Below, one piece after another: positions 1 through 64,000 of a stretch of DNA of 64,000 nt. Every line of letters begins with the position of its first letter. The stretch's first letter is position 1. Made by a program: the position numbers and the translations under genes. A model generated the notes under the pieces. The model ran no database searches. It saw nothing but the letters and a program-made list of their open reading frames with translations, and was not told where the DNA came from. This DNA is from Streptomyces sp. TLI_171 (GTDB lineage: Bacteria > Actinomycetota > Actinomycetes > Streptomycetales > Streptomycetaceae), in contig NZ_RAPS01000003.1 of assembly GCF_003610255.1 (NCBI RefSeq), positions 1-64,000 of the forward strand, read 5' to 3'.

Positions 1-197
1 GGGTGGCGGGTGCCGTCGACCCAGCGCAGCACGGTGCGGGGTGTGACGCCGTAGGCGGTGGCCATGGCTTTGGTGTTGCCGCCGTACTTGCGGGCCCGGA
101 CCTGTCCGGCCTGGGTGGTGGTCTGCGCGGGGGCTTTCCTGCTGGGGAACAGTGTCTCGCGGACCTTGCCGAACAGGCCCCGGAATCCGCCGGCCAT
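1..197 (-). CDS. tpg: Tpg-like telomere terminal protein, N-terminal part (cut by window edge)
   Basis: Only the first 65 codons are inside the window. The ATG at 197 shares one base with the tap stop codon (TGATG), so translation is probably coupled. After a basic stretch (residues about 10-22) comes a helix-turn-helix, with TKAMATAYGVTPRTVLRW near residues 43-60. This matches the N-terminal HTH of Streptomyces terminal proteins, which are covalently attached to the 5' ends of linear replicons and prime telomere end patching. The call rests on this HTH plus the position directly after tap. The catalytic part lies outside the window. Confidence 0.78.
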   Translation of the reverse strand, partial: MAGGFRGLFGKVRETLFPSRKAPAQTTTQAGQVRARKYGGNTKAMATAYGVTPRTVLRWVDGTRH

Positions 198-2680
198 CAG
201 TTCTCACCTTCCTTCTGCTCGTCGGTGCTCTCGGTGTCGGTGTCGGTGCTGGTGCTGACCGGGGTGCCGTCGGTGGCGTAGTGGTGGGTGAGCTTGGAGG
301 GGTGCTCGCGGCGCTCCATCGCCTCCACCGCCTTCTGCAGCGGGATGGACGCCTCGTGCTTGTGGCTGCCGGGCGCGATGCCCAGGCGCAGCGCGCCGGG
401 TACCGGGGAGCCGTCGTCGTTGACGGGCAGGAGCTCCAGCGGGGAGGGGGCGTCGGCGGCGTAGAGGTAGGAGTCGCGGTTCAGCGCGAACGGGGCCCGG
501 CCGGTGAGCAGGTAGGTCTTGCGCAGGCGGCGGTGGGCGGCGATCCGGGCGGCGGCGACGATGTGAAAGCGGATCTCCGGCCGGTAGGCCCAGAACGCGG
601 CGACCTTCTCCAGCCACTCCTCGTCGTCGAGGTGGCGGGCGGAGTCGGACCACTTCCCGATCCCGCCCTTGTAGACGTCCTTGTACAGCCTGGCCAGCGT
701 CAGGGCGTCCGCCCGCACCAGGTCATGGCCGATCTCCTTGTGCACGGCGTACGCGGCGAGGAACTCGGTCGGGCCCTGGCCGTCGATGAGGCCGAGGTCG
801 GCGTAGACCCGCTTGTAGCCGCCCCGTACCCGGGTCGTCCACTCCTTGAGCAGCGGCGCGGTGTGCGTGGACAGGTACGCCTCGGTGATGGTGGCCGGGT
901 CGAAGCCGTACGTGCTGGCCATGTAGGCGACGGTGGGGGTGGCGTACCAGCCGGGCCCGGTGGGCGGGCGTCCGTGGAAGGTGGCGGGGTGGGGCAGCAG
1001 CTCGTCCACCTCGACCGTGGTGAAGTCGCACAGCCACAGGCCCGCGGTCTTGCCCTTGCCCCAGGTCGGCCTTTCGACGTGCTCCAGCTCGCCGATCGGC
1101 AGGGGCAGGGAGTCCGTGACGGACAGGTAGCTGGCGCAGACGTCGACTGCGACCGCGAACGAGCGCCCGATCTCCTCGTCGGTGAGCTGGCGGGCCCACC
1201 ACTTGTAGTCCTCCTCCTCGCACACCGCCTGGCCCTGGCTGAGGAGTTCGCGGGTGAGCGGGTGGCGGGCGCCGGCCGCGATGGGCACGCACCGGTCCCC
1301 GGCCGGGAGGGCGCCCTCGCGCAGGTGCGCCGACCACTCCCCTGTCGCCTCGTCCTTCACCCACTCAGACCGGGGCCGGACCGCTTCCAGGAGCAGCATC
1401 GCGGTGGAGGCGGTGGTCGCGCCCGGCGCGACGCCGAGGTCGGTGGTGAAGGCACGGTAGCGGCGGGCGAACGTCTGCCCGTCCCGGGTGCCGTCGGGGG
1501 CGGTGGCGAGGGGGGCGGCGAGCGCGCTGACGGCCTGCTGCCGGGCATCGCCCTGGCCCAGCCACGGTGCGACGGTCACCTGCAGCGAGGTTTTCGGGCC
1601 GCCGGCCGACCCGGCGCGGCGGAAGGCGCGGAAGACCGGCCCGACGCTCTCGCTCACCTCCATGCCCACGGCGGCGGCGGCCTTCGCCAGCTTCGACCGC
1701 AGCGCGTTCAGCGCCTTGTCCGTGCTGGGCAGGGCGGCGGGCAGGCCGAGCTGCTTGAGGGCGGCGGCGGTCAGGCACACCGCGCCGTCCCCGCCGCGGC
1801 CCTGCGGGTGGGCGCGCTCGACGCGCAGCGGCAGCCCGGTGCCAAGCCACGCGAACCAGTCGCCCAGCTTCGGCCCGGCCGGAACGGGAAAGCCGGGCAC
1901 GTCCAGCACCCAGGTGCCGTCCTCGGCGGCGTCCAGCGCGACCACCGGCACCCAGCGGCCGGCCGCCGGAGCGGCCCCGGCGGCCGGGGCGGCGGCGCGG
2001 GGAGAGGCCGGGCGCCCCTGGGCGCGGGCCGGGGCCGGACGCTGAGCGGTCCGCGCCGCAGCGGCGGAAGTCGACGGTGCAGGCCGGGACGGCGGAGCTG
2101 TGGCCGGTTCCGGGGCACCCGGGGCCGGCTCGGCCTGAGCGGGCTCGGCCTGGGCGGCCGGGACGTCGCCGACCGGGGCCGGGGCGGCGGCCGCGGGAAC
2201 CTGCTGCTCGGCCTGGGCGACGGGGGCGGGAGCCGGAGCGGCGGGGCGGCACAGGCCGCCGAGGTGCATCGGGCGGCCCTGGACGCGGTAGATGGCAGGC
2301 TGCCCACACTGCACGCACGGCGCGGCCGGACCCGTCACCAGCGAACCGTCCGGATGCTGGTCCAGCACAGCCCCCTGCACCGGGGCAGCGGTAGCGGCCG
2401 GGGCGGCGGGTGCGGGCGCGGCGGGCTGTTCGGGGGCAGGGAAGCGGGCGGCCAGGCCCTCCAGCAGCCGCATGTAGGCCGGGGCGACATCCGGGGCCGG
2501 GACGGCGCTGCCGTCCTCCCACTGCGGCACCAAGGCGGAGTTGACCCGGAGAGCGGCGGCGATCTGAGCGGGCGTCAGCCCGGCCGCCAGGCGCAGCCGC
2601 TTGCGTTCCGCCGGGTCCGGCAGTCCGGTGCTCACGGCGGCGAGCAGCGCGTCCACGGAGTCGAACAGCTCGTCGGACAT
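197..2680 (-). CDS. tap: Telomere-associated protein Tap
   Basis: 827 residues. In Streptomyces linear replicons Tap binds the single-stranded 3' telomere overhang and recruits Tpg. The N-terminus (LFDSVDALLA, then an HTH at about residues 25-75) is the characteristic Tap start. It is followed by a long Ala/Pro-rich linker (about 80-270) that contains a CVQCGQP segment with a further Cys, a possible metal site. A conserved C-terminal region runs from about 270 to 800. The protein is somewhat longer than the roughly 740 residues usual for the family, mainly because of the linker. It follows an HTH gene by 6 bp and overlaps tpg by one base, as in known tap-tpg operons. This is the strongest evidence that the replicon is linear. 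Confidence 0.88.
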   Translation of the reverse strand: MSDELFDSVDALLAAVSTGLPDPAERKRLRLAAGLTPAQIAAALRVNSALVPQWEDGSAVPAPDVAPAYMRLLEGLAARFPAPEQPAAPAPAAPAATAAPVQGAVLDQHPDGSLVTGPAAPCVQCGQPAIYRVQGRPMHLGGLCRPAAPAPAPVAQAEQQVPAAAAPAPVGDVPAAQAEPAQAEPAPGAPEPATAPPSRPAPSTSAAAARTAQRPAPARAQGRPASPRAAAPAAGAAPAAGRWVPVVALDAAEDGTWVLDVPGFPVPAGPKLGDWFAWLGTGLPLRVERAHPQGRGGDGAVCLTAAALKQLGLPAALPSTDKALNALRSKLAKAAAAVGMEVSESVGPVFRAFRRAGSAGGPKTSLQVTVAPWLGQGDARQQAVSALAAPLATAPDGTRDGQTFARRYRAFTTDLGVAPGATTASTAMLLLEAVRPRSEWVKDEATGEWSAHLREGALPAGDRCVPIAAGARHPLTRELLSQGQAVCEEEDYKWWARQLTDEEIGRSFAVAVDVCASYLSVTDSLPLPIGELEHVERPTWGKGKTAGLWLCDFTTVEVDELLPHPATFHGRPPTGPGWYATPTVAYMASTYGFDPATITEAYLSTHTAPLLKEWTTRVRGGYKRVYADLGLIDGQGPTEFLAAYAVHKEIGHDLVRADALTLARLYKDVYKGGIGKWSDSARHLDDEEWLEKVAAFWAYRPEIRFHIVAAARIAAHRRLRKTYLLTGRAPFALNRDSYLYAADAPSPLELLPVNDDGSPVPGALRLGIAPGSHKHEASIPLQKAVEAMERREHPSKLTHHYATDGTPVSTSTDTDTESTDEQKEGEN

Positions 2681-2686
2681 CGGGGT

Positions 2687-3316
2687 CTACTCCTCCTCGT
2701 CAGTGCTGGTGGTCGGTCGGGTGGCGACGTAGGCGATCGGGCCGCTGGAGACGGACGGCAGGCGGGTGCCGAGCAGCAGCTCGGCCAAGCGGGCATCGCC
2801 CGCGTCGTCGGGGGCGGCGGCGTTGGCGGGGGCGGTGAGGTCAGTCAGGTAACCGGCCAGGCGCGCTGTCGGGAAGCGGTAGCGGGCAGTGGTGCCGACC
2901 GTGCCGTCCGACTCCCACTCCTTCAGGCCGGTCAGTACGGCGACGACGAACCCGGCCACCGTCACCGGCAGCACGCCGCCAGCTGCGACCCGGGCCGGGT
3001 CGCACCGCCACCAGCCCGCCAGCGCGGCCAGCAGCTGGTCCTGGTCGAGAGCAGTGCCGAAGCCGATCCACTCCCGCCCCGGCTCCTCGATCCGGGCCAG
3101 GGCTGCGACGCGCAGCACCGCGACCTCCGCCGTGCTGAACGCGGTCAGGTCCGCGGCGGGCCGGGTGGCCAGTTGCTGGAGCGCAGCCAGCGGGAACACC
3201 TGCCGGCCGGTGTCGCGAACGCCGGGCACCGCACCGGTGGACATCAGCTTCTTCACCGTGGGGATCGAGCACTCCAGGGCCGATGCGGCCTGACCCGTCG
3301 TCACGAACACACCCAC
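2687..3316 (-). CDS. HTH protein upstream of tap
   Basis: 209 residues. The first 50 form an excisionase/MerR-like helix-turn-helix (TTGQAASALECSIPTVKKLM, then GRQVFPLAALQQLA). The rest is an unrecognised alpha-helical domain with an acidic C-terminal tail. It ends 6 bp before tap in the same orientation and is presumably the first gene of the telomere operon. A role in regulating tap-tpg or in binding DNA at replicon ends is inference from position only. Confidence 0.7.
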   Translation of the reverse strand: MGVFVTTGQAASALECSIPTVKKLMSTGAVPGVRDTGRQVFPLAALQQLATRPAADLTAFSTAEVAVLRVAALARIEEPGREWIGFGTALDQDQLLAALAGWWRCDPARVAAGGVLPVTVAGFVVAVLTGLKEWESDGTVGTTARYRFPTARLAGYLTDLTAPANAAAPDDAGDARLAELLLGTRLPSVSSGPIAYVATRPTTSTDEEE

Positions 3317-3660
3317 ACTCCACGTCTATCGAACTAGCTAGAAGAACTAGGAGGACTCTACGCCTCCCCTGCGACACTGTCCATGTCTTTCGAGTAAGTC
3401 CTACCAACGTGGTGGCGGTCAGTCGAGGGCGGGTTCGCCCCTCGGCCCGGGACGAACGCAAACAAGACGGCTTTGCACGAACCGCCGTCAACGGCAGTGC
3501 AGCGCCGTCATCCTGAGCAGGATCGCGTGATCCCCCCGCACCAGCTGTGAGGGGCACCGCGATGGCCCGCCTGATCGGCGAGCCTCCAGCCGTGACCGCC
3601 CGTCAGCAGACCACTGACACTCAGCCCGCAAGGAAGGGCGTGCAACAGTCGCGCCAGCCT
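3317..3660. promoter_or_regulatory. Intergenic region before the tap operon with GAACTAG direct repeat
   Basis: No gene seen. Close to the tap operon start, GAACTAG occurs twice (3331-3337 and 3344-3350, 13 bp apart) around the palindrome CTAGCTAG (3334-3341). The AT content here is higher than in the surroundings, which fits an operator or promoter of the operon. Around 3425-3460 and 3470-3500 there are imperfect GC-rich hairpins that could end transcription. Confidence 0.35.
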
Positions 3661-4149
3661 CTACGTGGTTCGGAGTCGGGCCGCGCGCTGGGAGAGCGCA
3701 GCGGCTCCGCGGATTCCGCGGCGGGCGTAGCTCGCGGCGGTGGACTGCACGGTGCGCAGTTCCAGCTGGTTGCGGTGGGAGGCGACGCCGTCCATGAGGT
3801 CGAGGCTGCGGGTCCACAGCTGGACGGCTTCTTCCGGGCGGTGCTGGGCGGCGACGGTCTTGGCGATGTCGGCGAGGGTCGTGCCGCGCATGCTGTGGTA
3901 GGTGCCGGCGGCGACGATGAGCTTGGCGGCGGCGGCCCGGTTGCCGGACGCGCCGTTGGCGCGGGCGGCGGTGATGAGCAGCAGGGCCTCGGTGCCGTGG
4001 TCGACGCGTCCGCGGGCGCGGGCAAGGGCGGCGTCGGCGAGGGCGGCGGTGCCGGCGCTGTGGCCGAAGTCGCGGTCCGGTGCGCGCTCGACCCCGGGCT
4101 GGGTGCCGCCGGGGGTAGCCCGCAGGTCGAACGGAATACTTATCGTCAC
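3661..4149 (-). CDS. TPR-like helical protein, probably a truncated regulator
   Basis: 162 residues from a GTG start. From about residue 30 onward the protein is a run of amphipathic helices with TPR-like spacing (GTEALLLITAARANGASGNR, then LADIAKTVAAQHRPEEAVQL). This resembles the C-terminal sensor half of Streptomyces XRE-TPR regulators. No DNA-binding domain is present, so it may be the remnant of such a gene or a free-standing helical protein. It is divergent from the DUF2971 gene, with 79 bp between the starts. TAGTGT lies 4 nt before the GTG and could be a -10 element of a leaderless transcript. Confidence 0.5.
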   Translation of the reverse strand: MTISIPFDLRATPGGTQPGVERAPDRDFGHSAGTAALADAALARARGRVDHGTEALLLITAARANGASGNRAAAAKLIVAAGTYHSMRGTTLADIAKTVAAQHRPEEAVQLWTRSLDLMDGVASHRNQLELRTVQSTAASYARRGIRGAAALSQRAARLRTT

Positions 4150-4228
4150 TATGACACTAACCGGTGTAGAGTGCGAGGCAGCGCTGCCGTCCCGGCCGGG
4201 ACACCTGCCCCGCGGAAGGAGACGTCAA

Positions 4229-5698
4229 GTGACGACCGACAACAGAGCTGTCCCCCGGCCGACGCGCCTGGCGGGAGAGGACTTCCTCGAACTGGAGATG
4301 CTGCGGGCCGCGAAGAAAGTGACCGGCAGCCTCTTCCACTACACGAGCGCCGAAGCGGCGATCTCCGGCATCCTCGCCACGGGCACGCTCCGGCTCTCCC
4401 CGTTCGAGTCGACCAACGACCTGTGGGAATCGCGTCCCAGCCACCCTGGGCTGTCCAGTCACTTCGACGACGTGGCGGGTTTCGACGGCCCGGACGTCGA
4501 TGGCATCTGGGATGAGATCGACCGCAACATCCGACTGCGCACCAAGGTCGTCTGCCTCACCCAGGACATCGAGCTTCCCGACCACGTACTCGCCCGCGAC
4601 TCCCTACGGGGCTGGGCGCACCTCTCCCTCTGGGCGCACTACGGCGCCGCCCACACCGGCGTCTGCCTCCAGTTCGACCGCGACAAGCTCGTCCAGGCGT
4701 TCCTGGCCGGCACCGAAGCCGATGCCCTGCGCTTCCACGGCCCGGTGAAGTACCTCAGCACCGACGGCGGAAACGTCCGCCCCATCGACAGGGGCCAGGT
4801 CAAGGAGTTCGGCATCGACGCCGTCGCGCTCGCCCACGCCGAAGCCAACAAGGACACGATCTTCTTCCGGAAGCACCACGACTGGTCGAACGAGGCCGAG
4901 TACCGCCTAGTCCTCCTCAACCAGTCCGTCCTCCCCAGCCACGTCGACATCCGCGGCGCCCTGACCGGCGTGATCCTCGGCGACGCCTTCTCCCCCAACC
5001 GCACGGCCGCACTCGAGGAGATCCTCCAGCAGTACCCGGACGTGCCCGTCCACCAACTGCGCTACCACAACCGCCACCTGATCCTGTTCCCCCACAACGC
5101 CACGACCCCGGCCGCCGCCCCCGTACCGCCGGCCAACCGGCCCGGCTCCCTCACCGAGCGCCTCACCGCCCTGCGCAACGCCCACGAAGTAGCCGACCGG
5201 CTCAGGGCAAAGGCGGAGGAGACCTATGCGGGGTTCACCGATACGCTCGCGGACAGCGTGAAGGACCTGGCCGCGGAACTCGACGCGTGGCCGAAGACCG
5301 AAGTGGCCGCCTACATGCGGATCGAGGCGGTGCCCCCGGCGATGCGCCACCGCGCCCCCGGCGTCCCGGGCGAGCGGATCCACCTCGAGCGGGGCTGGAT
5401 GGCCGTGGTGGAGAACCTGCCGAAGCAGTCCCACACCTTCACCGCGTCCGCGGCCTTCCAGGTACTCGACGACGATGCGCTGCGCCTGCACGCCGCCGTC
5501 TCCACCGAGCGATGGGACCCGCAGGGCAACGACCGCGCGGACGTGTGGCGTACCGAGCGCCTCGTCCCCGCCCAGGACGCCGACACCGCACTGGACGAAC
5601 TCCTCGCCGATCTCCGTGAAGCCGCCAACGGCGCGCGGGCGGCCTTCGACCGAAACCGCGGCCAGGCCTGCCCCGTCGACGTCACAGACGCCGACTGA
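4229..5698 (+). CDS. DUF2971 domain protein with C-terminal extension
   Basis: 489 residues. The GTG start at 4229 was chosen because AAGGAG (4216-4221) sits 7 nt upstream; longer readings enter the divergent gene. Residues about 30-250 match the DUF2971 pattern: LFHYTSAEAAISGIL, LRLSPFESTNDLWESRP, later CLTQD and an LSLWAHYG segment. The C-terminal 200 residues (from about 300) form an unrecognised helical and beta domain. DUF2971 proteins occur sporadically in accessory DNA and their biochemical function is unknown to me. A TAGAGT hexamer at 4167-4172 is a candidate -10 element. Confidence 0.7.
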   Translation: MTTDNRAVPRPTRLAGEDFLELEMLRAAKKVTGSLFHYTSAEAAISGILATGTLRLSPFESTNDLWESRPSHPGLSSHFDDVAGFDGPDVDGIWDEIDRNIRLRTKVVCLTQDIELPDHVLARDSLRGWAHLSLWAHYGAAHTGVCLQFDRDKLVQAFLAGTEADALRFHGPVKYLSTDGGNVRPIDRGQVKEFGIDAVALAHAEANKDTIFFRKHHDWSNEAEYRLVLLNQSVLPSHVDIRGALTGVILGDAFSPNRTAALEEILQQYPDVPVHQLRYHNRHLILFPHNATTPAAAPVPPANRPGSLTERLTALRNAHEVADRLRAKAEETYAGFTDTLADSVKDLAAELDAWPKTEVAAYMRIEAVPPAMRHRAPGVPGERIHLERGWMAVVENLPKQSHTFTASAAFQVLDDDALRLHAAVSTERWDPQGNDRADVWRTERLVPAQDADTALDELLADLREAANGARAAFDRNRGQACPVDVTDAD

Positions 5699-5734
5699 CC
5701 AGCCGAGCCATTGGACGCCCAAGGCCCGCCAGCC

Positions 5735-6430
5735 CTACAGCCGGTAGGGGGCCAGCGGCTCGGCCTCCTGGTCGGCCCCGTCCGGCAGCAGCGGCAGCGG
5801 CCACGCCGGGTCAGGCGCCCAGACGGGCCAGCCGGCGGCGAACGGACCCGCCTGGTCGTCGAGCATCCGGATGGCGCGGCCGCACGCGGCGTCGACCTGG
5901 CGGGCGAGGAAGTCGTCGACCATGCCGAGACGGCGCAGCCGGCTGTACTCCTGGCGGTCCTTCCAGCGATGCCCGGAGAGGTCGGGGGTGACGACCAGGT
6001 CGAGGGCGAGGTCCATGGTGTCGATCCCGCCCGGGCGGCGGCGGTACGGGAGTTCGAAGTTGACGTACCAGTTGATCGGGTCGCCGGTGGCGGCGTCCTG
6101 GAAGCAGTGGAGGGAGAACCACTCTCCCGCCAGGTAGTGCGACAGGACTGCGGTGCGTTCCCAGAGGTGGGGGCCGAGCTCCCAGGTGCCGGCGGCGAGG
6201 TGGTCCAGGCCCTGTTCGCGGAGGTTGTCGTCGCCTGTGCGCAGGGCTTCGATCCAGGTCGTAGGGGCGAGGCTCTCGATTCCTGGCCAGCAGGCCAGGG
6301 TCAGCGCGTGACCGGTGTCGGCGATCACCCGCTGTGGCTTGGCTGTCCACACCCGCCCCGCGTGGACGTCGCGCCGCACCACGGTGGTTCCGGACCGGAA
6401 CCGGCTGCTCTGCTCGGTGTTCGTCACCAC
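5735..6430 (-). CDS. DUF402 family protein (FomD-like nucleotide hydrolase fold)
   Basis: 231 residues. The DUF402 core is clear at about residues 120-180: an INWYVNFELPYRR strand, then D-rich segments TMDLALDLVVTPD and KDRQEY. These Asp and Glu residues are the metal-binding positions of the family. FomD, a characterised member, hydrolyses a nucleotidylated phosphonate, and other members act on nucleoside diphosphates. The substrate here cannot be assigned. The gene converges with the DUF2971 gene. Confidence 0.72.
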   Translation of the reverse strand: MVTNTEQSSRFRSGTTVVRRDVHAGRVWTAKPQRVIADTGHALTLACWPGIESLAPTTWIEALRTGDDNLREQGLDHLAAGTWELGPHLWERTAVLSHYLAGEWFSLHCFQDAATGDPINWYVNFELPYRRRPGGIDTMDLALDLVVTPDLSGHRWKDRQEYSRLRRLGMVDDFLARQVDAACGRAIRMLDDQAGPFAAGWPVWAPDPAWPLPLLPDGADQEAEPLAPYRL

Positions 6431-6690
6431 CGGGATGTTCCCGCCCGACCGGGCGAGAACTCCGCTCGAAGGTGTGACGCGGGATCAGGCCACCGTGTTC
6501 GTGCCGGCGCCGGTCGGGCGGCGGCCAGGTGGCAGGGCCCGGACCGCGGCCTGGCCGGCGCAGCGGGTGCGACACGGCCGCACCAGGCCCGGCGACGCCG
6601 GGGCCCGTCCGCGCGAGCCAGGCGGGCCCCGCCAAGAGTGAGCATGCTGCGCTGCCGTGCTCGGCGGACAGGCGCGGTCGCCGTAACGCG

Positions 6691-6734
6691 GCGGGGCTCC
6701 GGAATCCGCCTGCTGATGGCTTCCGGAGCCCCGC
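6691..6734 (-). terminator. Hairpin after the UDP-glucose dehydrogenase gene
   Basis: A 14-bp perfect inverted repeat (6691-6704 with 6721-6734, 16-nt loop) lies 21 bp past the stop codon of the leftward ugd gene. There is no long T-run, as is usual for actinomycete terminators. The 260 bp between it and the DUF402 start show no gene. Confidence 0.7.
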
Positions 6735-6754
6735 TGTCCTACTGCGGCAGAGCG

Positions 6755-8077
6755 CTACTTGCCGAGGCGTCCGAGCTGGTGGACGGTCCAGCCCGCGGCG
6801 CGCCAGGGGTCGGGGTCCAGGGTGGTGCGGCAGTCGACGAGCAGCGCGGTGGCGGGGTGGCCGACGAGGTCTTGCGGGTTGGCCTGCCGGTACTCGGGCC
6901 ACTCGGTGGCCAGGACGACGATGTCGGCGCCGGTGAGGGCGGCGGGCAGGTCGTCGGTGTAGTCGAGTTCGGGATTGCGCTGCATGGCGGTGGGGATGGC
7001 CTGCGGGTCGTGGACGGTGACGACGGCTCCGGCGTGTTCCAGCGCCTGGGCGAGGGCGAGAGCCGGGGATTCGCGGACGTCGTTGGTGCCGGGCTTGAAG
7101 GCGGCGCCCAGCACGGTCACCCGGGTGCCCTTGAGCGGCTGTCCGCCCAGGGCGCTGGTGATGAGGGCCATCGCGGTGGCGGTGCGGTATTCGTTGATGC
7201 GTTCGGCGGCGAGCAGCAGGTCGGCGGCCCGGTCGGCACCGAGCTGGCGGGCGCTGGCGGTGAAGGCACGGACATCCTTGGGGAGGCAGCCGCCGCCGTA
7301 GCCGATGCCGGGGCGCATGCCGGCGGCGCCGATGCGCGGGTCGATGCCGAGGATGTCCACGATCTTGGAGACGTCAGCACCCGCGGCGTCGCACATGTCG
7401 GCGACAGCGTTGATGTAGCTGATCTTGAGGCCGAGGAAGGTGTTCGCGGCGCCCTTGGCGAGTTCGGCGGTCTGCGGGTCGCAGACGAACAGAGGCACGC
7501 CGGTGTCGAGGATCCCGGCGTAGACCGCGCGGATGGCCTTCTCGCCCTCGGCGTTCCACACTCCGGCGATAAGCCGGTCGGGGCGCAGGGTGTCCTCCAC
7601 GGCGTGGCCCTCGCGCAAGAACTCGGGGTTCCATACGACCTCGACCGCCTCCCCGGCCGGGGCGAGGCGCTGGGCGAGTTCGGTGACCTTGGCGGTGGTG
7701 CCCACGGTCACGGTGGACTTCCCGACGATGGTGCAGGGCCGCTGCAGGTGCGGGGCGAGCTGGCGGATCGCGCCGAAGACCTGGGCGGTGTCGTAGGAGC
7801 GGCCGTCGGCGTCGATCGGGGTGCCGACGCCCACGAAGTGAAGGTCGGCGAAGGCGGCGGCTTCGGTGATGTCGGTGGTGAAGCGCAGACGGCCGCTGGC
7901 GGTGTGACGGGTCAGCAGCTCCGGCAGGCCGTCCTCGTAGATCGGGCACTCGCCGGCGTTGAGGCGGTCGACCTTGGCCTGGTCGACGTCCACGCCGATG
8001 ACCTCGTGGCCGAGTTCGGCCATCGCCGCCGCGTGCGGGATGCCGAGGTGACCGCAGCCGATCACGGAAACGCGCAT
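6755..8077 (-). CDS. ugd: UDP-glucose 6-dehydrogenase
   Basis: 440 residues. It oxidises UDP-glucose (or a related UDP-sugar) twice with NAD+ to UDP-glucuronate, for polysaccharide or glycoside building blocks. Visible features are the N-terminal Rossmann motif VIGCGHLGIPHAAAMAELGH (5-24) with an acidic residue after beta-2 (GVDVD), YEDGLPELL (47-55), EFLREG (152-157), and the catalytic Cys264 in GYGGGCLPKD. The ATG at 8077 lies 8 nt from an AGGA motif; a longer frame to 8176 adds residues not typical of the family. It lies 124 bp downstream of a GNAT gene in the same direction and may share its transcript. A paralogue such as UDP-N-acetylmannosamine dehydrogenase is less likely but possible. 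Confidence 0.85.
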   Translation of the reverse strand: MRVSVIGCGHLGIPHAAAMAELGHEVIGVDVDQAKVDRLNAGECPIYEDGLPELLTRHTASGRLRFTTDITEAAAFADLHFVGVGTPIDADGRSYDTAQVFGAIRQLAPHLQRPCTIVGKSTVTVGTTAKVTELAQRLAPAGEAVEVVWNPEFLREGHAVEDTLRPDRLIAGVWNAEGEKAIRAVYAGILDTGVPLFVCDPQTAELAKGAANTFLGLKISYINAVADMCDAAGADVSKIVDILGIDPRIGAAGMRPGIGYGGGCLPKDVRAFTASARQLGADRAADLLLAAERINEYRTATAMALITSALGGQPLKGTRVTVLGAAFKPGTNDVRESPALALAQALEHAGAVVTVHDPQAIPTAMQRNPELDYTDDLPAALTGADIVVLATEWPEYRQANPQDLVGHPATALLVDCRTTLDPDPWRAAGWTVHQLGRLGK

Positions 8078-8201
8078 GAAGGGTCCTTGTCTGGTCGGGT
8101 GGCACGCCGTCCCCGGCGCACCACCCGACGGTATCGCGAAATTCAACTCTCTTGCGGCACAAGGGAGTTCGATCACTTGTTCATGGTTGGCGAGGCTGGT
8201 T

Positions 8202-8648
8202 TCAGGAGTCGGGCCGGGCCTGGATCAGGCGCATCGCCCGCTCGTTGGGGGTGAATCCGAGGGAGCGGTAGAGCGGTGCTCCGTCGTCGCTGGCGTCAAG
8301 GGTGATCAGGCCGCAGCCCTGCGCGGTGAGGAAGTCCAGCAGGGCCTGTACGGCGGTGCGTGCGCAGCCGCGGCGCCCGGCGGCGGGCTCGGTGTAGACG
8401 GTGTGGATGTGGGCGTAGACGCCGAGGTGGTCGGGGCCGGGGACGGAGCGGGTGATGGTGGCGGCCGCGCACGCGATGAGGTGGTCGGGGCCGTCGATGA
8501 CGAACGCGGGGTGGTCGTCGTTGTCGGCGTGGTCTCGGTGGAAGGCGCTGAGGTGGGTGGTCCACTGCCCCGTGGCCTGGGCGAGGGCGGCGCCCAGGCG
8601 GGCGAGCTCGGCGGCGTCGGCGGCCGTCGCCCGCCGGGCGGTCAGCAC
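8202..8648 (-). CDS. GNAT family N-acetyltransferase
   Basis: 148 residues. Acetyl-CoA-dependent acyltransferase of unknown substrate. The core is compact: HTVYTEPAAGRRGCARTAVQ is the pyrophosphate-binding motif A with a degenerate R/Q-x-x-G-x-G/A, followed by LITLDASDDGAPLYRSLGF near the C-terminus. The GTG at 8648 overlaps the preceding SIR2-like gene by 7 nt, so the two are probably translationally coupled and may act on the same product. Confidence 0.75.
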   Translation of the reverse strand: MLTARRATAADAAELARLGAALAQATGQWTTHLSAFHRDHADNDDHPAFVIDGPDHLIACAAATITRSVPGPDHLGVYAHIHTVYTEPAAGRRGCARTAVQALLDFLTAQGCGLITLDASDDGAPLYRSLGFTPNERAMRLIQARPDS

Positions 8649-9883
8649 TCGACTTCCAGGAGTTCGGCGAGGCGCCGCAGGGCGGTGATCGCCTCGGAGC
8701 GCACGATGACGTCGCCCTCGCGGGCGCCCTCGATCAGGTACTCCTTGTGGATGCCGTTCTCGGTGACGCCCTCGGTGTCCAGGTAGAACACCTTCAGGCC
8801 GAGCTTGCGGGCGCGGGCCTGGACCGCGCGCCGGTCGGCGTGCAGGCCGATCACCAGCAGGGAGCGGGCGCCGGCCGGGTAGTGCATGTGCGGGGTGCGC
8901 TGGTCGTAGCGGCGCATGAACGCCTCGGGAATCCCGGCCCGGGCGAACAGGCGGTCGAAGTTGTGGGTCGCGATCTGCCCGACGGCGTGGCCCGCGTCGT
9001 AGAGCGCCTTGAGGATGCGGTGCGCGTCGGTCGGCTCGGCCTGGAACAGGGCGCGGAACATCGCGACCATGTCGTCGACCTTGCGCTCGGTGTCCGTCAA
9101 CAGCTCCTGGACCAGGGTGTCCTGGCCGGGGGCCATGGTGAAGCGGTAGCCCTGGGTGAGGTCGTTGCCCTTGCGCTCGGTGACCCGGTAGACCTCGTGC
9201 AACCAGTGCAGCGGCTGCACGCCGGCCTCGATGCTGGTGCCGCAGCCGGCTTCCACCACGAACGGGAGGTGGTCCAGCAGCCCGGACAGGTCGGCGGCGT
9301 ACTGCGGGGTGCCGCGCTGTTCCTTGACGCGCATCCCGCCGGCCAGCACATCCCAGGGCAGGTTCCGGGAGGCCCGGGGCAGGGCGTAGTCGATGGAGTG
9401 GATGGTGACGTCGATCGAGCGGAAGCCGGGTGGGGTGTCGCGTCCGGCCCGCTCGTCCTGCGGGTGGACGTCGTGTTCGGTGATCGTGGCGTACAGGTCG
9501 CCGCGGCGCCAGCGCGGGTCGGTGTCGTCGCCGGCCTTCCAGCGGCCCTCGGCCAGCCACTGCTCCAGGTCGAGGCGGTGGGCGGCGACCTCGGCGGCGG
9601 GGGCGAGCCAGGAGACGGCCAGGTACAGCTCGGCCATCACCAGGCGGTCCATCGGCTGGGTCTGGTCGAGGTCGTAGTGCAGGCGGTAGTGGACGACGCG
9701 GCGCCGGCCGCTCTCGTCCTCGCTCCAGCCGGACTGCTCGGCGTTGCGCGGGTCCTGGGTGCGCCGCCAGATGCCCTCTTCGATGGAGGGGCGGCGCCCG
9801 CCCGGCTCCGGCGCGAAGTGCTCGTGCCAGGCGGCGGACTGTTCGGGGGTCAGGGAGTCGAGTACGGGGTGGGGCAGCAGCAC
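8642..9883 (-). CDS. Divergent SIR2-fold protein with a unique N-terminal domain
   Basis: 413 residues from GTG 9883, with GAGGAG 7 nt upstream. The C-terminal half keeps the sirtuin order. A glycine-rich NAD loop (GCGTSIEAG, 213-221) is followed by a helix with AHRILKALYDAGH, the THNFD segment (306-310) in place of the usual TQNID, and LLVIG (342-346) before a Rossmann-like strand and a LDTEGV segment. The zinc-binding cysteine quartet of deacetylases is absent. The first 200 residues match nothing I recognise and contain many acidic and aromatic positions. NAD hydrolysis or ADP-ribosyl transfer would fit the fold; deacetylation is less likely. It sits 45 bp after an aminotransferase and overlaps a GNAT gene, which argues for a biosynthetic or modifying role rather than silencing. 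Confidence 0.62.
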   Translation of the reverse strand: MLLPHPVLDSLTPEQSAAWHEHFAPEPGGRRPSIEEGIWRRTQDPRNAEQSGWSEDESGRRRVVHYRLHYDLDQTQPMDRLVMAELYLAVSWLAPAAEVAAHRLDLEQWLAEGRWKAGDDTDPRWRRGDLYATITEHDVHPQDERAGRDTPPGFRSIDVTIHSIDYALPRASRNLPWDVLAGGMRVKEQRGTPQYAADLSGLLDHLPFVVEAGCGTSIEAGVQPLHWLHEVYRVTERKGNDLTQGYRFTMAPGQDTLVQELLTDTERKVDDMVAMFRALFQAEPTDAHRILKALYDAGHAVGQIATHNFDRLFARAGIPEAFMRRYDQRTPHMHYPAGARSLLVIGLHADRRAVQARARKLGLKVFYLDTEGVTENGIHKEYLIEGAREGDVIVRSEAITALRRLAELLEVEC

Positions 9884-9928
9884 GGTGGTCTCCTCGGGTT
9901 CGCGGCCGGGGGTGCCCCCGGCGGGGTG

Positions 9929-11230
9929 TCAGTTCAGGACGCACACCGCGTCGGCGAGCGCGGCGGTGAGGAAATCGAGGTGCTCGTCGGTGGAGGTCAG
10001 CGGCGGGGCGACGACCAGCCCCTCGGACTTCGGATCGCCCGCCCCGGTGAAGGGGTAGAAGAACACCCCGCGCTGCTCGGTCTGCCGCAGCAACGGCCAC
10101 AGCAGGCCCGGGTCGAGCTCCACGCCGTACAGGTGGCCGACACCTCGCACGTCCCGGACACCGGGCAGGTCGGCCAAGGAGCGCAGGGTCTGGCCGAGCC
10201 GCTCGCCGCGGGCGCGCAGCGCGGCGTGGTCGAGGGCTTCCAGTTCGTCCAGGACGCCGAGGCAGGCGGCGGCCATGAGCGGGTGGGCGGCCATGGTGCC
10301 CATCGCGGGCAGCGGGTCCGCGTCCTGGTGGCACAGCAGGGGCGCGAGTTGGGGTGCCACCAGTACGGCGGCGACCGGGGTGTATCCGGCGCCCAGTCCC
10401 TTGGACAGGATGACGATGTCCGGATCGACGCCGGGCCAGCGCCGGCTGGCCAGCGGCGGGCCGGTGCGCCACAGCCCGGTGAGGACCTCGTCGTGGATCA
10501 CCAGGACGTTCCGGGCGCGGCAGATCTCCTGCACGCGGCGCAGGTATCCGTCCGGGGGGATGTAGGCGCCGCCGGTGGTGCCGTTGACCGGCTCCAGTAG
10601 GACGGCGGCGACGTTGTCCGCGCCGCGGGCGTCGATCGCCTTGGCGACTTCCTCGGCGCAGTCCGCGGTGCAGGGCTGGCCGTCGTCGTGCGGGTGGGTC
10701 GGCGGGTAGGGGGCGGGGAAGGCCGGGCCGAGGCCCATCGCGTCGTCGGGGCGGGGGCGGCGGGCGTGGTTGCCGGCCAGGGCGAGGGTGAACGCGCTCA
10801 TCCCGTGGTAGCTCAGGTCGCAGGTGAGGACGTCGGCGCGGGTCTTGCCGCCTCGGGCCCGGGCGATGCTGCGGGCCATGGCGATGGCGACCTCGACGCC
10901 GAGCGTGCCGCAGGTGACCAGGGCGACGGAGTCGTCGGGGCGGCCGACGGCCCGGCACAGGCGCTCCGTCAGTTCCAGCTGCAGGTGGGGCTGGACGACG
11001 GCCGCGCCGCCGAAGGTGAACTTGGAGAACTGCTCCTCGATGCGGGCGAGGACCTTGCGGCTGCTCTGCCCGACGTTGGCGCACAGCAGTCCGCTGGAGC
11101 CGTCGAAGATCCGGGTGCCGTCGGCTCGCAGCAGCCACGGCCCGTCCGATCCCACGACCTCGAAGTCCGGCATGGGGCGGGTGGACGTCAGCAAGCGTCT
11201 GCGATCGGGCAGTTGGGAGGTGTACGGCAT
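9929..11230 (-). CDS. Class III PLP-dependent aminotransferase
   Basis: 433 residues. Transfers an amino group, usually from glutamate or alanine, to an aldehyde or ketone. Class III landmarks are visible: DLSYHGMSAF (138-147), the cofactor Asp247 in VIHDEVLTG, and the Schiff-base Lys277 in ILSKGLGAG. The ATG at 11230 was chosen because the N-terminal Trp/Gly pattern of the family begins soon after and an AGGGG sequence lies upstream; a preceding GTG codon is an alternative. It is the first gene of the leftward cluster and is divergent from a TPR regulator. The substrate is unknown. Confidence 0.82.
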   Translation of the reverse strand: MPYTSQLPDRRRLLTSTRPMPDFEVVGSDGPWLLRADGTRIFDGSSGLLCANVGQSSRKVLARIEEQFSKFTFGGAAVVQPHLQLELTERLCRAVGRPDDSVALVTCGTLGVEVAIAMARSIARARGGKTRADVLTCDLSYHGMSAFTLALAGNHARRPRPDDAMGLGPAFPAPYPPTHPHDDGQPCTADCAEEVAKAIDARGADNVAAVLLEPVNGTTGGAYIPPDGYLRRVQEICRARNVLVIHDEVLTGLWRTGPPLASRRWPGVDPDIVILSKGLGAGYTPVAAVLVAPQLAPLLCHQDADPLPAMGTMAAHPLMAAACLGVLDELEALDHAALRARGERLGQTLRSLADLPGVRDVRGVGHLYGVELDPGLLWPLLRQTEQRGVFFYPFTGAGDPKSEGLVVAPPLTSTDEHLDFLTAALADAVCVLN

Positions 11231-11473
11231 CACGATGGTGTCCCCTCTCGGGTGTCGCGACGAAAGGTGCGGGCCCGGACCGATGTTGAGCGTGTGGGCG
11301 CCCCTGCCGAGCGGGAGCGGTGGTGGTCGGGCCGTGGCCCCAGGAAAGCGCCGGAGGGGAAGCTGATGCGATGTCAGAAAGACTGGAAATTCCGATGAAG
11401 AACCGGGGCTGCCATCCGAATTTCTACCACCCCGGCACTGTCGCCCCACGTACTCGGGTCGCTACCGTCTGCC

Positions 11474-12808
11474 ATGAAGGAGCTACTGGAACAGGCGTCG
11501 GGGGGCAGCGACATGGGGGTACCGAACCGGAGTCTCCGCCGGGTCCGCGAAGTCGAGTGGGACATGAGCCGCAGCGAGGCGGTGGAGTTCTTGGTGGCCA
11601 AGTCGATCGAGTTCGGCGAACCGGTCGACCTGGTCATGCGCACCTTCGCCACCTGGGAGGACGGCGTCACGACGTGGCCCCACGCCAAGTACCGGCGACT
11701 GCTGCACCGGGTGACCGGCCGCCGGGCGGTCGATCTCGGATTCAAAGCCCCGGCTCACCGGGCAAGACCAGGACGACCGGTGAGCGACGAACAGGACCAG
11801 GCAGGAGCCGACCCCATGATCCGCCGCACCTTCGTCCTCGGCGCCGGGGCGACCCTGCTCACTGCAGCCCTCCCCGCCCCGGGCAGCGCCACCTCGGCCC
11901 TGGCCTCGGACCACCTCCAGGCGCTGCGCGAGACCGAGAAGCAGCTGTACGTCCAGGACCGCGACCACGGCTCGGCCGACCTCGGCCGCCAGGCCGCCGC
12001 CGCGCTCCACACCGCCCACACCTGGCTCGCCCATGGGCGCTACAGCGACGACCTGGGCCGCCGACTCCACACCGCCACCGGCATGCTCTCGGTCGCAGCC
12101 GGCTGGCTCGCCCTCGACGCCGGCCGCACCTCCGACGCCCGCTCGCTCTACACCGAGGCCCTCGCCAGCGCCCGCCAGGCCGACGACGCCGGACTCGAGG
12201 CCCACGCCTTCGCCTGCATGTCCCTGCTCGCCCACGCCACCGGCCGCCCCCGCGAGGCCGTCGGCACAGCCCGAGTGGCCCAGAGCGCCGCCGCCGGACT
12301 CGGATCACCGCGCTGGCTGGCCCTACTGGCGATGCGTGAGGCCCGCGGCTGGGCACTGCAGGGCGACCGAGCCCTCACCGAGGACGCCATCGTGCGGGCC
12401 TACCGCCTCTACGAGAAAGGCCCCCACGACGCCGACCCCGACTGGCTCGGGTTCTTCGTCCCCGCGGAGCTGGCCGGCCTGGAGTCGCTGTGCCGCGCCG
12501 ACCTCGGCCAGCACGACCGGGCCGCCGCTGGCGCCGAGCAGGCCGTGATGCTCTTCGCCGACGGGCACCTGCGCAACCGCGCCCTGTACACCGCAGACAT
12601 CGCCCTGCAGCACGCCCAGCGCCCCCGCCCCAACCTCGACTTCGCCACCGACGCCGGCCACCGCACCCTCGCCCACCTGAGCGACGTCCGCTCGGCACGC
12701 CTGCTGCGCTCTCTGCGCACCATCGCCGGCGCCCTGACCCCCCACCGGGACACGCCCTGCGTCGCCACGTTCCTGGACGCCTACCGCACCGCCGTCCCAG
12801 CAGCCTGA
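11474..12808 (+). CDS. TPR-containing putative transcriptional regulator
   Basis: 444 residues. The N-terminal 90 residues include a short helical region (MSRSEAVEFLVAKSIEFGEP, then TTWPHAKYRRLLHRV) that may be a degenerate HTH. Residues about 140-430 are TPR-like helix pairs, such as DARSLYTEALASARQADDAG and EAVGTARVAQSAAAGLGSP. This is the layout of many Streptomyces XRE-TPR regulators that sense small molecules or peptides. It is divergent from the aminotransferase cluster across a 243-bp gap that should hold both promoters, and is the likely local regulator. The downstream GNAT gene starts 8 bp after its stop. Confidence 0.65.
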   Translation: MKELLEQASGGSDMGVPNRSLRRVREVEWDMSRSEAVEFLVAKSIEFGEPVDLVMRTFATWEDGVTTWPHAKYRRLLHRVTGRRAVDLGFKAPAHRARPGRPVSDEQDQAGADPMIRRTFVLGAGATLLTAALPAPGSATSALASDHLQALRETEKQLYVQDRDHGSADLGRQAAAALHTAHTWLAHGRYSDDLGRRLHTATGMLSVAAGWLALDAGRTSDARSLYTEALASARQADDAGLEAHAFACMSLLAHATGRPREAVGTARVAQSAAAGLGSPRWLALLAMREARGWALQGDRALTEDAIVRAYRLYEKGPHDADPDWLGFFVPAELAGLESLCRADLGQHDRAAAGAEQAVMLFADGHLRNRALYTADIALQHAQRPRPNLDFATDAGHRTLAHLSDVRSARLLRSLRTIAGALTPHRDTPCVATFLDAYRTAVPAA

Positions 12809-12816
12809 AGGACACC

Positions 12817-13368
12817 ATGACCGCACCGGCCACCCCAATCGCCCTGCAGCGCTACGGCGCCAGCGATGCCGCCACCCTCCTCGACACGCTCACCGACATC
12901 TGGGCCGAAGCCCACGCCGGGCACGACGACGTCGCCCGGGCCGGCTTCACCCCACAGACCCTGCGCCGCCAGATCACCGGCCACGCCCGCCGCGACGAAT
13001 TCACCCTCATCGCCGCCTACGCCGCCGGCGAGGTCGTCGGCTTCGGCTACGGCTTCCGCTGCACCCCCGCGTACTGGTTCGGCGACCTCCACCCCCACAT
13101 CACCCCCGACGCCCGCGACACCGACTCCCTCGCCGGGATCTGCGAACTCGCCGTCCGCGCCGGCTGGCACGGCCAAGGAGTCGGCACCAGCATCCACGCC
13201 GCACTCGTCACCGCGCTGCACACCCGCTGGGTCTCGCTGCTCGCATTGCCCGGAGACAGCCCGGCCCGCCGCCTCTACAACCACCTCGGCTACGAATACG
13301 CCGGCCCGTACACCGCCGGACTCGACGGGCCCGTCCTCGACCTCCTCCTGATGCGCACCGACCTCTGA
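12817..13368 (+). CDS. GNAT family N-acetyltransferase
   Basis: 183 residues. ATG 12817 is preceded by GAAGGA with a 4-nt spacer. The acetyl-CoA binding motif appears as ELAVRAGWHGQGVGTSIHAA (about 108-127), with the Q-x-x-G-x-G/A signature intact. PARRLYNHLGYEYAG follows near the C-terminus. It is probably co-transcribed with the TPR regulator. The substrate is unknown. Confidence 0.78.
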   Translation: MTAPATPIALQRYGASDAATLLDTLTDIWAEAHAGHDDVARAGFTPQTLRRQITGHARRDEFTLIAAYAAGEVVGFGYGFRCTPAYWFGDLHPHITPDARDTDSLAGICELAVRAGWHGQGVGTSIHAALVTALHTRWVSLLALPGDSPARRLYNHLGYEYAGPYTAGLDGPVLDLLLMRTDL

Positions 13369-13451
13369 CGCTCACACACGGCGCGCCGCGCTCGAACACG
13401 AAGCGGGCCTGCGGGCAGTAACCGGTCCGGAGCGGACTCGGTTGAGCGGGT

Positions 13452-13961
13452 ATGACGATCACTCACCTGCCCGTGCTCGATACCGGACCGGGCGACGACG
13501 GGATGGACGACAGCGACCGGACTGCCGTCGCGGACGCCGCCGGCACCGGCCTGCGGGCCGCCCTCTGGATCCGCTCCCTGGCAGCCCGGCAGACCCACAC
13601 GGAACACCGGCGGCGCCTGGAGGCATACGCGGAGGCGGTGGAGCGAGTGCTGACCCGCGAACTGGTGGCGCAGCGCGATGAGGAGTTGGGTGAGGAGCTG
13701 CGGCACGCGGTGTCGGCGTACAGCCTCACCTGGAGCCCGCCGTCGGAGCCTGCTCTCGTTCTTCGGCCGCGGGAGTTGGTGGCGCTCGCCGCGATCGGGG
13801 CGGCCGCCGCCAGCGCGCCGCTCGCCGCGATCGAGGGCCTCGGCCGTGACCTGGCCCGTTTCCTCGCGTTGATCGACGCCGCGCTCGACGTCGGTCTGGC
13901 CCGGTGCCGGCGCGTCGCTGATCAGCCGTCAGCGGGCGGCTCCGGGGGCGGGGCTCAATGA
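13452..13961 (+). CDS. Hypothetical helical protein
   Basis: 169 residues with no recognised family. After an acidic N-terminus (about 1-30) it is almost entirely helical with many Arg/Ala and Glu/Leu heptads (WIRSLAARQTHTEHRRRLEA). An Ala-rich hydrophobic segment near 110-130 could bind a membrane or pack in a bundle. The last 33 bp overlap the convergent downstream gene. No good ribosome binding site is visible. Confidence 0.5.
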   Translation: MTITHLPVLDTGPGDDGMDDSDRTAVADAAGTGLRAALWIRSLAARQTHTEHRRRLEAYAEAVERVLTRELVAQRDEELGEELRHAVSAYSLTWSPPSEPALVLRPRELVALAAIGAAAASAPLAAIEGLGRDLARFLALIDAALDVGLARCRRVADQPSAGGSGGGAQ

Positions 13962-14888
13962 CCTGGCCAGGGTGACGGGCCGACGCGGTCCTGGTAGGCC
14001 TATTTTTGGGGCCACGATCCGCTCCCAGAGCAGGTTCAGCGCATCGGCGTGCTCCCATTCCCGGGTGCGGGGAGCGATGTCGCAGTCGTCCGCGAGGAGC
14101 TGACGCACGACGTCGACGATGTCGTCGGGGTGGGCGAACGGCGGTAGCGGCAGCGGCTCGTACGAGTCCCAGCCCGCTCCCCACGAAACGTCGAGAGCGC
14201 CGTAGTTCCAGCCCCTCCCGCGCTTGGGCCAGTCGTTGTCCACCCAGGACAGTTCCACGCCGTCCCCGTGCCAGCCCGTCGAGTTCGGGGCCGCAGCCGC
14301 CAGCGGAACGCCGTCGGCGGGCGGGTCCTGGCCCCGGGACGCGAAGGGAAAGTACAGGTGTTCCTGCTCCTCGTAGAGGGGTTCGAGGTCCGCCGCCGTC
14401 AGAGCAGCGCGGATGGCCAGGCGGTACTGCGTCATCACGTGGTGCTCGGCGCGCAGCAGATCGGATTCCGGGTCGGGGCCGAGCGGACGGAGCGGCAGCG
14501 TCGGCCACCGCGGCGCCCGCGCGGCGGGCGGGGCGTCGGGGTCCGGCTCCAGGCCGTACCCCAGCGCCTCCAGCCCCCGGCGCAACTCCAGCCGGGCCCG
14601 TCGTTCGTGCTGCGCCGCGGTGTCGGTGAGTGGCCGTGAGTCGTCCTCGGGGTGCTCCGGGTCGAAGGTGTTCAGGTAGAGCTCGAGGACGACGTCGTCC
14701 GGCAGCCGCGCCCCCTGCCGCCAGTCCTCCAGTTCCGACTCCAGGCGTTCGAGCTGCGGCGTCAGCAGCTCCGCGAGGCGTTGCGGGATCCCGGCGGCGA
14801 GCATCCGCAGCGTCCCGATCCGCTTGGCGTACCAGCCCTCGACAGCGGTCTCCACGGCTCCGGCGGCGGCCGGCTCCTGCTGCGTCAT
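13929..14888 (-). CDS. Hypothetical protein
   Basis: 319 residues with no recognised domain. The N-terminal third is helical and charged (AELLTPQLERLESELEDW); the middle is rich in Pro and acidic residues. The C-terminal part holds a Trp-rich stretch around residues 205-245 (STGWHGDGVELSWVDNDW, then WGAGWDSYEPLPLP). Third codon positions are strongly G/C, which supports a real gene. Its last 33 bp overlap the convergent neighbour. Confidence 0.58.
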   Translation of the reverse strand: MTQQEPAAAGAVETAVEGWYAKRIGTLRMLAAGIPQRLAELLTPQLERLESELEDWRQGARLPDDVVLELYLNTFDPEHPEDDSRPLTDTAAQHERRARLELRRGLEALGYGLEPDPDAPPAARAPRWPTLPLRPLGPDPESDLLRAEHHVMTQYRLAIRAALTAADLEPLYEEQEHLYFPFASRGQDPPADGVPLAAAAPNSTGWHGDGVELSWVDNDWPKRGRGWNYGALDVSWGAGWDSYEPLPLPPFAHPDDIVDVVRQLLADDCDIAPRTREWEHADALNLLWERIVAPKIGLPGPRRPVTLARSLSPAPGAAR

Positions 14889-15238
14889 GCGTCGAACCTC
14901 TCACAGGGGCGGATCAGCGATGGCCGCCATGCTGCTCCGCCGCGGTGCCGCTCTGCACCCTGTTTTCCGTCCCGCGGGCCGGGCCGGTGTCGTCCAGCTC
15001 GGCGGCACCGGCCGTTGCCGGTGCTCGGTGGGATTGGCCGGCTCCGGAGCGGCGGCGTAACAGGGGGATGCGCGCCGCCGCTCCGGGGCCGGATGGGCCG
15101 GTTGCTGCTGCACCGGCCCGGAATGCCCCGGCGGGGTGTGTGGGAGCCCGCGCCGGGGCGGTCAGGTGAGAGGCGGTCAGTTCCGGGCCGGGCCAGCGCC
15201 GTCGGGGCCGCCGCTTCCCGCCGGGTGCCCCTCCACGG
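14889..15238. other. Intergenic, no gene recognised
   Basis: 350 bp of very GC-rich sequence between two leftward genes. Short open frames exist on both strands, but none shows a ribosome binding site together with a plausible protein. Confidence 0.4.
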
Positions 15239-15373
15239 TCAGTTGCCCCAGTAGGTGCCGCTCACCCGGGTAGCCCAGTAGACGTCCCCCGCGGACGGGA
15301 GTGCGCCTCCCCAGTGGATGTCGGTCAGGCCCCGGTCCGCCGAGCCCGCCCGACTGCCCTCGTCCATCCGCAT
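15239..15373 (-). CDS. 44-residue Trp/Tyr-rich small protein
   Basis: ATG 15373 is preceded by a strong GGGAGG with an 8-nt spacer, far better than for most neighbours, so this short frame is likely translated. The first 20 residues are polar and charged. The C-terminal half contains DIHWGG, GDVYWATRV and ends in GTYWGN, an unusual density of Trp, Tyr and Gly. The leader-then-core look recalls peptide natural product precursors, but no modifying enzyme such as a radical SAM protein is adjacent. It may equally be a small conserved Streptomyces protein. Confidence 0.5.
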   Translation of the reverse strand: MRMDEGSRAGSADRGLTDIHWGGALPSAGDVYWATRVSGTYWGN

Positions 15374-15517
15374 GGTGGCCGCCTCCCCGTGATGCCGATG
15401 GGTCGTGTGCAGGCGACCGTAGACCCGATCACGCCCCGCTGTCACCCACTTCGACGGAACTCCCCCACATTTCGATCACACTGCCGCTACAGCCTCGGGT
15501 CCTGTGCCGGGGCGGTG

Positions 15518-16021
15518 TCACCAGGTCACGGGCACGGTGGCGCCGATCAGCCGGACCGTGTCGCGCGGGGCGAGGGTGCCGGCGTCGCCGCCGATCGTCT
15601 GGCAGTAGACGATGAGCATCTGCGCGGCCGCGCCGCGGCGGACCTTGAGCGGCGCCACGTCCCAGACTGCCCGGGCCGCCGCCGCGCCGTGCTCCCTGAA
15701 CTCCGCCCACAGGGAGTAGGTGAGGCTCGACACCGCGTCGACGGTGTCCGCGAGCCGGTGCAGCCGAACCACGGCCTCCTGCTCCCCGAGGCCGGGCAGC
15801 GGGCGCGCCGCCATCGGGCCCAGCAGCACCTGGGCACCGTCCCACAGGGCAGCGCCCCGGTCGAGGTCGTCGACCAGGGCAAGCACCGTGTCCGCGGACG
15901 GCGTCGAGACGACCGCCTCGACAGCGCGCTCGACCAGGTCCTCCACCTGCGCAGGCGGCAGAGGCGCGTGCCGCTCGCCGGGCTGGCCGGCGTCGTCGGC
16001 CGGATCGTGCGTGGAAGTCAT
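15518..16021 (-). CDS. Hypothetical helical protein
   Basis: 167 residues. It is helical throughout, with an acidic first half (VEDLVERAVEAVVSTPSADT, then ALVDDLDRG). No family recognised. The ATG at 16021 was chosen because the upstream extension of the frame has poor codon bias. It is divergent from the ATP-dependent ligase gene. Confidence 0.52.
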   Translation of the reverse strand: MTSTHDPADDAGQPGERHAPLPPAQVEDLVERAVEAVVSTPSADTVLALVDDLDRGAALWDGAQVLLGPMAARPLPGLGEQEAVVRLHRLADTVDAVSSLTYSLWAEFREHGAAAARAVWDVAPLKVRRGAAAQMLIVYCQTIGGDAGTLAPRDTVRLIGATVPVTW

Positions 16022-16162
16022 GGCGGGAGCGTACGGTCCGCAGCCGACACCGCACCGCGGCGCACCGGCACCGGTGCCGGAACCTGCGGCCGACGCACCG
16101 CCTTGTCCGCCAGGACGGTCGTTACCGCAGGTCACCGGCACGGGGGTGGGTATGAGCCGGGT

Positions 16163-17134
16163 GTGACCCCGTTCCCGTTGCCGATCGAGGTGGCGCTCGC
16201 CGCTCCGATCGAGGCCCTGCCAGAGCAGCTCCACGGCGAAATCGCGCAGGCCAAGTGGGACGGGTGGAGAGCGATCGTGCGCACTGGGCCGAGCGCCAGG
16301 ATCTGGAGCCGGCACGGCACCGACCTCACCCGTCCCTTCGCGGACGTCGCCGCGGAGGCCGAGAAGTTGCCGGTCGGGGTGCTGGACGGCGAGCTCCTCG
16401 CGGTCACCGCAACCGGGGAGGTCTTGTTCTCCCGGCTGCAGACCCGCGCCGGGAAGGGCCCGCGGTCCGGCGCGGACTTCACCGTCCAGTTCGCGGCGTT
16501 CGACGCCCTCGCGGCGGGTGAGCAGGACCTTCGGCGGGAGCCGCTGACCAGCCGGCTCGGCCGGCTCGCCGAACTCCTCGACGGCGGCCCCCGCGCGATC
16601 TGGCCTCTGCCCTCCACGACGGACCTGGACGAGGCGACGGGCTGGGTGGGCGCGGTCGGCGGCGCGGTCGAGGGACTGGTCCTCAAACCCAAAGAATCAC
16701 CCTATCTGTCCAGATACGGGAGTCGATGGCGGAAGTGGCGGGAGCGCCATCCCGTGGATGCCGTCGTCGTCGGGATCACCGTCAGTGACGCCAACCGCCA
16801 AGCCGCCGTCCTCGCCCAGCCCGACCCTGCGGGCCGACTGCGCACGGTCGGCGTCAGCCTCCCCCTCACCCCCGCCCAGCGCGCCGAACTCGCCCCACTG
16901 CTGCGCCCCGCCGGCGACGGCCGAGTCGCCGAACTGCCCGGCACCGTCGGAGGCCTCCCGGGCGCACCGCCCGTCGCCTACCTGCCCGTGGAGCCGGACG
17001 TCGTCGTGGAGATCCTCGTCGACCAGGCCCGCCCCGAGTTCGGCCGCTACCGACATCGGCCCCGACTCGTCCGTGTCCGAGCCGATCTGCAACCGGCACA
17101 CCTCATGCTGCCTGGCCCGGTCCGCAGGTCATAG
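16163..17134 (+). CDS. ATP-dependent DNA ligase
   Basis: 323 residues. Seals nicks using ATP through a lysyl-AMP intermediate. The nucleotidyltransferase domain (about 1-190) carries the adenylated Lys31 in AKWDGWRAIV (motif I, KxDGxR), VLDGELLAV (motif III) and VEGLVLKPKES (motif IV). The OB domain follows (about 200-310) with motif V residues around RWRKWRERHPVDAVVVG. The size and lack of extra domains resemble small accessory ligases of the LigC type, used with repair systems. The GTG at 16163 was preferred because motif spacing from it fits the family. This is the second DNA ligase in the window besides ligA. Confidence 0.85.
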   Translation: MTPFPLPIEVALAAPIEALPEQLHGEIAQAKWDGWRAIVRTGPSARIWSRHGTDLTRPFADVAAEAEKLPVGVLDGELLAVTATGEVLFSRLQTRAGKGPRSGADFTVQFAAFDALAAGEQDLRREPLTSRLGRLAELLDGGPRAIWPLPSTTDLDEATGWVGAVGGAVEGLVLKPKESPYLSRYGSRWRKWRERHPVDAVVVGITVSDANRQAAVLAQPDPAGRLRTVGVSLPLTPAQRAELAPLLRPAGDGRVAELPGTVGGLPGAPPVAYLPVEPDVVVEILVDQARPEFGRYRHRPRLVRVRADLQPAHLMLPGPVRRS

Positions 17135-17201
17135 CCCTGACCAGATCCGGCGACCCGTGGCCTACGTCCCGGAGCGCCACAGCGGTTGGCCCGGGTGCTA
17201 C

Positions 17202-17924
17202 TCAGATGGCGAGCGCCGCCGTCACCAGGGCGAGCCGGTCAGTCGGCAGAGCGAAGTCGTTGGCCGGGTTGCGGTACGAGAGGTCGCCGTCGTTGACCTG
17301 ACGGCCGGACTCCGCGGTCCAGTGCACCGGACCGCACTGCCCCTGTTCTTTCAACAGGGCCGCCGCGAGGCGGTCAGGGTCATCGATCGCGGTGCGGGCA
17401 CGAAGCGCAGCTGCCAGTCGCTCCACCGCCCCGGCCGGGACAGCAGCGTCCCCGAACGCAGGCAGCAGGAGCAGCAGGCGGGCATGGGGGTCGGTGGTGG
17501 ATCCGCCTGCCAGACCGTTGTCCGCTGCCGCTGTCAGCTCGGGCCAGGACAGGGCAGGGCCCATGAAATGGCCGTCGTCGCTTGCGAGCAGCTCCGCGCG
17601 CTCCCAGTCCGGGTGGTGCAGAAGGTAGTCGGTGCCCGCGTCGTCTTTGAGGTTGCGGTAGACGACGCGTAGCTGGCAGCCCTCGTTGACCGGGACGGTG
17701 AAGACGGGCCAGCCCGGAGGGGCGAGCATCCGGTTGTGGAAGGCCAGCGCCGCGTCGGAGTCGGCGCCGAGCAAGAGCTCCTCGGTGTCCTCGCTCGTCG
17801 CGCAGGAATAGAGGTGCCCGGGCCAGAACAACGGGTCGTCGAGAAGCTCGGGGCGATGAGCTAGAGGGCCGCTCTCGTAGCCCGGGATTTGATCGGGATG
17901 CAGGTTCGTCACGTCGGCCATCAT
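17202..17924 (-). CDS. Hypothetical protein
   Basis: About 240 residues. Mixed alpha/beta with a Leu-rich acidic middle; it includes SWPELTAAADN and LLLLLPAFGD. No family recognised. Two adjacent ATGs (17924, 17921) follow a GGTGGTGAG sequence; a GTG at 17942 is possible but has its purine stretch too close. It resembles the many Streptomyces proteins of unknown function whose genes lie in accessory regions. Confidence 0.58.
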   Translation of the reverse strand: MMADVTNLHPDQIPGYESGPLAHRPELLDDPLFWPGHLYSCATSEDTEELLLGADSDAALAFHNRMLAPPGWPVFTVPVNEGCQLRVVYRNLKDDAGTDYLLHHPDWERAELLASDDGHFMGPALSWPELTAAADNGLAGGSTTDPHARLLLLLPAFGDAAVPAGAVERLAAALRARTAIDDPDRLAAALLKEQGQCGPVHWTAESGRQVNDGDLSYRNPANDFALPTDRLALVTAALAI

Positions 17925-18024
17925 GCAACTCACCACCGACACCCCTCATGCCAGCTGACCAGCGAAGGACTCTGGCCACCCGTGTCGGCGTACTCGTGAA
18001 AGTGCAGAGCCAGGTACGCTGCCG

Positions 18025-18645
18025 TCATGCGAGTGGGCGGCCCCAGACCTGTACGGTGCGGGTGGGGTCGACGAATCGGCCCAGCTCGCCCACGTCGACC
18101 CAGGAGCGGTTGGCCTCGTGGTTGTAGGTGAGCAGGGATTCCGTCACCTCGTGCGGGGCAAGGTTGCGGTTGTACATCTCGACCAGCCCCTGGCCGGTGT
18201 CGGCGAACTCGTACAGTCGCGCGTACACCTGGCCGTCGTGGTCCCACTCGTATCTGACGACGGGTTTTTGCAGGACGGCCTCGAACCACGCGGCCGCTGC
18301 TTCGGCGAGCACCCGGGAGTTGCCGGTCGCCTCCATAGCCAGGCTCGTCGGCTCGTCCGGGAGGTAGTACATCGCGTAGGAGTGACCACTGACCAGGTCG
18401 CCGCGGACCGTGGGGCCGGCCATGTGTACCCCGAAGGTGGCCAGCCCGGTTCCGCTCTCCGGGTCGCTGACCTGGGCGACGGCAACCAGGGCCGCTTCGT
18501 CCTCGTTGCGCAGCACCTCGCTGTGGGTCTCCGGGATGATCCAGAAGGCGGTGCACTTCCGAAGTTCGGACAGGAAGGCGAGCTCGCCAGGGCCGAACCT
18601 GTACCAGTGGTAGTAGCGGGGAGGGCAGAACCACGGATTCTCGGA
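18025..18645 (-). CDS. Hypothetical protein
   Basis: About 206 residues from GTG 18645; a frame to ATG 18711 is open but less convincing. An aromatic-rich start (NPWFCPPRYYHWYRFGPGEL) and a central DHDGQVYARLYEFADTGQGL give it the look of a folded alpha/beta protein. No family recognised. It is in a row of three leftward orphan genes. Confidence 0.58.
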   Translation of the reverse strand, partial: SENPWFCPPRYYHWYRFGPGELAFLSELRKCTAFWIIPETHSEVLRNEDEAALVAVAQVSDPESGTGLATFGVHMAGPTVRGDLVSGHSYAMYYLPDEPTSLAMEATGNSRVLAEAAAAWFEAVLQKPVVRYEWDHDGQVYARLYEFADTGQGLVEMYNRNLAPHEVTESLLTYNHEANRSWVDVGELGRFVDPTRTVQVWGRPLA

Positions 18646-18720
18646 CACGGCGGCCACTGTAGAACACGGCCCACTGACACCCCTGGGCAGTCGGAGACCC
18701 TGGGCGGGCATCCGCGGTCT

Positions 18721-19284
18721 TCACACCCTGGCTGCGTCACCGGGCGGGCCTTCGCCTTGCTCCACCGCTGTCTCCAAGATCGTGTTACGAGTTCTGAGGT
18801 CAACGGGACGGAGCACGCCGTCAGGGTCGGCGAGCGCGGCCGCGGCGAACTCCTGAAAGTCCATGTTCGCAATCGACAGATTCGCGTGCACCTCATGCAC
18901 GGCGGCAGGAGTGGCACGGAACTCGCGGGCCGGCGGGGAGTCGATCAGCTCCTGGTAGTACATGGGGTCAAGGTCCTCGTCCTCGTCCTCGTGGACGGGG
19001 TCGAGGACGAGCAGGGCGTGCCGAGCAGACTTCATCGTGACGTCGTCGGCGACGAAGACCACGCTGAGATACTCGTCCCGCATCACCGCGGTGACCACAG
19101 CCTCGGCTGTCGCTCCGGTCCACACCGGATCGTCGACCAGGTGAATCTCGGCGTCATACTCCCCGTCCATCCCCCACGGCCGCGAAACCTCCTCCACCAC
19201 CGCCCTCCAGGCCGCCTCGTCCGTGTAATCGGTCCTGATGATCAGAGCGGCGAACTCGTCGCGTCCGACGATCTCCGGCAACAT
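18721..19284 (-). CDS. DUF6924-type protein
   Basis: 187 residues. ATG 19284 has AGGAGG 9 nt upstream. The N-terminal half matches the DUF6924 pattern: ALIIRTDYTDEAAWRAVVEE, then AEIHLVDDPVWTGATAEAV and a VVFVADDVTM strand. The acidic C-terminal half contains a run of Asp and Glu (EDEDEDLDP). The family is common in Streptomyces and has no established function that I know of. Confidence 0.68.
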   Translation of the reverse strand: MLPEIVGRDEFAALIIRTDYTDEAAWRAVVEEVSRPWGMDGEYDAEIHLVDDPVWTGATAEAVVTAVMRDEYLSVVFVADDVTMKSARHALLVLDPVHEDEDEDLDPMYYQELIDSPPAREFRATPAAVHEVHANLSIANMDFQEFAAAALADPDGVLRPVDLRTRNTILETAVEQGEGPPGDAARV

Positions 19285-19440
19285 CTGCACGCTCCTCCTG
19301 CCATGCCCCTGTGGTTCCGGGCCTGACTGTCTCACGGGGCTCTGACGCCGACTTCGCACGGCCTCACCAGCGGGCTGCCAGTGTGACTAGTTGCGATATC
19401 TGTCCCCGTGTCGGTTCGGCGCTCTGCGATCATGATCAGC

Positions 19441-19458
19441 CACGCGAGGCCTCGCGTG
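19441..19458. repeat. 18-bp perfect palindrome
   Basis: CACGCGAGG followed directly by its reverse complement, with no loop. It lies next to the hairpin at 19461-19486 and may be a protein-binding site or a second terminator arm. Confidence 0.6.
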
Positions 19459-19460
19459 AC

Positions 19461-19486
19461 AGCCCGGGGCTGTCACGCCCCGGGCT
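19461..19486 (-). terminator. Hairpin at the end of the frameshifted Cys-rich gene
   Basis: AGCCCGGGGC pairs with GCCCCGGGCT across the 6-nt loop TGTCAC. The stem touches the stop codon of the leftward frameshifted gene at 19486-19488. Confidence 0.6.
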
Positions 19487-19661
19487 CACATCTTGTGCAC
19501 CTCGACCGAGAAACCGCGGGCGAGGACGCCGTTGAGGTGTTCCGCGTGGGCGCCGAGCCACTGCTCGGTTGGAACGCCGGGGCGCTGATCCCAAGGAGTA
19601 CATAGTCATCGGAGTCGGCGGTGCTCTGGCCGCAGATGCAGCACAAGAGGCGCTCGAACAT
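19486..19661 (-). pseudogene. Small Cys-motif protein with a frameshift
   Basis: From ATG 19661 the frame reads MFERLLCCICGQ then DSDDYVLLG. A shift of one base near 19590-19605 gives a better continuation in another frame, with EQWLGAHAEHLNG and FSVEVHKM before a stop at 19486-19488. The two halves together look like one small Streptomyces protein with a CxxC element. Either a one-base indel inactivated it or the sequence has an error. No ribosome binding site is obvious. Confidence 0.45.
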
Positions 19662-19869
19662 GGTGTCGGCGGGGCTTGCGGTGTTGGGCACAAGCGGCAG
19701 GGTAACGAGCGTACGCCGTTCGACGCGGGCGATTATCGCCGTTACAGCCAGCCAGACCCCGTCACTCCTGCGTGGGATGGCGCAACACCTGTTGCAGCCG
19801 ATAGCGTCCTCAGCACCGCCGCTGAGCTGCGTCGATTCGCCTGGTTTCGTCACGCAACGCGCGCCTGCC

Positions 19870-20271
19870 CTAGAGAACGCACGCGAGGAACAGGCGCCAG
19901 CCGTCCGTACAGTCCACCGTCGCGCCGTAGCCGACGGCCGGCACGACAGTCTGGGTGCTGTAGCGGCGGGCGCGTACGAAGTGCCGGTCGCTGTCCGCCT
20001 TCTGCAGCGCCGTCAGCAGGGCCTGCTCGATCTCCGCCGTCGCTGCCGTCCCGCCCGGCAGGTCGGGGGCCGGCTGCTCGGCCAGGCGTTCGCCCGCCTC
20101 GGCCGCCGGTGCGGTGTTCGAGGCTCCGGTGATCGTCCAGAACACCGTGCCCGCCCCCGTCGCCGTGACCGCCACACCGCACGGACGGCCCGGCCAGGGC
20201 ACGGCCGCCTCGATACCGGGCACGGACGGGAGATGGTCGACGAGGAGCTGCTGCAGCGCGGTGGGAGTCAC
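19870..20271 (-). CDS. Hypothetical protein
   Basis: 133 residues, alpha/beta (PGIEAAVPWPGRPCGVAVTA, GTVFWTITGAS). No family recognised. The GTG start at 20271 has TAGCAT exactly 6 nt upstream, which fits a leaderless transcript with a TANNNT -10 element; no Shine-Dalgarno sequence is present. Confidence 0.55.
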   Translation of the reverse strand: MTPTALQQLLVDHLPSVPGIEAAVPWPGRPCGVAVTATGAGTVFWTITGASNTAPAAEAGERLAEQPAPDLPGGTAATAEIEQALLTALQKADSDRHFVRARRYSTQTVVPAVGYGATVDCTDGWRLFLACVL

Positions 20272-20622
20272 CGGCGGATGCTATCCGCGCGCTCCTTCGG
20301 ACGATGTGGGGAGGGTGCGTGTCCCGGCAGGATCACCGGCTCGGCCCCCTGAGCTGAGGTGACGGGTGCCGCACGCCGTGCTCGAGTTCGCGAACTCGGG
20401 CACGGCGACGTTCGACCCGGAGTGGCCGGGCGGTTGAGCAGTAGGGCCGTCGATCTGCGCACGCCTGCCGAACACACCGCATGTCTCGCGGAGTTGACGG
20501 AAGTCACCGGTCCGCAGGTGCGTGCGAGGAGGGAGGGCTCGGGGAGCTGTGCGACGTGAGCATGGCGGCGCCAGGTCCTGGGATCGGCGTCGGCGCGCCC
20601 GGATGCGGACTGTGGGCCGCTG
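20272..20622. other. Intergenic, holds one palindrome
   Basis: Apart from the palindrome at 20374-20407, nothing recognisable is present. Short open frames on both strands lack ribosome binding sites and protein-like composition. Confidence 0.4.
20374..20407. promoter_or_regulatory. 34-bp near-perfect palindrome
   Basis: Arms CGCCGTGC-T-CGAGTTCG and CGAACTCG-G-GCACGGCG form a 34-bp palindrome with a single mismatched pair and no loop. It lies in the 350-bp gene-free stretch 20272-20622. The absence of a loop favours a protein-binding site over a terminator, but a role as terminator of the leftward XRE gene (216 bp away) cannot be excluded. Confidence 0.55.
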
Positions 20623-21762
20623 TCAGTGCCTGCCGAGGAGGACGGCTCTGGCGGCTGCGGGCGAGGTGGTCGCGGGGGACGGCTCCAGGCCGACGATGTC
20701 GCGGACGCGGGCGATGGCGGTGTTGAACCAGCCGCTCGTGCCGGCGTCGCCCGGGAGGTAGTAGGGGTTGACTGGCGCGGTCCGCTGGTAGCGCTTGGGC
20801 ACGCGGATCGGCAGGCCGGCCCGGGTGCGGCCGGCAGGCGGATGTGCGGTTTCGGGTCCGAGCAGGCCTCGCAGGACGTCGTAGCGCGCCGAGGGGCGGG
20901 CGATGGTGTGGGAGCGGATGAACTCCATGTCCTCGCGGCGCAGTTCCGGGGTGGGGAGCAGGTCGAGGGTGGCGGGGTGTGCGGCGGCGAGGAACAGCAG
21001 GGGGTCGGCGCGGTCGGGGGCGGGCGGGTTGGTGGGGGCGGTGGGTGGCGCGGGGTCGCTCGTGGGCGGGGTGTCGGGCGGCGGGGGCGGCGCCGATCGT
21101 GTGCGGGCGGCGGCGCGCCGGCCGGCGCGGCGGGTGCGGTCCATGGCGCGGTCCCAGGCAGCTTCCCAGTCGGCGACCGCTGCTGGCTTCAGGTGCAGGG
21201 CCTGGGTGAAGGCGGTGACGTGGTCGCGCCGGGGTGGGAGGCGGCGGCGCAGAATGGCGCTGAGGCTGCTGGCGGGCAGACGGTTGGCGCGGCCGTCGGG
21301 GGTGCGGCCGGCGCGTTGCTGGAGTTCGGCGAGGGAGGGTTGGCCGGCGCGGGCGCGGGCTTCGATCATGGCTTGGCACAGGGCGTCGAAGTCGACGATG
21401 ACTTGGGGGTGGACGGCTTCGGCTTCGTGGAGGGCGCGGACCTTGTCCTTGAAAGCCGGTGAGGCGAGGCTGGTGCGTTCGTGTCGGCGGCGTCTTTCCT
21501 GCTCGTAGCGGGCTTTCGACCACAGGCGGCGGGCCTCGGAGAGGTCGGCGCCGCAGAGGGTGGCGTAGGCCTCGACCACGGGCCAGGAGGGGACGGTGCG
21601 TCCGCTGGCGGCCCGGGAGAGGACCGTGGGGTGGAGGTTGCTGTCCTTGGCCATCGCCTTGTAGCTGGGCGTGCCGAGGCGCTCGCGCTGCTGGCGCAGC
21701 CAGGTAGCGAGCGCCTCGGACTGCCTGGTGCCCGCGGCGACGGCGTTCTCACGCCGTCCCAT
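20623..21762 (-). CDS. DNA-binding protein with two HTH-like regions
   Basis: 379 residues. Residues about 15-75 form an XRE-like HTH (YKAMAKDSNLHPTVLSRAAS, then GRTVPSWPVVEAYATLCG). A second similar segment lies at about 140-200 (SLAELQQRAG, SSLSAILRR, LPPRRDHVTAFTQALHL). A Pro/Thr-rich linker (215-255) leads to an unrecognised C-terminal domain ending in NPYYLPGDAGTSGWFNTAI. Proteins of this type are frequent on Streptomyces plasmids and near conservons. The target is unknown. It ends leftward into a region with a large palindrome. Confidence 0.65.
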   Translation of the reverse strand: MGRRENAVAAGTRQSEALATWLRQQRERLGTPSYKAMAKDSNLHPTVLSRAASGRTVPSWPVVEAYATLCGADLSEARRLWSKARYEQERRRRHERTSLASPAFKDKVRALHEAEAVHPQVIVDFDALCQAMIEARARAGQPSLAELQQRAGRTPDGRANRLPASSLSAILRRRLPPRRDHVTAFTQALHLKPAAVADWEAAWDRAMDRTRRAGRRAAARTRSAPPPPPDTPPTSDPAPPTAPTNPPAPDRADPLLFLAAAHPATLDLLPTPELRREDMEFIRSHTIARPSARYDVLRGLLGPETAHPPAGRTRAGLPIRVPKRYQRTAPVNPYYLPGDAGTSGWFNTAIARVRDIVGLEPSPATTSPAAARAVLLGRH

Positions 21763-21771
21763 CGGTGCGGG

Positions 21772-22002
21772 TCAGCTCCGGGCGGTGCGGGTGGGGGCGG
21801 GCCTGCGCTGGGTGGTGACGATCCGGCAGGCCGCGGCGGCGAGGGCGGTGGCGATCTCCGCGGCGTCGGCGGCGGGCAGGTCGGTGGCGAGCAGGGCCGT
21901 CAGGAGCAGAACCACGACGACGATGACGGCGGCCGGGCGGGTGGAGACGGGGCCGGGGCGGTGGGGGGCCGGGATGCGTCGGCGGGCGGGGTGGGGGTGC
22001 AT
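21772..22002 (-). CDS. Small single-pass membrane protein
   Basis: 76 residues from ATG 22002, with AGGAGG 8 nt upstream. A His/Arg/Pro-rich N-terminus precedes one hydrophobic segment (PAAVIVVVVLLLTALLA), then an Ala-rich helix and a basic tail. It lies 9 bp upstream of the two-HTH gene and is probably co-transcribed with it. Confidence 0.6.
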   Translation of the reverse strand: MHPHPARRRIPAPHRPGPVSTRPAAVIVVVVLLLTALLATDLPAADAAEIATALAAAACRIVTTQRRPAPTRTARS

Positions 22003-22579
22003 GGGGAAGACCTCCTGGGGTCGTTCGGTGCCAGGCACGTCCGGGGTTTCCGGACGCGCCTGGCGTTGCGGGCTACACCACGGCCCGGCGAGGGCTTCCA
22101 GTCCCTTGGCCGCCGGGCCGGTGTGATCCTCGCACCAGTGACCCGGCCACTACAATCTGTTGCCGTACGGTGGGGCGCTTTGATGCGCAGGCGTACACGG
22201 CAAAGGCCCGTCCGGCGCTCGAACGCCTGCGCGCGCCCTCAAGAAACCGCAGGGCAGGGGCCTGATGTTCGAGGGAAACGCCGGAATTGATGCGCGTTCC
22301 TGCGCGTGACGTTGCCCGGCCCGACAGATCGGTGCCACGCTGCACCCAGCGCTGGTTCCGGCTACTGGCCGGAACCCGAACCCCTGGCGTCGTGGCTACA
22401 CCATGGAACAAGGGACCGGGCACCACCGCGACTTCCAGCGCGGCGCCCAAGGAGGGTGGCGCACCCCTAGCGGGTGCGGCACCCTCGACCCGGACTTCGG
22501 ATGCTGTGCAGTTCTCCGAGCCCGGCCCGCCGACTCCCCGCCACGCCGGCCACCTTGGCGTCCCGAGGGGTAAGGTCGT
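22003..22579. other. Intergenic, promoter region, no gene recognised
   Basis: 577 bp with lower coding bias than its surroundings. It should carry the promoter for the leftward small membrane protein and HTH gene. Several short imperfect repeats are present, but I cannot assign a site. Confidence 0.35.
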
Positions 22580-22873
22580 TCAGTCCAGAGCGACGGTCAC
22601 CCGCTCAGACACCAGAACGCCCGCCTCCACGATCCGCTGACGCATCTCCCCTTCGTACAGCCACGCGCACGCGTCGATCGCCGGAAAGAGCTCGGCGAGG
22701 ATCAACGCGCCACGCTTCGGCACCTGGTCCGATTCCCTCCAGGCCTTCCCGCAACGGTCGATCGCCTCGTGCAGCTCCTGCAGGGCGCCCTTGTCGAACC
22801 CCTCGTTCATGCGCAGGGCGATCACGAAACGAGTCGCCGCCTCTTCCAGAAGACCCACTAGGTCCGCCGTCAC
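22580..22873 (-). CDS. Hypothetical helical protein
   Basis: 97 residues from GTG 22873, with GGAGGA 4 nt upstream. It is all-helical (LHEAIDRCGKAWRESDQV, then LILAELFPAIDACAWLYEGE) with two Cys residues. No family recognised. It lies 68 bp downstream of ligA in the same direction and could be co-expressed. Confidence 0.6.
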   Translation of the reverse strand: MTADLVGLLEEAATRFVIALRMNEGFDKGALQELHEAIDRCGKAWRESDQVPKRGALILAELFPAIDACAWLYEGEMRQRIVEAGVLVSERVTVALD

Positions 22874-22941
22874 AGCTTCCTCCGTCTCGGATGGAGTCTG
22901 CTCGCGTTCGAGCCGCGCCCGGCCCGGCCGGTGATGGTCTG

Positions 22942-25071
<2,130 letters not shown>

Positions 25072-25244
25072 TCAGCGGCCGGAAACAACTCCGCGCCCCA
25101 GTCCCGCCGGTCGGCTGCTCAGGCAAGCCAGCAGGAACAGACGAGAGGGGCATAACGTGGTCGCCGACGCTGAGGCCAAGGCCCCGGGCCGCGCGGACAC
25201 GAAATCACGGGCACCACCGAGTTGCCCAGGGCTAGGTTGACCCG

Positions 25245-26048
25245 GTGCATCCGATCCGCTTCGACGACTCCACTTCAGACGGCGTCCGCCTCTTCCACTA
25301 CCTCCCGGGCGATGACCGCGCAGTCACTCGGCACTGGCCCGGCCTCTGTCAGCACTGGCCCGAAGAGGAGACGCCGTTCACCGAGTGGGCCGTGAACAAC
25401 TGCAACACGGAGGAAGTCGCCGTCTATACGGGCCTGGCGTGGCGACTGACCGCCGGCCTGGACCGCTACGCGATCCCGACCTACTACCGCGACGAAGCCG
25501 AGCACCTCCTGAAGCAGAAGCCCGTGATGGTGAGCTGGGAGTACGAGGTCGACGCCACAGCACCCACCGCCGCCGCACGGAACAAGGGCTCCGTACCCGG
25601 CCGTACGGCAAAACCATTCGGGGCGGAGCCGGACGACGCCCGTCGAGCGGGCTTGTTCCGGCTGTCCACGCCCCGTGACCTGGTGTCTGCCCTGCAGGCG
25701 GTGATCTTCGACGCCTGGTCGGAAACCACGGTCTTCGCAGTCGCCCCCGGACCGGAGCGTCTCCAGCGCCTGGTGAGCGCATTGAGCGGCCCGACTCCCC
25801 CGACGCTCGCCGATGTCCTGGAGGAGGAAGGGGTGTTGGTGGACCTGACGATCGGTTCGGACTTCGACTACTACAACTCGATCACGGTGGCCTCGCGTGC
25901 CGATCTGCGGCACCGGATCAACGACCTGACAGCTGACTGCGCACGCAGGATCTCTGTCTATGAACAGCGCGCGGGCGACCTCGCGAGCGTTCCGGACTTC
26001 CTCCGGGCGATGCCGGAGCTCGCCGGTGTGGACCTTGACATCCCCTGA
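25245..26048 (+). CDS. Hypothetical protein
   Basis: 267 residues. Alpha/beta, with LFHYLPGDDRAVTRHWPG near the start, a VSWEYEVDA strand and an acidic LADVLEEEGVLVDLTIGSD segment. No family recognised. The GTG start has TAGGTT 6 nt upstream (25233-25238) and no Shine-Dalgarno sequence, so the mRNA is probably leaderless. It is divergent from ligA. Confidence 0.58.
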   Translation: MHPIRFDDSTSDGVRLFHYLPGDDRAVTRHWPGLCQHWPEEETPFTEWAVNNCNTEEVAVYTGLAWRLTAGLDRYAIPTYYRDEAEHLLKQKPVMVSWEYEVDATAPTAAARNKGSVPGRTAKPFGAEPDDARRAGLFRLSTPRDLVSALQAVIFDAWSETTVFAVAPGPERLQRLVSALSGPTPPTLADVLEEEGVLVDLTIGSDFDYYNSITVASRADLRHRINDLTADCARRISVYEQRAGDLASVPDFLRAMPELAGVDLDIP

Positions 26049-26158
26049 GCCATCCATCACTCGATGAAGGCCCCGGCGCTGGAAGCGCCGCCGCGACCGC
26101 TCTAGCGCCGGCGTGGAAAGCGGTCGTGCACAGACTCGGCATTTGGCAGGATTCCGAC

Positions 26159-26677
26159 ATGGATCAGTTGTTCGCGGTCGCGTGGCAGTACGTCGTCGGC
26201 ATCGTCCAGCCCGAGGAGCTGCCGATGCAGGCGGCCCAGTTGCTGACCGCTGGCATGGATTCGCCCGCTCTGCGCGACCTGGCCGGGCGGGGTAGGCGCG
26301 AAGACACCGCGGAGCTTGCAGCACTGTTCCGACGAGCTGTGCACGAGCTCGGCAGCTCTGTGCCCGACGCGGAGGCCGCTGACCGCTGCCTTCTCCACCA
26401 CCTGGCCGGCCAGCTCGCGGCGGGGGCGAGTGCCCCCGGCGAGGTGGCGGGGAGGGTCTGGCAGGGCCTGACGGCCGCACAGACCAGGACGGAGCACGAG
26501 TTTTTCCAGGCTGTAGGTGACGAGTACTACGTCGACTACATCGCGGACGAGCAGCCGGAGGCCTTCCGCGTCTGGGAGGCCGAGCTCCGCTCCGCCGCCG
26601 AGCGGCTCAGCCGGACGACGGCCATGGAGATCCGTGCTCTTCAGGAGAACGCCGAGAGGGACTGCCGTGCCAAATGA
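26159..26677 (+). CDS. Hypothetical helical protein
   Basis: 172 residues from ATG 26159; an in-frame start at 26126 is also open. It is helical with an acidic C-terminal half (TEHEFFQAVGDEYYVDYIAD). No family recognised. No Shine-Dalgarno sequence is seen. It is the second of three rightward orphan genes. Confidence 0.5.
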   Translation: MDQLFAVAWQYVVGIVQPEELPMQAAQLLTAGMDSPALRDLAGRGRREDTAELAALFRRAVHELGSSVPDAEAADRCLLHHLAGQLAAGASAPGEVAGRVWQGLTAAQTRTEHEFFQAVGDEYYVDYIADEQPEAFRVWEAELRSAAERLSRTTAMEIRALQENAERDCRAK

Positions 26678-26822
26678 CACGACCTCTGTGCATGGCTTTT
26701 CGGCGCTGACGGTGGGCGGTTAGCGCAGTCACTGACCCGGGAAACGAGGCGCGCGGTCATTGGCTCCAGGTGCGGCACAGGGCGGTGGGGGAAGCCGAAC
26801 AGCAGTCTGTCACCCTGCTCCG

Positions 26823-27395
26823 ATGGATCATCTCGTTGGCACCCAGTCTCCGGTTCTTCGTCTGACCGATCCCGTCGAAGCGATCGCCGCGCTGGAGAGT
26901 GCTGTGCCGTTGCTGAGCTCGCTGCGCCTGCCGAGCCGCAGGGACATCAACTGGGTCGCGTTGGAGACCGACCTGGGGACGGGTCTGCCGGCCGACTACA
27001 AGCTGCTGTGCGAGCTATACCCGCCCTTCGTGCTCAGCGACTTCCTCGGCTGCGGCGGGCCGGTGCCAGGCCTTGAGGACGCCTGGCTGCAGGGAACACG
27101 GGAAGACCTGGAGATCGTCACGGAGTGGTGCGCAGAATCCGGCCTGGCCGTTCCGCTCCACCCGTACCCCGCGCCGGGAGGTCTGCTTCCCTGGGCCGGG
27201 TCGAACCAGGGCGACTTCTTCCTCTGGACCACCAGCCCTGCCGGCCCGCAGGAATGGACGGTCACCGTGGCCTCACGAAGCTCCGCATGGTGGCACTACA
27301 CCGGTGGAGCGGTCCAGTTCCTGGCCGATCTGGTGAGTGGTGCGCTGGAGCCGTGGGCACTGCCCCGGCTCCGCCCCGAAGTGGCCGCCTGGTAG
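26823..27395 (+). CDS. SMI1/KNR4 (SUKH) family protein
   Basis: 190 residues. The SUKH fold signature is clear: INWVALETDLGTGLPADYKL at about residues 41-60, the LCELYPPFVLSDFLG helix-strand, a LPWAGSNQGDFFLW strand pair and a closing helix. SUKH proteins commonly neutralise contact-dependent or polymorphic toxins. No toxin gene is recognisable next to it, so an orphan immunity or regulatory role is possible. ATG 26823 is chosen because the domain begins soon after. Confidence 0.72.
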   Translation: MDHLVGTQSPVLRLTDPVEAIAALESAVPLLSSLRLPSRRDINWVALETDLGTGLPADYKLLCELYPPFVLSDFLGCGGPVPGLEDAWLQGTREDLEIVTEWCAESGLAVPLHPYPAPGGLLPWAGSNQGDFFLWTTSPAGPQEWTVTVASRSSAWWHYTGGAVQFLADLVSGALEPWALPRLRPEVAAW

Positions 27396-27645
27396 CGGCT
27401 GATCAGCCGGCCTTCCGCCGAGTACGGGACCAGTGGCACAGGTGCTCGACCCGATGGTCGGCGGCTGCGCCCGCCGCGGCCTGTGGTGGGTGGTACCCGG
27501 CTTCCTTTCCCCGGCGAGGGCAGGGCGATGAACGGCGGGCGGTCCACCCGGTCGAAGGACCGCAGCACGAATCGGTGAACATGTCGGCGGTCTCGAACCA
27601 CCCCCCGTCCCGAGGTCCCGGGCGGAATCTGTCCCGCCGTGATCC

Positions 27646-27963
27646 TCAGTTCACGGCGTGATTCCACACCCGTGCGCTGGGGGCGATGTCGCCGGGGCCG
27701 GTGAGGAGGTGCAGAGCGGCCCCGCGGTCCGTTTCGGCTCCGGGCGTGCGGCGGCCCCGGGGGCTCGGAGCGCCTGGGGCCGCCGCACCGCCGTCACGCC
27801 GCCGGTCCGGCGAGGTCGTGAAGACGGCGTCGTCGGGCCCGCCAGCCGTGCGGCGTCGTTCAACGTCCTGGCACCAGGCACGCTCGGGCAGGTGGTGGGC
27901 GTGGGGCGTCGAGGCCGACACGGGGCAGGTGGAGGCCAGGGCGGCTCGCCACGTTGGCGCCAT
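27646..27963 (-). CDS. Hypothetical protein downstream of lexA
   Basis: 105 residues. The ATG at 27963 follows the lexA stop by 3 bp, and third codon positions are strongly G/C, so I consider it real. The sequence is Pro/Arg-rich in the middle and ends in HLLTGPGDIAPSARVWNHAV. No family recognised. Translational coupling to lexA would make it part of the SOS cassette. The 250 bp between it and the SUKH gene (27396-27645) hold nothing I recognise. Confidence 0.45.
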   Translation of the reverse strand: MAPTWRAALASTCPVSASTPHAHHLPERAWCQDVERRRTAGGPDDAVFTTSPDRRRDGGAAAPGAPSPRGRRTPGAETDRGAALHLLTGPGDIAPSARVWNHAVN

Positions 27964-27966
27964 GCC

Positions 27967-28659
27967 CTACAGGCGCCGCATCACCGCGACGACCTTGCCG
28001 AGGATGATCGCGCCGCCTGCGGGGATGGGCTCGTAGGCGGGGTTGTGGGGTATGAGCCAGATCTTGCCGTCGTCGCGCTTGAGGCGCTTCACAGTGGCTT
28101 CGCCGTCGATCATCGCGGCCACGATGTCGCCGTTCTCGGCAACGGGCTGCCTGCGAACGGTGACCCAGTCACCGTCGCAGATGGCCGCGCCGATCATGCT
28201 GTCGCCCTTGACCGTCAGCGCGAACAGTTCACCGTCGCCGACAAGTTGGCGCGGCAGGGTGAGGACGTCCTCGACCAGCTGCTCGGCGAGGACCGGCCCG
28301 CCGGCGGCGATCCGGCCGACGAGCGGGACCGGGTGCACTGCCGGGCGGCCCGGATCGGGCGCGAGCTGCTCGCCGGCGCCGGCGCGGTAGTGGGAGACAC
28401 GGTAGGCGCGGGGCCGGTGCGGATCAGCAACCAAGTGGCCCTTGCGTTCGAGCGCCCGAAGCTGATGCGCGACGGACGAGGTCGACGACAAGCCGACGGC
28501 CTCGCCGATCTCCCGCATCGACGGCGGGTAGCCGCGGCGCTTCACCGAGTCCTGGATGACCTCGATGACCCGGTGCTGGCGCTCTGTCAGGCCGTCGCCC
28601 CCACGCCGGGTGCCGGGCAGTCGGCCGGCGCGGACAGGGGTGCTGGCGTCCTCCGGCAC
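27967..28659 (-). CDS. lexA: LexA repressor
   Basis: 230 residues. Represses SOS genes and self-cleaves on RecA filaments. The winged helix (24-90) includes [20 protein letters not shown]. The peptidase domain has the cleavage Ala119-Gly120, the nucleophile Ser154 in KGDSM and the general base Lys191 in TVKRLKR. GTG 28659 has GAGGAG 6 nt upstream. It follows dnaE2 by 171 bp on the same strand, so it may belong to the imuA'-imuB-dnaE2 transcript or have its own promoter. I saw no LexA-type operator in that gap. Since the host chromosome should have its own lexA, this copy is likely a dedicated regulator. Confidence 0.92.
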
Positions 28660-28830
28660 GGTGGGCTCCTCGTCGTCGTGGGGATCTTGGTGGTGTGGCA
28701 CTCTACGCCCGCCTCTGTTCGCGGTCCATGTGCATTCTCGTCTGTCCTTTCGGGCGTTCACCTGCGGCGATCGGATTCTCGGGCCCGCTCCCCCGCGGTC
28801 GGTGGCGGGGCGGGGGCGGGAGTTGGCGGG

Positions 28831-31800
28831 TCATCGGAAGTCCCGGCTCTTCGCCCCGGGGGCGAGGGTGAGCGGGGTGAGGCGGGTGGCGACGAGGTTG
28901 CTGGCGCCGTCGCGGCGCTCGAGGGTTCCGTGGATGAGGAGGCCGGCGGACTGCATGGCGGCGCGGCGGTGCCGCTCGAGGACGTGGGGCTGGACGATGA
29001 CGTTGACCAGGCCGGTCTCGTCCTCCAGGGAGAGGAAGAGGACGCCGCCAGCGGTGGGCGGGCGCTGGCGGTGTGTCACCAGCCCGCCGACAGCGACGGG
29101 CTCACCGCCCGCGTGGACGGTTTTGAGGTCGGCGGCGGTGAGGGCGCCGCAGCGCTGAAGGTGGGCTCGGGCGTGCTGGACGGGGTGGGCGGTGACGGAG
29201 GTTCCGGTGGCCCACAGGTCGGCGATGGTCTCCTCGACGGGGGTCATGGCGGGCAGGTCGACGTCGGGGGCCAGGGCGGGGGCGGTGCCGGGGAGGGTGT
29301 CGGCGCCGGCGCAAGCGAGCGCGCCGGCGGACCACAGTGCCTGACGGCGGCTCAGACCGAGGGAGCGGAACGCGCCCGCGGTCGCCAGGGCCTCCAGGGC
29401 TGGCTCGGGCAGGCGGGTGCGGCGGGCAAAGTCCTCCAGGTCCGCGTACGGGCGGCCCGCGGCGATCTGCTCGGCCTGGTCGTCGCCGAGGTTGCGGACG
29501 TCGGCGAGTCCCAGCCGGATCGCGAACCTCTGTTCCCCATCCCTGTTATCTCCCCCGCCCCGTCCCCCTCCCCCGGTCGTGCTGGTACGGGCGGCGGGTT
29601 CGGGTTCGAGCGTGGGCTGCGCGGAGCTGTGGTTGACGTCCGCGGCGAGCACGGTGACGCCGCGGCGCCGCACGTCCTGGATCAGGGTGGTGGGGCTGTA
29701 GAAGCCCATCGGCTGGTTGGCGAGCAGCGCGCACGTGAACGCGGCGGGGTAGTGGAGCTTGAGCCATGCACTCGCATACACGAGCAAGGCGAAACTCGCC
29801 GCGTGCGATTCGGGGAAGCCGTAGTTGGAGAACGCTTCGATCTTGCCGTAGACGTCGACGGCGACCTCCTGGGGGATGCCGCGCTCGTGCATGCCGGCCA
29901 GGAGGCGGTCGCGGAGTTCGGCGACGCGTTCGTGGGAGCGTTTGGAGCCCATGGCCTGCCGGAGCCGGTCGGCCTCGCCGGGGGTGAAGCCGGCGCAGTC
30001 GATGGCGAGTTGCATCATCTGTTCCTGGAACAGCGGGACGCCGAGGGTCTTGCCGAGGGCGCGTTCCATCAGCGGGTGCGCGATCACTGCCTTCTCGCGG
30101 CCGTTGCGGCGGGCGATGTAGGGGTGGACGGATCCGCCCTGGATCGGGCCCGGCCGAATGAGGGCGACCTGCACCACCAGGTCGTAGAAGGTGCGCGGGC
30201 GCAGTCGGGGCAGGGCGGAGGCCTGGGCGCGGGATTCGACCTGGAAGACGCCGACGGAGTCGGCGCGGCAGAGCATGTCGTAGACGGCCGGGTCGTCCGG
30301 GGGGATCGTGGCGAGCGTGTAGCGGACGCGGTAGTGGCGGTCGATCAGGTCGCAGGCGTCGTGCAGGGCGGAGAGCATGCCCAGGCCCAGGAGGTCGATC
30401 TTGACCAGGCCGGCGGCGGCCACGGAGTCCTTGTCCCACTGGAGGATGCTGCGGCCGGGCATGGACGCCCATTCGGTGGGGCAGGTCTGGGCGATGGGGC
30501 GGCGGGTGAGGACCATGCCGCCGGAGTGGATGCCCAGGTGCCTGGGCAGGCCGCGGAGTTGGTGGGCGAGGTCGCGCACGTCCTGCGGGACCGGGGCGTC
30601 CGGCGGCGGCATCTCCCAGCCGGTCTCGCGGGCGAAGCGGTCGAGGTCGCCGGCGGCGTAGCCGAGGGCCCGGCCGGCGTCGCGGACGGCGAGGCGGGGT
30701 TGGTAGGTGATGACGTTGGCGACCTGCGCGGCGTGGGTGCGGCCGTAGCGCTCGTAGACGTACTGGATGGCCTCCTCGCGGCGGCGGCTCTCGATGTCGA
30801 GGTCGATGTCCGGCGGCCCGTCCCGTTCCGGGCTGAGGAAGCGTTCGAAGAGCAGGCCGTAGTGGATCGGGTCGACGGAGGTGATGCCGAGGGCGTAGCA
30901 GACCGCGGAGTTCGCGGCGGAGCCGCGGCCTTGGCACCAGATGTCGGAGCGGCGGCAGAAGTCGACGATGTCGTGGACGATCAGGAAGTACCCGGCCATG
31001 TCGAGGTTGGTGATGACCTCGAGCTCGTAGTCGATCTGCTGCTGGGCCTTCTGGTTGCCGGGGTCGAAGCGGCTGGCGGCGGCGCGGAGGGTGAGTTCGC
31101 GCAGCCACGACGCCTCCGAGTGGCCGTCCGGGACCGGGAACCCCGGCAACTCGGGCTTGATGTCGCGGAAGTCGAACGCCAGCTCACGCCCCAGCTCGAC
31201 GGTGGCCTGCTGGACTCCCGGCCACGGCGCCAGACGGGCGGCCATCTCGGCGGGTGAGCGCAAGTGCGCGGTGCCGGCCGCCGCCAGGTAGGGCTCCGCG
31301 TCCGCGAGGGAGCGGCCCTGCCGCAGCGCCGCCAGGGCCTGCGCCAGGCGCAGTTGGGCCGGGGAGGCGTGGTGGGCGGCGGTGGTGGCGACAAGGGGCA
31401 GGCCGGTGCGGGCGGCGAGGTCGGCGAGGGCGTCGTTGCGCTGGTCGTCACCGGGCAGGTGATGGTCCGTCAGCTCCACGTGGACGTTGTCGGGGCCGTA
31501 GCGGTCGGCGAGGTCGCGCAGCACGTGCTCGGCGGCGTCCGGGCCCGCGGTCTCCAGGGTGTGGCGCAGCGCGCCTTTGCGGCAGCCGGTGAGAATCGCC
31601 CAGTGGCCGCCGTGCGCGTCGGCCAGCCGGTCACGGTCGTAGCTGGGCCGGCGTTTGGAGCCGCCCGCGAGGTGGGCGTCGCCGATCACCTGGGCCAGGC
31701 GCCGGTAGCCCTCGGGGCCGCGGGCGAGGACCAGCAGGTGCTCGCCGTCCTGGTCCGGCACGCCCGTCGGCGCGAGCTCGGCGCCCAACGTCAGCTCGGC

Positions 31801-32202
31801 GCCGAACACGGTGCGCAGGCCTGCGCGGCGGGCCTCCCCGGCGAGGACCGCGGCAGCGTAGAGCCCGTCGTGGTCGGTGACCGCCAGGGTCTCGATCCCC
31901 AGCCGGACGGCCTCGTCGACCAGGTCCGCCGGATCCGACGCCCCGTCAAGGAAGGAGTAGGAGGTGTGGACGTGGAGCTCCGCCCACCCGGTGGCCGCCC
32001 CGACAGCGGGCCCGCCCCTGGCCGGGCGATGCGGGGGTGCGGGCGGTGTCGGGGCGGTGGGGCCCGGTGCTGGAGTGCGGCCGGGGAACGGCACGACCGT
32101 GTCGGAACTCGAGTCGCTTCGGTCGTTGACCGGGACGGGCCGGCCGGCCATGCGGCGGTGCAGCTCCCGCCACGGGGTGCCGTACTGGCCGTCGAATTCC
32201 AT
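28831..32202 (-). CDS. dnaE2: Error-prone DNA polymerase DnaE2
   Basis: 1,123 residues, full length. It is the catalytic subunit of the SOS mutasome and performs translesion synthesis with ImuA' and ImuB. The PHP domain begins with WAELHVHTSYSFLDGASDPA (73-92). The polymerase active-site acidic residues are in GPPDIDLDIESRR; VGVFQVESRAQ, FQEQMM and the long fingers region are present. The C-terminal OB domain (PVAVGGLVTHRQRPP) is followed by LSLEDETGLVNV. A Gly-rich insertion lies near the end (TSTTGGGGRGGGDN). ATG 32202 has AGGA 7 nt upstream. It lies 71 bp after imuB. Confidence 0.95.
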   Translation of the reverse strand: MEFDGQYGTPWRELHRRMAGRPVPVNDRSDSSSDTVVPFPGRTPAPGPTAPTPPAPPHRPARGGPAVGAATGWAELHVHTSYSFLDGASDPADLVDEAVRLGIETLAVTDHDGLYAAAVLAGEARRAGLRTVFGAELTLGAELAPTGVPDQDGEHLLVLARGPEGYRRLAQVIGDAHLAGGSKRRPSYDRDRLADAHGGHWAILTGCRKGALRHTLETAGPDAAEHVLRDLADRYGPDNVHVELTDHHLPGDDQRNDALADLAARTGLPLVATTAAHHASPAQLRLAQALAALRQGRSLADAEPYLAAAGTAHLRSPAEMAARLAPWPGVQQATVELGRELAFDFRDIKPELPGFPVPDGHSEASWLRELTLRAAASRFDPGNQKAQQQIDYELEVITNLDMAGYFLIVHDIVDFCRRSDIWCQGRGSAANSAVCYALGITSVDPIHYGLLFERFLSPERDGPPDIDLDIESRRREEAIQYVYERYGRTHAAQVANVITYQPRLAVRDAGRALGYAAGDLDRFARETGWEMPPPDAPVPQDVRDLAHQLRGLPRHLGIHSGGMVLTRRPIAQTCPTEWASMPGRSILQWDKDSVAAAGLVKIDLLGLGMLSALHDACDLIDRHYRVRYTLATIPPDDPAVYDMLCRADSVGVFQVESRAQASALPRLRPRTFYDLVVQVALIRPGPIQGGSVHPYIARRNGREKAVIAHPLMERALGKTLGVPLFQEQMMQLAIDCAGFTPGEADRLRQAMGSKRSHERVAELRDRLLAGMHERGIPQEVAVDVYGKIEAFSNYGFPESHAASFALLVYASAWLKLHYPAAFTCALLANQPMGFYSPTTLIQDVRRRGVTVLAADVNHSSAQPTLEPEPAARTSTTGGGGRGGGDNRDGEQRFAIRLGLADVRNLGDDQAEQIAAGRPYADLEDFARRTRLPEPALEALATAGAFRSLGLSRRQALWSAGALACAGADTLPGTAPALAPDVDLPAMTPVEETIADLWATGTSVTAHPVQHARAHLQRCGALTAADLKTVHAGGEPVAVGGLVTHRQRPPTAGGVLFLSLEDETGLVNVIVQPHVLERHRRAAMQSAGLLIHGTLERRDGASNLVATRLTPLTLAPGAKSRDFR

Positions 32203-32273
32203 GAGGTGTCCTGGTGGTGCTGGGTGGGGTAGTGCGGTGAGCGCGCCCCTCTTTGCGGGCCGAGCGGTGCCGG

Positions 32274-33830
32274 TCAGGTGTCGTAGGCGCCTTCGAGGTG
32301 CCAGCGCCCGCCGGTGACGGTGAGGAGTAAAGCGGCGCCGTCGTCGGCGGTGACCTGCAGGCGGGCTGCGCGCCGGGCGTCGTCCGGGTCCCACCAGCGC
32401 TCGGTGGCGGGCCACGGCCCGGCCCACGCCGCGACCGCCATGGACCGGCCCCGCACCATCAGCCGGGCTGGCGGTTGCACGAGCTCGGCGCGGGCGGTGA
32501 CCTGCACCGGCTCCCCCGCCTGGTCGAGGAGGCGGACCTCCTCCGGGACGGGCGGCACCCGCACCGGCGACGGCGCGGGCAGTCGGCCCGGCCACGGGCC
32601 GTCCGCGCGGCGCTCCTGGTGCGCGTCGCCGACCGGCGTGCGCACCACCTGCTCGCCGGGCCCGCGGCCACCGGCGAGCTGCGCGGTCACCACGCCGGTG
32701 TGGCCGAGCAGTGCCTGCACCCGGGCGGCGGCCCGCTCCATCCGCTCGCGTGCCTCGCTGTCGCCGTCCAGCAGCGACAGCTGCCGGCCCGCGTCCGCGT
32801 ACAGGCCGTCAGGAACCAGGCGCAGCACGGCGACTCCGCCGGAGGCGGCGGTGAAGCGGGCCTGCTGTTGCCATGCCTGCAGCTGCCAGCGGATGCGTTC
32901 GGCGACGGCGGGTGCGGACAGCAGTCCTTCGTGGCGCCAGGTGCGGTGGGCTTCGGTGCCGTCGGCGCAGACGACTTCGACGGTGAAGGTGCCGCAGCCG
33001 AGGCCGGCGGCGGCGAGGTTGGCGTGGAGCTGCTCGGCGAGGCCGAGGGCGGCGAAGACCATCGGCTCGGCGAGGGTGTGGGGCTGTTCGAAGCGGGTCT
33101 CGGCGTCCAGGTCGGCACCGGGCGGGCGGGGCACGACCGGGCGGGCCTGCAGGCCGCGGGCGAGGCGGTGTGCGGCGGTGCCGGCCGCGCCGAACCGGTC
33201 GGCGACCGGCCCGGGCGGCATCGCCGCCAACGCACCCACCGTCCCGATGCCCAACCTCACCAGGAGGTCGGCGAGTTTCGGCGGGGCGACCTCCGCGACC
33301 GGGTGCGGCGCGAGGAATGCGGGGCTGCCGCCGGGCGCAACCACCCGGTGCTCGCGGGCGGCCAGCAGCGCCGCCGCGACCCCGTCGGCGACGCCGATAC
33401 TGCACGCGAAGCCGGCGGCCTCGACCGCGTCGTAGAGCCGCTCCACCAGGACGTCCTCGCCGCCGTGGAATCGCGCCGCACCCCGTGCGGGGATCGCGCA
33501 CACCCCCGGCCGCAGCACCTCGAGCCGCGCCGCCAGTGCGGAGACCGCCTCGGCGACCTGGTCGAACAGCCGGGCCTCCGCGTCCTCGTCCCGCTCCACC
33601 ACCTCCAGCGCGTCGATGAGGCCCTTCGCCGAGCGGACCTTCATCCCGCGGCGCACCCCCGCGGCGCGGGCCGCGGCGGACGCGGCCACCACGCGGCCGC
33701 CCTCCACCACCGCCAGCAGCCGCTCCCCCGCCTCGGCCCCGCCCAGCACCGCGGTCACCGGCCAGTCCGGACACCAGACGACGACCGCGCGCGGCGCCGC
33801 CCCACCGCTCTCCTCCAACGTCGCGGTCAT
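32274..33830 (-). CDS. imuB: ImuB, inactive Y-family polymerase-like mutasome subunit
   Basis: 518 residues. ImuB bridges DnaE2, ImuA' and the sliding clamp. The Y-family fold is visible (RLLAVVEGGRVVAASAAARA near the start, ACSIGVADGVAAALLAARE for the palm, LGIGTVGALAAMP for the HhH). The metal-binding acids are missing: the first strand reads VVVWCPDWPV, and the usual SxDE segment reads CAIPARGAARF. This is typical of ImuB. QLSLL (350-354) matches the clamp-binding pentapeptide. ATG 33830 overlaps the imuA' stop by 4 nt (ATGA). Confidence 0.92.
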   Translation of the reverse strand: MTATLEESGGAAPRAVVVWCPDWPVTAVLGGAEAGERLLAVVEGGRVVAASAAARAAGVRRGMKVRSAKGLIDALEVVERDEDAEARLFDQVAEAVSALAARLEVLRPGVCAIPARGAARFHGGEDVLVERLYDAVEAAGFACSIGVADGVAAALLAAREHRVVAPGGSPAFLAPHPVAEVAPPKLADLLVRLGIGTVGALAAMPPGPVADRFGAAGTAAHRLARGLQARPVVPRPPGADLDAETRFEQPHTLAEPMVFAALGLAEQLHANLAAAGLGCGTFTVEVVCADGTEAHRTWRHEGLLSAPAVAERIRWQLQAWQQQARFTAASGGVAVLRLVPDGLYADAGRQLSLLDGDSEARERMERAAARVQALLGHTGVVTAQLAGGRGPGEQVVRTPVGDAHQERRADGPWPGRLPAPSPVRVPPVPEEVRLLDQAGEPVQVTARAELVQPPARLMVRGRSMAVAAWAGPWPATERWWDPDDARRAARLQVTADDGAALLLTVTGGRWHLEGAYDT

Positions 33831-34501
33831 CGCACGGCCGCCAGCCGGGCCCGGCCCGAACGCACACCCTTGAGCTCCGCCGGGCCGGCCAGGCGCACCC
33901 GCCCGTCCTCGTCCGGCAGCCACAGATCCACCTCACGGCCCTGCGCGGCGGCGCCCCGACCGCCCACCACCACCGTCACCCGCCGCCCGCGCAGCCGCCC
34001 CCGACCCGCCGCGATCCCGCTCCAGCTCCGCCCCGTCACCTCCAACTGCACCTGCGCACCCGGCCACTGGCTTCCCTCCACCACCAGCGCGCACCCGTGC
34101 CGGCGCGCCTGCGCCAACAGCCGCTGCACACCCGGCCCGCCCACGGCGCCCCCCGGGCGCAGCAGCAGCACCCCGGCCGCCTCGGTGTAGGCGGCGGCCG
34201 CCGCCTCCCAGTGCTCGCCCGGCCGGTCGACCAGGTGCACGCGGTCCAGGTCCACGCCGAGCTCGAGTGCGGCGCCCGCTCCGAGGTCCGGGAAGCCGAT
34301 CAGCGCGCACCATGTGCCCGCCGCCGTCGCCGCGGCCGCCAGCGCCAGAGTCAGCGCCGTGCTCCCCTGCACCCGCACCGCCGCCCCCGGCCTGAGCCCG
34401 CCCGCGGGCAGCAGGCGGCGCAGCCCGGACAGCACCGGCACCACCGGCGCCGGCCCGGGCATCTGCAGCTGCGCCGCCAGGGCGCTGATCGAGGAGTCCA
34501 C
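33827..34501 (-). CDS. imuA': ImuA', RecA-like mutasome subunit
   Basis: 224 residues. RecA-fold partner of ImuB and DnaE2. The family pattern is LRRLLPAGGLRPGAAVRVQG (27-46), a degenerate P-loop region, and CALIGFPDLGAGAALELGVD followed by DRVHLVDRPGEHW. The P-loop lacks the normal GKT, as is usual in the actinobacterial group. The GTG at 34501 sits right after a purine stretch, too close for a normal ribosome binding site, so the transcript may be leaderless or start slightly further in. LexA-type operators lie 11-42 bp upstream. Confidence 0.85.
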   Translation of the reverse strand: MDSSISALAAQLQMPGPAPVVPVLSGLRRLLPAGGLRPGAAVRVQGSTALTLALAAAATAAGTWCALIGFPDLGAGAALELGVDLDRVHLVDRPGEHWEAAAAAYTEAAGVLLLRPGGAVGGPGVQRLLAQARRHGCALVVEGSQWPGAQVQLEVTGRSWSGIAAGRGRLRGRRVTVVVGGRGAAAQGREVDLWLPDEDGRVRLAGPAELKGVRSGRARLAAVR

Positions 34502-34511
34502 CCCTCAAGAA

Positions 34512-34543
34512 TCGAACGTATGCACGTTCGAAAGCAAGTTCGA
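34512..34543 (-). promoter_or_regulatory. Overlapping LexA-type (SOS) operators before imuA'
   Basis: Two palindromes share 4 bases. 34512-34531 has 8-bp arms TCGAACGT and ACGTTCGA around ATGC. 34528-34543 reads TCGAAA-GCAA-GTTCGA, one base from the actinobacterial SOS box TCGAAC-N4-GTTCGA. They lie 11-42 bp upstream of the imuA' start, in promoter position. Confidence 0.8.
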
Positions 34544-34781
34544 ATTCGGTGTGTTGCCCCCGATCACCCATCCGGACCAGCGAGAACGCGACGCTGGCCC
34601 TTCGCATGCGCGCCGGTTCGGCCGATCGCGCACGCCTCCACAGCCACCGGATCACTCCCCCGCAAGCCTCAACGCACCCTGCCGCACCGGATGGCCGTGA
34701 CGGGGAGGTAGGGACCGGCGGTCGGATCGCCGCAGGACACCCAAGGCTGAGGCGCCCCAGTGGCTGAGTGCGCCGCGCAGG

Positions 34782-35219
34782 ATGAAGCTCAGCAACATGA
34801 CGACCGGGCCGGCGGCACTGCTGCGACGTGCCGCCTATCTGCTGCAGTACCGAGCCGCCCAGGCCGACAAGCCGGGGACCCGGTGGATGGTCGACCAGGA
34901 CGACGAGGGCGCGCTCGTGCTCGCCTCTTACTGGCCCGAGGACACCGAGCCCGGCCAGCCCCACAGCACCAGCACCGTCGCGAGCTACGCCTATCCGGAC
35001 CACCCGGACCTGTACACCCACGCCCAGGCCATCGGCGCAGCATCCCACTCGTCCGCCCTCGACCCCGCCACGGCGGTCGCCCTCGCCGCCTGGTTGCAGG
35101 CGGCCGCCGACTTCGCCGACCAGGCCGAAGCGCTCGGCGGCCTGGACCGGGCTGCGCCGCTGCTCGCCCCCGCGATCGCCTTCGCCGAGACCTACCTTCG
35201 CCTCGGGCAGTCCTTGTAG
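34782..35219 (+). CDS. Hypothetical protein
   Basis: 145 residues (or 140 from the in-frame ATG at 34797). A helical first segment (LLRRAAYLLQYRAAQ) is followed by a strand-rich middle (RWMVDQDDEGALVLASYWPE) and an Ala-rich helical C-terminus. No family recognised. It is divergent from the mutasome operon, about 280 bp from imuA'. Confidence 0.55.
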   Translation: MKLSNMTTGPAALLRRAAYLLQYRAAQADKPGTRWMVDQDDEGALVLASYWPEDTEPGQPHSTSTVASYAYPDHPDLYTHAQAIGAASHSSALDPATAVALAAWLQAAADFADQAEALGGLDRAAPLLAPAIAFAETYLRLGQSL

Positions 35220-35255
35220 TGCGGACGGGCGGTGGCGATCCCGCATCCCTAGGTC

Positions 35256-35738
35256 CTACGAGAGACGGTCGGCCCGCGTCTGGCAACTGGCGGGTGGCAG
35301 CGCACCTTCGTCCAGGGTGAGCGGGGCTCGTGTGCGCAGGTCCGCGTGGACGGTCTTGCCGTCCGACTCCAGCGCCGCGCCCCAGTGCCCGGCGGTGAGG
35401 TGGTGGACCAGAGCCATGCCGCGGCCGGACTCCGTGCCCGGGCCAGCGTCGATCAGGCAGGGCAGCACCCGGGAGCCATCCCGGACGCTGATGCGCACCG
35501 CCCGGCCGGTGATCTGCTCGAGCCCGACAGCCATCCGAAGGTGACAACCCGTTTTCGCCGCGTTGCCGACCAGCTCGCTGACGATCAGCTCGGCGTCGTC
35601 GACCAGGTCCTCGAACCCCCACTCGCGCAGAGCGGTGCGTACCAAGTGCCGGGCGACGGAGGCGGAACGTGGCTCGTAAGGCAGCAGCACCCGGGCCGAG
35701 GCGGTGGCGGGCGTCCGGGGCGGGGCCTGGACGAGCAT
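35256..35738 (-). CDS. ATP-binding protein, anti-sigma-factor kinase-like
   Basis: 160 residues. GHKL/HATPase fold: the N box is DDAELIVSELVGNAAKTG (about 47-64) and the G1/G2 region GPGTESGRGMALVHHL (about 99-114). Small proteins of this kind in Streptomyces sit beside XRE-DUF5753 regulators and are related to RsbW-like anti-sigma kinases. It is part of the regulatory module 35256-37523. Confidence 0.8.
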   Translation of the reverse strand: MLVQAPPRTPATASARVLLPYEPRSASVARHLVRTALREWGFEDLVDDAELIVSELVGNAAKTGCHLRMAVGLEQITGRAVRISVRDGSRVLPCLIDAGPGTESGRGMALVHHLTAGHWGAALESDGKTVHADLRTRAPLTLDEGALPPASCQTRADRLS

Positions 35739-35798
35739 GGTGAGACTCCGCTCATGTGTCGGCGGGTGGGCGCCGGCGGTGCCGCGGCCCGGTGCGCT

Positions 35799-35820
35799 GC
35801 CCGCAGCGGCAACTGCGGGC
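35799..35820 (-). terminator. Hairpin after the XRE-DUF5753 gene
   Basis: GCCCGCAG pairs with CTGCGGGC around a 6-nt loop, 62 bp past the stop of the leftward XRE gene. Confidence 0.5.
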
Positions 35821-35881
35821 GCTTCGACGGTAGGGAGCGGGCGGGTGCGGGCTCAACGCGATTGCGGACGATTGCGGGGAT

Positions 35882-36736
35882 TCACCCGAGCGCGTCGATC
35901 GCAGCGGTGACCAGGGCCCGGGCGGCGGCCCCGTGAACAGCCATTTCCGCGAGCTCTGCGAACGCCTTGTGGTAGTCGGCGAGTTCGCGAGGCTGGGTCA
36001 CCGTCACCTCCGCAGTCAGCGTCTCCACCGACGCCTGGACGGTGTCGAACAGGTAGAACGCCTCCAACGGCCACACGGTGCGCTGCGCGGTGAAGGGGAT
36101 GATGCCGATGGAGACGGTGGGCAGCGGCATCACAGCCAGCAGGTGGCCGAGCTGGCCGGCCATCGCCGCGCTGTTGCCGATGCGGTAGCGCAGCACCGCC
36201 TCCTCGATGAGAACGACGTAGCGGTGCCGGCCCTCGTGCAGCAGCCGTCCGCGTTCAAGGCGGGCGGCGACCGCGGCCTCCACATCATCGGGGGTGCCCT
36301 GGAACGCGGTGATGGCGCGCAGCAGGGCGCGGGCGTAGGCGGCGGTCTGCAGGAAGCCGGGGAAGACGTTGGAGACGTAGGCCCGGCACACCGAGGTGTC
36401 TTGATGGCGGGTCAGTGACTCCTCCTGCGCCTGGCGTAGGCCGGCGCGGTGGGCCTGGCGCCACTCGCGGTACATCAGGGTCACGGCGCGCAGCGAGGCG
36501 ATCAGGTCGCGGGCCTGGTCGGCCGCGCCGCACGCCGTACACCAGGCGCGTAGGTCGTTCTCGGAGGGTGCGGATTTGCAGGACAGGATGCGGGAGGTCT
36601 TGGCGGGGTGCCAGCCGCAGCGGGCGGACAGTTCCTTGCCGTCGAGCCCGGCGTCCAGCAGCAGGTCGCGTAGGCGGGCGGCGAGCGCGGCGCGGGCGGC
36701 CTGGACGCTGGACGACGGGGACGCGGACACGGACAC
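35882..36736 (-). CDS. XRE-family regulator with DUF5753 domain
   Basis: 284 residues. The HTH is at about 18-70 (LLLDAGLDGKELSARCGWHP, then KTSRILSCKSAPSENDLRAW). The DUF5753 sensor domain follows from about 110: YVSNVFPGFLQTAAYARALL, later RYRIGNSAAMAGQLGHLLAV and VWPLEAFYLFD. The family is typical of Streptomyces, where members control development or antibiotic genes together with DUF397 or DUF6879 partners. A GTG 6 nt downstream is an alternative start. Confidence 0.85.
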   Translation of the reverse strand: MSVSASPSSSVQAARAALAARLRDLLLDAGLDGKELSARCGWHPAKTSRILSCKSAPSENDLRAWCTACGAADQARDLIASLRAVTLMYREWRQAHRAGLRQAQEESLTRHQDTSVCRAYVSNVFPGFLQTAAYARALLRAITAFQGTPDDVEAAVAARLERGRLLHEGRHRYVVLIEEAVLRYRIGNSAAMAGQLGHLLAVMPLPTVSIGIIPFTAQRTVWPLEAFYLFDTVQASVETLTAEVTVTQPRELADYHKAFAELAEMAVHGAAARALVTAAIDALG

Positions 36737-36757
36737 GGTGGTGCTCGGCTCGGCGGA

Positions 36758-37288
36758 TCAGACGGTGTACTGCTCGTGTGGGACGGCGCGCTCCCACACG
36801 GCGTCGAAGGCGGCGGTGCACAGTTTCGCCACGTCTGCGTCCTCGGTGTACGAGAACTTCGGCTCGGCCCAGTCGCCGTCGCCGGTGAAGTGGTTGAAGC
36901 GCACCCGGGCGCTGTCGATCAGCCAGAAGTCCTCGCCGGGCAGCGCCAGATCGCAAGCGTTGCGGCGGGCGAGCCAGCGGACCTGCTCGCCCGCGGTGAC
37001 GTTGACCTGCGTCATGGAGTGCAGGTATCGGGTGTAGAGGGTGACGGGCTCGGAGACGATCCGGGCCCGGCGGACGACGATGCCGCGGGCGGCCGCCTCG
37101 CTGACCATCGCCGTCCAGTCGCGCCAGTACTCGGATTCGGGGTCGAGGTCGGAGGCACCGGTCAGGCGGAAGCGCTCGATGGCGTCGGCCTCGTCCGGGA
37201 CGCTATAGCTGTCGCGTAGCTCAAGGTGCACAGCCGAGTACCGGGCACCGCCGAGGAGTTGGTCAAAGTCCGGCGCGCTCTGCCACAT
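36758..37288 (-). CDS. DUF6879 family protein
   Basis: 176 residues. The family pattern is LLGGARYSAVHLELRDSYSV at 11-30, then RRARIVSEPVTLYTRYLHSM and EDFWLIDSARVRFNHF. These proteins are encoded beside XRE-DUF5753 regulators and probably act with them. It overlaps the upstream 86-residue gene by 26 bp and ends 21 bp before the XRE gene, so the three form one unit. Confidence 0.8.
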   Translation of the reverse strand: MWQSAPDFDQLLGGARYSAVHLELRDSYSVPDEADAIERFRLTGASDLDPESEYWRDWTAMVSEAAARGIVVRRARIVSEPVTLYTRYLHSMTQVNVTAGEQVRWLARRNACDLALPGEDFWLIDSARVRFNHFTGDGDWAEPKFSYTEDADVAKLCTAAFDAVWERAVPHEQYTV

Positions 37289-37523
37289 CGCAGGCCTCCC
37301 TCAGAATCTGCGCCATCCGAGCCGGGATGCGCACCACGGCTTCGCCCTCCGGGACCCCGGGGGTATGGTCGGGCGCCCACGCGGTCCGGGAGATCGACTC
37401 CAGCAGGTCCGGGCCAGCCGCCCAGCCCTGGATGACGATCTCTCGGCTATCCCGGTCCACCCATGCGGTCGGCGAGCCTTCTTTGCCCGTCTCCGGGTCG
37501 ATCCCGATGAAATCTAGCTCCAT
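37263..37523 (-). CDS. Small acidic protein of the XRE-DUF6879 module
   Basis: 86 residues from ATG 37523, with GGAGGG 4 nt upstream. Strand-rich start (MELDFIGIDPETGKEGSPTA, then SREIVIQGW), ending in a helix with VRIPARMAQILREACDVA. It occupies the place where DUF397 proteins usually lie in such modules. Its overlap with the DUF6879 gene indicates coupling. Confidence 0.65.
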   Translation of the reverse strand: MELDFIGIDPETGKEGSPTAWVDRDSREIVIQGWAAGPDLLESISRTAWAPDHTPGVPEGEAVVRIPARMAQILREACDVAERAGL

Positions 37524-37574
37524 GACACCCTCCGTCACCAAACCGGTTGCGAGCACTTGCGGGCCACCGTCGCT

Positions 37575-38006
37575 TTAGGGATGACGAACCGTCAAGAGCG
37601 CACAGAAGCGCCGGAGTAGGTGCGCGCCGGGGCGGCGCGCGGACACGTCACCGGCCAGCGCCAACGCGAGCGACAGGGCCCCGACCACCTCGGTGACCAC
37701 CCCGCACGGCAGCCCACCCTCTGGCAGCAACGGCTCCAACGCCCGGTGCATCGGCAGCGTCCCGGGCACCTCCGACCGAGCCCGCGCCGCTGGCGATGTC
37801 ACCTCCAACAACTCCGCCAACTGTGCGGCCCGCTCCGGCTGCTGCTCGCGGGCTGCCACTTGCGAATGCCGGTGTCCCTCACCCCGGCTCCTGCCGCTGG
37901 CAACCGGCTCCGGCGCCCACTCCGCGTACGCCAACCTCCGCCTGGCGTGCCGCCGCCACCCGCGCATCACCGCCAGCCGCCACCGCCCACCGAGCCGGAT
38001 CCGCAC
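37575..38006 (-). pseudogene. Remnant of a second ImuA/RecA-like gene
   Basis: The open frame codes for 143 residues. Residues 79-125 (37632-37772) keep the ImuA signature: LEPLLPEGGLPCGVVTEVVG then LALALAGDVSA, parallel to LRRLLPAGGLRPG in the intact imuA'. The rest of the RecA fold is missing; the frame ends shortly after in unrelated sequence. I read it as a 3'-truncated gene. No LexA-type box is visible upstream. Confidence 0.55.
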
Positions 38007-38154
38007 CAGCGTCCACCGAGGCTGCGCCGGGCTGTACCCGCTTACTCACCAGGGCGGCTGTCACCGTTCTCCCGGCCGCCCGCAGGGAACGATCCCGCTC
38101 CGGTTCGGCCACCACCCCGCACGCCCCTGGCCGACGCTGCTACGGTCCCGCGCC

Positions 38155-38796
38155 ATGAGCTTCTTGAAGGATGCGACGTTCTGGACGGCTGTCGGCTCGC
38201 TCGCCGCCTTGGCAGCCGCTGGCCTCGCCTGGTGGGCAACGCGCAACGCCGCAGCTGCTGCCGCCGACTCGGCAGCCACCGCAGGCGAGGTGGCGCAGAT
38301 CGAACGCGACCGCTGGCACCGCGAGCTCACCCCGGAGCTGGACTTCCACCTGATCGCGTCCACGCACGAGTGGCGGCTGCACGTCGAGCTGACCGGCCCG
38401 GTGGGGCTGGACCAGCTCGACCGGATCACGCTGCACGTTCGCGACGAGGCCGGCGTCGACCACAACGGCGGCGTTGGCCTGACGACGGCGCAGCGCGAGG
38501 AGGAGCTGCCGCGGGTGATCTGGGGCCCGCTGCGGTTCCGGCCGGGCATCGACCGCGTCGCCGAGCCCGGCCGCGAAGCGGTGATCGAAGAGCTTGAGCG
38601 CGGCGACTACGCGCCGCGGCTGCTGGAGTTGAGCGCGGCGCCGAGCTGGTTCACCGAGAACGGCCAGAGCATCCAGTACTGGCGGGAGCGGTTCGCCGGG
38701 CAGAAGCTTCGCCTGAAGGCGGTGTGCGAGCGGGACGGCCACCGGCCGTGGATCGTGCTGGCGGAGGTCGGAATCCCGGACTACAGGAGCCAGTAG
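38155..38796 (+). CDS. Membrane-anchored hypothetical protein
   Basis: 213 residues. An N-terminal hydrophobic segment (WTAVGSLAALAAAGLAWWA, 10-28) is followed by an Ala-rich helix and a soluble beta-rich domain (residues 60-205) with ELDFHLIASTHEWRLHVELT. This looks like a small periplasm- or cytosol-facing beta domain on a single anchor. No family recognised. It converges with the recombinase. Confidence 0.6.
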   Translation: MSFLKDATFWTAVGSLAALAAAGLAWWATRNAAAAAADSAATAGEVAQIERDRWHRELTPELDFHLIASTHEWRLHVELTGPVGLDQLDRITLHVRDEAGVDHNGGVGLTTAQREEELPRVIWGPLRFRPGIDRVAEPGREAVIEELERGDYAPRLLELSAAPSWFTENGQSIQYWRERFAGQKLRLKAVCERDGHRPWIVLAEVGIPDYRSQ

Positions 38797-38910
38797 ACGC
38801 CGCTGCCCCCGTCCGGTCGGAGCCTGGCGGAGGCAGTTGGGCTTCTCAGTGCGGTCCCACCGTAGCGATCGGTGCGGACAGCGGCTTGGACCGGGAATCG
38901 GCGGCGCGAT

Positions 38911-40109
38911 CTACACCGCTTCGGCGCCGGGGACGATGAGGTTGTCCAGGGCCAGCTGGGCCCGGCTCGCGGTACCCTTCCCGGTCCGGCGCAGCCCGGC
39001 CTTGGCGTACTGCTCGACCATGCTGGTTGACGCCCAGTCCCCGCCGGTGATGACCTGGATTTCAAGGGGCTGTGGCCGGCCGCGCCGAGGTCGGCGGGCA
39101 CGCCCGCACGCAGGCCGTGGCTGGTGGCGTCCGGGGCGTCGAACCCTGGGGTGCGGGCGATCATCCGCTTCAGAATCCGGTTGATGGAGTGCCCGGTCAG
39201 CCCGATGCCTTCCTCGGAGACGGGCGTCAGTGCGCCGGCCCTGGTGACGCCGCGCAGCAGCGGCATCTCCGGCTCGGCCTGGCCGAACAGGGCGAGCATC
39301 GCCAGGTACCGCTCCGCGTAGTCGACCGCGGCCGGGTCGCGGACCGTGTACTCCTTACCCGTGGACCACTTGTCGTTCTTGCTGGTGCGCTTGCCCGCGA
39401 TCATCTGCTTGACCCGCCGGGTGCCTACCACGGCACCGGTCTCGTCCTTCACCTCGAGGTCCACCCACTCGAACGCGAGGGAGTCGATGCGGTGGTTGGA
39501 CTGCTCGGAGCGGCGGGCCCGGGTCCAGTACCCCAGGCGCAGGATCAGGTGGTCGCGCAGCCCATCCAGGGTGTCGTCGGGGGTGTGCTCGCCCAGGTGC
39601 GTGATGCGGGCTTGGTCCAGCGGTGGCGAGGACTTCACCGGCCGGCGGTCCGGCCCGGCGGCGAAGCGGCGGGACTGCTTGCGGATCAGCGCGGACGTGG
39701 CGTTCTTCGGCGGCCAGTTTTCGTGGCCAGCGCGGGCGTTGGCGTCCCGGATCGCGGCCATCGCCAGGCGCAGCGAAGACACCGCCGCTCCCGTGTTTTC
39801 CCGGCCGCCGTGCAGCCGCAGGTGGGAGATGTAGGCGGCCATCACCTTCTCGGCCGTCTTCGGGCCTGGGCGGTGCCGGGTCTCGGCGCACCACCGCACG
39901 AAGTACCGCCACTGCTCGGCGTAGGTCTTCGAGGTGCGCTCCGACCGGGCGTCGACCAGGTCCGCGGCGGCCTCCTCGGTGAGTTCCTCGGACAGGTCGC
40001 CGTCGTCCAGCAGTGCGAGCTGCCGGCCGGGTTCGGCGTCGAGCAGCTCGCCGTCCAGCACGTCCAGGTCGTCATTGTCGGCGGTCGCCCGCGCGGGCAG
40101 CACCTCCAC
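38911..40109 (-). pseudogene. Tyrosine recombinase/integrase with a C-terminal frameshift
   Basis: From GTG 40109 (uncertain start) the frame holds a SAM-like N-terminal domain (TYAEQWRYFVRWCAETRH). The catalytic domain follows, with the first Arg near LRLGYWTRARRSEQ and a Lys-rich beta turn, then SHGLRAG (the HxxR motif) and AGHSP. At a run of four C residues (forward strand G, 39066-39069) the frame is lost. One extra base would restore LEIQVITGGDW and the Tyr motif MVEQYAKAGL, ending at TAG 38911-38913. Either a one-base deletion inactivated it or this is a homopolymer sequencing error. With that base it would be a complete XerC/D-like enzyme. Confidence 0.75.
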
Positions 40110-40470
40110 GGCAGTCGCCAATCTCGGTCGCTCCAGTCGCTGTCCCCGCGCTGTCCTCCACGATCCCGGCCGCGGCCGCAGGTGCGCGCGAACGGGACCG
40201 GGCGGGTGAGGGAAGGTAACTCCCAGCCGGAGCCGCGTACGGCTCGGTGCGGGCCAGCGTGCGGCGCAGAAGCGCTTCCGCGGTGTACGGCCAGCCGTCC
40301 AGCGCAGCCACCGGCTCGCCCAGGCGCTCGAGTTGCCCACGGGTGTCGTCCACGATCATCCGCAGGATGCGGTGGGTACGGTCGAGGTCCGGCTCGGGGG
40401 TGGGGTGCGGGGAGTACCCGGTGCGCCCCGCATCGCGGTCCCGCTCCCAGCCGGATCCATGGTCGACCAT
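40072..40470 (-). CDS. Hypothetical protein before the recombinase
   Basis: 132 residues. A helical middle (RTHRILRMIVDDTRGQLERL) and a disordered Ala/Arg-rich end. No family recognised. Its end overlaps the presumed recombinase start by 38 bp, as in plasmid operons. It is in line with the four coupled genes upstream. Confidence 0.5.
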   Translation of the reverse strand: MVDHGSGWERDRDAGRTGYSPHPTPEPDLDRTHRILRMIVDDTRGQLERLGEPVAALDGWPYTAEALLRRTLARTEPYAAPAGSYLPSPARSRSRAPAAAAGIVEDSAGTATGATEIGDCRGGAARAGDRRQ

Positions 40471-40585
40471 CGGCCAGCCGCCGGGATCGACAGGTCCGTG
40501 TTCGACGGGCTGTGTTCGTACCCGGCCCCCGTCAGGACCCGGCCGGAGGCCGAGCTGCGCCCGTAGCGCGGCATCTGCGCGCCGC

Positions 40586-41008
40586 TCACAGCTGGTCCGC
40601 CCGCAGGGTGCGGCGGTAGCCGAGCAGGTCGGCCGGGCGGCCGGGGTGGTTCTCGGGCCAGGCGTCGAAGGTGACCTGCAGCAGGTCCCACGCCACCTGG
40701 GCGCGGGCCTCGACGAGGGCCCGCTCGTGCGGGGCGGCGTCGGCCGGGAGTTCGAAGTATGGGTCGAGCCACTGGCTGGTGTGGATTCGCATCCGGTCCA
40801 GGGCGTCCCGGCGCAGGCGCAGCGCTGCCAGGGCTTCGGTGATCTCGTCGGCGCCGCCCCTGGTCGGCTCCAGGTACATCTCCTCGGCCAGGGTAGGCGC
40901 GGGAGCCGGTTCGTCGTGCAGCGCCTCGAAGAAGCGGTGGGCGAGCTGGACCTGCTCCAGCGAGGGCACGAACTCGCGGTCGGGCTCCGGCCCGCGGGTG
41001 CCGCTCAC
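40586..41008 (-). CDS. Hypothetical helical protein
   Basis: 140 residues. The GTG at 41008 overlaps the upstream stop by 4 nt (GTGA). Mostly helical and acidic (SLEQVQLAHRFFEALHDEPA; ARAQVAWDLLQVTFDAWPEN). No family recognised. Fourth gene of the coupled leftward operon that begins at 42235. Confidence 0.62.
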   Translation of the reverse strand: MSGTRGPEPDREFVPSLEQVQLAHRFFEALHDEPAPAPTLAEEMYLEPTRGGADEITEALAALRLRRDALDRMRIHTSQWLDPYFELPADAAPHERALVEARAQVAWDLLQVTFDAWPENHPGRPADLLGYRRTLRADQL

Positions 41009-41436
41009 CGCCGAACCCACTTGGTGGCGTCGGCCTGGGCGTCGAGGTCGGCCACGACGACGGCGTTGCGCTCGGGCGGGTGGGGCAGGTAGTGCCAGCG
41101 CTCCGCGTTCCAGCCGGGCTGGTCGACCCAGGGCGCGACGAGGTCCATCAGCAGGTTCCAGCGCTCGACCAGGCGCCCCAGCACCCGTTGGTGGCCGTCG
41201 GCCGGGTTGGCCTCGGCGGCCCGGGACAGCGAGGACAGGGCCAGGCGGGCCTGCTGGACGGCGACGTGGCGCAGGGCGAGCGTGACACGGTAGGTGTCGC
41301 TGCCGCGTTCGGCCGGGCCGCTCACCCGGTCGAGGCGCTCCTCGAGGAACGCCTCGACGGCGTGGACGTCGGCCGGGGTGAGGTCGGCGACCTCGCGCAG
41401 CCGAGTCGTGGGCGGCGGCGCCTGATGTGTGGTCAT
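41005..41436 (-). CDS. Hypothetical helical protein
   Basis: 143 residues from ATG 41436. It has a DLTPADVHAVEAFLEERLDR helix, a long helix with RHVAVQQARLALSSLSRAAE, and ends in DADAT-like acidic/aromatic residues near KWVRR. No family recognised. Third gene of the coupled operon; its start region resembles that of the Cys-rich gene upstream (both begin MTT, then Gln-Ala-Pro). Confidence 0.62.
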   Translation of the reverse strand: MTTHQAPPPTTRLREVADLTPADVHAVEAFLEERLDRVSGPAERGSDTYRVTLALRHVAVQQARLALSSLSRAAEANPADGHQRVLGRLVERWNLLMDLVAPWVDQPGWNAERWHYLPHPPERNAVVVADLDAQADATKWVRR

Positions 41437-41498
41437 GAGGGTTGCTGCTCCGGTCGGTTCGCGGTGGGCGGTGCGGAGGCCAAAGGGTCGGGTGGGAT

Positions 41499-41708
41499 TC
41501 AGTGGCTGGTGCAGAAGCAGAAGCAGCCCTGGCAGAAGTGGCAGGCCGGTGCGCCGTAGCAGCGTCGGCACCTGGTGGTCTGCGAGCAGTTGATCGGCAC
41601 CGTGTGGTGTTCGACGGAGCTCGCGTTCGCCGGGTCGTAGCTGCTGCGGCAGCTTCCGCACTCCACCCGGGTCGGCTGCTCGATGTCGGGGGCCTGGTCG
41701 GTGGTCAT
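41499..41708 (-). CDS. Cys-rich, probably zinc-binding small protein
   Basis: 69 residues. Nine Cys residues, in CGSCRSSYDP, then CSQTTRCRRCYGAPACHFCQ and a CFC near the end, suggest two zinc ribbons. ATG 41708 overlaps the upstream stop by 4 nt (ATGA). The role is unknown; a nucleic-acid-binding accessory protein is plausible. Confidence 0.6.
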   Translation of the reverse strand: MTTDQAPDIEQPTRVECGSCRSSYDPANASSVEHHTVPINCSQTTRCRRCYGAPACHFCQGCFCFCTSH

Positions 41709-42235
41709 GGCGAAGGGTGCTCCGGTCGGTTGACGGTGGGCAGGGCGGGGGCGGAGCGGCGTCGCAGGAGGCGGGCGGGGTTGGCGGCGCGCAACCAGCG
41801 GCCGGCGCTCTCCCCGACGCGGACGAGGCGTCCGCGGCGTACGACCTGGTGGAACTCCTCGATCCACCGGTAGAGCCGAGCCTCGGTCGGCGCGGTGGTG
41901 CCGTTCTTCCGGCGGGCGGCGTCCAGCTCGTCGAGGTCGGCCCGGCTGAAAGCGGAGTCGCGGAAGTTGATGACGTGGAAGGTGAGGGTCCGGGCGGCAG
42001 TGCGAGTGCGCTCGTCGGTGCAGCGTCGAGCGAGCTTGAGGTGTGCCTGGCGGAGCGTCATCTCGTTCTCGGCGGTGGGATCGTAGAAGTAGGCGAGGAC
42101 GGCGTCCTCGAGGTCGTCGCAGCGCGCCTGGATGTCCTCGCGGCCTCCGGCGCGGACCTGGACGAGCGGTGCGATGGCGGCGCGGGCGGCATTGGCGCTG
42201 CCGAATGCCGGGCCGGCGAGCGTGATCGGTTCCAT
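41705..42235 (-). CDS. Hypothetical protein, first gene of a coupled operon
   Basis: 176 residues from ATG 42235, with a GGGGAGGGG stretch upstream. It is helical (ARCDDLEDAVLAYFYDPTAE; LRQAHLKLARRCTDERTRTA) with an Arg-rich C-terminus (GRLVRVGESAGRWLRAANPA). No family recognised. The strong palindrome at 42293-42326 lies 58 bp upstream and probably controls the operon. Confidence 0.6.
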   Translation of the reverse strand: MEPITLAGPAFGSANAARAAIAPLVQVRAGGREDIQARCDDLEDAVLAYFYDPTAENEMTLRQAHLKLARRCTDERTRTAARTLTFHVINFRDSAFSRADLDELDAARRKNGTTAPTEARLYRWIEEFHQVVRRGRLVRVGESAGRWLRAANPARLLRRRSAPALPTVNRPEHPSP

Positions 42236-42292
42236 CGGGGTTCCCCTCCCCTTGCCGGCCGCGTGCGGGCCGATCCAGAGGAGCCTATCGGA

Positions 42293-42326
42293 GTTGTGTC
42301 CTCTAAATACTGTTAGAGGACACAAC
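42293..42326. promoter_or_regulatory. Operator-like 14-bp inverted repeat
   Basis: GTTGTGTCCTCTAA pairs perfectly with TTAGAGGACACAAC around the 6-nt spacer ATACTG. It is AT-richer than its surroundings and lies upstream of the coupled operon starting at 42235, also facing the end of the gene at 42370. The form fits a dimeric repressor site of the GntR or TetR kind; the repressor is not identified. Confidence 0.7.
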
Positions 42327-42369
42327 CCGCACCAACAGGCGACGCCCGGTCAGGTGCGGTCCGATTCGG

Positions 42370-42831
42370 TCACCTGTCGACGCCACCCCGGAAGCCGAAC
42401 TGCTGGCATGTCCCCTCCCACCAACCGCTCCGCATCTCCAGCACGTGCTCCACCGCCCGGTTCACCTCGGCCTGACTCTGCTCCTGCAGCCAGCGCGTCA
42501 GTTCATCGCGATCCTGCGGTGCGCCGCGTGCTTCCCATCCCCTGTGAATCGCCGCGTGGCGCTCGGGCCGGGCCTGCGCCACCTCGCCCAGGGATCGGAC
42601 CACCGGCAGCGGGAAGTCTTCCGCCGGCAGCATCCGAGATCGGGCGGCCAGCTCCGGCATCCCGCTGGCGGTCACCGTCTGGACGATGACCGCGATCGCC
42701 GCCAGCTGCTCCAGGTGGAAGTCCGCACGCCGTTCGCGGATCAAAGCTCTGCTCGAGAAGACCAGGGTCCACATCGCCACCAGCACGGCAGCCACGGTGG
42801 CCCAGATACTGAGGCGCATCTCCCATCCCAT
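42370..42831 (-). CDS. Single-pass membrane protein
   Basis: 153 residues from ATG 42831. A short N-terminus leads into a transmembrane helix (ATVAAVLVAMWTLVFSS, about 12-28), a basic RERRADFH turn and a helical cytoplasmic domain rich in Glu and Arg. No family recognised. It ends 44 bp before the operator palindrome. Confidence 0.58.
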   Translation of the reverse strand: MGWEMRLSIWATVAAVLVAMWTLVFSSRALIRERRADFHLEQLAAIAVIVQTVTASGMPELAARSRMLPAEDFPLPVVRSLGEVAQARPERHAAIHRGWEARGAPQDRDELTRWLQEQSQAEVNRAVEHVLEMRSGWWEGTCQQFGFRGGVDR

Positions 42832-42983
42832 GAGACCATCCCAGCACCCCGGCTGACGATCCATCCGTAGGCGCACCGCGCCTACCCCACGGTGGTCTGG
42901 CCAGACCACCGTGCTACTCCCGGGCAGACCGGGACTGTCTCCAGGGGTCGGAGGGGGCCGAAATGTCTAACAAGGCTTTACCG

Positions 42984-43013
42984 TTGTCTTTTATAACCAT
43001 GGACCGCTACGGT
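42984..43013 (+). promoter_or_regulatory. Promoter for a leaderless transcript
   Basis: TTGTCT (42984-42989), an 18-bp spacer and TACGGT (43008-43013) end 6 nt before the ATG at 43020. The spacing matches leaderless promoters of actinomycetes. Confidence 0.45.
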
Positions 43014-43019
43014 TTGGTC

Positions 43020-43481
43020 ATGGAGATCACCCTCACCGTCCGCGACCCCGACCCCGCCTTCCAGGCCAAGCTCCTCGCCCTGCTCGCCGAACACGCCCCC
43101 GCCGTCACCCTGGTCCCCGATGATCGTTGGACGACGGAGCGAGCCCGCGCCTACTACGACCGCCTCCCACCCCGCGCCGCGCAGATCTTGCTCGCCCTCG
43201 TCCGCAACGGCGGCCACATCCCGGCCGACGACGTCCGGGTCGCCGGCGGCTCCCTGCGCGGGGCCACCGGCGCGTTCAGCCGCATTCTGCGCGAAGGCGC
43301 CCACGCCAACCCGCCCCGCTGGCCGGCCGCCCTGCCCAACCCCGTCCACCCCATCCATGTCGGCGGCTCGCTGGTCCGCTTCGACCTCGGCACTGCCGGG
43401 CCGAACGACTGCTTTCCCGTGTTCAAGGAAGCCCTGGCCAAGGTGGCCCGCAACGACGGGTCCAACCCCACAAGCCTCTGA
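43020..43481 (+). CDS. Hypothetical protein
   Basis: 153 residues from ATG 43020, or 172 from ATG 42963, which has GGAGG upstream. An N-terminal beta strand (MEITLTVRDPDPAFQAKLLA) is followed by a helical winged-helix-like region (RAAQILLALVRNGGHIPADD, then GSLRGATGAFSRILREGA). This suggests a small DNA-binding protein, which is my inference from the pattern. No family recognised. Confidence 0.58.
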   Translation: MEITLTVRDPDPAFQAKLLALLAEHAPAVTLVPDDRWTTERARAYYDRLPPRAAQILLALVRNGGHIPADDVRVAGGSLRGATGAFSRILREGAHANPPRWPAALPNPVHPIHVGGSLVRFDLGTAGPNDCFPVFKEALAKVARNDGSNPTSL

Positions 43482-43831
43482 CCGCCCGGGCGGTGCCCCA
43501 GAGCCGTACGCTTGTGTTTCTCCAGCGTCGGTACCCCGACGTTCCGGTTGATGAACAGGCCCTCGTTCTCCGGGTAGCTGGATTCTGCGGCCACCGCAGC
43601 CTCGGTGAGTCGTTCCTGGAGCTGAGTGCGGAAGGCCGCCGCGTGCACTCGGCGATGATGCAGCTGTACCGAGAGGCCGCAGCCGAACGCGTCTTCGGGA
43701 TTCTCAGCAATCAGAAGCGTCTCGAACAACAGCGGCAGACGCTCGGCCGAGTCAAGGCAGGCGCACGTCAGCACGGTCCAGTCGTGCCGTGCCAGCTCCG
43801 CGCGCACCAGTTCGCTGACACCCATCCCCAT
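43154..43831 (-). CDS. Hypothetical protein, probably with a lost 3' end
   Basis: 225 residues from ATG 43831, with AAAGGA 4 nt upstream. The first 110 residues look genuine: VSELVRAELARHDWTVLTCA, then ALFEN-like helical segments with EDAFGCGLSVQLHHRRVHAA, and codon bias is normal. After about residue 115 the frame runs 328 bp antisense through the convergent gene and loses protein character. I read it as a gene whose natural end was replaced. Confidence 0.4.
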   Translation of the reverse strand: MGMGVSELVRAELARHDWTVLTCACLDSAERLPLLFETLLIAENPEDAFGCGLSVQLHHRRVHAAAFRTQLQERLTEAAVAAESSYPENEGLFINRNVGVPTLEKHKRTALGHRPGGQRLVGLDPSLRATLARASLNTGKQSFGPAVPRSKRTSEPPTWMGWTGLGRAAGQRGGLAWAPSRRMRLNAPVAPRREPPATRTSSAGMWPPLRTRASKICAARGGRRS

Positions 43832-43936
43832 CCCGTCCTTTGACCAGCCTTCGAGCACCTCGCACAGCCATGGCCCAGCACTGGTCAACGTTCTCGGCCG
43901 AGGCGGACCGGTTCCGGATACCCGGGCAGAACCAGA

Positions 43937-44035
43937 ATGATCAACAAGCGCTGGCACGCCCGGGACTTCAAGCGGGAGCGCCTGGTCGATCTGCGGCGCG
44001 CCGATCCAGCCGAGGATGCGTTAAATCCGGCCTGA
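43937..44035 (+). CDS. Possible 32-residue small protein before parA
   Basis: ATG 43937 to TGA 44035. Basic: NKRWHARDFKRERLVDLRRA followed by an acidic end. There is no clear ribosome binding site, and it ends 18 bp before parA. It could be a leader peptide or chance. Confidence 0.25.
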   Translation: MINKRWHARDFKRERLVDLRRADPAEDALNPA

Positions 44036-44041
44036 CGCCAC

Positions 44042-44047
44042 TAAGGT
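44042..44047 (+). promoter_or_regulatory. -10 element of a leaderless parA transcript
   Basis: TAAGGT lies 6 nt before the parA ATG and there is no Shine-Dalgarno sequence. A -35 element is not clear. Confidence 0.45.
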
Positions 44048-44053
44048 GACGTC

Positions 44054-45253
44054 ATGGCATCTCCATACTCCGATGGGGAGCGGGAAAAGGTTGCGTCGAA
44101 GCTTCCGCCGACTCTCCGCCAAGCGCTGAAGACCCGGGCTGCGCAGCTCGGCATCGACATGCAGGTTGCGGTGACTGAGGGGGTCGAGCAGTGGCTGGCC
44201 CGTGAGGCCGGCCAGGAAGCGGTGGTCGACACCGCGGGTTCGGACAGCTTCAACACCTGGTTGCCCGCCGGCTTGTACGACACGTTCAAGGCCGAGTGCA
44301 CCGAGCGGGACATCTCATTCGCGCAGGGCATGGCCCAGGCTGTCCGGACGTGGGTGGATTCCCACCCGGCACCGCTCTCGGACCTGACGATCCCTCGGCA
44401 GACTCGGCGCTTCATCGTCTGCAACCAGAAGGGCGGCGTCGGCAAGACTACGGTGGCTGCCGGGCTCGCGCAGACGATAGCGCTGGGCCTGCCCGCGACG
44501 ACGGGCGCATCCAAGCTTCCGGCTCTTCCCGGCCTTCGCACGCTGCTGGTGGACTACGACCCGCAGGGGCACCTCACCGAGCAGTTGGGCTGCAAGCAGA
44601 TCGCGCCGGGCACCGAGAGCCTGGTGACGCACATGGTCGAACGCGAGCGCGTGGTCGGCGCGTTGATGGACCACGTCGTGCCCATCGCCCCTGACTTCTT
44701 CGACGACCGCCTGTTCCTGCTGCCGTCCTCGTTCGAGGCGTTCCTGCTCGACTCGAAGCTCGGCGGCGTCCGCGGCCCGCGCGAAGCTCTGCTGCAACGG
44801 GCGCTGGCCCCGCTCGAGGAGCACTTCGACGTCATCGTCATCGACGCCCCGCCGAACCTCGGCCTGGCGATGGACGCCGGCATCTACTACGCGCACCGCC
44901 GCAAGAACGAGCCGGCGGGCAACTCCGGCGTCGTCATCCCCGTCGAGGCCGAAGACTCCTCCGCCCACGCATACATGATGCTCGAGGGCCAGATCAACAC
45001 GGTCTCCCTCGACTACGAGGTCGACATCAACCGTCTGGGCCTGGTCGTCAACAAGTACGACGTCCGCAAGGGCTACGTCGTGGCAAAGGCCCTGGAGGAG
45101 TGGCAGGGCCTTCAGGACCCGCCCGTGCTGAGCATCCTGCCCGACCTGAAGGAACAGCGGGAGGCGGTGCACGTGAAGCAGCCGCTGCTGCAGTACGCAC
45201 CGGCCTCGACCCAGGCGCAGCGCATGCGCGAGATCCGTAGGAGGCTCGGATGA
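44054..45253 (+). CDS. parA: ParA partition ATPase
   Basis: 399 residues. Drives segregation of the replicon together with ParB. The deviant Walker A is QKGGVGKTT (125-133), Walker A' is LLVDYDPQGHLTEQLG and Walker B FDVIVIDAPPNLG. A 115-residue N-terminal extension with two helical, possibly ribbon-helix-helix-like repeats (LPPTLRQALKTRAAQLGIDM; LPAGLYDTFKAECTERDISF) probably binds DNA for autoregulation. The C-terminus keeps the QAQRMREI helix. The stop overlaps the parB start (ATGA). Confidence 0.93.
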   Translation: MASPYSDGEREKVASKLPPTLRQALKTRAAQLGIDMQVAVTEGVEQWLAREAGQEAVVDTAGSDSFNTWLPAGLYDTFKAECTERDISFAQGMAQAVRTWVDSHPAPLSDLTIPRQTRRFIVCNQKGGVGKTTVAAGLAQTIALGLPATTGASKLPALPGLRTLLVDYDPQGHLTEQLGCKQIAPGTESLVTHMVERERVVGALMDHVVPIAPDFFDDRLFLLPSSFEAFLLDSKLGGVRGPREALLQRALAPLEEHFDVIVIDAPPNLGLAMDAGIYYAHRRKNEPAGNSGVVIPVEAEDSSAHAYMMLEGQINTVSLDYEVDINRLGLVVNKYDVRKGYVVAKALEEWQGLQDPPVLSILPDLKEQREAVHVKQPLLQYAPASTQAQRMREIRRRLG

Positions 45254-46329
45254 GCGTCGCCAAGAAGCTCGCCGGCGGCGGGTCCGCGTTCAGCAGCCTG
45301 AGCGCCGCCAAGGGCGGTGACACGGCGGCAGCGGCGGAAGCCCGGAGCGAGGCGCTCGGCCGCGCCCGCAAGGCGTCGAGCGTGCCGCTGGCCGATGTCG
45401 TGTTCAACCCCCGCAACCCTCGCAAGACCTACAGCGAGGAGGCGATCGACGAGACCGCGGCGAGCATGCGGGAGATCGGGCAGACGACCGCGATCACTGT
45501 GGTGTCGCGGATGGCGTTCCTCGACGCGCACCCGGACGTCGCCCAGGAACTGCTGGGTGACGCATCGTTCGTCGCCCTCGACGGCAACCGGCGGATCCGA
45601 GCGGCCGGCCGGGCCGGTCTCGAGAAGATCCGGGTCGACCTGCAGGATGATCTCGCGGCAACCTCGTCCGCGATGCTCGAGGCCGCGCTGATCGCCAACA
45701 TCCACCGGGAGAATGTGCCGCCGATCGAGGAGGCGGAGGCGATCCAGGAGCTCCTTGACACCGTTCACGGAGGTAACCAGGCCGCGGTGGCGCGCCGTCT
45801 CGGGAAGACCGCGGCGTGGGTCGGCCAGCGGCTGGCGCTCCTTCATCTCGCCCCTGAGGTGAAGGAGATGGTGGAGAGTAAGGAGCTCGGGGTCAAGGAA
45901 GCCCGGAAGCTCGGTGCCGCGACCAGGGCCGGCACGCTGCCGCGCGAGGAGCAGGTCGCGAAGGCGCGCGAGGCACGGGACCAGCCTGCCCCGGTGACCG
46001 TGGCTCGGCCGCGCACGGAACCGGATGTAAACCCGGTTTACTCCCCCTCCCCCTCCCCCTCCGCCTCGTCCACCTCGACGGCGTCCTACGCACCGGACGT
46101 AAACCCGGTTTACACCGATGAGCAGACGGGCGGCACCGAACCTGCTGCCGGCACCGAGGGTTCCGGGATTCCGTCGGTCACGCTGACGGTCGACCCGAAC
46201 GACCCCGCCGGCTTTGCCGTGAGCATCCGCCTGGCGACGACGCCCCGTCAGGCCGCCGCAGTGGCGCGGGCACTGATCGAGTTGTTGGACTCCGAGCACA
46301 ACGCCGAGACGGTCGGCCAACCCGCTTGA
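45250..46329 (+). CDS. parB: ParB centromere-binding protein with embedded parS sites
   Basis: 359 residues. Binds parS, spreads and works with ParA. N-terminal ParB/Srx domain: PLADVVFNPRNPRKTYSEEA, then FVALDGNRRIRAAGRAGL (the CTPase fold; the usual GERRxRA motif reads GNRRIRA). NIHRENVPPIEEAEAI leads to the HTH NQAAVARRLGKTAAWVGQRL. A low-complexity Ser/Pro linker (about 255-300) contains VNPVY twice (260-264 and 284-288), each encoded exactly by the 15-bp palindrome. The C-terminal domain runs from about 305 to 359. Confidence 0.92.
   Translation: MSVAKKLAGGGSAFSSLSAAKGGDTAAAAEARSEALGRARKASSVPLADVVFNPRNPRKTYSEEAIDETAASMREIGQTTAITVVSRMAFLDAHPDVAQELLGDASFVALDGNRRIRAAGRAGLEKIRVDLQDDLAATSSAMLEAALIANIHRENVPPIEEAEAIQELLDTVHGGNQAAVARRLGKTAAWVGQRLALLHLAPEVKEMVESKELGVKEARKLGAATRAGTLPREEQVAKAREARDQPAPVTVARPRTEPDVNPVYSPSPSPSASSTSTASYAPDVNPVYTDEQTGGTEPAAGTEGSGIPSVTLTVDPNDPAGFAVSIRLATTPRQAAAVARALIELLDSEHNAETVGQPA
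46027..46041. promoter_or_regulatory. Putative parS site 1, inside parB
   Basis: GTAAACCCGGTTTAC, 7-bp arms around one C. Read in frame it encodes VNPVY. Confidence 0.75.
46099..46113. promoter_or_regulatory. Putative parS site 2, inside parB
   Basis: Identical 15-mer, 72 bp (24 codons) after site 1, again encoding VNPVY. Confidence 0.75.
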
Positions 46330-46339
46330 CGGCCTTCAT

Positions 46340-46354
46340 GTAAACCCGGTTTAC
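46340..46354. promoter_or_regulatory. Putative parS site 3, after parB
   Basis: Identical 15-mer starting 11 bp past the parB stop codon, outside any gene. Confidence 0.75.
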
Positions 46355-46373
46355 CTCGATGGCCAACCGCGGC

Positions 46374-46451
46374 GGCATCCCGGAACGATGGATGGGCCTG
46401 CACCCCCGAATGGTTTCGGGGGTGCAGGCCCATCCATCGTTCCGGGATGCC
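46374..46451. terminator. 37-bp perfect inverted repeat after parB
   Basis: Arms 46374-46410 and 46415-46451 are perfectly complementary with a 4-nt loop (TGGT). It lies 45 bp past parB and next to parS site 3. A bidirectional terminator is the simplest reading, but the stem is much longer than normal. Confidence 0.65.
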
Positions 46452-46519
46452 TGATCGCGACGGTCATAGAGGCCGACGGCAGGTGCGATGCGGAGGCCTA
46501 AGCCCCATCGGACACCACG

Positions 46520-46675
46520 TCAGAACGGATTCAAGTCGCGCAGGGTCTGGAGAAGCATGGCCAGGATCCGACGTGCTGCGGCACGCCGGTAGCCGTGCCG
46601 CGACCAGACCGCCGGCAGTACCACCCCGGCAAAGACCAGCAGTGCCAGCAGAAAGACCATCAGTTCGGTGCTCAC
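46520..46675 (-). CDS. Small membrane protein
   Basis: 51 residues from GTG 46675, with GAGGGAGTCGAGG just upstream. A hydrophobic helix (LMVFLLALLVFAGVVLPAVW, 5-24) is followed by a basic, helical tail. It is divergent from the NACHT gene and may be linked to it, but this is position only. Confidence 0.5.
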   Translation of the reverse strand: MSTELMVFLLALLVFAGVVLPAVWSRHGYRRAAARRILAMLLQTLRDLNPF

Positions 46676-46855
46676 CCTCGACTCCCTCGTGCCGCATTCG
46701 GTGCTTGCAGGGAGCACCTTCGGGCGATGCCAAGGCCCGGTTCCCGTACCGGGCCGAATCGGTATAGCTCCCCGATCGAGCCAGGCAGAGGCCTACGATG
46801 AGGCCAGCGGATCGGATGGATCCGGAACGTTCCGGGATGCGGGAGAACGGGAACG

Positions 46856-48948
46856 GTGGCGGAACACGCGCGGCAGCGGTTCACCGAGGCGCTGATCGAG
46901 GTCCATCAGGCAGCGGGCGCACCGAGCGTCGAACGCCTCGCCAAGGCCAGCGCCGCCCTCGGCGGACGACCGATCAGCAAGACGACCGCACATCGGCTGC
47001 TGAAGGGGAACTACCAACGCACGCCCGACTGGGACTATGTGGTGGCATTGCTGAACGCATGTCGCAGCTGCGCCCCCGAATCCCGTCCGGTGGCCGCTTC
47101 GCTGCTCGACTGGGCGCAATGGCAGCGTCGGTATACCGAGTTGGAGGCCCGGCTGGCAGAAGGGGTGTCCGTGCCACTCCCCCAGCCCGAACCGGCTGAC
47201 GATCCTGACACGACTATCGCTCTGCAGGCCTACGCCCGCAGAGTGGCTGAGACCTACGGACGGCTTGACCTCGAGGTCCTGACACCGGACCACGACCAGG
47301 GCGAGCAACCGGTCGTGGAACTGCGCGAGGTTTTCGTCCCCCCTTCAGTGCGGGCTGACCCTCCCTCGGTGGAATTGCCCCGCGAGCTGATGCAGCGGCT
47401 GGTCGAAGGCGGGGAGCTGGCCGTGGGTCAACTGCCGCCCGGCCTGGAAGCGGAGCTTTGGGCCGAGCTGCAGGAGGCCTACCGGCAACGGCCCAACCGG
47501 CCCGTTCTTGAAGTCCTCACAGACAACGACATACGCAGGACCGTGCTCCTGGGCGACCCCGGGGCCGGCAAGTCGACGCTCGCTCACTTCCTCGCGCTGG
47601 CCCTGACGGGTGCCGAGGTGGAGGGCGCGAAAGCCCTGGAACCCCTCGCTGGACTCGTTCCCCTGGTGATCGAGCTCCGCGCTTACGCGCAGGAGCGGTG
47701 GCAGGGAGCCACGTTCGAGGCATTCCTCGAGCATCTGTCGGCCACCGAAGGCATGGCGCCGCCCGCAGCCGTTCTGAGCCCGATCCTCGAACATGGCGGA
47801 GCGCTGGTCATTTTCGACGGTCTTGACGAGCTCTTCGATCCGCAGATCCGCGCGGAAACCTCACGCCGCATCGCCGGCTTCGCCGCCCGCTACCCGCAGT
47901 GCCGCATCCTCGTCACCTCGCGGGTCATCGGCTATCACCGCGTCGTCCTCGACGGTGCCGGGTTCGCACACCACATGCTCCAAGACCTCGACGACCGCCA
48001 GATCGCCGCCTTCGCCCGCCGCTGGTACAGCACCGCTTGCCCCGGAAAGCCCGCTGAAGCTACCCGTCTATTCACCCGTCTCAACGACGCCATCACTCGC
48101 TCACGACCAGTCAGAGAACTCGCCGGGAACCCCCTTCTTCTGACGATCCTCGCCATCCTCGGCCGCCGCCAGACCCTCCCCCGCGACCGCCACAGCGTCT
48201 ACCGACACGCCGTCACCGTCCTGGTGGCACGTTGGGACCGCGACGTCAAGCACCTCACATCTCACCTCCCGGCGGCCGTTGCCGACGCCCTTGACGTACT
48301 GGGCCAAGAGGAGCGACTCGAGGTCCTGCGACTGCTCGCCCGGCGTATGCAGGACGGCAAGGACGGCATCTCCGGCAATCACGTCCACGAGCAGGCCATC
48401 TACGAGGTCTTCCGGGACTACCTGGAGCTGTGCGACGTCTCCCCAGATCTGGCCCGGCGGGCCGCGCGTGCCATGGTTGACCAGCTCCGGGAACGCAACT
48501 TCATCCTGGCCCGCTACGGCGGCGGCGTGTATGGCTTCGTCCACCGCACGTTCCTCGAATACCTCGCGGCCGACGATCTCATCCACCGCTACGAACACGA
48601 ACGCGAGTGGACTCCGCAGCAACTCATCGACGAAGTCCTCGCCCCGCGTGCGGTGGACCCGAGCTGGCATGAGGTCCTGTTGCTGGTGGCCGGCCAGCTC
48701 AGGGAACGAGACGCTGGCGCTCTGGTGGACCGTCTCCTTCGTCTTCACCGCGACCACTCCGGTCAGGACGCCGCCGATCTGGTAGTCCTCGCCCTGCGCG
48801 CCCTCGGTGAGGTGAAGAAGATCGGCTCCGTGGCCCAGCAGAGCCGCGATGCGGTCGACGCGATCATCGCCTGCCTCACCGAGCGCGGCGAGACCGACCC
48901 AACCACGATCGATTCGATCGTCCCCCACCTCGAGACATTCAGTTCTCA
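46856..48948 (+). pseudogene. HTH-NACHT NTPase, 5' part of a gene split by an IS
   Basis: Codons 1-698 of a gene that continues at 50374. GTG 46856 follows GGGAG. Residues about 25-75 are HTH-like (RPISKTTAHRLLKGNYQRTP). The NACHT domain has Walker A GDPGAGKS (233-240), Walker B ALVIFDGLDELFD (316-328), the sensor CRILVTSRVIGYHR, and ARNPLLL-type helices (VRELAGNPLLLTILAILGRR). GFVHRTFLEYLAADDLIHRY and the beginning of a HEAT-like repeat region follow. NACHT STAND proteins of this shape often act in antiviral defence, sensing through the C-terminal repeats. The frame runs about 130 nt into the IS and ends at 49081, so the product would lack the sensor. Confidence 0.85.
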
Positions 48949-49010
48949 GAGGGTGGAATGTGAGCTGATGTCTGTTTCGTCGTTGTGGATGGAGTGGCTG
49001 TGCCAGGCGG

Positions 49011-49439
49011 CTACGGCCGTGGCAGGGCGAAGAGGCCCGGCTCGGGCTCGGTCAGGATGCCGCGCCCGGCCAGGCGCTTGAGCTTTGTCCGGACGTTGTT
49101 GATGTTGTTCGGCGTCAGGTCCAGGTCCGTCGCCCCGCATACGGCCCGCGCCCGTAGCGGACTGTCGGCCTCGGAGAACGCGGCCAGGATCTCCTGGTAG
49201 GCCGCCTTGTCCGGCAGTTCCGATCCGGCCGCCGACAGCGTGGGCGGGGTCGGCTCCGGCAGCTCCAGCAGCGTCTTGCGGGTGATCCGCACTTCCTCGG
49301 CAGCCCTGCCGAGTTCGTCCAGCATGGCGGTGAGCTGCGTGATCTGCGCGCGGGTCTGCTCTGCTTGCGCGACGATATCCCGTTCGCGCTCTTCCAGCCG
49401 TACCAACACCGCGCCGAGGGTGAGTTCCCCACCGGTCAT
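49011..49439 (-). CDS. IS passenger protein with coiled coil and winged-helix end
   Basis: 142 residues. ATG 49439 overlaps the transposase stop by 4 nt. Residues 10-55 are a heptad coiled coil (LVRLEERERDIVAQAEQTRA). The C-terminal half looks like a winged helix (LTPNNINNVRTKLKRLAGRG, then LTEPEPGLFAL). It may be a regulatory or accessory protein of the element, or bind its ends. Confidence 0.65.
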   Translation of the reverse strand: MTGGELTLGAVLVRLEERERDIVAQAEQTRAQITQLTAMLDELGRAAEEVRITRKTLLELPEPTPPTLSAAGSELPDKAAYQEILAAFSEADSPLRARAVCGATDLDLTPNNINNVRTKLKRLAGRGILTEPEPGLFALPRP

Positions 49440-50269
49440 GCGCCGCGCCAGGACGGGGTCGCGCTGCCGGTCAGCCGACGGGTCATCAGGTCGCTTATCG
49501 CCCAGTACACCCGGGACTCGGCCGACGAGGGCCGGTGCTCGTAGTCGCGTACCAGCCGCCGGTGCAGCATCAAGATCCCGTTCGTCTGCTCCACCCGCCA
49601 CCGGATCGGCTGCGGGACGAACCCGGTCTCGGTCGGGTTGCGTTCGACGATCTCGACCTCGATGCCCACCTGCCTGCCGTGGTCAACGACGGTCTTCTTG
49701 AACCCCTGGTCCACCATGGCCTTCGTCACCGTGCCGGCAGTACTGGCGGCGACCTTGTCGAGCAGGGCTGTGCCGAAGGCGTTGTCGTGGACGGAGGCGG
49801 CCAGCACCACCACGGCGATCACCAGGCCCAGCACGTCCACGGCGAGTCCCCTCTTGCGTCCCGGCACCTTCTTCGCCGCATCGCGACCCGTTGTCTCGGA
49901 GGGCACCCCGGCCGCGGCGTGCAGGCTCTGGGTGTCGATCACCACCAGGCTGGGGTCGGCTAATCGGCCCCTCCTCTCGCGGACCTGCCAGCGCAGCAGG
50001 TCGTGAATGACCTGGTCAGTGCCGTCATCACGCCACGTGTAGAAGTAGTACTTCACCGCGCCGGCAGGCGGCAGGTCGTGCGGGAGGTAGTCCCACTGGC
50101 ATCCGGTCCGGGACTGGTAGAGCAGCGCGTTGACAATCTCCCGCATCTCGTAACGGCCCTCGTGTCCGCTGACGGAGGGGTGCTGGGCCTTCCACGAGGT
50201 GATCACCGGCTCGACGAGCGCCCAGCGCTCGTCGGACAAGTCGCTCTTGTAAGGCTTGCGGTCAGTCAC
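49436..50269 (-). CDS. IS5-family DDE transposase
   Basis: 277 residues, full length and uninterrupted. The N-terminal DUF4096-type region is YKSDLSDERWALVEPVI and QSRTGCQWDYLPHDLPP. The catalytic acids are Asp in LVVIDTQSLHA, Asp in ASVHDNAFGTALLD and Glu in RWRVEQTNGILMLHRRLVRD. It should be active in principle. Confidence 0.93.
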   Translation of the reverse strand: MTDRKPYKSDLSDERWALVEPVITSWKAQHPSVSGHEGRYEMREIVNALLYQSRTGCQWDYLPHDLPPAGAVKYYFYTWRDDGTDQVIHDLLRWQVRERRGRLADPSLVVIDTQSLHAAAGVPSETTGRDAAKKVPGRKRGLAVDVLGLVIAVVVLAASVHDNAFGTALLDKVAASTAGTVTKAMVDQGFKKTVVDHGRQVGIEVEIVERNPTETGFVPQPIRWRVEQTNGILMLHRRLVRDYEHRPSSAESRVYWAISDLMTRRLTGSATPSWRGA

Positions 50270-50373
50270 GCACCTACCTCAGCACGGCGCCGGCCCGGCA
50301 ACGTGCCACAGACGGCGAGGCCACACGTTCAGGCGACGACAGAACGGATATCAGCTCACATTCCGCCCTCTCA

Positions 50374-51835
50374 GTGGGCCGGTCGCGCACGTGTCATGCA
50401 ATGGTTCAAGATCTGGGGACAGGGACGATTCGCAGGCGCTGGCGCGAGCCTGCTCTGCGCGGTCCACGACGAACCCTCAACAGCTGCCGCTCTCATCGAG
50501 ACCGCCTGGTCGCAGGCTGACCGGGTAGCAGCAGTCAGAGCGCTCGGTCGCTGGGCAAACCAGCCAGGAATCCTCGAAGCGCTGATTCGGCTGGCGGTCG
50601 ACCACTCCGAACCGCAAGTCAGGGCAGCAGCCCTCGCGACCATAGCTGCGTTGCCGCTCGACGCATCCAACTCGGCGACCGTGGTCACCCTCCTGCAGAG
50701 CAGGGCAACCCGAGACCCGGCCCCTGGCCCTCGCCGCGACGCGGTGTGGTTGCTCGGCCGCGATCCCGACAACGAGACCTCCAGAGCCATCGTGGCGGAC
50801 CGGGCGCTGCGAGACCCGTTCATCGCCGTTCGCGGGGCAGCGGTGAACGTGCTTCGCGACACGTGGGGCATCGATCGACACAGCCACATCATTCGTCGGG
50901 TTCCGGCTCAGTCACCGCAGAGCACGAAGAGGTGGTACTTCCCGACAGGCACCGTGGCCTTGGACACGGACGAACTCGTCGAGAAAGTTCGGAAAGAAGC
51001 GCCCAGGGCCCTGAACGCGTGGCGGAACGGAAACTTCGAACCGCTCGAATCCCTCATCCCCATGAGCTTCGGCATGTTGCGAGGCGGCCCGCTGCCCGCA
51101 GGGCTCGCCGCATATCAGCAAGTCTTCCGCACGTGGTTCGAGCAGCACCCCGCCGACTGGTCAATGATGGTCGAAGCGGTCGAAGCCGGACCTCGGCATC
51201 CGTTTCACGCGGTCGCCGCTGAGTTCGTCATCACCGTGAGCGACCCGCTCGCTGACCCCGGAGTGTTCGATCTCCTCATCCGTACGGCCACCAACGGGCA
51301 AGAGGTCCACCGGATGACATTGGACGGCCTCCGACGGTATCCGGCCGATGCCCCCCACCTTCGCGACACCATGCTGCACATCGCCACCCACAACCGAGTA
51401 CCTGCCCACCGGCGCATCGCCCTGGAATGGCTGCTCCAACGCCGACCAACCGGAGTCGACTACGTACCTTTCCTACTCGAGCGCGCAACCAACGAACCCG
51501 ACACAGAGGTCCGGCTTGTCGCCCGCCGCGCACTCGCCCTGTGGTGGCCGAACGACCCCCGCTGCGCCGCCCACTTCCGTGCGCTCGCTCCGCACGAGGA
51601 CACCGTCGAGGAACGCTGGACACGGTTCCGAGGACTTGCGGCCACCGGCAGCACGGACACTGAACTCCTCGGCATTCTGGAGACGGAGCCGGACGACGAA
51701 CTGCGAACCTGGATGCGTGGTGTGATCGAGCCTCACCGTGAGTCGGACCTACTCCGCCGTACCTTGCTTGCCTCCATCACCCGCGCCATGACTCGGCTCG
51801 CATCCTCGAACCTGATGAGAGCTGGACGGAAATGA
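50374..51835 (+). pseudogene. HEAT-repeat 3' part of the split NACHT gene
   Basis: Continues the frame broken at 48948: joining the two parts gives 3,555 nt, an exact 1,185 codons with stop. It begins WAGRARVMQWFKIWGQ. The repeats include ADRVAAVRALGRWANQPGIL, PQVRAAALATIAALPLD, IAVRGAAVNVLRDTW and, later, TEVRLVARRALALWWPNDP. These HEAT-like repeats would be the sensor region. Without the IS the protein would have about 1,184 residues. An open frame entering from the IS could still express this half alone. Confidence 0.85.
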
Positions 51836-51952
51836 CTCTGCGCTGCTTCTGGCCTGGCCGCTGACGCCACGGGCCACTCGGAAGCGGGCGAGAAACGCGC
51901 CGAGCTGCTGTGAGCCGCGGATGACGGCACGGTGGCTCATCAGGAGGTGGAG

Positions 51953-51967
51953 GTAAACCCGGTTTAC
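51953..51967. promoter_or_regulatory. Putative parS site 4
   Basis: Perfect 15-mer at the start of the decayed parB copy. Confidence 0.72.
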
Positions 51968-51999
51968 TCCCCCTCCGCCCTCGAATGCGTCCTGCGGAC

Positions 52000-52014
52000 C
52001 TGCACCCGGTTTAC
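52000..52014. promoter_or_regulatory. Degenerate parS half-site
   Basis: CTGCACCCGGTTTAC: the right half of the site is intact, with three mismatches in the left half. It corresponds to site 2 in the copy. Confidence 0.5.
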
Positions 52015-52219
52015 ACCAGGAGCAGACAGGTGCTGGCCCTGCGGCCGGTGCCAAAGGTTATGGGATCCCTTCGGTCGCGCTGACGGTCGATCCGACCGAG
52101 CTTGACGGCTTCGCTGTCAGCGTCCGACGGGCGACAACGCCCCGTCAGGCTGCCACGGCCGCGTAGCAACTGATCGAGTTGTGGGACAACGTCGATACGG
52201 CTGTCGAAGCTTGTTTGAC

Positions 52220-52234
52220 GTAAACCCGGTTTAC
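52220..52234. promoter_or_regulatory. Putative parS site 5
   Basis: Perfect 15-mer, equivalent to site 3 and positioned just after the former stop codon. Confidence 0.72.
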
Positions 52235-52268
52235 GCGGTCCCCAGCGCGGGCTCTCCGGGGGGAGGAC

Positions 52269-52283
52269 GCAAACCGGGTCTAC
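52269..52283. promoter_or_regulatory. Degenerate parS-like site, inverted
   Basis: On the minus strand it reads GTAGACCCGGTTTGC, two mismatches from the 15-mer. Confidence 0.4.
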
Positions 52284-52654
52284 TCGAAACGGGCTGGCTG
52301 GGCTGTTGACCTCTGAGGCAAGCGGGCCGGCCCGGACCGCCTTCGACGCGCGGCTCCTGATGGCGCGCAAGCTAGAACCGCCAGAAGGCTGCACCCTGAG
52401 TTCCATGGTCGAGGCTTATGAGCTCGCCGAGCCACTGAGCGACAGCATCTGCGACTGATCCGTCAACGCCAGCATGCCTGGGGCGCGACACCCGGAGCGC
52501 CCTGGAACTCCGGAGCCCCTGAAGCCTCACGTTCTCCAGCAGGGCGAGGTCGTCGTCCGGCTGGGTCCGGTCCCAGGGTGAGCGTTGGCACCGGGAGACT
52601 CCAGTTCGTCCGACGCCACCGGCGCGGTGGTCGGTCCTGGTGGTGTCTTCTGGC
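52284..52654. other. Intergenic, no intact gene
   Basis: 371 bp with weak coding bias, between the parS cluster and a leftward gene. I see nothing recognisable; it may be further decayed sequence. Confidence 0.35.
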
Positions 52655-53647
52655 CTATCGGCTCGGCGGCAGTGCAGCCGTCGCGGCGTCCCTGGCTGTC
52701 GCCAGCGCCTCGGTGAGCGACAGGGCAGCTGCGGAGGCCCTCTCAGTCAGCGCCTTGATCTCGCCGACCGCGAGCTCGGACGCCGCCGTCTCTGCGGCGA
52801 GGCCCATGAGGGCCTCGCCCCGCATTTCCAGCCGCTCCATCGCCTGCCGACTGGCCGCGATCCGGTCGACTTCCTGTGCCTGGCGGGCGTAGGCCTCCAG
52901 CGCGACGACCTGGTGCTCGACGTCGGAGCGCGCAGCCTCCAGGATGGCCAGCTCCCCCGCCAGAAACTCCTTGGAGGTCGGCGTCTCGTCGCTGCCGTCC
53001 ATTCGGGCGCTGGCCGTGGCCCGGCTGTACCGGTGCAGCGACTGGGCGATGGACCAGATCTGGTCCGGCATCTGCGTGCGGTTAGCGGTGCCCAGGCCCT
53101 CCATGTCCTGGATGTGCAGCTGGGAGTGCAGGACGGTGCTCTCGGCCTGCTGCGCCCGGGCGAGGAGCGGGGCGGCGTCGCTCGTGAGCCAGCTCGGATG
53201 GATGTAGTGCCCGCGGGCTTGATCGAGGGCCCGTGCCATCCTGCGGCTGTCCGACACCCGATAGCCGAGCAGAGCAGCGGCGCAGACTACGCCGGCTGCG
53301 GCAATCATTGCCCCGCCGTTCTGGAACAGGTCGAGGGCCGAACGAATCAGGGTGGCGACCTGCTCCTCGCGGTGGCCGAGATCGGTGTCGGGGTACGCCG
53401 TGGGCTCACCGATCAGCCATTTGGTCATCCAGGCGGTGGCACCGACGCCCGCGCCTCCCAGCACAGCCTCGATGGACGTTCTCAGCACCCGTCCGCCCTC
53501 GACGTTCGTGACCGTCGCGTCGGCACCGGTGGCCAGCAACTCCGGTGTCTCCTCGACCAGGCCGGCGACCGCGCGCACGACCGACTCGGGTACGGCAGGG
53601 TCGAAGACCGGACGTACCACGACCTTCACGGGCTGGGCCTTTGTCAC
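52655..53647 (-). CDS. Membrane-associated coiled-coil protein
   Basis: 330 residues from GTG 53647, with GAAAGGG upstream. After a short N-terminal domain there are two hydrophobic segments (AVLGGAGVGATAWMTKWLIG, about 60-80; GGAMIAAAGVVCAAALLGYR, about 110-130). Long helices with heptads follow (LAILEAARSDVEHQVVALEA; TERASAAALSLTEALATARD). No family recognised. The layout suggests a membrane protein with a large cytoplasmic coiled coil. Confidence 0.6.
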   Translation of the reverse strand: MTKAQPVKVVVRPVFDPAVPESVVRAVAGLVEETPELLATGADATVTNVEGGRVLRTSIEAVLGGAGVGATAWMTKWLIGEPTAYPDTDLGHREEQVATLIRSALDLFQNGGAMIAAAGVVCAAALLGYRVSDSRRMARALDQARGHYIHPSWLTSDAAPLLARAQQAESTVLHSQLHIQDMEGLGTANRTQMPDQIWSIAQSLHRYSRATASARMDGSDETPTSKEFLAGELAILEAARSDVEHQVVALEAYARQAQEVDRIAASRQAMERLEMRGEALMGLAAETAASELAVGEIKALTERASAAALSLTEALATARDAATAALPPSR

Positions 53648-53938
53648 GGCGGGGCCCTTTCGCGTCGAAGGGTTTCGGTGGGACGAGTGGCCGGCAGGGG
53701 AGGGCTGCACGCCCGGAGGTTGTCGGTGATGAGCTATTGCTCGGCTCACGACCGACCAGAATGCTAGCGCTCACCACCGACAGCATCAGACCGCTTCCCG
53801 AGAACCTCTGCCTCACGGTGTTTGTGATCACTCGTCAGGTGCGGCCGCTGCGTCGCCGGCACGCCTCCCGCTGGCGGGCAACGTTGTGGCGGGTGATGAG
53901 GTGTCGGGATGGGCGGGCCCGAGGCCCAGAAACGCAGA

Positions 53939-53975
53939 AAGGGCTCGCACCGGCATGACGCCGGGGCGAGTCCTT
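53939..53975 (-). terminator. Terminator of the long leftward array
   Basis: A 16-bp stem with one mismatch and one G-U pair and a 5-nt loop, followed on the minus strand by TTTCTG. It lies 19 bp past the stop of the gene at 53994. Confidence 0.75.
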
Positions 53976-53993
53976 CGCTGTTCTAGGTGCGTC

Positions 53994-54536
53994 TTACAGC
54001 AGCGCGAGCTGATTGTCGTCCGACTCGGGTCCGTCCTCGACGCGCGCGTCGGCGCGGGCCTCGTCGTGCTCCGGGTCGGCGCGGTCGCAGAGGAGGCGGC
54101 CGGTGGGCAGTTCGCCCCAGCCGCGACAGTCGACTGCGTCGTCGGCGGCTGCCTCCGGGCTGTCGTGGTGGGGGATGAACTCGTCCTCGACCGTGTCACC
54201 GCAGATGCTGCACTTGGCGGTCCAGCACAGCGTCGGGACGGCGATGCCTGCGCCCGAGCGGGCCGCGCCCTCGCGGCGCCAGGCGTAGCCGTGGTTGAGG
54301 ACGACGGCGTAGCTGACGGGCTGGAGCGGGTGGCCGTCGTCGAGGTCGGCGGTCAGGGCGTTGTGCTCGGCGGCGGCCATGAGCGCGGTGGCGATGTCGG
54401 GCATCTCCAGCAGGGTGTTGGGGCCGGTGAGCCACAGTTCCCACTCGCGGGTGGGGGTACCGGGGCGCAGCCGCTGGTGGGGTTCGGTGGCGAAGAGGCG
54501 GCGGCGGGCAGCGGGGGACAGGTTGGGGGTGGTCAT
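53994..54536 (-). CDS. Hypothetical protein with a Cys motif and QLALL end
   Basis: 180 residues. CWTAKCSICGDTVEDEF and a later Cys pair (AVDCRG; LLCDRADPEHD) suggest a zinc site. The acidic C-terminus ends in QLALL, close to the clamp-binding pentapeptide QLxLF/L. No family recognised. Last gene of the dnaN-side array. Confidence 0.6.
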   Translation of the reverse strand: MTTPNLSPAARRRLFATEPHQRLRPGTPTREWELWLTGPNTLLEMPDIATALMAAAEHNALTADLDDGHPLQPVSYAVVLNHGYAWRREGAARSGAGIAVPTLCWTAKCSICGDTVEDEFIPHHDSPEAAADDAVDCRGWGELPTGRLLCDRADPEHDEARADARVEDGPESDDNQLALL

Positions 54537-54562
54537 CTCGGGGCGTCTCCTTCGGCGGTGGG

Positions 54563-54588
54563 GCCGGCCCGCGGTGGTGCGGGCCGGC
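54563..54588 (-). terminator. Hairpin between array genes
   Basis: GCCGGCCCGC pairs with GCGGGCCGGC around a 6-nt loop, 40 bp past the stop of the upstream gene. Confidence 0.6.
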
Positions 54589-54627
54589 GAGGGAGTGCGG
54601 CGGGTGGAGGGGATCGGAGGTGGTGGG

Positions 54628-55383
54628 CTACAGGCTGTCGTCGGCCCGGACGTGCGGGGTACGGGTGCCGGGGTCCGTCCCGCCGGGGCCGGTGGCGGCC
54701 GGGACGAGACCGTCGATGCCGAGGTCCTCGCCGATGGCTGCCCAGTGGGCGTCGCTTGCGGCTGCCGGGAGGGGTTCGGCGTCGAGGTTCTGGAGGCCGA
54801 GGAGTGCGACCACGTCGCCGATGCTGTGGACCGGCGTCGGCTCCTGGCCGTCCTGGACGAGCAGGAAGCTGCGGGTGCTGTAGCCGTGTTGGTCGGCGGG
54901 GGAGGGCATGCACAGCAGGTGCGCGCCGCCGGGGAGCTCGCACGTCGCGGTGCCGTCTGAGCTGCCGGTCCAGTTTCCGGCCTCGGTGAGACTGCCCTGG
55001 CTGCGGTCGAGGCCGATGGCCGCCGTGGCGGCGCGGTGGGCGGCGTCGGCGGCGACGTCCTGGGCGAGCTGATCGGCCGTGGGTTCCGGGCCGGTCGTGG
55101 ACAGGGGCGCGGCGGCGTACGGGTTGGGGGAGTAGGGGGTGGGGAGCAGGCCGAGACGCCGGCGCAGCGGGCGGCGGAGCTGGGTGGTGATCTGGTCGGT
55201 GGCGCAGGCGGCGACGCCGGCGGCGGCGAGGGCGAGGGCGGTGCGGGTCTCGGAGGGGCGGCCGTTCAGGGCGCGGTAGGTGGTGAGGCCGGTGGCGGCC
55301 GCGGCGGTGGCGGTGGCGACGTTGTCGAGGGTGTCGAGGATGGTGGTCAGCACGCGGGCGCGGGTGTCGGTCATGTCGGTCAT
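54628..55383 (-). CDS. Hypothetical protein with hydrophobic N-terminal region
   Basis: 251 residues. Ala/Thr-rich helices with two weak hydrophobic stretches (VATATAAAATGLTTY; ALALAAAGVAACATDQITTQ) precede a soluble domain (about 140-250) with CELPGGAHLLCMPSPADQHG. No family recognised. Confidence 0.6.
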   Translation of the reverse strand: MTDMTDTRARVLTTILDTLDNVATATAAAATGLTTYRALNGRPSETRTALALAAAGVAACATDQITTQLRRPLRRRLGLLPTPYSPNPYAAAPLSTTGPEPTADQLAQDVAADAAHRAATAAIGLDRSQGSLTEAGNWTGSSDGTATCELPGGAHLLCMPSPADQHGYSTRSFLLVQDGQEPTPVHSIGDVVALLGLQNLDAEPLPAAASDAHWAAIGEDLGIDGLVPAATGPGGTDPGTRTPHVRADDSL

Positions 55384-55456
55384 TGAGGGGTCCTTCCGGG
55401 TCTCGGTCAGGGGGTGGGTTTGGCCGTGCGGGTGCCCGGGCTGGTGTGATGGCGGG

Positions 55457-56137
55457 TCAGGTTGAGGTGCGGAGCAGGAAGTCGACGGCGGCGCCGGGGG
55501 AGTCCTCGGTGCGGGTGGTGAGCGCGGCGTGTGCCCGTTCGTGGGTGATGTCGATGCCGAGGTGCTCCCGGGCGGCGCGGCGGACGTCGACCAGCGAGGC
55601 CGCGGTGCCGTGTTCGGCGACGGCCAGGTCGGCGGCGGCGAGGGTGAGGAGGTCTTCGCGTGAGGGTCCCGTGGGGGCCGCGTCGGTGAGGCGGGCGAAG
55701 GCGGACTGCCACTGGGCGGTGGCGCGTTTGCGGGCTGCGGCTGGCTGCTGCAGGTGGCTCTCGCCGATCCGGCCGCGTCCGACTACCCAGTAGGAGATCG
55801 GGACCTCGAGGGCTTCGGCGTACAAGAGCTCGCGGCGGGTGGACTCGCCGAGGTAGAGCTGGTCGTCGGTGACGACGAGGACTTCGTCGGCGGTGGAGAT
55901 CTTCGCCAGGTGCAGGGCGTCGAGCCGGGCCTTGAGCTGCTCGGCGCCGGCGGGGTCGTCCCACAGCGTGTGGCGCTGGCGCATGTCGACGGCGGGTGCC
56001 AGGACCATGCGCCCGGCGACGGTTTCATGCAGCGCTGCCTCGGCCATCTCCTGCCAGAAGCGGGTGCTGCCGCAGATCGTGACCATGGGGGGCAGCAGGT
56101 CCCCGGACTCGGCGGAGTATCGGGTGGTGGACGGCAT
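55457..56137 (-). CDS. Nucleoside 2-deoxyribosyltransferase-like fold protein
   Basis: 226 residues. Residues 17-120 look like the deoxyribosyltransferase/DUF4406 fold: MVTICGSTRFWQEMAEAALH, then LHLAKISTADEVLVVTDDQL and YLGESTRRELLYAEALEVPI. This places a nucleotide or nucleoside at the active site. The C-terminal 100 residues are helical and unrecognised. It could be a nucleotide-salvage or nucleotide-sensing protein. Confidence 0.62.
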   Translation of the reverse strand: MPSTTRYSAESGDLLPPMVTICGSTRFWQEMAEAALHETVAGRMVLAPAVDMRQRHTLWDDPAGAEQLKARLDALHLAKISTADEVLVVTDDQLYLGESTRRELLYAEALEVPISYWVVGRGRIGESHLQQPAAARKRATAQWQSAFARLTDAAPTGPSREDLLTLAAADLAVAEHGTAASLVDVRRAAREHLGIDITHERAHAALTTRTEDSPGAAVDFLLRTST

Positions 56138-56243
56138 CGGCGTCTTCCGTTCGGGATGGGTTCTGCGGTGAGGTGATCGAGGGGCGGCTGGGCTGCGCTC
56201 CGGCCTGCCGCCGGCTGGTGCCGGGGCGGGTCGGGGCGCGCTG

Positions 56244-56741
56244 TCAGTTCCCGGTGCGGTGGTGGCGGATCTCGCCGAAGCCCTCGTCGGCGAGCTGCTG
56301 GCGGGCGTCGCGGCCGAGGCGGTGCGCGGCGCGCAGGAAGTCCTCGGGCACGCGCGCGTGGTCGGGGCGGGCGTAGTTGCGCAGCACCAGCTGGTCGAAG
56401 GGCGCGTCGACCAGGACCGCGACGGTGGGCCGGGCGAACTGGCGGGCCAGCCACGTCAGCTGCTCGCGGTGACTGGGGGTCAGGGAGCAGTTGTCGACGT
56501 AGGTGGTCTCGCCGCGGCGCAGCCGCATGGTGAGGATCTGCTGCTGCAGCAGGAGGGCGTCGGCTGTCGCCGTCTGGTCGCCGGGGCGGCTGACGGCGGC
56601 GCGCAGCCGGTCCAGCGATACGACCTCGTGCGCGGGGACTTCGCGCAGCAGCGTGGTCTTGCCCGAGGCGGGCGGGCCGATCATCAGGACGAGTGCGCCT
56701 TCGGGCACGGGGTCGAGGGTCGGGAGAAGAGTGACGGGCAC
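56244..56741 (-). CDS. Polynucleotide-kinase-like P-loop protein
   Basis: 165 residues. Walker A GPPASGKTT (22-30), EVVSLDRLRAAVSRPGDQT and RRGETTYVDNCSLTPSHREQ match the kinase domain of T4 PNK-like and Zeta-like P-loop kinases. The lid Arg residues follow. It probably phosphorylates a 5'-OH end or a small substrate. GTG 56741 has GGAGG 5 nt upstream. No phosphatase or ligase domain is fused, but two ligases are encoded elsewhere in the window. Confidence 0.68.
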   Translation of the reverse strand: MPVTLLPTLDPVPEGALVLMIGPPASGKTTLLREVPAHEVVSLDRLRAAVSRPGDQTATADALLLQQQILTMRLRRGETTYVDNCSLTPSHREQLTWLARQFARPTVAVLVDAPFDQLVLRNYARPDHARVPEDFLRAAHRLGRDARQQLADEGFGEIRHHRTGN

Positions 56742-56754
56742 GACGGCCTCCGGG

Positions 56755-57231
56755 TCAGTAGATGGTGAGGGCGAGCAGGGCAGCGGTCTGGGGGACGAGT
56801 TCGTCGGCGAGAACCCGCGCGGCGGTGCGGGCGGCGTCGAGGTCGGCCTGGTCTGCGGCGTCGCGGAGCGCGTAGGTGGCGCGCGCGGCTCCGTGGGCGG
56901 CGTCGGCGAGGGCCGGGGCGAGGACCGAGACCGCGACCAGCGGCGCGGTGATATCGGCGCGGGTGCGGTGGCTCTCGCTGCGCGCCTGCGCCTGCACCGT
57001 GTCGTCGGCGCCGGTCAGGCGCAGGCGCTCGCGCTGGTACATCGACCGCCGGTGTGCGGCGAGTGCGGTCGACAGGTCGGTGACGGCCCGTATCAGCTCT
57101 CGGCGTTGCTGCTGGGCGGTGTCGGCGGTACGGGCGTTCTGTGCCGCGCGGTGCTGGAGCAGGCCGCTGCTGAGTGTGGCGGCGATGGTGCCGCCGACGC
57201 CGACCAGGGCGAGGACGAGTTCGGCGGCCAT
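56755..57231 (-). CDS. Hypothetical membrane-anchored helical protein
   Basis: 158 residues. An N-terminal hydrophobic helix (LVLALVGVGGTIAATLSSGL) is followed by long helices (TADTAQQQRRELIRAVTDLS). It shares one base with the preceding stop (TGATG). No family recognised. Confidence 0.6.
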   Translation of the reverse strand: MAAELVLALVGVGGTIAATLSSGLLQHRAAQNARTADTAQQQRRELIRAVTDLSTALAAHRRSMYQRERLRLTGADDTVQAQARSESHRTRADITAPLVAVSVLAPALADAAHGAARATYALRDAADQADLDAARTAARVLADELVPQTAALLALTIY

Positions 57232-57731
57232 CAGGCGCCGGCCGGGGAGGCGGTGGTGCGGGCGGGGCGGCGTCCGGTGATGGCTTCGGGTCGGCGGGAC
57301 CAGCGGACGTAGTCGATGGCGCTGGCGACGTAGCGGGTGTTCATCAGACTGCTGGCGTTGTCGATCCGGTCGTGCAGGGTCTCCAGGCGGTGCCAGGCCA
57401 GACGAAGCTGTCCGATCAGCCAGTCCCGGTCGGCGGCGGTCAGGTTGGCCGCGGTGTCCAAGGCGTCGAGGCGGTTGGTGTCGTGGACGTTCGCGGCGAG
57501 GAAGCGGTCGACGCGCTCGGCCTCGGCGCGGGTGAACTTGTCGGCCAGGCTGGCGGCTTCCTCGCTCTCCCAGTTCTCGCGGTAGGAGGCGCTGGAGCGC
57601 TCCTGCAGCGCGATGGTCGCCAGCCGCCAGTCGGACTCGCCGCCCGTGAGGCTGTCGGTTCGGAAGGCGCGGCCGGGGCGGGCGAACGGCTGGTGCACGG
57701 TTCGGGCAGTCGAGGCGGTGTTGGTGTTCAC
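57231..57731 (-). CDS. Hypothetical helical protein
   Basis: 166 residues from GTG 57731, with GAGGG upstream. It is helical and acidic (FTRAEAERVDRFLAANVHDT; LIGQLRLAWHRLETLHDRID). No family recognised; coupled to the next gene. Confidence 0.6.
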   Translation of the reverse strand: MNTNTASTARTVHQPFARPGRAFRTDSLTGGESDWRLATIALQERSSASYRENWESEEAASLADKFTRAEAERVDRFLAANVHDTNRLDALDTAANLTAADRDWLIGQLRLAWHRLETLHDRIDNASSLMNTRYVASAIDYVRWSRRPEAITGRRPARTTASPAGA

Positions 57732-57751
57732 GGTCTTCCCTCTGGTGGCGG

Positions 57752-57782
57752 GGTGTCGGCCGGGCGGCCGCGCCGTGCACCG
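57752..57782. repeat. Intergenic direct repeat, copy 1
   Basis: About 30 bp containing GGCCGGGCGGCCGCGCCG, repeated with one indel and one substitution at 58292-58322, each time after a gene of the array. Confidence 0.5.
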
Positions 57783-57826
57783 CCGAGCCCGCTGACCGCA
57801 CCTGGTGGGCGAGGCGGGCTCGGCGG
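57780..57826 (-). terminator. Hairpin between array genes
   Basis: A 13-bp perfect stem (57780-57792 with 57814-57826), 29 bp past the stop of the gene at 57855. Confidence 0.65.
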
Positions 57827-57854
57827 TGGGCAGCGTCAGGGCCTGGACGGACGG

Positions 57855-58262
57855 TCAGGAGGGCTGGAGCGCGGAGTCCTTGGGCAGTGCGAGGAGGGCG
57901 GTCACCGCGACGCGGTTGCGGAGTTCCTCGGACGCGGTGATCGCCTCCAGCAGCGCCTGGCAGAGGGCGCGCTGGCCGGGGTCGGTTCGGTCCAGGTTGG
58001 TCTCGGCCGCAGCCGCGAGCCCGCACAGGTAGCCGACGATCTCGGCGCTCTCCTCGTGCAGGGCCAGAAGGCCGGGCTGGAACTCCAGCGGGCCGGTCAG
58101 CTTGCGCAGCGCGGCCTGGTGGTCGGCTTCGTCGCGGACTCGGGCGCGGTCGACGTTGTCCTCGAGCGCGGTGGCCACGTCGGCCAGGTCCAGCAGGGCG
58201 GAGTCGTAGCCGAGGCGGCGCGTGAGGCGGTCGGGCAGGAAGCGGAGCAGGAGCTGGCGCAC
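57855..58262 (-). CDS. Hypothetical helical protein
   Basis: 135 residues from GTG 58262, with GGAGG upstream. It is helical (SALLDLADVATALEDNVDRA; QALLEAITASEELRNRVAVT). No family recognised. Confidence 0.58.
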   Translation of the reverse strand: MRQLLLRFLPDRLTRRLGYDSALLDLADVATALEDNVDRARVRDEADHQAALRKLTGPLEFQPGLLALHEESAEIVGYLCGLAAAAETNLDRTDPGQRALCQALLEAITASEELRNRVAVTALLALPKDSALQPS

Positions 58263-58291
58263 GGGTTCCTCCTGGGCGGTGGTACTGGGTC

Positions 58292-58322
58292 GGTGTCCGG
58301 CCGGGCGGCCGCGCCGCGCACC
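58292..58322. repeat. Intergenic direct repeat, copy 2
   Basis: Second copy of the sequence at 57752-57782. Confidence 0.5.
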
Positions 58323-58380
58323 ATCGCGCCCCGCCGGCCGGGCCTGGGCGGCTCGGCGGCGGGTGCAGTGGTGGGCAGCG

Positions 58381-58626
58381 TCAGTGCCCGGACAGCAGGC
58401 GCACCACGCCGAGGGCGGTGATGCCGAGGACGATCAGGACGAGCGTGGGGGCGAGGCTGCGGGTGCTCTCCAGCTGCTGGTTCTGGGCCCAGATCGTGTA
58501 GGCCTTGGCCTGGAGGCTGAGGGCGGCGGGACTGCCGGGAGTGAGACCGGCGACGGTGGTCGACAGGGCCTGGTGCTTCTCGTAGAGGGCGGCGAGCTGT
58601 TGGTCGCGGGATGTCGCGAGCGCCAA
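58381..58626 (-). CDS. Small tail-anchored-like membrane protein
   Basis: 81 residues from a TTG start, with GAGAGG upstream. A helical soluble part ends in a C-terminal transmembrane segment (LAPTLVLIVLGITALGVVRL). Confidence 0.55.
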   Translation of the reverse strand: MALATSRDQQLAALYEKHQALSTTVAGLTPGSPAALSLQAKAYTIWAQNQQLESTRSLAPTLVLIVLGITALGVVRLLSGH

Positions 58627-58652
58627 GGTGACTGCCTCTCAGATGGTCGTAG

Positions 58653-58677
58653 GGCGGCGGCCGGTGCGGCCGCCGCC
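58653..58677 (-). terminator. Hairpin between array genes
   Basis: GGCGGCGGCC pairs with GGCCGCCGCC around a 5-nt loop, 17 bp past the stop of the gene at 58694. Confidence 0.65.
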
Positions 58678-58693
58678 TGTGGGTGGTTGCGGG

Positions 58694-59410
58694 TCAGCTG
58701 CGGTGATCGATCGGGCTGCCGGGCCCGATCGGGCTGAGGGTCTCGGGGGCCTGGACGACGATCTGCGGGTGGACCTCGGTGCGGCTGACTACCAGCGGGC
58801 GCAGCGAGAAGGACAGGCCGCGCAGGGCGAGGGCTGAGGCGGCGGTGAGGGCGGCGGCGGTGATGCCGGCGGCGACGGTGCGGCCCGGTTCGGGGGTGGC
58901 GATCCAGACCATGGCGAGGGTGGCGGCCGACCAGCAGACCCACGCCGCGCGCCAGGTGGCGGCCTGGGAGACGGCGGCGACGACGGCGGTGGCCAGGCCG
59001 AAGGTCTTCCACAGGCCGTAGGCGGTGGCCGTGTCGAGCGGCTCGGGCAGGTGGGCGGCGAGGTAGGAGTGGACGGGGTTGGTGATGGTGGCCGCCAGGC
59101 CGTCGCCGGGGATGTGATCGGGCAGGTGGACCGCGCCGACGACGGCGGCCGCGGCCTGCAGGAGGATGCCGCCGGCGGTGCCGAGGACCAGGGCGGCGGT
59201 GGCGAACGCGATGAGGTAGGCGAGGACGCGCACCCAGCGTTCGGCGTCGTCCCAGTCCTCTACGGCGGCCACCAGGTCGCGGCGCACCTTGTCGAGTCGG
59301 CCGCCGGGGGCGGTGAGGTGGTTCAGCCAGCGGGCGGCGGCCTCGCGCAGGGTGCTGGGGCGTCGCTCGTCGGAGCCGGTGGTGGGTTCGGGCTGGTGAG
59401 ACTGGTTCAC
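58694..59410 (-). CDS. Multi-pass membrane protein
   Basis: 238 residues from GTG 59410. An N-terminal soluble stretch of about 60 residues is followed by four to five hydrophobic segments (VLAYLIAFATAALVLGTAGG; AAAAVVGAV; ATAVVAAVSQAATWRAAWVC; GITAAALTAASALALRG) and a short tail. It resembles the small multi-pass proteins of Streptomyces conjugative plasmids, but I cannot assign it. Confidence 0.6.
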   Translation of the reverse strand: MNQSHQPEPTTGSDERRPSTLREAAARWLNHLTAPGGRLDKVRRDLVAAVEDWDDAERWVRVLAYLIAFATAALVLGTAGGILLQAAAAVVGAVHLPDHIPGDGLAATITNPVHSYLAAHLPEPLDTATAYGLWKTFGLATAVVAAVSQAATWRAAWVCWSAATLAMVWIATPEPGRTVAAGITAAALTAASALALRGLSFSLRPLVVSRTEVHPQIVVQAPETLSPIGPGSPIDHRS

Positions 59411-59468
59411 GGTGGGTTCCTGTTTCGGGTCGGGTCTTTGGGTCAGTCGGTGGCGGTGTCGGGCTTGG

Positions 59469-59723
59469 CTACGGGGCCTGCGGGTTGTCGATTCGCTGCC
59501 AGACGGCGTGGTGGGGGGCTTCGGCGTCGTCCATGGCCTGTAGGAGGTCGGGGTTGACCTCGTTCGGCCAGGTGCACCACTGGTCGTCCGGGTCCGGGTC
59601 CGGGTCGGGGGCGGGCGGTTCGGGCAGGTAGATGCTCGGCAGGTCCGCCTCACGGTCGTCGGAGCCGGCCGGGTAGCGCGGAGCGGTTGGGCGGAGCAGG
59701 TCCAGCAGGTCGCGGAGGCTCAC
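59469..59723 (-). CDS. Hypothetical small acidic protein
   Basis: 84 residues from GTG 59723, with AAGGGA upstream. Pro/Asp-rich in the middle, ending EAPHHAVWQRIDNPQA. No family recognised. Confidence 0.5.
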   Translation of the reverse strand: MSLRDLLDLLRPTAPRYPAGSDDREADLPSIYLPEPPAPDPDPDPDDQWCTWPNEVNPDLLQAMDDAEAPHHAVWQRIDNPQAP

Positions 59724-59871
59724 GGCGGATCCCTTCGAATGGGCAGGGCGGCAAGGCGCCGGATCGGTGGGGAGGGAGCTGCTCTCAGGACGGGTCGGGT
59801 CGCAGGATCACGGCCGCCCGGGGGCAGCCAGGGTTCACCTCCACTCGGTCGGTGACGTGGAGGGACGTGAG

Positions 59872-59900
59872 GGCCCGGCCGCGTCGTGCGTGGCCGGGCC
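59872..59900 (-). terminator. Hairpin after dnaN
   Basis: GGCCCGGCC pairs with GGCCGGGCC around an 11-nt loop, 13 bp past the dnaN stop. Confidence 0.7.
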
Positions 59901-59913
59901 GGGGTCGTGTCGG

Positions 59914-61044
59914 TCAGGAGCCGGAGAGCCGTACGGGCATGACGACGTAGCGGTAGGGCTGTTCGGCGATGTCCAGGTCGTTGCTGCTGGTGCGTGCGGT
60001 GATCGTGGCCGGCTTGTGGCGGTCGCCGAGGTGCAGGACGACCTCGGTCGCGCCGCAGGCCTTGATGCCTTCGGAGAGGAAGCCGGGGTTGAAAGCGATC
60101 TGGTAGCCGTCGGGGAGACCGTCGACGGTCACCTCGACCAGGTCGCGGCCCCGGGCGTCGTCGCCGGAGCCGGCCTCGATGCGCAGCAGGCTGCGGTCGA
60201 CGGTCAGCAGGACGGGGGTGTTGGCGGTGGCGACGCGCTGCACTGTGGCGGTCAGTTCGGCGGCCGGCGCGGAGACGGTGCCGTCGGCCGGGGGGACCAT
60301 GGCGATGGCGTTGGGAAATTCGCCGGCCAGGGTGCGGGTCATGAAGGTGGAGTCGGTGCTGGACCATCCCCACAGGTCGTTGCCGTGGTGGAGGGTGAGC
60401 GGCCGGTCGGTGTCGTAGGCCCGGGCCAGGTCGCCGAAGACCTTCGCAGGGATCAGCGCTTCCAGCGGCTCGGGGTGCTCCCGGCCGGTGGCCGGATGGA
60501 CGGTCAGGGTGCGGTGGCCGATGCGGTAGCGGTTGGTGGCGACCATCGCGAGCTGGTCGCCGTTCAGGGTGACGCGGACGCCGGAGAGGACGGGAAGGGT
60601 GGCCTCGGTGCTCGCGGTGAAGGCGACCTGCGCGACGGCCTCCGCCCAGGATTCGCCGTTGACGGTGGCGACGGCGGGCGGCAGGGCGGGCAGCGACGGG
60701 TACTCGTCGACGGGGAGCAGCGGAAGGGTGAAGCGGGCGGCGCGGCAGGTCAGAGTCAGCCGCGTGTCATCGGCCTCCAGGTCGACGTCGGCGCCCTTGG
60801 GCAGGCGGCCGCAGATGTCGTGAAGCAGCCTGCCGGGGACCAGGATGCGTCCGTCGTCGACGATCTCCGCGTTGACGCGGTCGGTGGCGTAGACCTCGTA
60901 GTCGCAGGCGGCCAGGTGGAGGCCGTCGGGGGCGGTGCGGATCAGGATGCCGGCCATCACCGGCACCACGGGGCGGGCGGCGATGGCGCGGGCGGTGTGG
61001 GTCACGGCGGCGGTCATGTGCTGGACGGGCAGGCGCAGCTTCAT
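59914..61044 (-). CDS. dnaN: DNA polymerase III beta subunit (sliding clamp)
   Basis: 376 residues, full length. It forms the ring that tethers polymerases. Three clamp domains are visible: MKLRLPVQHMTAAVTHTARA at the start, the LVPGRLLHDICGRLPKG strand, VATNRYRIGHRTLTV in the second domain, and YRYVVMPVRL at the C-terminus. GAGAGG lies upstream of ATG 61044. It diverges from typical Streptomyces chromosomal clamps in several places, so a replicon-specific clamp is likely. No other replisome gene is adjacent. Confidence 0.92.
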   Translation of the reverse strand: MKLRLPVQHMTAAVTHTARAIAARPVVPVMAGILIRTAPDGLHLAACDYEVYATDRVNAEIVDDGRILVPGRLLHDICGRLPKGADVDLEADDTRLTLTCRAARFTLPLLPVDEYPSLPALPPAVATVNGESWAEAVAQVAFTASTEATLPVLSGVRVTLNGDQLAMVATNRYRIGHRTLTVHPATGREHPEPLEALIPAKVFGDLARAYDTDRPLTLHHGNDLWGWSSTDSTFMTRTLAGEFPNAIAMVPPADGTVSAPAAELTATVQRVATANTPVLLTVDRSLLRIEAGSGDDARGRDLVEVTVDGLPDGYQIAFNPGFLSEGIKACGATEVVLHLGDRHKPATITARTSSNDLDIAEQPYRYVVMPVRLSGS

Positions 61045-61074
61045 CGGGCTGCCTCTCGGGTCGGTGAGTGCGGG

Positions 61075-61221
61075 TCAGGCAGTGAGGGCGGCGAGCTGCT
61101 CGCGCTCGTCGTGGGTCGGCTCGCTGTACGGGACGCAGGAGCCAATGGGCTTGCGGGGCAGACACACGTGGTGGTGTGCCTTGTGGTGCGGCGTCGCTCT
61201 CCATAGATGGCGGCAGAACAT
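61075..61221 (-). CDS. Possible 48-residue small protein
   Basis: ATG 61221. It is His/Cys-rich (HHKAHHHVCLPRKPIGSCVP) and ends 30 bp before dnaN. No ribosome binding site is visible; it could be a small metal-binding protein or chance. Confidence 0.3.
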   Translation of the reverse strand: MFCRHLWRATPHHKAHHHVCLPRKPIGSCVPYSEPTHDEREQLAALTA

Positions 61222-61657
61222 GCGGTGTGACCGCGTTCTGGCCCTGCTCTCGCCGCGGCCTTCCGTTCCGTGATGAGAATCTCCGGAAACGGCCAGGGCT
61301 GCTCCCGATTCCCCAGCTCGTTGAGCCTTGAAGCGAGTGGGGAGGCTTGGCGAGCGAGGGCCGCGGGGCCGCCCGTCCGGTGAGTGTTCGGCCCGGCCTG
61401 GCCCGTCAAGGGCGCCTTCGGCATCGCTGACGCGATGGGCTCCGCCCACCCTGGACCGGCCAGGCCGGCCCTGGAGCGGTCTGACTGCCGGGCGGCCCCA
61501 GAGGTCTGGCGTTCCCCCAGGTCAACCGCCCGCAGGTGGGGAACCAAGGTGAGCAGGTCTGGCCAGCGCCCGAGTCCGGGGTGGCCGTTTTCAGGAATCG
61601 CCATCATCCGCCGGTGAATGAAGTGCTCGCGGGGCGGGCCCGCAAGGGGCGTGACGA
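61222..61657. other. Intergenic upstream of the dnaN array, no gene recognised
   Basis: 436 bp. It has weaker coding bias and should hold the promoter for dnaN. No operator or origin-like iterons are visible. Confidence 0.35.
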
Positions 61658-62251
61658 TCAGTCCTCGCCGTCGGCCTCGTACGCGCTGCAGGCGGGGTAT
61701 TCGGTCTCCATGAGCAGGCAGGTGCCGTAGTCCGCGGCGTACTCGAGGACCAGCTCGTCGACGCCGTCCCAGCCCTCGACGACGGCCATCGCGGGCGCGT
61801 ACGCGGGCAGGTCGGCGAGCACCTGGGCGAGGTCACCGGCGGTGAGGCCGTCCGTCTCAGCGCGCTCGGCGGCGGCCGCGATGTCGGGCGCGGCACGGGG
61901 CAGGTCGAGGGGCAGGGTGTCCGGGCCGGGCGAGGTCGAAGTGGTGTGCAGGACGAGCGCGCCGTCCCAGGAGGCGGAGCGCACCGGGCGGCTGTCGAGG
62001 CAGTCCCCTTCGGGGACGGCGAGCAGCACGGGCAGCCGCTCCGGCAAGCCGACCAGCAGCTGGGCCAGGTCGCCGACGGTGAGGCGGGCGGCGCTGTACG
62101 GGGTGCCGCTGATCCGCCAGGGCGCGAGGCGGTCGACCGGCAGGCGGCTGTCGCCGGCGTGCTGCACGGCGCGGGTGATGGCGGTGGTGACGGCGGTGCC
62201 GACCGAGTCGGGGTCGGACGGGTCGGCGGTGACGGTCACGGTGACGCTCAC
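61658..62251 (-). CDS. Hypothetical protein with duplicated motif
   Basis: 197 residues from GTG 62251, with GGAGG 7 nt upstream. Two similar segments, ARLTVGDLAQLLVGLPERLP (about 55-74) and GLTAGDLAQVLADLPAYAP (about 135-153), each followed by a hydrophobic strand, point to an internal duplication. No family recognised. Confidence 0.62.
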   Translation of the reverse strand: MSVTVTVTADPSDPDSVGTAVTTAITRAVQHAGDSRLPVDRLAPWRISGTPYSAARLTVGDLAQLLVGLPERLPVLLAVPEGDCLDSRPVRSASWDGALVLHTTSTSPGPDTLPLDLPRAAPDIAAAAERAETDGLTAGDLAQVLADLPAYAPAMAVVEGWDGVDELVLEYAADYGTCLLMETEYPACSAYEADGED

Positions 62252-62377
62252 GGGGATTCCTCCGGATCATCGATCGGGCGGGGTGGTGGCCGGGTGGCCG
62301 GTGACGTCCCGGGACGCGCGGCGCCCGCCCGGCCGGGGTCGGCGGGGCGGGCGTGGGGCGGGCCCGGGGCGAGGTGG

Positions 62378-63034
62378 TCAGCCGGTGTTGTTGGTGATCG
62401 AGCCGCGCCACCCGGCGCTCTGGCGGCCGATGGTGGTGGTGTGCTGACGGTGGACCAGGGCCAGGACAGTGCCGGTGGCGCTGGCACCGTCGCCGCTGGC
62501 CGCCGTACCGGCGGTCGCGGTTCCGGCGGTTAGGGAACGGAGCTTGCCGAGGAGGGCCGCCGCCCCAAGCATCACCAGGCCGACGAGGATTGCGCACCAT
62601 TTGAGGAGGTCGCCGAGTTCGTCTGCGTGTGGGGCGACGGTGGCGACGGCTGCGCCCAGCATCCACACCGCGCCGCCCGCGGCCAGCGAGGCGATCGAGC
62701 CGTACAGGAGGTACTGGCGCACCGCCAGCGGCAGTCCCTGCTCGACGGCCGCGCCGACCACCGGGGCAGGGGCGGGGGAGAGGTTCGCGGCGGCAGGCTC
62801 GCGCCGCTCGGCCAGCCGCTTGCCCATGGCGTCCAGGTGGCCGGAGACGTCGAAGACCGGTACGGCGGTGGCCTGGCCGTCCACGATTGCGGGCACGCAC
62901 GTGGCGTCGCCGCTGTCCGGATTCAGCGGCACGGCGACGAGCTGCCCGTCCATGGTCGTCGTCGCGTAGCCGCGCTCCAGGAGGATCACGGCCGGCGAGT
63001 CGACGGGATGGCTGCTGCCAAGGTCAGGGGTCAT
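62378..63034 (-). CDS. Hypothetical membrane protein
   Basis: 218 residues from ATG 63034. A soluble beta-like N-terminal part precedes two transmembrane helices (LYGSIASLAAGGAVWMLGAA; WCAILVGLVMLGAAALLG) and a Gly/Thr-rich end. No family recognised. Confidence 0.6.
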   Translation of the reverse strand: MTPDLGSSHPVDSPAVILLERGYATTTMDGQLVAVPLNPDSGDATCVPAIVDGQATAVPVFDVSGHLDAMGKRLAERREPAAANLSPAPAPVVGAAVEQGLPLAVRQYLLYGSIASLAAGGAVWMLGAAVATVAPHADELGDLLKWCAILVGLVMLGAAALLGKLRSLTAGTATAGTAASGDGASATGTVLALVHRQHTTTIGRQSAGWRGSITNNTG

Positions 63035-63235
63035 TTCTGCTCCTTGAGGGGGCTGCGGGTGAGCGGAGGTGGGCCGTTCTTGGGCGCGACAGGTGCTGCC
63101 GTGCCCGGGTACGGACGCCGGTGGCGGGTCGCGGGAGATGAAGGCGGGACCCTGCCCTCGGCGGGGCTGATCGGTCGAACTCCTGCCGGCCGGGCTGCCG
63201 GGCGGCATGCTGGTGCGTACTGGAGGGGAGTTGCT

Positions 63236-63454
63236 GTGGGCTGGCTTTGGGATTCGTCGCCACGGGTGATCGAGTTCGACGCGGTGATCGACGAGGACGG
63301 GACGATCTGGAACGCGTTCACCGACGACGACGGCGTCCTGTGGATCGAGGACTTGGACGAGTCGCTGTCGGTACGGGTGACGGGCGTGATCGTCGGCAAC
63401 CAGATCCTCGACGCGTGGGTACTCGACGACGGCACGCTGCGCATCGCTGGCTGA
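63236..63454 (+). CDS. Small acidic beta-rich protein
   Basis: 72 residues from GTG 63236, with GGAGGGGAG upstream. It alternates acidic and hydrophobic residues with repeated DDG/EDG turns (DEDGTIWNAFTDDDGVLWIE, then LDDGTLRIAG), consistent with a small beta sandwich. It is the only rightward gene here. Confidence 0.6.
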   Translation: MGWLWDSSPRVIEFDAVIDEDGTIWNAFTDDDGVLWIEDLDESLSVRVTGVIVGNQILDAWVLDDGTLRIAG

Positions 63455-63579
63455 GAGCCAGAACGGGCGTCAGGGCTGCCGGCCGCGCCGGTAGGGCCGA
63501 GCCGGTGCGCCGTGCCGTCCGCCAGAGCCGCGAGCACCGAGAGGGGCATCGGGCGCTGATGGACAGCAGAGCGCACCGG

Positions 63580-63909
63580 TCAGACCGGCGCGCCGTCCTC
63601 GAATGTCCTCAGTAGCCTGGCGGCGGCGTCGTCGGTGAAGTGCCGGGTCTCCTCCCAGAGGCGGCCGCCGTATTCGGCGGGTGCGTACTGCAGTGTCATC
63701 TCGCGAAACCGGTCCTCTTCGTCCGGAAGGTCCTCGTCGACCTCGCCGGTGTCGAACGCGAGGAGCAGATCGGTGAGCTGCTTGGCGGTCAGGTCCCGCA
63801 GGTCGCGGTAGTCGGAGCCGTCGTCGGTGACGAGGGTGAGGGTGACCTCGGTCAGGTCCTCGTCCGCGACGGCGGCGCCCTCCTCAGTGCTGAACTCGGT
63901 GGTGGTCAC
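63580..63909 (-). CDS. Hypothetical acidic protein
   Basis: 109 residues from GTG 63909, with GGAG upstream. Strongly acidic (TGEVDEDLPDEEDRFREM). No family recognised. Confidence 0.55.
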   Translation of the reverse strand: MTTTEFSTEEGAAVADEDLTEVTLTLVTDDGSDYRDLRDLTAKQLTDLLLAFDTGEVDEDLPDEEDRFREMTLQYAPAEYGGRLWEETRHFTDDAAARLLRTFEDGAPV

Positions 63910-64000
63910 GGTGTGCTCCGTTCTCGGCCCGTCCGGGGCCGGGTGAATGGGGGGGCGGGGATGGCCGGGGCGGGCGCGGGCTTCTGCTGCGCCCCGGCCC

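Follow-up and report, generated by a model that had tools for sequence, protein, structure and literature searches.

The locus considered here raises the question of how a second, broken 3' end of a parB gene came to lie beyond a gene for a NACHT protein that itself follows an intact parB. The window, by which we mean the whole 64,000-nucleotide stretch of Streptomyces sp. TLI_171 DNA, corresponds to the opening 64 kb of a contig (C3) of 176,253 bases in a genome of 8.46 Mb; no inverted repeat was found between the first and the last 3 kb of this contig. The comparison set comprised 70 genomes of the genus, its own included. On the plus strand, parA (44054–45253; 399 residues) encodes a ParA-type ATPase (Pfam AAA_31, E = 2.1e-19; CbiA, E = 4.3e-15) and is 82–96% identical in DNA, per 200-nt block, to parA of the relative designated G037. 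It adjoins the live copy of parB (45250–46329, plus strand; 359 residues), whose product contains ParB_N (E = 3.2e-8) and HTH_ParB (E = 1.6e-12) domains and scores above the cut-off of NCBIfam TIGR00180; a single-sequence structure prediction for this protein was poor (mean pLDDT 45). Palindromic putative parS sites are present at the locus, with no exact copy elsewhere in the 8.46 Mb, as in plasmid ParABS systems of the HTH-ParB type.

Three exact copies of the palindrome GTAAACCCGGTTTAC accompany the live gene. Two are in the parB frame, where each reads VNPVY (46027–46041, codons 260–264, and 46099–46113, codons 284–288), and the third (46340–46354) is directly 3' of the stop codon, at the point where clear similarity to both the second parB end and G037 stops. 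The only other exact copies in the genome, at 51953 and 52220, are in the second parB end; when up to three mismatches are allowed on both strands, the window holds 13 matches as compared with 0.13 expected. The palindromes are likely to be parS, because parB1 of the Streptomyces linear plasmid SCP1 is reported to contain one ChIP-mapped parS1 site (PMC13245405). The two SCP1 systems, ParABS1 and ParABS2, have three identical inverted-repeat parS sites per operon, of 13 bp, and of 19 bp of which a 15-bp core suffices, as located by ChIP-seq and binding assays (PMC13245405). Their likeness to the window, a plasmid HTH-type ParB with inverted-repeat sites, is one of description and not of site letters; they differ in that the parts of that text available to us contain nothing on a second parB end, on cargo between copies or on a codon-phase pattern. 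The parAB locus of SLP2 from Streptomyces lividans (NC_004933) resembles that of the window in that its ParB is 53% identical over residues 43–248 and its parB contains two in-frame palindromes, but these have GTTAAC-type arms; the 5.6 kb read there, of which 2.2 kb lie beyond parB, contain no second parB end.

Palindromes of the form GTwAACnnnGTTwAC, or of its core TwAACnnnGTTwA, were found inside 32 of 34 parB genes read (13 of 14 in the set that includes the window and 19 of 20 in the other), with one to three in each gene. These loci (the window parB with L006, L151, L153–L157, L159–L163, L185, L201 and L204–L222) were picked by similarity to the window ParB, not randomly; 656 plasmid records matched this ParB, and some of the 34 loci came from outside those records. 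All 67 palindromes start on the first base of a codon, in phase 0 (27/27 and 40/40, overlapping pairs counting as two); because the genes share ancestry, these 67 are not independent observations, and the pattern was set after the first ones had been seen. They are read as VNxVY or VNxVN repeats (VNPVY, VNGVY, VNAVY, VNRVY, VNPVN and others) and are located between the HTH and the C-terminal part in the alignment of the 14-gene set and 145–451 nt before the stop in the 20-gene set. The two exceptions are pSA3239, with no palindrome in parB, and L163, with none in the frame read. Because the palindromes are inside parB, a displaced parB end takes parS-like sites along with it.

In three plasmid loci of this set (L209, NZ_CP097323; L220, NZ_CP108358; L222, NZ_CP108097), 13 to 16 parB-type palindromes are present outside parB in the stretch read, some of them, in L209 and L222, within a long HTH-protein gene directly after parB. 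In G037 the site type differs by contig, being GTAAAC...GTTTAC on one and GTTAAC...GTTAAC on another. A contig scan with the exact pattern returned at least 119 stretches, and among the matches listed a single one was from the Streptomycetaceae, Yinghuangia soli (L120); no parA or parB match was found in that stretch or in two further stretches tested. Genomes G050, G125 and G135 have single palindromes with no parAB nearby, and G142 has three together with parAB. A distant search for the parB end in plasmids gave one unrelated short match. Full-text literature searches with the palindrome letters found no plasmid paper, and searches for second parB ends found no title or abstract opening on the subject.

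The second parB end (copy 2; 51949–52283, plus strand) was aligned base by base with 46023–46354. As the earlier note had claimed for 51950–52234, it is a broken copy of the parB 3' end with its reading frame lost and its outer palindromes perfect. Its counterpart in the live gene spans the linker to beyond the stop, and outside the palindromes 184 of 241 aligned bases (76%) are the same, as compared with 42 of 45 inside them (P = 0.003 in a simple comparison). One frame opens with VNPVYSPSA, and the other continues as ...IPSVALTVDP...ATTPRQAATAA, a stop in the core and then QLIELW...; when the contig was searched with ParB by tblastn, the only match beyond parB was of residues 307–352 at copy 2 (65% identity, E = 1.5e-10). 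The sites at 51953–51967 and 52220–52234 are exact, the middle one (52000–52014) has lost one half and has three mismatches, and a fourth, degenerate site with two mismatches is at 52269–52283, where it is the counterpart of a site in G037 that the live parB lacks. The half-lost and the degenerate site are absent from the earlier note, as is an insertion sequence in the NACHT gene. A chance repeat is ruled out by the alignment and by the 13 palindrome matches where 0.13 are expected. An assembly artefact is ruled out because the copies differ at about one-quarter of the positions outside the palindromes and a second plasmid record has the same layout. Duplication driven by the insertion sequence is ruled out because that element is confined to the NACHT gene, clear of both copies.

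The cargo between the copies begins with a perfect 37-bp inverted repeat with a 4-nt loop (46374–46451; z = -14.5 for 46355–46470), between the convergent parB and small gene, that is probably a two-way terminator; its arms have a 13-mer in common with the sequence 16–28 nt upstream of the NACHT start. The small divergent gene (46520–46675, minus strand) encodes about 51 residues from a conserved GTG, in an open frame that extends to 46717, with one hydrophobic segment as judged by eye; it had no match in Pfam, PADLOC or NCBIfam. The NACHT gene is in two parts, both on the plus strand: a 5' part (46856–48948) with the N-terminal region and the NACHT NTPase (Pfam E = 9.3e-10), and a 3' part (50371–51835) with HEAT repeats (Pfam HEAT_2, E = 8.8e-15). 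Between them is an IS5-family element of 1,422 bp (48949–50370, minus strand) with TCA target repeats and terminal inverted repeats matching at 25 of 30 bases; it contains a transposase gene (49436–50269; NCBIfam NF033580, 147 bits with a cut-off of 110) and a second open frame. The 5' part is 70% identical to residues 94–798 of a protein of genome G031, and the 3' part aligns with the same protein from residue 800 onward at 30% identity; because the two halves match consecutive stretches, the gene has been split by the element. The bracketing described in the earlier note, in which the repeats flank the NACHT gene and its small divergent neighbor, is thus as stated except that the NACHT gene is interrupted. 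An intact defense gene is ruled out by the element, which makes the NACHT gene probably inactive, as judged from its sequence.

The cargo unit, the small gene with the NACHT gene, appears to be foreign to the par locus, because the closest homologue detected belongs to the chromosome of another genome and also has the small gene as its neighbor. Among the 70 genomes, the nearest homologue of the 5' part is the intact G031 gene (74% identity; open frame of 1272 residues), which is also adjoined by a small gene; the latter is 83% identical to that of the window over 46 residues, and DNA similarity begins at window position 46561. NACHT matches at 1e-40 or better occur in 12 of the 70 genomes, its own included, and in none of the other 11 was the match on a contig with a strong par match; seven plasmids carry a relative of the NACHT gene. 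As in bacterial NACHT antiphage proteins such as EruA (NCBIfam NF058535), there is a NACHT NTPase core, with HEAT repeats in the 3' part, but the match to EruA is partial (40 bits with a cut-off of 1000) and the window gene is split. No named defense family could be assigned, the PADLOC matches being partial and weak (PtuA, E = 2.9e-4; HEAT-ARM_XIII, E = 2.7e-7). The NACHT gene is preceded, at 46824, by a palindrome, GGAACGTTCC, that is also conserved at the chromosomal homologue (L184, 3444) and is a possible operator of a shared divergent promoter. The TLI_171 genome has a second such NACHT gene on contig C1 (G000:C1:3213501-3215210), 49% identical and with 1345 residues in its open frame.

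The nearest parB with this type of site is that of G037 (contig C56), at 78% DNA identity. Its stop codon is followed by ATAAACCCGGTTTAC and, 59 bases on, by GTAAACCGGGTTTAC, which is a perfect fourth site. Both trailing sites have counterparts in copy 2, perfect at 52220 and with two mismatches at 52269, the latter agreeing with GTAAACCGGGTTTAC in place and in the orientation of the center. In the live parB the counterpart of ATAAACCCGGTTTAC is present and that of GTAAACCGGGTTTAC is absent, clear similarity ending with site 3. In G037, parB is followed by one gene, for a SUFU-domain protein, and then by sequence similar to window positions 53995–54374, and so the backbone that follows parB in the relative is found beyond copy 2 in the window. 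The shared fourth site and this backbone place copy 2 in the position of the relative's parB end. The downstream side of copy 2 appears to be the original downstream side of parB, as supported by the fourth site, by the backbone near 54 kb and by a direct parallel in Streptomyces sp. NBC_00016. A par module is also near the same backbone block (window 54052 onward) in G018 (L156), in the orientation opposite to that in the window. The earlier note had looked to relatives in which parB runs directly into the sequence from 52284 onward; no match to 52284–52660 was seen in the 70 genomes, its own aside, or in plasmids, and such an empty site was found only for the parallel in NBC_00016. No relative was seen with the NACHT gene in place and the second repeat missing, the arrangement that the earlier note had named as contrary to its reading.

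In the NBC_00016 plasmid (NZ_CP108305), parB is followed by a gene for a NucA/NucB nuclease (Pfam E = 4e-10) and an open frame of 167 residues, and then, 2.6 kb after parB, by a second parB end. This orphan is 526 nt long and 81% identical to the live gene with the palindromes unmasked, with one gap that gives one frameshift; with the palindromes masked, 481 nt match at 75% (E = 2.9e-83). The block 3' of the orphan begins 73–143 nt past the parB stop in four of 13 loci tested (S1D4-14, S. rochei, S. griseofuscus and NBC_01255); three of the 13 (L223, L225 and L226) had been chosen for carrying the block, L224, likewise chosen, was left out, and S1D4-14, which is L225, has a ParB of another type. 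A tree built from the orphan and 11 parB ends (12 sequences) joins the two NBC_00016 copies as sisters with support of 1.0; six of the 17 genes gave no match to the anchor pattern and were omitted from it. The branch of the live copy has a dN/dS of 0.19–0.22 and that of the orphan 1.2–1.6, with a 5–95% range from roughly 0.4 to 11. In the orphan, the arms of all three palindromes are intact (P = 0.035–0.046 relative to its own background), whereas of those in the live parB one is exact and two have one mismatch. The orphan is annotated as two hypothetical proteins, and partial translation may persist, as the first 131 codons are open.

A long second parB end is thus present in two of the 34 loci, the window included. 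In the group of the window, an unmasked search of 13 relatives found no second parB end longer than 58 nt, and among the best five matches per locus in 20 Streptomyces plasmid par loci no other masked match exceeded 62 nt. The stretch read past parB was 5.6 kb or longer in 23 of the 33 relatives and shorter in the other 10, so that further second ends could exist. When the C-terminal part of the NBC_00016 ParB was used in tblastn, 36 plasmid records matched, with two places in NBC_00016 only, suggesting that such orphans are not common among close relatives. Downstream of parB, NBC_00289 has sites at 865 and 923 nt and NBC_01220 has sites at 1466 and 1545 nt, and these could be older remnants; around those of NBC_00289 there is short similarity that disappears when the palindromes are masked. 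An apparent lone parB end in S. libani pSP90, taken from the search list, yielded nothing clear on inspection.

The decay of copy 2 bears on whether its sites are being kept. At positions where the live parB and G037 agree, copy 2 retains 124 of 151 bases outside and 41 of 44 inside the palindromes (P = 0.03). The probability of two of four ancestral sites staying intact is 0.015 for a copy 2 that evolved neutrally throughout and 0.04–0.25 at lower neutral rates, the upper value applying if it still coded through much of its divergence. The degenerate sites at 52000 and 52269 have changed at three and two of 15 bases, near the copy 2 background of 18%, so just two of the four sites argue for retention. 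Selection may plausibly maintain the orphan sites, as the earlier note proposed, with these values and the 0.035–0.046 of NBC_00016 lending this a little weight; the contrary case, in which the palindromes are no better kept than the rest of the copy, is answered weakly. Changes on the copy 2 branch are even across the codon positions (7, 6 and 8), and those on the G037 branch (11, 11 and 16) also have no strong bias; the spread over codon positions alone therefore cannot date the loss of coding. Polarized on G037, dN/dS is 0.16 for the live branch and 0.62 for copy 2, which is in favor of a displaced end; that the bootstrap interval of copy 2 (5–95%, 0.23–2.8) is wide and takes in values of constrained genes is a point against it.

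We favor, with a probability of roughly 0.57, the reading in which an incoming parB end, together with the small-gene/NACHT unit, displaced the plasmid's own former parB 3' end downstream, where it became copy 2. The earlier note had offered either a duplicated end or an older one left behind; the older end fits better, and duplication remains the weaker option. In an in-place duplication the parB 3' end would have been duplicated in tandem, the NACHT unit would later have landed between the copies and the outer copy would have decayed. Such a history accounts for the copies being closer to each other than to G037 (dS 0.54 as compared with 0.99) and for the copy 2 branch looking mostly unconstrained, and the sister copies of NBC_00016 are also expected from it; that copies 1 and 2 are each other's nearest known relatives likewise counts against a displaced end, and no recombination breakpoint came to light within the live parB. 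However, after a tandem duplication of the whole end, the fourth site and the downstream flank would also be expected behind the live parB, where both are absent, the break falling right at the end of site 3, and the same outcome with different cargo in two plasmids would require two two-step histories, which leaves duplication in place rather unlikely.

The divergence between the copies is as large as that between parB genes of different plasmids, and it has been argued from SCP1 that plasmids with several par loci arise by recombination of such kinds (PMC13245405, as far as the text available to us goes); copy 2 might then be the last trace of a second par locus from the fusion of two related plasmids. 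This is improbable, since tblastn of the 176-kb contig found no remnant of the portion of a second parAB upstream of the linker and the deletion would need to have ended inside parB in both cases; in the loci read, no cargo was seen between two complete parB genes. In the integrative elements of the icd 3' end, as described in the part of PMC10111431 available to us, attP supplies a replacement sequence, so that the gene stays functional, and the displaced end is found beyond the cargo. Both cases here have this layout, a displaced 3' end beyond cargo and an intact target gene, and an element that targeted the parB 3' end and has since lost its integrase would produce it. The differences are that no integrase or recombinase was found between the copies in either case (Pfam, annotation), the IS5 transposase belonging to the insertion inside the NACHT gene, that the copies are about 76–81% identical over hundreds of bases and are not an identity block, and that the orphans start at different points of parB, in the linker here and near the end of the HTH domain in NBC_00016. 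A site-specific element is accordingly very improbable.

In the displaced-end reading, the outer copy is the native one, as the flank demonstrates in NBC_00016 and as we infer for the window. By the route that we infer, the small-gene/NACHT unit would have entered the par locus by recombination, on DNA in which it was preceded by a related parB 3' end or by an entire parAB. The incoming tail would have restored parB, and the old tail would have stayed by its old flank, lost its frame and decayed as a protein while keeping two perfect and two degenerate sites, the perfect ones being identical to the sites in the live gene. ParB would be predicted to load at both clusters, about 5.6 kb apart and flanking the cargo, and would spread from both as clamps. 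The cargo would fall inside the partition complex, because enrichment on SCP1 is reported to extend over about 15–20 kb (PMC13245405), as compared with 6.3 kb here.

Extra sites on accessory DNA that use a plasmid's ParABS have been described as the parS-like repeats of SGI1 (PMC10954446), but those, according to the portion of the paper at hand, sit on another element and destabilize the helper plasmid, whereas the sites in the window are on the same plasmid and would be descended from parB itself. Broken parB tails may serve as spare centromeres. More speculatively, and with the odds well against it, the parB tail could be both a docking site and a portable centromere, such that DNA bringing its own tail settles behind parB, the displaced tail persists as a parS cluster that no longer codes for ParB and the partition complex spans the cargo. 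If so, the cargo would be locked in, because most recombination between the copies would excise it but, the displaced tail being frame-broken, would break parB, and orphan parB tails may be one source of parS-like sites outside parB. In these plasmids the parB tail both encodes protein and carries centromere-like sites, and an orphan tail separates these roles naturally: its coding role is lost while some of the sites remain, which makes the retention of sites for partition testable. Such tails offer a simple origin for parS-like sites away from parB, and the layout suggests a route by which cargo genes may settle beside a plasmid maintenance gene.
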